Source: a virus. Taken from it: 22,181 bases of DNA. The position numbers and the translations under genes are program-made. The notes below the pieces were generated by a model. It worked only from the letters and a program-made list of their open reading frames with translations, did not search any database and was not told the DNA's origin. The stretch spans positions 1 to 22,181 of the IMG/VR virus record IMGVR_UViG_3300044630_000334; one strand, given 5' to 3'. Of this stretch, positions 1-22,181 are shown piece by piece. Position 1 is the first letter of the stretch. The number at the start of each line of letters is the position of its first letter.

Positions 1-1526
1 GAGAAGTCTGAGAGCGGCGTGTTAGCAGCCTGCGGGTAGCGGCGCAGTGGCGTATCCAACCAAGCGGTGCGCTCGATTGTCCCATAGTACCAGATTTTCT
101 CAAGGTGGTTATATACCACATAGGCGTTGTTAAAGTCGGCACTGTCCGACGGGTAGAACCACCAGACTTCGTTCCACTGCTCGTTGGTGCTGCAAATAAC
201 CTGATCGGATTGCGCCATGTTGATGTTCTGAAACACGTGGTTACGCAAGGTGCAGGGCAGTGTCTCGACGCGACCGGTGTAGGCGTAGAACTTATCTTGG
301 CCCATCCAGTAGGTAATGTTAGACGCCGTTGCCATCGCACGTGAGGACATAACCGAGATATTATCGGCATATTCCTGTAAGCCAAACACGTCAGTCGTGC
401 CGAGGAACTGAAGGGTGTAGAGGTGGCTATCCGTCCAGACTAAGATTTCCTGACGTGCTGGCAAAGCGCGCACAATGCGCGAACCACGTGATACCCGGAG
501 GTCACCTGCCGTATTTGTGTCGGTCGGCGTCCAGTCACCCGGCGTGTCTTGGTCAGCCCAACGGATAAGCATCGGGTCGAAGTCATTGACATTGGTTGAC
601 CCAAACGGAACTGCGCCAAAGGCAATCAAGTGGCGATCCTGCTGCGACACGAGCAACTGCATGATTTTTACAGGGACCGCGTTAGCAGTATACCCTTCCG
701 CCGTTGCATACGCTTGTAGCGTAATTGCCCGCGTACTAAGCGCCGTGCCCGGATCGGGAGTAGCACCACGAGTCCACCAGTAGCCAGCCCCGTTGCGGAT
801 GTTCATGACGAGGTCGTTGTCGAAGTTATCAAACCACCAGTCGCGCTGCTGGAAGAAGACCGGCTCCTGCGAACCAAGACCCCAAGCATCACGGTTCCAC
901 GTGCCAGTACCCCAACCATATCCGGCAGTCGTGATCGGGTAGCCGGGGCGGATTTCATAGTCGATAATAATAGCAGTACCGCCTCCACCAGCTACGTTTG
1001 TGGTGACCGGACCCGTAACAGGGATTGTAAAAGTCAGGCCGGTAACAACAGTAATCTCGTGGTTGCCGTTGATCTGGGCGGCAGGGATACCACCAATCGT
1101 ACCAGCTACGCCTGAGATTTGAACGAAGTCACCCGTCTCTGCCTCGTGTGCCCCCGCCAACTGGATGGTTACCACGTTGGGCGCAGTTGTGTCCGTGTAG
1201 ATACAGTTGTCCGTATCCGGCGTGTCGAGCGTCGGGTTTACCGGGCGTAGTGGGGTAATGTCGTTGTAGTAGCCACCATTCTCGATGTAAGCCTTCTGGT
1301 GTGTTCCTAACGCCAAAAAGTTATCGGAGTAGGTCGTAGACCAGTTCAACATCTGACGGCACACGCCTTGGAAGCTACCTGACGTGTAGCGTTGCCAGCC
1401 GCCGACCTTCTCGGGGTAGCCAGAACGGAACCGAATTTTGTCGCACTCGAACCAACCGCCCTCGTTGGAGTAGTCGGTCTGGTCGCGGTTTACACCGGGC
1501 TTAAACTGGAGCTTGATGAATGGCAT
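1..1526 (-). CDS. Tail nozzle/tubular-protein-like virion protein, C-terminus cut by window edge
   Basis: The frame is open from the ATG at 1526 to base 1, giving 508 codons with no stop, so the C-terminus is missing. The start follows a TAGGAG ribosome site 7 bases upstream. The N-terminus (MPFIKLQFKPGVNRDQ) and later blocks such as FDNDLVMNIRNG, IRWADQ and WNEVWWFYP match a large protein I recognise from many marine phage genomes. These Trp/Tyr-rich blocks suggest a beta-propeller or nozzle protein like T7 gp12 or P22 gp10, which closes the tail tube; that assignment is inference. Residues about 117-180 look like an inserted small beta domain (GDFVQISGV then a Gly/Thr-rich stretch) of the kind often labelled FCCH-like in phage proteins. 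It is the last gene in the window, after the fibre genes. Confidence 0.8.
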   Translation of the reverse strand, partial: MPFIKLQFKPGVNRDQTDYSNEGGWFECDKIRFRSGYPEKVGGWQRYTSGSFQGVCRQMLNWSTTYSDNFLALGTHQKAYIENGGYYNDITPLRPVNPTLDTPDTDNCIYTDTTAPNVVTIQLAGAHEAETGDFVQISGVAGTIGGIPAAQINGNHEITVVTGLTFTIPVTGPVTTNVAGGGGTAIIIDYEIRPGYPITTAGYGWGTGTWNRDAWGLGSQEPVFFQQRDWWFDNFDNDLVMNIRNGAGYWWTRGATPDPGTALSTRAITLQAYATAEGYTANAVPVKIMQLLVSQQDRHLIAFGAVPFGSTNVNDFDPMLIRWADQDTPGDWTPTDTNTAGDLRVSRGSRIVRALPARQEILVWTDSHLYTLQFLGTTDVFGLQEYADNISVMSSRAMATASNITYWMGQDKFYAYTGRVETLPCTLRNHVFQNINMAQSDQVICSTNEQWNEVWWFYPSDSADFNNAYVVYNHLEKIWYYGTIERTAWLDTPLRRYPQAANTPLSDF

Positions 1527-1536
1527 CTCTTTGCTC

Positions 1537-2313
1537 CTACGGCTGACTAAACTGGAAAGTGACGTACCCGCTCGAGCCACCAACTTCGATATTGTACTGC
1601 TGCCCCGGAGTAACCGAAACAGAAGAAGCACTCACTATAACTTGCGGCTGACCTGCCGACGTAGTGCCCGCTGCGGTGCGCCCAAAAGCGGAAGATTGAC
1701 CGCCGGGAAACTCGCCGCCCTCTTGATATACTTGAACAGCAATGCTCCATTCAGTGGGAGGTTGTGTCGGGCCACCTACTAAAGCACTGCTACGATTATC
1801 CCATGGACCGAAAAGGCGTTCAGCAACGCCGTTTATACGTAGGGTTACAGAACTCTCAAAATTCCAATAATAACCGTTCGTACGGCTGTTCCAATACAGC
1901 GATATCGGGTCGTAAGTTACAGAGCGGTCGCCGGTCCCACCTGAGTTAAAATTCGAAAGGACGAGACCTGCGTAGGTGGTTACGTTATTATATGATAAAC
2001 CATCGGATGAACCCGGTGAATCGAAGCTCGGCGTATACCTAGCGGCGTAGATAGAACCCGTGTTATCGTTTATAAAAAACCCTTCTGAAAAACTGTATAG
2101 ACCACCGGCAACCTGAAGGTTAACAATCGTAGACACACCAGCAGGTGCAGTCCAAACGCCAGAACTGTTAAATGTAACCGTCTGAAAGACAGAAGGCGGG
2201 GGCGGAGGCGGCGGAGTCGGGGTCGGAGGCGGCGGTGGAGGAGGCGGAGGAGCAGCCGAAAACGTACCAGCCCCTCGTGCGCTTGCTACTCCACGTGTGA
2301 CGATTGTCGGCAC
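1537..2313 (-). CDS. Polyproline-linker tail fibre/adhesin-like protein
   Basis: This 258-aa protein starts at a GTG supported by an AAGGAG ribosome site 6 bases upstream. Residues 1-20 form a short Gly/Ala head, residues 22-40 are proline interrupted only by Thr31 and Thr33, and the rest is a Ser/Gly/Tyr/Asn-rich beta domain. The domain opens with a pattern like VWTAPAGV and closes with YNIEVGGSSGYVTFQF. The same opening and closing are seen in the collagen-like protein at 7687-8646, so the two appear to be diverged members of one fibre-tip family. It lies between another fibre-like gene and the nozzle-like gene, with gaps of about 10 bases. A host-recognition or tail-appendage role is inferred; I do not recognise a named family. 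Confidence 0.7.
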   Translation of the reverse strand: MPTIVTRGVASARGAGTFSAAPPPPPPPPPTPTPPPPPPPSVFQTVTFNSSGVWTAPAGVSTIVNLQVAGGLYSFSEGFFINDNTGSIYAARYTPSFDSPGSSDGLSYNNVTTYAGLVLSNFNSGGTGDRSVTYDPISLYWNSRTNGYYWNFESSVTLRINGVAERLFGPWDNRSSALVGGPTQPPTEWSIAVQVYQEGGEFPGGQSSAFGRTAAGTTSAGQPQVIVSASSVSVTPGQQYNIEVGGSSGYVTFQFSQP

Positions 2314-2323
2314 TGTGCGCTCC

Positions 2324-3247
2324 TTAGACGAACTTAGTCAGTGATGCAAAGACCGTATAGGCCGCGCTACCCGTCTTCACGATGGTATATGTATAAGCGT
2401 CAGTACTCGAAGTGTTGCCTGCGACAGGCGCACTATTCTGCCATTTGGGGGTGATGGTCGCACCGTCAACTTGAAAGACATTATTAAAGTAACCTGTGGT
2501 GCCGATGGTAGCAAAGACCGCAACGGTGATCGCCTGCCCAGTCGAGAGCAGTGAGTTGAGGGTCGTACCGCTATTACCCCGGATATTAACTGTCCAGTTA
2601 GCCGATGCGTTGCTGGTGTAGTAGAGTACCGACTGCGTGATCGCGTCGATAGTCAAAGTGCCGCTCAGGCCCGAACCCACAACTGTGGCGGTTTCAATGG
2701 CATAAGCCAGCGGCTGAAGCGACGTAATGTCCGTGTTAGTACCTGACTGGGCTGCGCTCAGGTTAGACCGTGCGCCAGAAGCTGTATTCGAGCCTACACC
2801 GCCAGAGGTAAGGGCAAGAGGCGTCCCAAGCGTAAGCGACGTCAGGTGCGTCGTAGAGTCCACCACATTCGTGCCGTCATTATAAACCCACATGGTCTTG
2901 CCAGCAGGCACCGTAATGCCAGTGCCCGCAGTCGTTTTGACCACCACGCTGTCAGCGCAGGTGTTGTTGATGATGTAAACCTTCTCAATGTTGGGTACGA
3001 CCAGATTGCGTGTCGAGCCACCAGTGGTGCCGATCAGGTTCAAACGCAGGTTACGTGCAGGCTGCGTCGTGTTTACGTTGGTAAGAGCAAGAGTGACGGT
3101 GCCACTGGCGAAGGTAACATCCGCTGAGCCGACAACAGCTTCCTCAAGCGCGGTCCCGAGGTTGATATTCGTGACGTTACCCCACGTAGCGAGGTTCTCG
3201 CCCGTTGCCATAAGCTGGAGTTTGAGGTTGCTATATGTGCTTGACAT
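2324..3247 (-). CDS. Tail fibre-like virion protein
   Basis: This 307-aa protein starts at an ATG after an AAGGA site. It is rich in Thr, Ser, Gly, Ala and Asn with very few charged residues, as in beta-structured phage fibres. The N-terminal stretch (YSNLKLQLMATGEN, TWGNVTN, NLGTALEEA) and the following repeat-like beta strands resemble a fibre/appendage family that I recognise from many marine phages. Its middle has a fibre linker (LALTSGGVGSNTASGARSNL) of the type that precedes receptor-binding domains, and the C-terminal 100 residues form a separate beta-rich segment. It sits inside a run of fibre-like genes. The exact position in the virion is not shown by the sequence. Confidence 0.72.
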   Translation of the reverse strand: MSSTYSNLKLQLMATGENLATWGNVTNINLGTALEEAVVGSADVTFASGTVTLALTNVNTTQPARNLRLNLIGTTGGSTRNLVVPNIEKVYIINNTCADSVVVKTTAGTGITVPAGKTMWVYNDGTNVVDSTTHLTSLTLGTPLALTSGGVGSNTASGARSNLSAAQSGTNTDITSLQPLAYAIETATVVGSGLSGTLTIDAITQSVLYYTSNASANWTVNIRGNSGTTLNSLLSTGQAITVAVFATIGTTGYFNNVFQVDGATITPKWQNSAPVAGNTSSTDAYTYTIVKTGSAAYTVFASLTKFV

Positions 3248-3256
3248 CTTCAGTCC

Positions 3257-4000
3257 TTACGTCGGTATTGTTGTCCAGTTCGGGTTCTGCGCGTCATTGA
3301 TCTGACCCCAAACCAAAGCAGAAGTTAAGTTACCAGTGCCTGTTACTCCGATTGGGTATACACGCATATTAATAGCAATGAAAGGTGTACCTAGCTCAAC
3401 AGTAGCCTGCACCCCTGTAGGTCGTACACCGCTCTGATAACGGATGTTTCCAACTTGGCCAACGCCAGCAACGCCTGTAATTTCAAAGTTAGCGTCCGCA
3501 GCAACAACCACAGTGCCAAGTTGCCCGAATCCAGTAACACCGTCCTCGATGATATTACCGTAAGCAATGACGTTAGCTTGGCCGGTTTGCCCTTCAGCCT
3601 GCATACCTTGGAGGATGACGTCGGAGTTTGCCTTGACAACCACAGTGCCAACTGCGCCGGTACCGAATACGCTGTCTTCAATAATAATTGCATCGGCATC
3701 AACGCTAGCCGTAGCCACAAGACCCGCAGCCGAAACGCCTATAACTCGTACGCTGCTAACTGCATTAGCGGTGCCAATCTGGCCGGTACCCTGTACGCCA
3801 GTTACATCGAAGTTAGCAGCGGCACGGACGACAACAGTACCAACAGCGCCTGTGCCTTGCACTCCGTTGACGCGGTAGCCGACAGCGGCCTCGACGTGTT
3901 CAAGCTGAGCTACCCCTTGCACACCAGTAACGGCTACAAGCGCATCAACGACGCCAAGTGCCGCGAACGGGGCTGCTGCGAAGGGGGCTATGCCGAACAT
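3257..4000 (-). CDS. Tandem-repeat beta-rich virion protein
   Basis: This 247-aa protein is built from about ten imperfect units of 20-24 residues with a core like VTGVQGTGQIGT followed by a short hydrophobic strand (VVV) and an Ala/Asp/Asn-rich turn. The regular Gly and Val spacing predicts a beta-solenoid or stacked-hairpin fibre shaft. The C-terminus (QINDAQNPNW) is a different, aromatic segment that may be a cap. The start is the first ATG of the frame, 8 bases after the preceding stop; no clear ribosome site is seen, so translation may be coupled to the upstream gene. It is next to two fibre-like genes. A structural virion role is inferred from composition and context; no enzymatic motif is visible. 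Confidence 0.65.
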   Translation of the reverse strand: MFGIAPFAAAPFAALGVVDALVAVTGVQGVAQLEHVEAAVGYRVNGVQGTGAVGTVVVRAAANFDVTGVQGTGQIGTANAVSSVRVIGVSAAGLVATASVDADAIIIEDSVFGTGAVGTVVVKANSDVILQGMQAEGQTGQANVIAYGNIIEDGVTGFGQLGTVVVAADANFEITGVAGVGQVGNIRYQSGVRPTGVQATVELGTPFIAINMRVYPIGVTGTGNLTSALVWGQINDAQNPNWTTIPT

Positions 4001-4008
4001 TTAGGGTT

Positions 4009-4191
4009 TTAGCCGCCGAGATATTGCGATAGCGCGGTTGCCGCTGTGCCGACGATGGCGAGGATGCCAGCCAGCTTAACTTTCCAACCCATCTTCGGCT
4101 TTTCGCCGTCCATAGGAAGTATCTTACCTGCGGCTTTCTTGAGGATCGCCTTCTCGGCTTCCTTCTTCAGTATGTTCTTAAAATCAACCAT
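4009..4191 (-). CDS. Small single-TM protein following the endolysin
   Basis: This 60-aa protein starts at the ATG at 4191, which has an AAGGAG site 7 bases upstream; an in-frame start at 4212 would overlap the endolysin gene and lacks that site. The N-terminal half is amphipathic and lysine-rich (FKNILKKEAEKAILKK), and residues about 38-58 form one hydrophobic, Ala/Gly-rich segment suited to spanning the membrane. It follows the endolysin gene by 11 bases, so a role in lysis (holin or accessory membrane protein) is plausible. The sequence alone cannot distinguish this from another membrane function. Confidence 0.62.
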   Translation of the reverse strand: MVDFKNILKKEAEKAILKKAAGKILPMDGEKPKMGWKVKLAGILAIVGTAATALSQYLGG

Positions 4192-4202
4192 TGTAGTTCT
4201 CC

Positions 4203-4814
4203 TTACATCCAAGAAGCATATTTCTTGGTTTTCAGTTTGCGGTCGTCGAGCCCATGTGTACCACCATTAATACGCTTTGTCAGGGCAAGAATTGCAGCGT
4301 CGTTAATACCCTGATCGCAGATACCCCACAGCTTGTTCTTGTCAAAGAACCACAGGGCGCTCTCAAAGGCAAGTTCTGTGGCGACAAGGTCTGGGTTGTC
4401 CATGATGTCTGGGCGGTTTATATACTTGGCAAACTCAGAATAGTTAAATTTTCCAGTGAGTTGGAGAGCGCCGCGTCCGCGGTACTTCCAACCGTCGCCA
4501 GACGCTTCGTCGCCGTTTGCCATGCGATTGGCGTAGGCGCGGTTAGCAATCCGCTGCGGCTGGCGTTCATAAGCCTTGGCTATCGCATTTGTTTGAAAGT
4601 ATTTATCAAACGTACCGCGCAGACCCTGTGCGCCGTAGTTCAGGTTCTCGCTGAACGCCTTGAAGTTGCCCGACTCATGCGCCGTTTGAGCAAAGAAATG
4701 CGCAGCCCGATTAGGCGATAATTTATAGTAAGCCGCAGCCGCCTTAAATGTACCCGGACCGAACGCACCATCTGCGGTTACTCCAATCTTTTTCTGTAAA
4801 TTTATAAGGCTCAT
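4203..4814 (-). CDS. GH19 (chitinase-type) endolysin
   Basis: This 203-aa protein has the glycoside hydrolase 19 fold signature, used by phages to cut peptidoglycan glycan chains. The probable catalytic glutamates are Glu47 in FFAQTAHESGNF and Glu56 in SENLNY; the substrate-cleft motif GRGALQLTG is at 113-121. The first 30 residues (LQKKIGVTADGAFGPGT) look like the peptidoglycan-binding helix-turn segment often found at the front of these enzymes. There is no signal peptide, so release through a holin is expected, and the neighbouring small membrane proteins fit that. Its ATG overlaps the stop of the upstream 56-aa gene as ATGA. Length is normal for a GH19 endolysin. Confidence 0.93.
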   Translation of the reverse strand: MSLINLQKKIGVTADGAFGPGTFKAAAAYYKLSPNRAAHFFAQTAHESGNFKAFSENLNYGAQGLRGTFDKYFQTNAIAKAYERQPQRIANRAYANRMANGDEASGDGWKYRGRGALQLTGKFNYSEFAKYINRPDIMDNPDLVATELAFESALWFFDKNKLWGICDQGINDAAILALTKRINGGTHGLDDRKLKTKKYASWM

Positions 4815-4981
4815 TTATCGTCCTTCCGATTATTCCATAGCTCAAAGAGCGTTTTGATCTTCTCTTCAGCCACACCCAGCCGCACGTCCATCTTAGCAAG
4901 GATGATCGTAAGCGTGATGAACGCAAGGACGATGGGCCAAAGCTGGCCTATCATCTCAACGGTGGAGAGTTCGCCCGCCAT
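4811..4981 (-). CDS. 56-aa single-TM lysis-cassette protein
   Basis: I translated this short frame by hand: 56 codons from the ATG at 4981 to a TGA at 4811. The start overlaps the previous stop as TAATG and its own stop overlaps the endolysin start as ATGA, which strongly supports that it is real. Residues about 11-29 (IGQLWPIVLAFITLTIILA) are one hydrophobic segment preceded by a short N-terminus; residues 30-56 are charged and probably helical (VAEEKIKTLFELWNNRK). One TM with a charged cytoplasmic tail fits a small holin-like protein or an inner-membrane spanin subunit, but neither can be proven here. Confidence 0.78.
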   Translation of the reverse strand: MAGELSTVEMIGQLWPIVLAFITLTIILAKMDVRLGVAEEKIKTLFELWNNRKDDK

Positions 4982-5466
4982 TATGCTGCTGGGTTGCGCC
5001 AGTCAGGGAAGTCGTCTTCATCAACCACACCGTCGCCGTTCGCGTCATAGCGTAAGTCGTTGCGGTACTTTTCCCAAGGGGCCATGTCGTCATCATCGTC
5101 ATCTTCGGCTACCGGCTCAGGGTCAACAGGTCGGACCAACGGCACAGGGTTATACTCACCGACTTCGGGTTCTGGTTCTTCTGGTTCCGGCTCTGGCGCA
5201 GCCTCTTTGTCACGCGCATTGGCGTTAAGGCTTAGACCGCCAAGTAGCCCAACCAGTGCACCGATGATGGTCTGGAATGCAGGGTTAATCATCTCAAGGA
5301 TGGCAGTGCTATCTACAACGTCGTTAGGCACAAACAGACCCACGACAAGCGCCAGCACAACCACAAGGATAACCGCAGATAGCGTGACGATGGCCACGCG
5401 GATAACAAACTCAACGGTGTCATTCACGCCGTCTTGCTTGCTTTCAAAATCACTCAGGAAGCTCAT
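4981..5466 (-). CDS. Holin-like two-TM protein with C-terminal EF-hand loop
   Basis: This 161-aa protein starts at an ATG after a GAGGAG site and overlaps the upstream gene by 17 bases. Two hydrophobic segments (about residues 21-47 and 60-80) are followed by a Pro/Glu-rich acidic linker, a run of six aspartates, and a C-terminal 12-residue loop DANGDGVVDEDD. That loop has Asp, Asn, Asp, Val, Asp and Asp at positions 1, 3, 5, 7, 9 and 12, the canonical calcium-binding EF-hand pattern. The second TM region (INPAFQTIIGALVGLLGG) resembles that of the adjacent 93-aa protein, so the two look like duplicated genes. Position next to the endolysin suggests a holin or related membrane role; the acidic tail is unusual for one. 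Confidence 0.75.
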   Translation of the reverse strand: MSFLSDFESKQDGVNDTVEFVIRVAIVTLSAVILVVVLALVVGLFVPNDVVDSTAILEMINPAFQTIIGALVGLLGGLSLNANARDKEAAPEPEPEEPEPEVGEYNPVPLVRPVDPEPVAEDDDDDDMAPWEKYRNDLRYDANGDGVVDEDDFPDWRNPAA

Positions 5467-5731
5467 CTTTAATCTCCTCGTCCTTGGGCTTACTTGAGCC
5501 GCTGCCCTGCCCTGCCATCAATCCTGCCAACGCCCCGACGATGAACGTCGCAATAGGGTTAATCAACTTAAAAAACTCAGCGTCGTTGGGGGATTGCCCC
5601 TCCATCGGCTGCGATACAAACACCAGTGAGTATAGCACAGTTGCCACAATAAATGTAAGTGTCAGCGAAAGCACAATACCGACAATGAACCGCAGCAGTT
5701 CTTCTGGCGACCATTCACTTCTCGGCTTCAT
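5450..5731 (-). CDS. Holin-like two-TM protein
   Basis: This 93-aa protein has two hydrophobic segments (about residues 12-39 and 56-75) and a charged C-terminal tail, the layout of a class II-type holin. I chose the ATG at 5731 because AGGTGA lies 6 bases upstream; a GTG at 5740 is the alternative. The segment FFKLINPIATFIVGALAGLM aligns with the second TM region of the next gene, marking a tandem duplication. It overlaps the lipoprotein gene by 17 bases, so the two are translated together. Membership of the lysis cassette is inferred from the nearby endolysin. Confidence 0.72.
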   Translation of the reverse strand: MKPRSEWSPEELLRFIVGIVLSLTLTFIVATVLYSLVFVSQPMEGQSPNDAEFFKLINPIATFIVGALAGLMAGQGSGSSKPKDEEIKDELPE

Positions 5732-5897
5732 CTTCTTCACCTGTATTTATCAGCCACTCGGTGCAGTAGCCCATAGCTATGCACTTAGGCTTCTTGCAGA
5801 TTTCCTCCTGCCAGTTCGCAGGGTCTTGGCAATCATACCGATAGCGGTCTTTGCAGCCAGACAATAATAACAACATCGAAATCAAAACCAAGCGCAT
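5715..5897 (-). CDS. Small phage lipoprotein (possible outer-membrane spanin)
   Basis: This 60-aa protein begins with Met-Arg and a hydrophobic stretch ending in a lipobox, Leu-Ser-Gly-Cys at residues 12-15, so the mature protein should start at lipidated Cys15. The mature part contains four further cysteines (in DCQDPANW, EICKKPKC and GYC) that may form disulfides in the periplasm. The start has a GAGG site 6 bases upstream. Small lipoproteins near an endolysin are often the outer-membrane subunit of spanins, which fuse the membranes in the last step of lysis. Here the usual proline-rich stretch is absent, so this identity is a guess; the lipoprotein nature is well supported. Confidence 0.75.
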   Translation of the reverse strand: MRLVLISMLLLLSGCKDRYRYDCQDPANWQEEICKKPKCIAMGYCTEWLINTGEEDEAEK

Positions 5898-5904
5898 TAT
5901 AACC

Positions 5905-6132
5905 TCACAATGGACAGATGACCGCTGTATCCGTATCTTGGTAAAACTCTATACGCCCTTTGCACGCAATATTCCAGTCCGGACCGTCAGCTTCTGACCA
6001 ACTAGGCACCAGTATACGCACGTGCCGCGCCAAGTGTTCTTTGCCATCCTCGAATACGCGCCAGACATGCTCAGGAGAACCACGACCCGGCTGTCCTGCG
6101 GACTTATTAAAGCGGATGCGGAACTTAGGCAT
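5905..6132 (-). CDS. Conserved small phage protein, function unknown
   Basis: This 75-aa protein begins MPKFRIRFNKSAGQPGRG and contains HVWRVFEDGKEH and PDWNIACKG. I recognise a similar small protein from many marine phages but know no function. The ATG at 6132 is preferred over a longer frame starting at 6171, because it gives a compact 8-base overlap with the upstream stop and the conserved part begins here. The mixture of Arg, His, Trp and Asp residues and the even beta-strand pattern suggest a single small beta-rich domain. It links the fibre-related genes to the lysis cassette. Confidence 0.65.
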   Translation of the reverse strand: MPKFRIRFNKSAGQPGRGSPEHVWRVFEDGKEHLARHVRILVPSWSEADGPDWNIACKGRIEFYQDTDTAVICPL

Positions 6133-6856
6133 AGGGGCAGAGCTTGGCTGCTCGCTTGGCACGGTTATCAAAAAAGAGGGTATACCCCTTACGGTAGGGT
6201 AGCCTGTGACGCTCTTCCTCGCTTACTAGCTCGTACACCAGCTTAAGTGGCCTATCTGACATAGGTATAAAATGCGTAAGGGGTTGCCCAAATGAAAACT
6301 CGTACACTTTGGGTTCGGGATACCTACGTATAAATAAGTTTAAATTGAGTTCTAGTCCGTATTTATAATCTGCAACCCCGGGAGGTACAAGTACATCTTC
6401 TGCACCAAACCCATTCCACATAGGTGCAATTAGAGTAAATTTGACGCCGCTATCCTCCCTCACTGCCCAAGGACTTATTAGTTTTAAGTGGTTGTGCGTC
6501 CGTAGGTAGGGGTTCCCCGCCATTTGATGATCTACATGCTCATGGGCAACTGAAACTTTATCGGCATACTGGTACTGATAATCTTTGTTAGGGGATACCT
6601 CCACTTGGAAGTCAGACCACATAGGATGGATAAACCCCCGCGAGTATAGGTCTACAAAACCCGGACAAGTTTTCATAGTGGGGATTGAGGACATTACACT
6701 AGGCACTTGCTCATCCCTATAAGTTTTTTTAGGGAGCGCCTTCCACCAATCAGGTATAAAATGCGCCGCCTTTTGGGGGCGTGAAAACTTGTATGCGCTT
6801 TCGTTGTCGGTAAACAGCGTGACGATAAGCGGCTTTTTCTTGAATATGAACAACAT
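6125..6856 (-). CDS. Conserved phage protein of unknown function, beta-rich
   Basis: This 243-aa protein starts at an ATG that overlaps the previous stop as TAATG. It opens FIFKKKPLIVTLFTDNES and has conserved-looking blocks AAHFIPDWWKALPKK, MKTCPGFVDLYSRGF, HLKLISPWAVRED and GQPLTHFIPMSDRP. I have seen this type of protein in marine phages near tail fibres and oxygenases, without a known function. Alternating hydrophobic residues in the second half suggest a double-stranded beta-helix (cupin-like) core, but no clear metal-binding triad can be assigned, although several histidines occur in the middle (AHEHVDHQM). No signal or TM segment is present. Confidence 0.7.
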   Translation of the reverse strand: MLFIFKKKPLIVTLFTDNESAYKFSRPQKAAHFIPDWWKALPKKTYRDEQVPSVMSSIPTMKTCPGFVDLYSRGFIHPMWSDFQVEVSPNKDYQYQYADKVSVAHEHVDHQMAGNPYLRTHNHLKLISPWAVREDSGVKFTLIAPMWNGFGAEDVLVPPGVADYKYGLELNLNLFIRRYPEPKVYEFSFGQPLTHFIPMSDRPLKLVYELVSEEERHRLPYRKGYTLFFDNRAKRAAKLCPYA

Positions 6857-7242
6857 TATTCTGGAGCTTTCGGCCACGTTGGGTCGGGAAAGTTTTCGTC
6901 AGAGCGTATATCGCGCAGCGCCATACGGTACTCCACCCACTCTGCTCTTTTGGCTTTGTTCATGGGGATATCGGGTAGCATCGCCCAGTCACTTTGCGAT
7001 AAAAGCTTCTTAGCGCGCTCCCAAGCTAACTCCTCGGGCGTGGATTCCTTCGGTAGCGGGGGTTCTTCACCGACTACAACCCACCCTTGGTTTTCGTACT
7101 CCGTCCCCATCCACGATAGATCACCGAGTTTATCCTCGAAAGCATGGAGACCGAATACCGGCCCCCAGTTTTCAGGAAGGGGTTGTGGTTTGTTTAGCGG
7201 CTCGCCGCTTTGAAGGTTTTTTAACTGCCACAGCTTCGCCAT
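6856..7242 (-). CDS. Tail fibre assembly chaperone-like protein
   Basis: This 128-aa protein starts at the ATG at 7242, which has a strong AGGAG site 6 bases upstream; a longer in-frame start at 7287 has no such support. The C-terminal 50 residues (LLSQSDWAMLPDIP, KRAEWVEYRMALRDI, then P-x-WP near the end) match the pattern of phage tail assembly chaperones (Phage_tail_APC / tail fibre assembly type): 'SDW..LPD', 'R..W..YR..LR'. Such proteins help fold or attach tail fibres, so the likely clients are the fibre genes in this region. The first 71 bases overlap the end of the upstream gene in another frame. Confidence 0.8.
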   Translation of the reverse strand: MAKLWQLKNLQSGEPLNKPQPLPENWGPVFGLHAFEDKLGDLSWMGTEYENQGWVVVGEEPPLPKESTPEELAWERAKKLLSQSDWAMLPDIPMNKAKRAEWVEYRMALRDIRSDENFPDPTWPKAPE

Positions 7243-7687
7243 CTTTGTTCTCCTGCACCATGCCAACACCAAAACCGGGCTGCTCATTTGGAGGCGGTAG
7301 ATTTTTACCTACGTCCATGTATGGTGCCATATCATTCACGTGAGGGGCATGACCTGAAGCCAGTAGGCCACCTCCGCCATGCCGATAATGTTCAAGTTCT
7401 TCCTTGGTGTAGTTCCAATCCCGCCAGCTAGAAAAGTCCCTACGGGGCTGAATATGAATATGACAGCCGATGTTTGCCGCAAGCTGATGTATGAACTCAA
7501 CAACTTCGACAGGCTGTAGGACCATCCACATGTAGTCGTTATTGCCGCGCATCATTATCTCTGTAGTGCCTCCTGAGCAGGTGCCTACAGTAATTGATCT
7601 TGCCCGCGACAAATCTCCTTGCCGATTTTGCACCGACATGTCATTTTCTATCTCTTCGAATGCCTTTTTCCGTTCGCGCTTATTCAT
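7172..7687 (-). CDS. Conserved phage protein of unknown function
   Basis: This 171-aa protein starts at an ATG overlapping the stop of the collagen-like gene as TAATG. The N-terminus is charged (NKRERKKAFEEIENDM), the middle has conserved-looking blocks (DYMWMVLQPVEVVEFIHQL, CHIHIQPRRDFSSWRDW) and the C-terminus is basic and low-complexity (KKPSKRRAAKQTT). The two Trp and the His-x-His pair are notable but no catalytic site can be named. I have a recollection of similar proteins in marine phages near tail fibres. The last 71 bases also encode the start of the tail-assembly chaperone, in a different frame, so the low-complexity tail may be shaped by the overlap. Confidence 0.7.
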   Translation of the reverse strand: MNKRERKKAFEEIENDMSVQNRQGDLSRARSITVGTCSGGTTEIMMRGNNDYMWMVLQPVEVVEFIHQLAANIGCHIHIQPRRDFSSWRDWNYTKEELEHYRHGGGGLLASGHAPHVNDMAPYMDVGKNLPPPNEQPGFGVGMVQENKDGEAVAVKKPSKRRAAKQTTTPS

Positions 7688-8646
7688 TACTGCGGGTTCC
7701 AAGAAATTGTAACCTGTCCCCCGGGAGAACCCACCGCGATGGGATAAGGGCTACCCGGACTAACTGTCTGGCAGTTAAACGTAGAAGGGTTACCGGCAGC
7801 ACCCGGATTACCGGGGTTACCAGAAAAAACAGTACCGGGGTTTGTGGTGCTACGTCCTCCTCCGCCTCCGCCGCTTCCACCACCAAAGCTTCCATCGCCA
7901 CCTCGGCCAGCAGCACCAGCAGTATTCAGCGGATTACCGCTGTTGCTACCGAGTGCAGGGTTGCAAGCCCCCGAACCGCCGCCACCAGTTATGGCGGGAT
8001 TTCCCGCGGGAGACCCCGGGGCACCTCCGATGGGACCTCCCACACCTTGACTGCCGTAACCAACAGAACAGAAATAACAACCGCAAGAGGTAACATACGT
8101 AATGGCACCGCCGCCGCCGCCGCCGCCGATACCGCCCCCACTAGTAAAGTTAGCCGTACCACCATTGCCACCTGTACCACCTGCCCCGCCGGGAAAAGTC
8201 TGGGATATCCCAGTAGAAGCCGTCCCTGTAGCTCCGGGATTACCCGCATTTCCGGGGTTACCCGCCCCGCCAGGATTGGCACTATTCCCCGGATTACCTG
8301 ACCCGGCGGACGAATTGCCTGCATTACCGCCGCCATTGGGGCCTCCAAGGTACGCGGGTAATCCCGGAGTGCCGGGGTACGGCCCGAAATAATTACCACT
8401 GGGGTAGAATGCTTGAGCACCGCCACCACCACCGCCACCACCACCGCCTGCACGCGAAGGAGTCGGGGAAGCACTACCGGGATTGCCGGGGTTACCAGCC
8501 GTGCCGGTACCCCCTTTTCCAGTTATACTTACCTTGCACACACCCACCGGCACAGTGAACGTACCGGGCGCATTAAAGGTCTGAGTACCGCCGGGGACGA
8601 TGCTTTTGCCCCCAAAAAGGACGACTTTAGTGGTTCCGATAGCCAT
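7687..8646 (-). CDS. Collagen-like, glycine-rich tail fibre/adhesin protein
   Basis: This 319-aa protein begins with a beta segment (FNAPGTFTVPVGV) and ends with another (YPIAVGSPGGQVTISW); between them are glycine-rich loops. These include a run of ten glycines at residues 67-76, another run at 175-180, and collagen-like tracts such as GNPGNPG (51-57) and ANPGGAGNPGNAGNPG (123-138). I count 17 X-Pro-Gly sites, nine being Asn-Pro-Gly. Cys188, Cys190 and Cys193 form a small cluster in CGCYFC. Polyglycine-rich loops are known in T-even adhesins (gp38 type), which bind host receptors. A tip adhesin role is inferred. It lies 3 bases after the last of four oxygenase genes. Confidence 0.78.
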   Translation of the reverse strand: MAIGTTKVVLFGGKSIVPGGTQTFNAPGTFTVPVGVCKVSITGKGGTGTAGNPGNPGSASPTPSRAGGGGGGGGGGAQAFYPSGNYFGPYPGTPGLPAYLGGPNGGGNAGNSSAGSGNPGNSANPGGAGNPGNAGNPGATGTASTGISQTFPGGAGGTGGNGGTANFTSGGGIGGGGGGGAITYVTSCGCYFCSVGYGSQGVGGPIGGAPGSPAGNPAITGGGGSGACNPALGSNSGNPLNTAGAAGRGGDGSFGGGSGGGGGGRSTTNPGTVFSGNPGNPGAAGNPSTFNCQTVSPGSPYPIAVGSPGGQVTISWNPQ

Positions 8647-8649
8647 AGC

Positions 8650-9237
8650 TTAACTCCTACCGCACTTACTCATTCCGTAAGCGGGACGTTTGTCTATAGC
8701 GTATACAGCATTAGGACCATTCTTGTCTACGTAATGTAGCATAAATTGTACGGTAAGCTGTCCTTCCTTTAGAGGTTGCCGCCAATGCGATACTTCGCAC
8801 CCTTTATAAACTACGGCATCTCCGGGTTTTAAGATGTGCTTTTCTGGGTCGTTCTTACCATACTGGGTATAAATAGGCGAGACTTCACCTACCGACGCTA
8901 CGTTTACGGTGACGCTTATTTCACACGACGGGCGATCTATGTGAGGCGATAGCTTCTCGCCCGGTTGGTATATACGTGCGTACGAGTATGTTGGTATAAG
9001 CTCCTTACCAGTGGCTCCCTCTATAGCTGCCAAACTACGTTGCAAAAACACCTCGACAAGTGGATCAGCGTAGTAGAAATACTTTGACATAAGGTCCGAG
9101 TCTTTAAGAGTCTCCACCCATTCTCCACGCTTAATACGGTTTTCCAAGTATTGGGAAATAATGGCGGTGGACGTTTCGTCGATGAAGCTGTCAACCTTGA
9201 CACAGCCACATGCTTCAAAGGTTTCTACATCAGTCAT
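8650..9237 (-). CDS. 2-oxoglutarate/Fe(II)-dependent oxygenase-like protein (4th of 4)
   Basis: This 195-aa protein begins at the ATG at 9237, overlapping the upstream gene by 8 bases; an in-frame start at 9396 would lie deep inside that gene. The C-terminal half has the double-stranded beta-helix pattern: YARIYQPGEKLSPHIDRP gives iron ligands His99-x-Asp101, and LKPGDAVVYKGCEVSHWRQ gives the distal His151. The expected basic residue that binds 2-oxoglutarate is not obvious; Gln164 in VQFMLHYV is near where an Arg is normal. Such enzymes hydroxylate proteins, nucleobases or small molecules; the substrate is unknown. It ends the oxygenase run, directly upstream of the collagen-like gene. Confidence 0.85.
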   Translation of the reverse strand: MTDVETFEACGCVKVDSFIDETSTAIISQYLENRIKRGEWVETLKDSDLMSKYFYYADPLVEVFLQRSLAAIEGATGKELIPTYSYARIYQPGEKLSPHIDRPSCEISVTVNVASVGEVSPIYTQYGKNDPEKHILKPGDAVVYKGCEVSHWRQPLKEGQLTVQFMLHYVDKNGPNAVYAIDKRPAYGMSKCGRS

Positions 9238-9826
9238 AATAGAACCACCCCGTAACGATATACTTACTTTGGTCGCCAAATACCGCATTACCTCGGTGGG
9301 CGTGCGTGAACGTAGCAGGCCATATGAGCAGCGTATTCTCTTCCGGCTGTACTCTGCGTTGCTGGTAAAGAAACTCAGTTTCTCCAGCAGCGTCAACAGA
9401 TAGATTATTCAGGTATAACGTGTAGACTAGAACACGATCCGCATGGACCCCGTTACCCTGCTCTGCGTGCCATATATGGTATCCGCCGCCCGGAGGTGTG
9501 CGCTGCATTTTCATAGCAGTACCGTGGATTTTGCCATCCTTTAGGACAGAATATTTGTTTGTGTACTCGTCGTAGCACTTTTGTAGACCGTTGAAGAATA
9601 TATCCGTTGCTGCTGTATCCTCAAAAGGGGCAAGTGTGTGTACCCGCATATTAAGTGCTATCTGGTGGTCATTCTTTCTGTGTGCATCCGCACCTTCGCC
9701 CTGTTGCCTGTTTGACCCTGCACCTGATTGCTCAAGCCGGTCAAACTCACGTATAAGATGCTCGCAATACCCCTTGGGATACACATCTGTATAGGTGGCG
9801 ATAAAGTCTTTGTGTTCTACGTTCAT
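9230..9826 (-). CDS. 2-oxoglutarate/Fe(II)-dependent oxygenase-like protein (3rd of 4), HxE variant
   Basis: The start at 9826 overlaps the upstream stop as ATGA and gives 198 aa; a start at 9850 is possible but has no ribosome site. The prolyl-hydroxylase-like pattern is visible in order: GGGYHIWHAEQG (His120-x-Glu122 as iron ligands), RVLVYTLYLNN, GETEFLYQQ, LLIWPATFTHAHRGN (distal His175 or 177) and KYIVTGWFYYD, where Lys188 is in the 2-oxoglutarate-binding position. The iron motif uses Glu instead of the usual Asp, and a Lys rather than Arg co-substrate anchor is also how collagen-type prolyl 4-hydroxylases are known to work. Protein hydroxylation is a reasonable guess. Confidence 0.88.
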   Translation of the reverse strand: MNVEHKDFIATYTDVYPKGYCEHLIREFDRLEQSGAGSNRQQGEGADAHRKNDHQIALNMRVHTLAPFEDTAATDIFFNGLQKCYDEYTNKYSVLKDGKIHGTAMKMQRTPPGGGYHIWHAEQGNGVHADRVLVYTLYLNNLSVDAAGETEFLYQQRRVQPEENTLLIWPATFTHAHRGNAVFGDQSKYIVTGWFYYD

Positions 9827-10410
9827 TTGAATGCTGGCCCCGATACCCATGCTACTAGTGACTGCCGTGTTCCCTGCGTGACGGGTGTGACTTGATGGAG
9901 AGTATAAGCGGGGAAAGCAGTAATCAAGCCCCGTTGTTTGCGGACGTTCTTTGGATCACCGCCTGTCATGACTTGGAGGTTGCCCCCCTCGTATTGCGCT
10001 GGATCAGACAACTGGAGGACGAGGCTCAGCTTGCGGCTCGGGGATAGCTTCCCGCCATAATCTTGATGCCAGCCATACATGCCATGCTCGGACTGCTCGT
10101 AGTTAGTTAACTGTAGTGCCTCGCCAAAGCCAGTCAGATCGAAGCGGTAGTATTCTGCGTTTAGTGAGGATGCAGCGTGCGCCAACTTCTCAAATACCCA
10201 TGCTGTCTCTGGCGTCTTGTTAAGCCATGAAACTTGCGACCGGCGGATATTATTGAGCGCGGCTTGGTCAGGATTGCCGCCCACTTGCGCTTGCTGATTG
10301 GCGTCCTTGGCTTGCTCTTGCAGCCAATCAAGCTCTTGCTCTGTGAACGCGCCTTCCCACCAGACAAACGGTTCGACCGGCATGGCGTAAGGAGTTAGCA
10401 GGTGCTGCAT
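9823..10410 (-). CDS. 2-oxoglutarate/Fe(II)-dependent oxygenase (2nd of 4), PiuC/P4H-like
   Basis: This 195-aa protein has the complete catalytic set: His115-x-Asp117 in MYGWHQDYGG, distal His172 in AFPAYTLHQVTPV, and Arg182 in TRQSLVAWVSGP for 2-oxoglutarate. The spacing and the strand KLSLVLQLSDPAQYEGGNL match the prolyl-4-hydroxylase-like superfamily. The start has an AAGGA site 6 bases upstream and overlaps the previous gene by 16 bases. The reaction would be hydroxylation of an unidentified substrate using O2 and 2-oxoglutarate, giving succinate and CO2. The N-terminal 100 residues include FVWWEGAFTEQELDWL, the usual entry helix of this family. Confidence 0.92.
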   Translation of the reverse strand: MQHLLTPYAMPVEPFVWWEGAFTEQELDWLQEQAKDANQQAQVGGNPDQAALNNIRRSQVSWLNKTPETAWVFEKLAHAASSLNAEYYRFDLTGFGEALQLTNYEQSEHGMYGWHQDYGGKLSPSRKLSLVLQLSDPAQYEGGNLQVMTGGDPKNVRKQRGLITAFPAYTLHQVTPVTQGTRQSLVAWVSGPAFK

Positions 10411-10988
10411 GGACGATCCTTATGTGAAATGATGAAGTGCAAGCACCGTGTTGGTGTCTCAGCGTTTCCGCCCGCAAGCTGGTGCTGCATCCATGAATTA
10501 GCGAAGAGGACAGTCCCCGTCTGTACGTTGTTAAAGTAAATGCTGTTCGTGGCGTTCGTCACTTCGTCGCTAAGTGCGAAGTCAAGCTCGATCATCGCCT
10601 TGTTCATCCGAGTGTCGTGATACACTGGGTACGCGCCCCCTTGAGGTGCGTCTACAAACATCCACCCGCAGACTTGGCTGTTCTTGTGGATGTGGACATT
10701 AGTACCGCTCTGCGCCCCGGTCTCCTGTACCCATAGCCCTGCGAGGTAGAAGTCGTAGCGCTCAACCGCGTAGCCTTGGTCACGCAGCATTTCAACGCCA
10801 GATACCAAAAGATAATCAGCCACACGCCGAAACGCTGGGTCGTGCTGGACACTACCAGTTTGGCACATAGGGTGCCCGTCGCCTCTCACGTTATCGAGGT
10901 GTTGGATACAAACGGGTAGTATCTCTTCTACAAGATCAGGCCGCTCGTCCCGGTATACAAGAGCCGGGAAATATGCAAAGGCTTGCAT
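10395..10988 (-). CDS. 2-oxoglutarate/Fe(II) oxygenase-like protein (1st of 4), 2OG-FeII_Oxy_5 type
   Basis: This 197-aa protein starts at an ATG overlapping the upstream stop as TAATG. It resembles the 2OG-FeII_Oxy_5 family: the block VHIHKNSQVCGWMFVDAPQG corresponds to the 'H.H..S..SG..Y...P..G' signature, followed by a proline/Tyr strand (GGAYPVYHDTR), distal His169 in LFANSWMQHQL and Arg181 in TPTRCLHFII. The first iron motif reads HIHKN (His99, His101) without a plain His-x-Asp, so the exact ligands are unclear. The helical N-terminus includes YFPALVYRDERPDLVEEIL. It begins the run of four oxygenases, after the small helical gene that follows the tail fibre. Confidence 0.82.
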   Translation of the reverse strand: MQAFAYFPALVYRDERPDLVEEILPVCIQHLDNVRGDGHPMCQTGSVQHDPAFRRVADYLLVSGVEMLRDQGYAVERYDFYLAGLWVQETGAQSGTNVHIHKNSQVCGWMFVDAPQGGAYPVYHDTRMNKAMIELDFALSDEVTNATNSIYFNNVQTGTVLFANSWMQHQLAGGNAETPTRCLHFIISHKDRPCSTC

Positions 10989-11254
10989 TACGCATCAACG
11001 TATGAGGCAAGCGTATCCGCAAACTCCGTGATTTCTTGGGCGGTGACACCACGCTCATCGGCTGGAGCGCTGCGCTTGTTCTCGATAAGAACTTCCTTGG
11101 CGAGGCGGATAAGCTCAAGCTTGGAGCGCTTATTTTCCATGTCGGCGCGCTGCGTTTCAAATTCAAGCATATTTGCATGGCGAACGGTTTCTACCTGTAT
11201 CTGCGTCGCAGCCATAATATCGGCTCGTTCTTGTTGGTCTGTAGAAAGTGTCAT
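10988..11254 (-). CDS. Small helical (coiled-coil) protein of unknown function
   Basis: This 88-aa protein has an AAGGA site 7 bases before its ATG and is almost wholly helical in pattern: ADIMAATQIQVETVRHANML, then FETQRADMENKRSKLELIRL with a heptad-like spacing of Leu, Ile and Met. The C-terminal third (GVTAQEITEFADTLASYV) looks like a second short helical bundle. It follows the large tail fibre gene by 17 bases and precedes the oxygenase genes. The position suggests a fibre assembly helper or a small virion protein, but no family is recognised. Confidence 0.65.
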   Translation of the reverse strand: MTLSTDQQERADIMAATQIQVETVRHANMLEFETQRADMENKRSKLELIRLAKEVLIENKRSAPADERGVTAQEITEFADTLASYVDA

Positions 11255-11271
11255 AAATCTTCCTTTTTGTA

Positions 11272-13629
11272 TTAAGCTAGCATGTTCTTCATGGCGATGT
11301 TGCCATAATATGTCGTGCCGTTATCTGGCGTAAAAAACACCCAGATGTCAACTGCGTTAGCAGTAGTCGTACGCGACAACGTGGCTGCACCACCCGGAAA
11401 TTTAAATGATCCGCCTGACGCTGACCATGCAACTGAGCGACTCGGAGTAGCGTCGTTCGTCAGGATCAACGTGAAAGACGACCCACGGTTGGAACTGGCG
11501 TTAGAGCCAGCCAGTGTAAAAGTGCAGTTGCCTGTCAATGTAGCGGTAAAGACGTTGCCTAGATTAAGATCGATTGTCTTGGACGTGCCGGTGTTGCCAA
11601 GTGCAACGACCTTATCTGAATAGGTCGCTTCGAGGTAGCCAACGGTGCTGATTGTTGCACGGATTGCTGCTGCTGTATAGTCGTAGAAGTTTAGTTCGCC
11701 GCTCTGCGAATAGATGCCCCACGCGTCACCAGTGCCCGTGCTGCGCTTGCTGACAGTGAGAATCGCGCTTGCACCTGTTGAGCGGATAACACCAGATACA
11801 TCCAACTCTACACCCGGCAAACTTGTACCAATCCCCAGCCGGTTGTTAGTATCATCCCAGAAAAAGTTAGCATTGTCTTGCGAATAGACGCCGGAACCGC
11901 CAGCAAAAACAACTGAGCCAGCGGTGAAAGGCGTAGCAGTACCCGTACCGCCATTAGCAGGAGGGAGCGTGCCTGTAACCGTCGCAGAAGCAAGGTTGAC
12001 GCTCAATGTACCGCCAAGGGTAAGCGAACCCGTGGAAGTCACCGAGCCAGTAAGAGTAATCCCGCTAACCGTGCCTGTACCGCCTACGCTCGTAACCGTA
12101 CCTACATACTGGTCAGCCGACGAAATGCTAAAGCTCGGATAAGAGCCGCCGATTGTCGTGGTGCCGCCACCCGTAAGTGCGACAGTCTGGTCGGGAGCCG
12201 AGTTGGTAACAGTAATTGCACCGCTACCGTTGCTGATTGTAATCCCTGTGCCCTGTGTCAGTGTGCTTTGCGTAAGCGAGCCGTCGGAGGTCTTACCGAT
12301 CAGGAGTTGCCCGTCCGTGTATGCCGTATGTCCTGTGCCGCCAGCAGCAACAGGAAGAGTGCCAGCCGTCAGTGTCGTGGTGCCCGACGAGAAAATCGCA
12401 CGGTTAGCAGCGCCAAATGTAGCCAGACCCGTACCGCCTAGCGTCGTAGCTACAGGATTTGTGAGGCTGAACTGTGTGCCAGACAGCGTGAGGCCAGTGC
12501 CTGCCGAGTAAATCTGAGCACTGGAGATTTGGGCAAACGTGATGTTTGTCGTGCCAAACGTAATGGTCCCGACGGTGTTGCAAGTATATGTCTCGCCTGC
12601 GCCGGTCGTACCCTGTTGGACAAACACGGTCGAGCCTTCGCTCAGACCGTCTGGGCTAGCGCTGACGTAAGTGTTTGCGTCACTGGAGCGTGTTAGTACC
12701 CAGTTGGTCGAGACGCTACCTACCGTCGTAACAACGTAGATGCCATTCTCGGTCTGATCGGTCTGCGTATAAATAAGGACGCGGTCAGCGACGCTAACCG
12801 TTACACCATCAAGAACCAGCGCAGCTTGAGTGCCCGCATTGGTCAGGGTAGCGCCAACCCCGGCAGTGCCGTTGTTGTACGTCGCGTTCAGGTTGGTCGG
12901 TGACTCGACCCGCACCGGCTGGTGGAAGTGAATACCAGCGGACACCTGAGTGTCCACATACTGCTTAGTAGCTGCCTGCAAATCCAATGTCGGGTCTTGG
13001 GTCAGCGTAACCGAGACCAGACCGGCAAGAGTTGTAGATGTAGCACCAAGGGAAATAGCCGTTGTGCCGACAGTGACCGCACTATTGCTTAGCGCAGCGT
13101 TGGGGATAGCAGTGAAGTTCGTACCTGTAAGAGTTGGCGTCGTCGAGAAGGAAGGCGTTGTGCCCCCAATCAAAACACCGGAAGCCGTAGCGACAAATGC
13201 CGTAGTATTAGCAGCAGTCTGGTAAGGCACAGAACCCGCAGCGCCAGCAGCTAGATTAGTAGCCCGCGTAGCCGTCGCCGCGTTACCCGTGACGCTGATG
13301 TTGACGTTACCAGCAGCGTCTTCATTGACCGACTTTTCTGCTGGGTAAGTGACAAAAACAGCCTTATCACCGGAACCGAAGTTAACAAGATTGCCACTAT
13401 TGCTGGAGGCTAGCACGGTATCACGGCTTAGGCTTGTGCCTATCGAGGTGTATGCCCCGATACCAACTTCCCAATCATTACCACCGTAGATGGCGTAGTA
13501 GGTCGTGTTGCCGTTGCCGATAACAGCAAAGGACTGAAACCCAGTGGGGGGAGTATTGGCAAGCGTAATCGTCCCCGTACCAGTCGTGGTCGTTACATCT
13601 TGTACGCGGTCCGCGAGAACGAGAGCCAT
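11272..13629 (-). CDS. Large tail fibre protein
   Basis: This 785-aa protein is the largest complete gene here. Its N-terminal 110 residues (ALVLADRVQDVTTTTGTGT through VFVTYPAEKSV) match a module common at the front of marine phage fibres and probably attach it to the tail. The shaft is Thr/Ser/Gly/Ala-rich with recurring short strands such as AAGGTG and TLGGTG, and a conserved segment (HFHQPVRVESPTNLNATYN through NGIYVVTTVG). The C-terminal 140 residues (KTIDLNLGNVFTATLTGNC, ending IAMKNMLA) form a compact beta domain likely to contact the host. The start has GAGGTAGG upstream, and a long hairpin lies in the preceding gap. Confidence 0.9.
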   Translation of the reverse strand: MALVLADRVQDVTTTTGTGTITLANTPPTGFQSFAVIGNGNTTYYAIYGGNDWEVGIGAYTSIGTSLSRDTVLASSNSGNLVNFGSGDKAVFVTYPAEKSVNEDAAGNVNISVTGNAATATRATNLAAGAAGSVPYQTAANTTAFVATASGVLIGGTTPSFSTTPTLTGTNFTAIPNAALSNSAVTVGTTAISLGATSTTLAGLVSVTLTQDPTLDLQAATKQYVDTQVSAGIHFHQPVRVESPTNLNATYNNGTAGVGATLTNAGTQAALVLDGVTVSVADRVLIYTQTDQTENGIYVVTTVGSVSTNWVLTRSSDANTYVSASPDGLSEGSTVFVQQGTTGAGETYTCNTVGTITFGTTNITFAQISSAQIYSAGTGLTLSGTQFSLTNPVATTLGGTGLATFGAANRAIFSSGTTTLTAGTLPVAAGGTGHTAYTDGQLLIGKTSDGSLTQSTLTQGTGITISNGSGAITVTNSAPDQTVALTGGGTTTIGGSYPSFSISSADQYVGTVTSVGGTGTVSGITLTGSVTSTGSLTLGGTLSVNLASATVTGTLPPANGGTGTATPFTAGSVVFAGGSGVYSQDNANFFWDDTNNRLGIGTSLPGVELDVSGVIRSTGASAILTVSKRSTGTGDAWGIYSQSGELNFYDYTAAAIRATISTVGYLEATYSDKVVALGNTGTSKTIDLNLGNVFTATLTGNCTFTLAGSNASSNRGSSFTLILTNDATPSRSVAWSASGGSFKFPGGAATLSRTTTANAVDIWVFFTPDNGTTYYGNIAMKNMLA

Positions 13630-13653
13630 CTACCTACCTCACATCAAGTTACA

Positions 13654-13695
13654 GAACTTACCGAGTGTTCCATAAAACACTCGGCTGATAAGTTC
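13654..13695 (-). promoter_or_regulatory. Long two-part hairpin between a virion gene and the tail fibre gene
   Basis: Bases 13661-13669 and 13676-13684 form a perfect 9-bp stem (CCGAGTGTT with AACACTCGG) around a 6-base loop. An outer 7-bp stem pairs 13654-13660 with 13689-13695 (GAACTTA with TAAGTTC), leaving one 4-base bulge on one side. It sits in the 74-base gap between the virion gene ending at 13704 and the fibre start at 13629. There is no T-tract after it on the minus strand, so a rho-independent terminator is not supported; an attenuator, mRNA-stability or RNase-processing stem is more likely. Confidence 0.7.
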
Positions 13696-13703
13696 TTCAG
13701 TCA

Positions 13704-14192
13704 TTAGGCGATCCGGATAATAGCCGTGGTGTTGGTCGCGGTCGGGAAGATGATGGTGAAGTCACCCGCCGTTGCGGTCTTGTCCGAGCCAAAATCCAAC
13801 ACGCAGACCGAAGCGTTTGTCAAAGCCGTGTTGGCGTTCGAGTTAGCCGAAGGTGTGGTGTTATAGATCAGTGCGCCACGAGCCGTGATGGTCGCGTTGG
13901 TGAAGGTAAGGTCACCAAAGTCCACGAAGCCAACACCAGTTTCAGCGTTGGTGTTGACCGCAGTTGAGCCGAGGTTAGTCAGCGAGCCGCCGCCAGCGCT
14001 ATAGTTGGTACCCGACGACGAAACTTCGTTCGACGCGGTGTATGCTGTGGTGTTCGCGTCAAGCGAAGCCGACGAGGTGTAAAGCGCGAGCTTGAAAGTG
14101 TCAGCACCTGTGTCGCCCGAGGGGCGGAAGTCGTGCACGGCCAGCATAAGCTGGGACTTGAACGACGTAGTCATTGCTTGAGTAATTGCCAT
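13704..14192 (-). CDS. Virion structural protein
   Basis: This 162-aa protein has an ideal ribosome site (AAGGAGG) upstream of its ATG, one of the strongest in the window, suggesting abundant production. It begins AITQAMTTSFKSQLML and continues with FKLALYTSSASLD, then a Ser/Thr/Asn/Gly-rich beta domain with ARGALIYN near the middle and VLDFGSDKTATAGDFTI near the end. I recognise this kind of protein from many marine phages, where it is a tail or decoration-type virion component of unknown exact position. It precedes the tail fibre. No enzyme motif is seen. Confidence 0.75.
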   Translation of the reverse strand: MAITQAMTTSFKSQLMLAVHDFRPSGDTGADTFKLALYTSSASLDANTTAYTASNEVSSSGTNYSAGGGSLTNLGSTAVNTNAETGVGFVDFGDLTFTNATITARGALIYNTTPSANSNANTALTNASVCVLDFGSDKTATAGDFTIIFPTATNTTAIIRIA

Positions 14193-14202
14193 TATGGCCT
14201 CC

Positions 14203-14487
14203 TTAACTGTCTAAAATAGGGATAAACTCTGGATGCCCAGCCTTGTGGAATTTGTTCACCAGAGTTACGTTATGGGACCGGACGACTTCATTCATATAAT
14301 GAACGAGTACCTGACGGATGGAGTCCTTGAACGCCTCCGCTTGGTCCCTGATAGCTGGATGCGTATTGCCTCCAACAAAGATAATCTTATCGAGGGCGCG
14401 CTCAGCAATTTCTTCAGGCGTAAAACCACGCCCTTCGGTGGTTATCACCATCACGTCGCCGCCCAGCATTGTACCTACAGATTCCAT
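14203..14487 (-). CDS. Conserved small phage protein, unknown function
   Basis: I start this 94-aa protein at the ATG at 14487, which has GAGG 7 bases upstream; a GTG at 14490 is the alternative. It reads as an N-terminal strand (MLGGDVMVITTEGRG), a helix (TPEEIAERALDKIIFVG), then a long amphipathic helix (IRDQAEAFKDSIRQVLVHYM). I recognise the type from marine phages in this same position, between an adaptor-like protein and a virion protein, but no function is known. It may help assemble the connector or tail. It begins 4 bases after the upstream stop. Confidence 0.7.
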   Translation of the reverse strand: MESVGTMLGGDVMVITTEGRGFTPEEIAERALDKIIFVGGNTHPAIRDQAEAFKDSIRQVLVHYMNEVVRSHNVTLVNKFHKAGHPEFIPILDS

Positions 14488-14491
14488 CACC

Positions 14492-15154
14492 TTACCTCAC
14501 TGGGTACCGGACTTGTGGGGTCCGATACATATCTTGACGGTTCTTGCCTTCGCCCAGTTGCTTCAGCATACCCAGCGCTTGATCGTAGCGCTTTTGGTAC
14601 TCAGCAATAACGTCAGCTTCGCCTTTCATGAACGTATACGCTTCTAATAGCGCGCCGTAAAGTAAAACGCTCTCAAAGTTATCACCTAACCACGTCGAAC
14701 CTGCAACCGTAATGGATTGTGGGTAGTAGAAGTAGTGGAGTTCTGCGCTGTAATTTTGGTCTGGGGTGGGTCCAAGGATGAAGGAGTCCACGTCAAAGAA
14801 AGCGTAGTAGGATGGCGGTCCCGTCACATTTGGGTTAGGGAACGACTGCCGGATGAAGCTTACATCTTTGTTTAGCAAATACTCGTACGCCCCGGTGTCG
14901 GGGTCAATCAGCGCGATTGAAAACGTAGCGAGCCAATCTGAAGGGACAGAAAGATATTTGTTGTTGGCCGTCATGTTGCCGGTGACGTTCTTCCGCAGGT
15001 CCAGAAGCTGAACCATGTTGAAGATGCGCTCTTCAGCGTTAACGATGAAAATGTCAATTTGCTCAGTCGAAGTGAGTCCACCCGACCCTACCGTATCCGG
15101 AAAGTCGTTTTCGGTGTAACCCTTAATTGCTTCGACAAGTTGAGCGTAATTCAT
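14492..15154 (-). CDS. Head-tail adaptor-like protein (SU10-type)
   Basis: This 220-aa protein begins YAQLVEAIKGYTEN and has helical segments TEQIDIFIVNAEERIFNMV and, near the C-terminus, SVLLYGALLEAYTFMKGEAD, separated by a beta-rich middle (YLSVPSDWLATFSIALID). This helix-beta-helix layout is characteristic of the phage SU10 adaptor / T7 gp11-like proteins that join the portal to the tail of short-tailed phages. The start overlaps the upstream stop as TAATG. Context agrees: another adaptor-like protein and a zinc-ribbon protein lie just upstream. The family assignment is from memory of sequence patterns. Confidence 0.75.
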   Translation of the reverse strand: MNYAQLVEAIKGYTENDFPDTVGSGGLTSTEQIDIFIVNAEERIFNMVQLLDLRKNVTGNMTANNKYLSVPSDWLATFSIALIDPDTGAYEYLLNKDVSFIRQSFPNPNVTGPPSYYAFFDVDSFILGPTPDQNYSAELHYFYYPQSITVAGSTWLGDNFESVLLYGALLEAYTFMKGEADVIAEYQKRYDQALGMLKQLGEGKNRQDMYRTPQVRYPVR

Positions 15155-15354
15155 TAGCCAAGCTTCTTGCTGCTGTGTGTACCCTTGGTAGCCGCACCCG
15201 TACCGCGAGTCTTCACAGTCTGAGTGTTAGCTACGTTGTTAGGATACCCGTTGTTACCCATGTCAACCGTATAATTCATTGGTTGCTTCGCACGTGAAGG
15301 AAGCGGGTTTTCACCCGCACCAAGAAACGGCCAGCCAGTATTGTCCTTAGCCAT
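15154..15354 (-). CDS. Small conserved phage protein, basic C-terminus
   Basis: This 66-aa protein starts 1 base after the upstream stop. It contains GWPFLGAGENPLPSRAKQP, then an Asn/Gly-rich middle (YTVDMGNNGYPNN) and ends in a Thr/Lys-rich tail (QTVKTRGTGAATKGTHSSKK). It is likely disordered. Proteins with this tail are familiar from marine phages next to adaptor genes. No function can be assigned; a minor virion component is possible. The TAATG at its end links it to the adaptor-like gene. Confidence 0.65.
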   Translation of the reverse strand: MAKDNTGWPFLGAGENPLPSRAKQPMNYTVDMGNNGYPNNVANTQTVKTRGTGAATKGTHSSKKLG

Positions 15355-15355
15355 A

Positions 15356-15562
15356 TTAGATGCCTTTCTTGGGTACGCTACGTACCGACTTTTTCTGGTT
15401 GGCGACCTTGGCTAGGTTACGGCCCATTGCACCCATTTGTGCATTGGTCTTGCCGCCCTTGGCCAGCTTAGTTAGCGGTTGGCCCTTGTGCTTCGAGCGC
15501 TCGTGCGCGTGCACGGCCTTCGCTGCGGTAGCCTTATCCTGCTTCATGTCTTTCTTATCCAT
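15356..15562 (-). CDS. Small basic 'KGG' protein
   Basis: The ATG at 15562 is chosen over a GTG at 15565 because GGAG lies 8 bases upstream. The 68-aa product is strongly basic: DKKDMKQDKATAAKAVHAHE, then TKLAKGGKTNAQMGAMGRNL and KKSVRSVPKKGI at the end. It carries the Lys-Gly-Gly motif shared with several proteins further upstream in the operon, and is probably helical at the front and disordered at the back. A nucleic-acid-contacting or virion-internal role would fit its charge but is not proven. Confidence 0.66.
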   Translation of the reverse strand: MDKKDMKQDKATAAKAVHAHERSKHKGQPLTKLAKGGKTNAQMGAMGRNLAKVANQKKSVRSVPKKGI

Positions 15563-15564
15563 CA

Positions 15565-15957
15565 CTAATTCTCCGTCTGAATCGTTACGGTCCCTACTTG
15601 ACCATTACCTAATAGCGTATTTGGAAGCCCAGATAAACCCAAAGGATTATTTAGCCCTACAGGATTCCATCCCCACTGAATTACGCGACTACCATCGCTT
15701 GGATTGTTATTCGGGTTGAGGCCCGATTGGTAGTAGCTGTTGTCTGGGCGTGGGTCGCGCAGTGCCTGTGGATCATCCACTGGGTACATACCCAACTGAA
15801 GCTGGGGCTGATCTGGTTCCCAGCAAGTGGGGCACACGAGGATATTGATGTTCTTGGTCTTAATGACAAGCCGCTTGAGTTCCTTCAGCTTATAGCGGAA
15901 GTTACAGCGGTCACACTGAGCGATTGCCCATTTACCAGAGGCAAACCGATTAGGCAT
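15565..15957 (-). CDS. Zinc-ribbon-containing conserved phage protein
   Basis: This 130-aa protein has two CxxC knuckles, Cys15/Cys18 in AQCDRCNFRYKLKEL and Cys42/Cys45 in ILVCPTCWEPDQ, making a zinc ribbon in the first 50 residues. Downstream are a conserved-looking stretch (GMYPVDDPQALRDPRPDNSY) and an Asn/Gly/Leu-rich tail ending in a short strand (VGTVTIQT). I recognise it from marine phages, always beside adaptor-like genes, so a connector or assembly role is likely; zinc binding is inferred from the cysteine spacing. It starts 3 bases after the upstream stop and ends in TAG within the next start region. Confidence 0.78.
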   Translation of the reverse strand: MPNRFASGKWAIAQCDRCNFRYKLKELKRLVIKTKNINILVCPTCWEPDQPQLQLGMYPVDDPQALRDPRPDNSYYQSGLNPNNNPSDGSRVIQWGWNPVGLNNPLGLSGLPNTLLGNGQVGTVTIQTEN

Positions 15958-15960
15958 AAA

Positions 15961-16668
15961 TCACCGGAAATACTGACGAGGCGCGATGCGCAAAGGCGCT
16001 TTCTCGCGGTCCTCATCAGCAGCCTGCTGCCAGAGTTCTTCATACTGTGCTTTTAGGCTCATAGAGCGCTCAAGCGCACCGGGAATCTTTAGGGATAGGT
16101 GATACGCGAGACCAGCCACCATACAAGGGAGGAACCTAAACGGTATATCTTGCGTAGTAACACCCTCACCAGCATCCTGTAAACGGCGCAAGCGCCAGTA
16201 GACAAATGTATAATAGTTGTTCTGGTCAGGAGCAGGCCACACGTTGATGTTTGGAGCCTGAACGCCGGAGAGGTTTTGCGCACCTGACTGACGGTTAATC
16301 CACACTTGGATAGGCCGACCTTGCGCGTTCTTGTTCGGGATTGTCGAGTAAGTGTCGATGCTGATACGGTTAATAGTGATATCGGTCTGCTGCTGCCCAG
16401 TCTGCGTACGTACAACATGCTCAAGCAAGTCTATGGTATCTACAGGCAGGTTGTAAACGATCTGCCCCTGCACCATGGGGATCGAACCCTGCTCGATGGT
16501 CCACAGGTTAATACCCCGGTTTGCCCACTCAATAGTAAGCAAGTTCAAGCTGCGGCGCGCAGTGCGCAGATCATAACCCGTGCGAAGCTCAGCCCCACAA
16601 CGCTCAAAAGCCTCTTCGACTATGTCGTTGAGGTCGAGGTTAAATGTGGTGGTGCCAGAGGTTGTCAT
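15961..16668 (-). CDS. Head-tail adaptor-like protein (P22 gp4 type)
   Basis: This 235-aa protein starts at an ATG overlapping the upstream stop as ATGA. The N-terminal helical block (LDLNDIVEEAFERCGAEL, TARRSLNLLTIEWANRG) is followed by a beta middle (YNLPVDTIDLLEHVVRT, INRISIDTYSTIPN) and a C-terminal helical block (PCMVAGLAYHLSLK, LKAQYEELWQQA). That arrangement resembles P22 gp4-type head-tail adaptors, which sit directly below the portal. I know this protein as widespread in marine phages. It is grouped with the zinc-ribbon protein and the second adaptor-like protein, which together would form the neck. Confidence 0.74.
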   Translation of the reverse strand: MTTSGTTTFNLDLNDIVEEAFERCGAELRTGYDLRTARRSLNLLTIEWANRGINLWTIEQGSIPMVQGQIVYNLPVDTIDLLEHVVRTQTGQQQTDITINRISIDTYSTIPNKNAQGRPIQVWINRQSGAQNLSGVQAPNINVWPAPDQNNYYTFVYWRLRRLQDAGEGVTTQDIPFRFLPCMVAGLAYHLSLKIPGALERSMSLKAQYEELWQQAADEDREKAPLRIAPRQYFR

Positions 16669-17060
16669 CTGTACTTCGCTGCCTTCTTTGCTATGGCCTT
16701 TGGCTGCTTAACGAACTGTTTGCCCGCCTTAATGCCTGCGCGTTTCGCCTTGCTTGTAGCAGAGTATTCCTGCGAACTCAAAGCCTCACGTGCTTTCTTA
16801 GGTAAGTAGCGCTCACCTGTAGCTTTTGACCCTTGCGTAGACGGCTTGCCCGACTTGGTTCCCCAGTCTTCCTTACCCCATTTGGATAGGGACTTCTGAG
16901 CTTCGGTCTTCGGGCCGCTGTAGCTACCGCCAGACTTCTTGTACCGCTGCGTAGCAAGCTGGGCTTTACGGGCGGACCATTGACCTGCGTTTCCACCTTT
17001 CGTGCCAGCCTTTACACTGGCAACGATGCGTTTCCATTTAGGTTCGTCCGACCGTGCCAT
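16665..17060 (-). CDS. Basic conserved protein, DUF5872-like
   Basis: This 131-aa protein is Lys/Gly/Ser-rich and carries KWKRIVASVKAGTKGG, GQWSARKAQLATQRYKKSGG and KWGKEDWGTKSGK. This order matches the pattern I associate with DUF5872, a family present in phages and also in large algal DNA viruses; the assignment is from memory. The C-terminal half (REALSSQEYSATSKAKRAGI, KQPKAIAKKAAK) is basic and possibly helical. The start overlaps the upstream stop as TAATG. It belongs to the island of small basic proteins; a role with DNA or inside the virion is possible but unproven. Confidence 0.75.
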   Translation of the reverse strand: MARSDEPKWKRIVASVKAGTKGGNAGQWSARKAQLATQRYKKSGGSYSGPKTEAQKSLSKWGKEDWGTKSGKPSTQGSKATGERYLPKKAREALSSQEYSATSKAKRAGIKAGKQFVKQPKAIAKKAAKYR

Positions 17061-17344
17061 TACTTCTTTTTGAAGCCCTTCAGCATCTGCGCAAACCGTG
17101 CACGTTGACCTAGTTTACCGGGGGCCTTGGCAGCTTTAGCAAGTTTTCCTGCTGGGATTTTCTTTCCCTCAGGAGTGCCAAGCTGCGCACGGAGTGCGCC
17201 CGGTTTCTTGATCGCTTTGGAGATGTCAAGCTTTCCGCCTTTGGCATACATAGTCACCTCGTCGGGGTTATCCTTACGACGAATTGTCTTCGCCCCCGGC
17301 ATTTTAGAGGGGTTTATAGCCCCCATACCCCGACAAGCGCGCAT
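17060..17344 (-). CDS. Small basic phage protein, conserved 'RACRGMGAINPSKMPG' type
   Basis: This 94-aa protein opens MRACRGMGAINPSKMPG and then has TIRRKDNPDEVTMYAKGG, with the Lys-Gly-Gly motif. The C-terminal half (GKKIPAGKLAKAAKAPGKLG, QRARFAQMLKGFKKK) is a very basic helical segment familiar from marine phage genomes. Both junctions are TAATG, so translation is coupled to neighbours on each side. The charge suggests contact with DNA or with an acidic virion surface. No function is established. Confidence 0.72.
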   Translation of the reverse strand: MRACRGMGAINPSKMPGAKTIRRKDNPDEVTMYAKGGKLDISKAIKKPGALRAQLGTPEGKKIPAGKLAKAAKAPGKLGQRARFAQMLKGFKKK

Positions 17345-18540
17345 TAGCAGGAGCCGCCTTTTTTGAACTCGGCACCACCGTAGCTGTCACGACCGCGCAT
17401 TTTAGCGGCTCCGCCACGAGCTAACATTTTGCCTTTGGTTTTACCCTTGATGGCGCAACCGTCGGCACGCTTGGAGGCAGAACCGCCAGCGGCCATCTTT
17501 ACCATTGCACGACCCTTGGTGTCAGCAGACTTCTTGACGAGGGCCTTACCGAACTTAGTTGCTGCAAATGACTTAGCTTTGCCGCCTTTTTTCATACCCG
17601 GACCTTCGGAACGGTTTGCACTTCCAAGTACCTTACCTTCTTCAGCGGTAGGCTTGAGCTTCTTAAGTTCATCCAGATGCTTCTTGCTACGAGCGCGGTC
17701 AGCGGCTGAAGGTTTTGGAGGGGTTGAACCACCTTTAGCATATTTCATAGTCTTTTCCTTTTTAACTTTGCCACCCTTGGCGTACATACCAGACGATACA
17801 GCAGATTTATACCTGTCCTTTGCATAGGCAGTTGCACCGGGTGCTTCTGCGGCCTTCTTTAATGTGGCTAACTTAACTGCACGCGCAGGATCATTAGCGA
17901 CATCTTTACCAAAACGGACAAGCGGAGTGCCACCGGGCCTACCACGTAGCGCAGTGCCACCCGTTGTGGTGGGAGTTTTATCTGCTCCAGCCTTAGCCTT
18001 TAAGTCCGCAAAGGCTTTACTATCAAACTTAGATGCAGCAATAGGTGCTTCAGCCATTCTTGCGGCGGTTTTAAAATTAGTTTTTCTTAGGCTATCTTGG
18101 AAGAATTTGCTCCGCGCTGTGTCAGCGGGAGTAGGTTTATCCGCTGCCTTCCTAACCGTTGGCTTCTTAGCCGCCACTGGCTTTGCGCCAATGGAGCTAT
18201 CCATCTTAGGTATAGATAAACCCTCTGTCATTTTTCCGGGGGCAATAAGCTCGTCTTTGGTGACTGCTGGCATAGCCGCACCGGACCTGCGGGTCCTAGT
18301 AAGGTTATATTCCGCATTGCGCTCCGCCTCGCGGGTCTTGGTGCGGTCTAGCCCCATACGCTTGGCACGGTCGTCTTCTGCGTCTGCTTTGCGCTGGTCA
18401 CGTTTCGCGGCAGCTACTTCGGCTGCGCGTCCAGTCTTACGCTTCATCGCATTTTGATAATCTTTTTCGATATCCGCCATGCGCCGGTCATACTTACCTT
18501 GAGCGCCACCAGCAGAAAACTTACGCATTTTACGTGCCAT
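17344..18540 (-). CDS. Long lysine-rich protein with shared KRADG cassette and several KGG motifs
   Basis: This 398-aa protein is dominated by Lys, Ala, Arg and Gly. Residues 1-80 are highly charged and probably coiled-coil (KYDRRMADIEKDYQNAMKRK), the middle is low-complexity with Pro/Thr (VAAKKPTVRKAADKPTPAD), and the C-terminal 150 residues contain repeated motifs MYAKGGKVKK, MKYAKGGST, MKKGGKAK, LARGGAAK and FKKGGSC. Near the end is GGSASKRADGCAIKGKTKG, the cassette also found at the ends of the genes at 19041 and 19475. No enzymatic domain is visible. A scaffold-like, DNA-binding or internal virion role is possible; I do not recognise a named family. Confidence 0.7.
   Translation of the reverse strand: MARKMRKFSAGGAQGKYDRRMADIEKDYQNAMKRKTGRAAEVAAAKRDQRKADAEDDRAKRMGLDRTKTREAERNAEYNLTRTRRSGAAMPAVTKDELIAPGKMTEGLSIPKMDSSIGAKPVAAKKPTVRKAADKPTPADTARSKFFQDSLRKTNFKTAARMAEAPIAASKFDSKAFADLKAKAGADKTPTTTGGTALRGRPGGTPLVRFGKDVANDPARAVKLATLKKAAEAPGATAYAKDRYKSAVSSGMYAKGGKVKKEKTMKYAKGGSTPPKPSAADRARSKKHLDELKKLKPTAEEGKVLGSANRSEGPGMKKGGKAKSFAATKFGKALVKKSADTKGRAMVKMAAGGSASKRADGCAIKGKTKGKMLARGGAAKMRGRDSYGGAEFKKGGSC
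17422..17493 (-). repeat. KRADG cassette, copy 3 (internal to the 398-aa protein)
   Basis: This stretch encodes GGSASKRADGCAIKGKTKG plus flanking residues. It is about 72 bases, in the same reading frame relation as the copies at 19044-19118 and 19478-19549, and 25 residues precede the stop instead of it being the terminus. Confidence 0.75.
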
Positions 18541-18542
18541 AA

Positions 18543-18785
18543 CTATACCTTCCTCATCTCATCGACCTTGGCCTCAAGACGCTCGAACGCCTTATCAAAC
18601 CGGTCACCGAGCCTATCAACCAGTGTGTTCATCTCCGAACGGGTCACGTGTTCGCGGGCGACTTCTTCACGGGTTTTGTTAAGCAATATGCTTATCCGAG
18701 CGAGATCGTCGAACTTACCCTTAAGGAGAAACATCATGATGCCCACCACAGCAGTTAGAGCAATGTTCCATAGCATCATCTCCAT
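18543..18785 (-). CDS. Membrane-anchored coiled-coil protein
   Basis: I start this 80-aa protein at the ATG at 18785 (GGAAG 7 bases upstream), 1 base after the previous stop; a longer frame from 18836 would overlap that gene by 50 bases. Residues about 4-21 (MLWNIALTAVVGIMMFLL) form a single hydrophobic segment. The rest is a charged heptad-like helix: ISILLNKTREEVAREHV, then MNTLVDRLGDRFDKAFERLE. One N-terminal TM plus a cytoplasmic or periplasmic coiled coil is the layout of inner-membrane spanins, but it lies far from the lysis cassette, so a virion or host-membrane role is equally possible. Confidence 0.68.
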   Translation of the reverse strand: MEMMLWNIALTAVVGIMMFLLKGKFDDLARISILLNKTREEVAREHVTRSEMNTLVDRLGDRFDKAFERLEAKVDEMRKV

Positions 18786-18786
18786 G

Positions 18787-19041
18787 TCAGCACTTCCAAG
18801 CCCGGAGTGACTTGTTAATCCGGCTGTTAGGATCATTCGCGGTCTTCTTGCTGGTCAGCTTCTTCTTCATCCCTGACATCCGTGCGCAGAATGACTTCTT
18901 GCGCGGACCACCTTTGGGCTGCGGGGCCTTAAGCCCCGGCTTACCCGGATTGGCTTTGTTATAGGACGCACGACCCTTGGCGTTCAAGCCGCCCTTGGGG
19001 TCCTTGCCTTCCTTGCGTGTCCAAGCAGGCGTCTTGGCCAT
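18787..19041 (-). CDS. Small basic cysteine-containing protein, DUF6321-like
   Basis: This 84-aa protein has PAWTRKEGKDPKGGLNAKGR, KPGLKAPQPKGGPRKK, then SFCARMSGMKKKLTSKKT and DPNSRINKSLRAWKC at the C-terminus. This order fits the family I recall as DUF6321, found in phages and in large algal viruses; the name is from memory. The two cysteines (in SFCARM and at the last residue) could pair. Its start forms TAATG with the upstream stop. It belongs to the basic-protein island and its function is unknown. Confidence 0.75.
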   Translation of the reverse strand: MAKTPAWTRKEGKDPKGGLNAKGRASYNKANPGKPGLKAPQPKGGPRKKSFCARMSGMKKKLTSKKTANDPNSRINKSLRAWKC

Positions 19042-19475
19042 TACACGAAACGTCCCTTGGTTTTGCCCTTGGTAGCGATACCGTCAGCACGCTTGGAAGC
19101 AGTTGAACCGCCCTTAGCCATCTTCTTGGCCGAACCACCTTTTTTAAAAGATGTTCTAAATGTACCGCCTACTTTGCCGCCACCCATAGGGCTTGCGCCG
19201 AAATCAAAACTGCCCTTACCTACAGGGATATCCCTAACCCCAAAGACCTTTCCAACGGGAGTTCGTACTTTACCAACGCTCATTTTGGGGCTAGAAGAGC
19301 CCCCGCCGCCGCCGCCACCGCCGCCAGAGTCGTCGCCAAACCTACCAATGAGGGGGCTACCGACAAAGCTAGGCTCGCGCATCATACGATCCAGCGCACG
19401 GGCATCCTCTGCACGGCTCCCGCTTACGACGATTTCGCCGCCATCATCATAACGCATTGCTTTTTTGCGTGCCAT
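19041..19475 (-). CDS. Lysine/glycine-rich protein ending in the KRADG cassette
   Basis: This 144-aa protein begins ARKKAMRYDDGGEIVVSGSR and has a helical stretch (DARALDRMMREPSFVG), a polyglycine run (GGGGGGGGGSS), then a mixed strand region (VGKVRTPVGKVFGVRDIPVG). It ends in FKKGGSAKKMAKGGST followed by the SKRADGIATKGKTKGRFV cassette. Both its start and its stop form TAATG junctions. The cassette at the very C-terminus, as in the neighbour at 19475, looks like a targeting or binding tail. The function is unknown. Confidence 0.72.
   Translation of the reverse strand: MARKKAMRYDDGGEIVVSGSRAEDARALDRMMREPSFVGSPLIGRFGDDSGGGGGGGGGSSSPKMSVGKVRTPVGKVFGVRDIPVGKGSFDFGASPMGGGKVGGTFRTSFKKGGSAKKMAKGGSTASKRADGIATKGKTKGRFV
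19044..19118 (-). repeat. KRADG cassette, copy 2 (C-terminus of the 144-aa protein)
   Basis: These 75 bases encode GGSTASKRADGIATKGKTKG and the last residues RFV before the stop. The DNA is clearly similar to the other two copies (for example the core cccttggtagcg). Confidence 0.75.
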
Positions 19476-19858
19476 TAGACAAACCGTCCTTTTGTTTTAC
19501 CCTTGGTAGCGCAGCCATCAGCGCGCTTGGACGCAGAGCCACCGTGAGCCATCTTCTTGACCTTACCGCCCTTGCGCATCATCGTACCGGCAGGGGCTTC
19601 TTCAGCCATCATAACTTCGTCCATCATAGGACGACCGCGCATACCCATAGGGGCTTGTTCAGCTACCATAACATCTTCTACCATTGGACGCCGAGGCATA
19701 CCGGCTGCGGCCTCTGCTGCCTTTTTCTTCTTTTTAGCTAGCAGCATACCCGCGAGGCCCAAACCACCACTACGGGCGATTTTATTAGTTATTTTTGGGT
19801 TGGTCGCTGCAAGTCCAGCAAGGCCGAACATACCGCTTTTTGCAAGTTTCTTCATCAT
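19475..19858 (-). CDS. Lysine-rich protein with internal duplication and KRADG cassette
   Basis: This 127-aa protein has two internal repeats. SGMFGLAGLA and SGGLGLAGML are related hydrophobic glycine-rich pieces at about residues 8-17 and 30-39. GMPRRPMVEDVMVAEQAP (53-70) and GMRGRPMMDEVMMAEEAP (72-89) are a tandem pair, identical at 11 of 18 positions. The C-terminus is RKGGKVKKMAHGGS followed by the ASKRADGCATKGKTKGRFV cassette. The middle is lysine-rich (AKKKKKAAEA). The start forms TAATG with the upstream glycosyltransferase stop. The hydrophobic pieces may contact the membrane. No family is recognised. Confidence 0.7.
   Translation of the reverse strand: MMKKLAKSGMFGLAGLAATNPKITNKIARSGGLGLAGMLLAKKKKKAAEAAAGMPRRPMVEDVMVAEQAPMGMRGRPMMDEVMMAEEAPAGTMMRKGGKVKKMAHGGSASKRADGCATKGKTKGRFV
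19478..19549 (-). repeat. KRADG cassette, copy 1 (C-terminus of the 127-aa protein)
   Basis: These 72 bases encode HGGSASKRADGCATKGKTKG and RFV before the stop. This copy and the one at 19044-19118 both sit exactly at a protein C-terminus. Confidence 0.75.
19592..19702 (-). repeat. Tandem 54-base duplication inside the 127-aa gene
   Basis: Two adjacent units of about 54 bases encode GMPRRPMVEDVMVAEQAP and GMRGRPMMDEVMMAEEAP, separated by one Met codon. The bases are similar as well as the residues, pointing to a fairly recent tandem duplication. Confidence 0.7.
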
Positions 19859-20595
19859 TATGCTGCGTCCTTCTGTGCGGGGACAACCATCGGATAGAGG
19901 ATGTCTTGGCCGTAGTTACCGGTATATTCCTGTACGCCCATGTGACCTAACGAGATTGATGGGTCGATCCAGACGTCGAAACCGAGTTCACGTGCACGGT
20001 CACAGAAGAGGAAGTCTTCCCCCATGTAACCTTCTTCCGTAACTTCGAAATCAAACATCGCAGTGAGCATACGATCCGTGCGTGTGTCATAGTATTTCCA
20101 CTCCGGATGGGCGGCTTCCATCTGTTCAAAGACTTCACGACGCACCAACATAAAGGCAGTCGCCACACGCTTCGCACGTACAAGACCCATACCATTCATG
20201 GTGAGTTCGCCATTTTCGTCATGGTCAAGCGTAGCGATGTAAGTTTTGGTTTCGCTGCGGGTGCGCGGCACGCCAGCTACAATACCCTTCTTGGGGTCTG
20301 TACCCCACGCCATAAGGCGGAATATATCTTGTGCCTCGAAGTTAATGTCCGAGTCGATAAACATTAGGAAATCGCAGTTCGACTCCAGCAAGTCCTGCGC
20401 CAGCAAGTTGCGCGCACGAGAAACAACCGAACACCCGCATATGCTGCCGATGTGGATATCAACTCCGTGCTGCGCAGCCTGTTGCGCAAAGCGAGCAAGA
20501 GAAACAGCTAGCTTCAAGGACACCTTGAAGTCGTATGCAGGCAGGGCAACGAAGATGCTCTTACCTGCTAGGTCGTAGCTCTGTTCCTGCTGCAT
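19858..20595 (-). CDS. GT-A-type glycosyltransferase
   Basis: This 245-aa protein has a nucleotide-sugar-binding entry (KSIFVALPAYDFKVSL), the acidic motif Asp81-Ser-Asp83 in FLMFIDSDINFE (the DxD metal and sugar-nucleotide site), and the acceptor-side block MGEDFLFCDRARELGFDVW at about 191-209 followed by GHMG (His218). This order is that of inverting GT-A (family 2-like) glycosyltransferases. It would move a sugar from a nucleotide donor to a phage or host acceptor; candidate acceptors are virion proteins, since it is among virion genes. It has no TM segment. The start has a weak GGGTGA site and lies 3 bases after the previous stop. Confidence 0.88.
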   Translation of the reverse strand: MQQEQSYDLAGKSIFVALPAYDFKVSLKLAVSLARFAQQAAQHGVDIHIGSICGCSVVSRARNLLAQDLLESNCDFLMFIDSDINFEAQDIFRLMAWGTDPKKGIVAGVPRTRSETKTYIATLDHDENGELTMNGMGLVRAKRVATAFMLVRREVFEQMEAAHPEWKYYDTRTDRMLTAMFDFEVTEEGYMGEDFLFCDRARELGFDVWIDPSISLGHMGVQEYTGNYGQDILYPMVVPAQKDAA

Positions 20596-20598
20596 ATA

Positions 20599-21075
20599 TC
20601 ACCCGTAAAACACTGTTGCGGTCACGCTAGCAGGCAACCCCACATAAATTCCGATTTCAGCAAGAATGCCTTCGCCGGGGACAAGGATAGAGTACGCTGT
20701 AGGGTTATAAGTATCAGCCTCCAACAATACAGTTAGGTAGGCCGTCACATTACCTGTACCAGACGCCGCCGTAGTAACCGTAAAGGTGGTGGCATTAGCA
20801 GTAAGTACCGTATACGCACCGTCCACAGCGTTACCACTAGTAAAATCTAGGAATACCCGGTCACCCGCAACTAGAGTATTTGCTACCGTAACTGTTAGTG
20901 TGGTTGAGGCAATGCTGTACGTACCCGCTTGCGGGTCGTTCTCCATAAAGAGGACGTTCCTTGCCGCCGCAGTAGCGTTTGCCGAAATAATAGCCCCCTT
21001 CAGGCGGGTGCGGGAACCGTACGCAACACCTGAACTGGACAGATGTTTGGATTTGACATCATATTGCATGCCCAT
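20599..21075 (-). CDS. Small beta-rich virion protein
   Basis: This 158-aa protein has AAGGAG upstream of its ATG. The N-terminal segment (MQYDVKSKHLSSSGVAYG) leads into an inserted-looking beta domain with AGTYSIASTTLTVTV, VAGDRVFLDFTSGNAVDGAY and TVTTAASGTGN, the small domain type often labelled FCCH-like in phage structural proteins. The C-terminus returns to a conserved-looking stretch (YSILVPGEGILAEIGIYVG) that may be the assembly surface. It lies close downstream of the capsid gene, so a head decoration or similar role is inferred. Confidence 0.7.
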   Translation of the reverse strand: MGMQYDVKSKHLSSSGVAYGSRTRLKGAIISANATAAARNVLFMENDPQAGTYSIASTTLTVTVANTLVAGDRVFLDFTSGNAVDGAYTVLTANATTFTVTTAASGTGNVTAYLTVLLEADTYNPTAYSILVPGEGILAEIGIYVGLPASVTATVFYG

Positions 21076-21107
21076 CGGTATTCTCCTTCTTAGAGGTTAC
21101 TTACCAA

Positions 21108-21809
21108 TTAGGAAGCGCGAGTGACAAGCTTCCAATTAGGCGACGAAATCGTGCCCGCTTGGATGTAGACGTTGGCGTTGGTGTAATCCACGTACATCGA
21201 GCCCGGACCAGCAAAGTTATCGCCAGTGCCAGATGCGCCAGAGCTAGGAACGCCGCTGCCGGTCATCACAACCACATCGTTAGATACGCGGATTTCGGCT
21301 TTCTTGTAAGGCTGAACAGAGGCACCGCCGCCGACGGCATCCTGAAGCTCAAGGTCCATACCATAGTCAAAGCCAGAAGCGGCAGTGGACTGGGCCATGC
21401 CGATACCGAAGCCAGCGCGGGCCGTGGTCGTGCCACCGTCACCGTCCATCCAAGCCATAACGGCAGCATCGCCAGTCGTGGTTGTGTTGCCGATAACACC
21501 CAGCATACCAACCTTGGGGAAAGTGGAAGCATTAGTACCAGTGATTATATAACGACCTGTAGCCCCTACGTAGTAAGTAGCGGTCGAAGTAAGGTTGGAA
21601 CCAAAAACTTGGCCCGACGAACCCTGTGCACTGGAGGGATCAATAGCATCAGAGCTACCAAAAGCACCTGTGGGGTTAACCGTGAAGGTAGCTCCACGAG
21701 TTGCAACACCTTCGGCTGTAGAAGAAGAGGTTATATAGGGTGCAGTTGCAGTGCCGAGAATGAAACCATTCTCCGATGCGACGGGACCATTAAATGTAGT
21801 ACGAGCCAT
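21108..21809 (-). CDS. Virion protein (head decoration/fibre-like)
   Basis: This 233-aa protein has an AGGAGA ribosome site 8 bases before the ATG. It begins RTTFNGPVASENGFILG, a typical opening for phage head-fibre-like or decoration proteins, followed by Thr/Ser/Gly-rich beta strands. The middle has AVMAWMDGDGGTTTARAGFG and LELQDAVGGGA; the C-terminus (YVDYTNANVYIQAGT, NWKLVTRAS) is a familiar ending in marine phage virion proteins. It is the first gene after the capsid gene and its terminator-like hairpins, which suggests a head-associated role. Not assigned to a named family. Confidence 0.75.
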   Translation of the reverse strand: MARTTFNGPVASENGFILGTATAPYITSSSTAEGVATRGATFTVNPTGAFGSSDAIDPSSAQGSSGQVFGSNLTSTATYYVGATGRYIITGTNASTFPKVGMLGVIGNTTTTGDAAVMAWMDGDGGTTTARAGFGIGMAQSTAASGFDYGMDLELQDAVGGGASVQPYKKAEIRVSNDVVVMTGSGVPSSGASGTGDNFAGPGSMYVDYTNANVYIQAGTISSPNWKLVTRAS

Positions 21810-21910
21810 GCTTTATCTCCTGTGTAGTAGCACTTGTACGTACCGTCTCTACTAAGTCCGCTGGGCCGGTCGGTACGAATAATATCCCTAGTAACGTAGG
21901 TATAGCACAA

Positions 21911-21946
21911 ACAAAAAAGAAGGGAAGAGATTTCTCTCCTCCCTTC
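21911..21946 (-). terminator. Rho-independent terminator-like hairpin after the capsid gene
   Basis: Bases 21919-21930 pair with 21935-21946 in a 12-bp stem with one G-U wobble and a 4-base loop. On the minus strand it is followed by CTTTTTTGTTTG (21910-21918 region). This is 38 bases after the capsid stop, so it should end or reduce transcripts leaving the capsid gene, giving it higher mRNA than later genes if readthrough is partial. Confidence 0.8.
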
Positions 21947-21952
21947 CCCCCG

Positions 21953-21979
21953 TTCCCTTAGAGCGTAGCTCAAGGGGAA
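21953..21979 (-). other. Hairpin directly after the capsid stop codon
   Basis: Bases 21953-21964 pair with 21968-21979 with one A-A mismatch and one wobble, around a 3-base loop. It begins 5 bases after the capsid stop (21985), upstream of the terminator-like hairpin. With no T-tract of its own it may stabilise the mRNA 3' end. Confidence 0.62.
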
Positions 21980-21984
21980 ACTTA

Positions 21985-22181
21985 TTAGGCTGCGCCTTCG
22001 CTGCCGTACATACCCAGAGGGTCTGACCAGCCGAACGAATAACGCTCACGAGCCTTGTAACGTACGTTACCAGTATCGAAGTCACCGTCCATGCCCGTTG
22101 CCATTGGCGTACGAACAAAGTGCTTCAGACCGTTTGGCACGTCTGTGGTCAGGAACCAAGCATCCGTGTCGGTCAAGAAGT
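21985..22181 (-). CDS. Major capsid protein, C-terminal part only
   Basis: The frame is open from the right edge to the TAA at 21985 and gives about 65 residues, so the gene starts outside the window. The visible part reads TDAWFLTTDVPNGLKHFVRT, DGDFDTGNVRYKARERYSFG and WSDPLGMYGSEGAA. This ending ('WF..TDVPNGLK', 'DFDT.N.RYK..ERYSFGW.DP.G.YG') is one I recognise from major capsid proteins of many marine phages. The ATG at 22176 is probably internal. The gene is followed by two hairpins and then the virion genes, the normal place for the capsid gene. Confidence 0.78.
   Translation of the reverse strand, partial: FLTDTDAWFLTTDVPNGLKHFVRTPMATGMDGDFDTGNVRYKARERYSFGWSDPLGMYGSEGAA

Follow-up and report, generated by a model that had tools for sequence, protein, structure and literature searches.

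Oxygenase runs in aquatic phages

2-Oxoglutarate (2OG)/Fe(II) oxygenases are common and unexplained in aquatic phages, where they are usually called auxiliary metabolic genes (AMGs). In cultured pelagiphages and cyanophages, 3 to about 10 of them stand in a run, partly hidden under the labels “ferrochelatase” and “hypothetical”. Pelagiphages HTVC023P, HTVC033P, HTVC008M and Mosig have consecutive Oxy_3, Oxy_5 and phrog_2954 genes beside tail and Gly-rich genes; pelagiphage oxygenases were described as nearby, non-adjacent and accompanied by “ferrochelatase” partners (PMC9599517, mSystems 2022), and the ferrochelatase/2OG co-occurrence was treated as a biological partnership both there and in a 2024 seasonal virome study (PMC11561400). 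Cyanophages S-SM1 (SSM1_051-061) and syn9 (gp47-54) have long runs of about 200-aa genes beside tail fibre and Gly-rich genes. These cyanophage runs carry the labels 2OG-Fe(II), phytanoyl, “leprecan” and “ferrochelatase”, and the roles proposed for cyanophage oxygenases are 2OG/nitrogen balance (2OG/NtcA modulation) and DNA repair (PMC3037559).

The locus described here belongs to an aquatic virus of bacteria (IMGVR_UViG_3300044630_000334, positions 1-22,181, hereafter the window, 22,181 nucleotides) and has four oxygenase genes at 8650-10988. An earlier note on this DNA had remarked that phages often carry one or two such genes. Beside the runs of aquatic phages, four in a row do not stand out: oxygenase runs are already annotated in marine phages, and what is new here is the variant arrangement. 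Pelagiphage runs vary in order and number and their Gly-rich proteins are not enriched in GNP, whereas order and overlaps were fixed in the lineage studied here, which is a different one; the cyanophage relatives showed only 30-40% identity.

Gene layout and families of the four oxygenases

The genes formed an overlapping row on the minus strand, at the coordinates given in the earlier note, and were named F1 to F4 (ORF1-ORF4, oxygenases 1-4) in transcription order: F1 (10395..10988, 197 aa), F2 (9823..10410, 195 aa), F3 (9230..9826, 198 aa) and F4 (8650..9237, 195 aa). F4 starts at the ATG at 9237, the listed 248-aa ORF being merely a TTG extension. The overlaps were 16 nt (F1/F2), 4 nt (F2/F3) and 8 nt (F3/F4). 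Each protein showed a superfamily profile match or a double-stranded beta-helix oxygenase fold, F1-F3 through Pfam and F4 through its structural model; all four genes encode 2OG/Fe(II)-type oxygenases, with putative catalytic activity. The families together with Pfam members were too divergent for alignment across families. Metal-ligand invariance was scored in alignments of 47-58 homologues.

F1 was of the 2OG-FeII_Oxy_5 type (PF13759, 2.4e-8, above the curated cut-off; phrog_81), and its AlphaFold (AF2) model (pLDDT 91) matched 3bvc/2rg4 (VIA Z 20.6). Four histidines (99, 101, 169 and 184) were invariant. At the HxD/E...H site F1 had an invariant H99-x-H101...H169 with no carboxylate at the usual place, and D125 was nearly invariant. 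The iron motif first proposed, HIHKN, should rather be written H-x-H, since its K and N varied across the family.

F2 and F3 both matched PF13640 (Oxy_3) above the curated cut-off (6.9e-14 and 3.1e-10 respectively) and fell in one PHROG, phrog_61 (1.6e-39 for F3). F2 was PKHD-like, with H115, D117, H172 and R182 invariant, a canonical HxD...H...R site shared with the PKHD-type enzymes YbiX/PiuC and Sbal_3634 (3dkq), the profile match to 3dkq being at 1e-12, although their genetic setting differs; against the NCBIfam PKHD equivalog F2 scored 67 bits, below the cut-off of 143. F3 was P4H-like (prolyl 4-hydroxylase), with H120, E122, H175/H177 and K188 invariant. This invariant HxE...H...K site was compared with collagen-type prolyl 4-hydroxylase, and a weak profile match was obtained to the viral P4H 5c5t (8.6e-4). 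PBCV-1 vCPH (5c5t) and the bacterial P4Hs (3itq/5hv0, 4j25) have the same fold and share H...K with F3, which here has an X-Pro-Gly-rich neighbour, but identity was very low, F3 has HxE where they have HxD, and its activity is putative. In PADLOC, F2 and F3 matched just a generic “2OG, CRISPR-associated” model, with no further sign of a defence role.

The metal motifs first reported for F2, F3 and F4 (HQD, HAE and HID) were upheld, HxD/E...H being invariant in all three. The proposed 2OG-binding residues stood for F2 (Arg, R182), F3 (Lys, K188) and F4 (none obvious) but not for F1, whose Arg was not invariant (at this position beyond the distal His the family has R, K, Q or T).

F4 and the “ferrochelatase” label

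F4 alone gave a best Pfam match to Oxy_2 of 0.07, below the cut-off, and matched phrog_2954 at 2.1e-43. In its family, 30 of 52 members matched Oxy_2 (best 3.9e-5), and its AlphaFold model (pLDDT 91) was mostly beta, with 2OG oxygenase matches over the whole length (P4H, PHD2 and SnoN among the PDB matches, VIA Z 16-18). Placement outside the superfamily was rejected on these two grounds, which settle that F4 belongs, according to its model, to the 2OG oxygenases and matches prolyl hydroxylases. The metal triad H99, D101 and H151 was invariant, as were R153 and Q164 (HxD...H-W-R), and no conserved basic residue was present in the alignment at +9 to +11 after the distal His.

Ferrochelatases have the chelatase alpha/beta fold and about 320 aa. 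F4, with 195 aa, a mostly-beta model and oxygenase matches in the PDB, does not fit this description; PF00762, the ferrochelatase Pfam, matched none of the 52 F4 members, HTVC023P gp67 included, and none of the “ferrochelatases” of HTVC033P, Mosig, HTVC008M, S-PM2 and S-SM1. The phrog_2954 label “ferrochelatase” looks wrong, on the evidence of the model, and an oxygenase fold under that label bears on the inferences made in PMC9599517 and PMC11561400. F4 also scored below the cut-offs for AlkB-type proteins (PRK15401, 16.3 bits against a cut-off of 267; PF13532, 13.8 against 31.2).

Conservation and evolution of the cassette

Loci were non-redundant IMG/VR loci, and order was counted where the contig had room; the best 80 of 429 relatives were covered for F3. 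F2 preceded F3 in all 95 loci with room, and F1 was ahead of both in 85 of 90. The overlap sizes were also kept: 16 nt in 70/87 loci, 4 nt in 92/94 and 8 nt in 54/56. The ratio dN/dS was 0.03-0.11 for F1 and F2 (where measurable). Random clustering and chance ORFs were ruled out by the conserved overlaps and this purifying selection, and a scattering of the genes among related phages, with no shared neighbours, was excluded by a unit kept in about 100 contigs. The same conservation argues, for F1-F3, against the independent acquisition with separate roles that the earlier note had offered as an alternative.

The four families were distinct and not simple duplicates, with no significant profile-profile similarity among them. 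Recent tandem duplication was rejected, the best pair, F2-F3, reaching a probability of only 2.4% (E 0.019, not significant, in a test limited by low alignment diversity).

F4 was present in 56 of 97 loci and absent from 41. Its distance correlations with F1-F3 were 0.24-0.36, against 0.67-0.76 among F1-F3 in the same loci. F1-F3 thus look like a conserved unit, and F4, being optional and evolving independently of them, looks from these comparisons like an independently exchanged addition; the multi-step pathway first suggested is a conjecture. The smallest arrangement, found in contig L257, was F2-F3-Gly-rich-F5.

These differences raise a mixed-set explanation, which we hold to be very unlikely, in which F2 and F3 hydroxylate tail proteins and F1 and F4 act elsewhere or are degenerate non-catalytic partners. 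It would account for the canonical HxD/E...H...R/K sites of F2 and F3 beside the HxH of F1 and the missing basic residue of F4, for an F1 not adjoining F2-F3 in 5 of 90 loci, and for the absences and independent evolution of F4. Against it, F1 and F4 hold invariant His/Asp across divergent homologues, F1 is under purifying selection, and where the adjacent F1 was absent a divergent F1-type gene lay 2-3 kb downstream.

The Gly-rich neighbour and the tail module

Directly after the cassette is a gene for a Gly-rich protein (7687..8646, minus strand, 319 aa, 33% Gly), our proposed substrate, which the earlier note had missed and which is a more informative feature than the four-gene run. Its G-N-P and N-P-G triplets were enriched 6.25-fold and 6.0-fold respectively over within-protein shuffles; X-Pro-Gly is the classical context of collagen P4H. 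A Gly-rich ORF directly followed the cassette in 97 of 99 non-redundant loci. F2-F3 adjacency, order and the trailing Gly-rich ORF also held in loci recruited without F1-F4: oxygenase genes were directly upstream in all 35 new loci with room recruited with F5, and in all 40 new loci recruited with the Gly-rich N-terminus (best 80 of 270 relatives of the Gly-rich protein). No one oxygenase stood out as its partner in matrix correlations (F1-F3 gave 0.54-0.62 when the loci had F4 and 0.46-0.48 when all loci were taken), and GNP counts did not differ with or without F4. Proline was 8.8% of the Gly-rich protein with F4 and 7.8% without (p = 2e-4, relatedness ignored), a difference that was not used.

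The oxygenases lie among virion genes, as first described, in a module with the order tail fibre, 88-aa gene, oxygenases, Gly-rich protein, F5 and tail chaperone, all on the minus strand. The tail fibre-like protein (11272..13629, 785 aa; PHROG tail fibre and head decoration matches) forms the upstream border, and a homologue lay upstream in each of the 64 loci with room; the 88-aa gene (10988..11254), directly upstream of F1 with a 1-nt overlap, had one in 84/84 such loci. F5 (7172..7684), a conserved 170-aa protein after the Gly-rich gene, was present in 94/99 non-redundant loci and matched no Pfam, PHROG or NCBIfam family. The tail fibre assembly chaperone (PF16778, 6856..7287, Pfam 9.3e-13) was found in 48/48 loci with room. 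Because the whole module is syntenic, the linkage of the Gly-rich gene to the oxygenases may be just common ancestry.

The oxygenases might accordingly act on other tail proteins (the tail fibre, F5 or the 88-aa protein), the Gly-rich gene being a mere syntenic neighbour. We consider this unlikely. In its favour, linkage as tight as that of the Gly-rich gene is seen for the tail fibre, the 88-aa gene, F5 and the chaperone, and in S-PM2 an oxygenase has a tail chaperone and a short tail fibre gene as neighbours. The Gly-rich protein, however, is the one known to have an enriched, regular X-Pro-Gly triplet (the sole protein so analysed), its gene directly follows the cassette even in the minimal L257, and Gly-rich proteins recur near marine phage oxygenase runs.

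Proposed role in tail-protein hydroxylation

The recurrence of a fixed row of oxygenases beside the Gly-rich protein in about 100 related viruses suggests that the enzymes modify it. From neighbourhood and motif we infer the catalytic activity, the Gly-rich protein as substrate, the target residue and the purpose. Tentatively, and at somewhat under an even chance, the cassette would be a tail-maturation set whose putative enzymes hydroxylate Pro and/or Asn of this protein. Co-translated Fe(II)/2OG hydroxylases would be produced late in infection and would act on structural tail proteins, chiefly the adjoining Gly-rich protein, at its G-N-P / N-P-G (X-Pro-Gly type) triplets, so that a collagen-like or polyglycine-II-like segment would be stabilised or decorated before the tail is assembled with the PF16778 chaperone. 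In this scheme F1-F3 would make up a fixed core, to which F4 would add a further, optional specificity. The nearest PDB folds of the models include protein/peptide prolyl hydroxylases; the small-molecule oxygenases SnoN and SnoK fit equally well. The missing HxD/E carboxylate of F1 and the missing basic residue of F4 also speak against this reading.

The enzymes could instead serve an auxiliary metabolic or nucleic-acid function, with host metabolites, 2OG levels, DNA/RNA or defence as their targets, and sit in a late tail region that tolerates insertion. The cyanophage proposals of 2OG/NtcA modulation and DNA repair (PMC3037559), the weak AlkB likeness of F4 and the several isolated 2OG genes among the replication genes of Mosig are in keeping with this. 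We rate it as rather improbable, since about 100 non-redundant loci keep a fixed order and translational overlaps within a tail operon, which is unlike a changing cargo site, and F4 falls far short of AlkB (16 bits, where the cut-off is 267).

Gly-rich proteins near oxygenases in other phages

In cultured pelagiphages and cyanophages, too, the proteins richest in Gly have longer oxygenase runs nearby. In five marine phage sequences (3 complete genomes and 2 nearly complete), all Gly-rich ORFs (at least 20% Gly, at least 200 aa) were within 5.5 kb of an oxygenase run; the Fisher combined p of 0.005 is only suggestive, because the five do not represent independent lineages, three of them belonging to the Kyanoviridae. 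These proteins showed no GNP enrichment (0-1 per protein), and around the lone F2/F3 relatives of three further phages no protein with at least 20% Gly occurred within about 8 kb. In tblastn against named phages neither the Gly-rich protein, where low-complexity filtering may be the explanation, nor F5 gave a match. Gp38 of phage S16, a polyglycine-rich tail fibre adhesin (cited in PMC6957217), is a Gly-rich tail protein, as here; it is not known to be hydroxylated or to have oxygenase genes linked to it, and the GNP triplets set the present protein apart.

A dedicated phage system in which each virus uses several non-redundant hydroxylases on the Pro/Asn of collagen-like or polyglycine-II tail proteins, with variants in pelagiphages and cyanophages that partly go by the name “ferrochelatase”, is possible but doubtful. 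If such variants exist, a large part of the “2OG AMGs” of marine phages would modify virion proteins and would not be metabolic genes. Because the fixed cassette is tied to a single structural protein that has a regular X-Pro-Gly motif, the question of function is open to a direct mass-spectrometry test.

In bacterial genomes, the closest relative of F3 was L257 itself, whose contig looks phage-like and belongs to a Verrucomicrobiales bin; more distant chromosomal homologues exist, e.g. in Massilia and Lysobacter.

Conservation of the oxygenase cassette

Nearly all plausible genes of this 22,181-bp virus fragment from IMG/VR were on the minus strand, with numerous tail or virion genes among them. 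Four consecutive, overlapping minus-strand ORFs, numbered in transcription order, encoded products of 195-198 aa: F1 (10395-10988), F2 (9823-10410), F3 (9230-9826) and F4 (8650-9237). The earlier note had these coordinates and the overlaps of 16, 4 and 8 nt correct, and its proposal of four distinct 2OG/Fe(II) oxygenase-type proteins was confirmed: the four superfamily members are real, conserved and part of a fixed tail cassette, one of them under a wrong family name.

Relatives were taken from scans with F1 (51), F2 (best 80 of 119), F3 (best 80 of 429) and F4 (best 80 of 96), leaving 99 loci after dereplication, among the matches listed. Within this listed set, F2 immediately preceded F3 in all 95 loci with room, F1 preceded F2 in 85 of 90 and F4 followed F3 in 56 of 97, the F1-F4 order being constant throughout; the 16-, 4- and 8-nt overlaps were present in 70/87, 92/94 and 54/56 loci respectively. 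As the 99 loci had been recruited by the cassette genes themselves, the test was repeated with two other queries. Among new loci with upstream room, oxygenase genes were upstream in 35 of 35 recruited by F5, a conserved 170-aa protein (7172-7684, minus strand), and in 40 of 40 recruited by the N-terminus of the 319-aa Gly-rich protein encoded after the cassette (7687-8646, minus strand), both counted from the result tables. dN/dS was 0.03-0.11 for F1 and F2; for F3 and F4, synonymous sites were saturated.

In loci containing F4, the distance matrices of F1, F2 and F3 correlated at 0.67-0.76 with one another, but at 0.24-0.36 with that of F4, suggesting that F4 is an addition exchanged independently. 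The window cassette was a mosaic: F1 was 92% identical to F1 of the relative L003, and F3 was much more diverged from its L003 counterpart. Loci with no F1 before F2 (L090, L093, L096, L083, L168) carried a divergent F1-type oxygenase (125-139 bits) approximately 2-3 kb downstream.

Superfamily assignment and active sites

Pfam cut-offs were passed by F1 (Oxy_5), F2 (Oxy_3) and F3 (Oxy_3); F4 was below them in the Pfam search, and its best family was phrog_2954, named “ferrochelatase”. With an E limit of 1, 30 of 52 F4 homologues matched 2OG-FeII_Oxy_2 (best 3.9e-5). The ferrochelatase Pfam family was matched neither by any of the 52 nor by the “ferrochelatases” of HTVC023P, HTVC033P, Mosig, HTVC008M, S-PM2 and S-SM1. 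Among PDB structures, the F4 AlphaFold model (pLDDT 91) matched Pseudomonas P4H, PHD2, SnoN and SnoK, with Foldseek E values of roughly 1e-9 to 1e-8 and VIA Z scores of 16-18 across 154-189 residues; its best viral structure matches included a predicted S-SM1 “ferrochelatase”. It is thus very probable that the members of phrog_2954 are oxygenases; its label, and the GenBank names in S-PM2, S-SM1 and pelagiphages, conflict with the oxygenase fold and the missing ferrochelatase Pfam matches. For the F1 model (pLDDT 91), the top matches were 3bvc and 2rg4 (Z 20.6), two uncharacterised marine proteins, with 2OG oxygenases ranking lower.

Another family, phrog_274 (“DNA endonuclease V”), received weak yet significant matches from several 2OG oxygenases, including F3 (4.7e-5), and its gene Mosig_00058 (L379:42695-43207) sits within an oxygenase run; this name may also be wrong.

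F2 retained H115-x-D117, H172 and R182, and F3 retained H120-x-E122, H175/H177 and K188. F1 retained H99-x-H101 and H169, but its usual carboxylate position held none and the basic residue predicted to bind 2OG was variable; F4 retained H99-x-D101 and H151, with R153 and Q164 invariant, but positions +9 to +11 lacked a conserved basic residue. Given these missing or variable residues, F1 and F4 may bind cofactor or metal unusually.

The Gly-rich neighbor as a candidate substrate

The classical P4H context is X-Pro-Gly. Among the matches listed, a Gly-rich ORF followed the cassette in 97 of 99 loci, as the next gene in nearly all, and these ORFs had 33% Gly overall and a median length of 336 aa. 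Against within-protein shuffles, GNP was 6.25-fold and NPG 6.0-fold commoner than expected, and the excess was about 4-fold for AGN and for PGN; the enriched triplet is collagen-like or polyglycine-II-like. The smallest cassette form (contig L257) was F2-F3-Gly-rich-F5. It is quite possible, if somewhat short of probable, that the cassette enzymes hydroxylate the Gly-rich tail protein. The substrate cannot be singled out from synteny alone, because the 88-aa gene (10988-11254), the tail fibre gene (11272-13629) and the PF16778 tail chaperone gene (6856-7287) were linked as tightly (84/84, 64/64 and 48/48 loci with room, respectively).

L257 is an 11.6 kb phage-like contig in a Verrucomicrobiales bin, probably mis-binned; farther downstream, a protein start resembled, by eye, a flavin-dependent (tryptophan-halogenase-type) enzyme. 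L242 and L091 carried, 3' of the cassette on the same contig, several more Gly-rich ORFs of roughly 350-480 aa as well as a 1319-aa one, and F5 was before the Gly-rich gene in this lineage.

Cultured marine phages showed oxygenase runs comparable to or longer than that of the window: gp65-67 in HTVC023P, gp58-61 in HTVC033P (interrupted by one small gene), Mosig_00055-00060 in Mosig, five genes in HTVC008M, SSM1_051-061 in S-SM1 (including a “leprecan” gene) and gp47-54 in syn9 (3 of 8 genes matching cassette profiles). The placement of Gly-rich ORFs (at least 20% Gly and at least 200 aa) was tested in five phage sequences, covering the first 50 kb of HTVC023P and the last 50 kb of HTVC033P. 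None was more than 5.5 kb away from the run (individual p 0.04-0.30, combined p = 0.005), which is only suggestive, since three of the five phages share a family (Kyanoviridae) and the hosts of all five are marine bacteria. In syn9, tryptophan halogenase genes separated the run from the Gly-rich genes, which lay some 6 kb away; the most Gly-rich S-PM2 protein had 19% Gly, and in three further phages with isolated F2/F3 relatives, no protein within about 8 kb of these reached 20% Gly.

Proposed roles for cyanophage 2OG genes are 2OG/NtcA modulation or DNA repair (PMC3037559). Pelagiphage oxygenases were reported to be co-located with “ferrochelatases” (PMC9599517), both categories were enriched in seasonal virus groups (PMC11561400), and a 2026 annotation paper found phage 2OG oxygenases widely similar to human prolyl hydroxylase EGLN3 (PMC12774648). 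A limited open-access literature search found nothing tying phage 2OG oxygenases to tail-protein modification.

Other genes of the window

A protein with long proline runs (PPPPPPPPPTPTPPPPPPP) was encoded at 1537-2313 (minus strand), and the family search found none for it. A glycosyltransferase-like protein (19858-20595, minus strand; PF13506 above cut-off) was encoded among virion genes; that it acts on hydroxylated residues is purely speculative. The gene adjoining the tail chaperone (6125-6877, minus strand) encoded a 250-aa protein of phrog_7084 (unknown function), with a homologue at that place in only 6 of 48 relatives.
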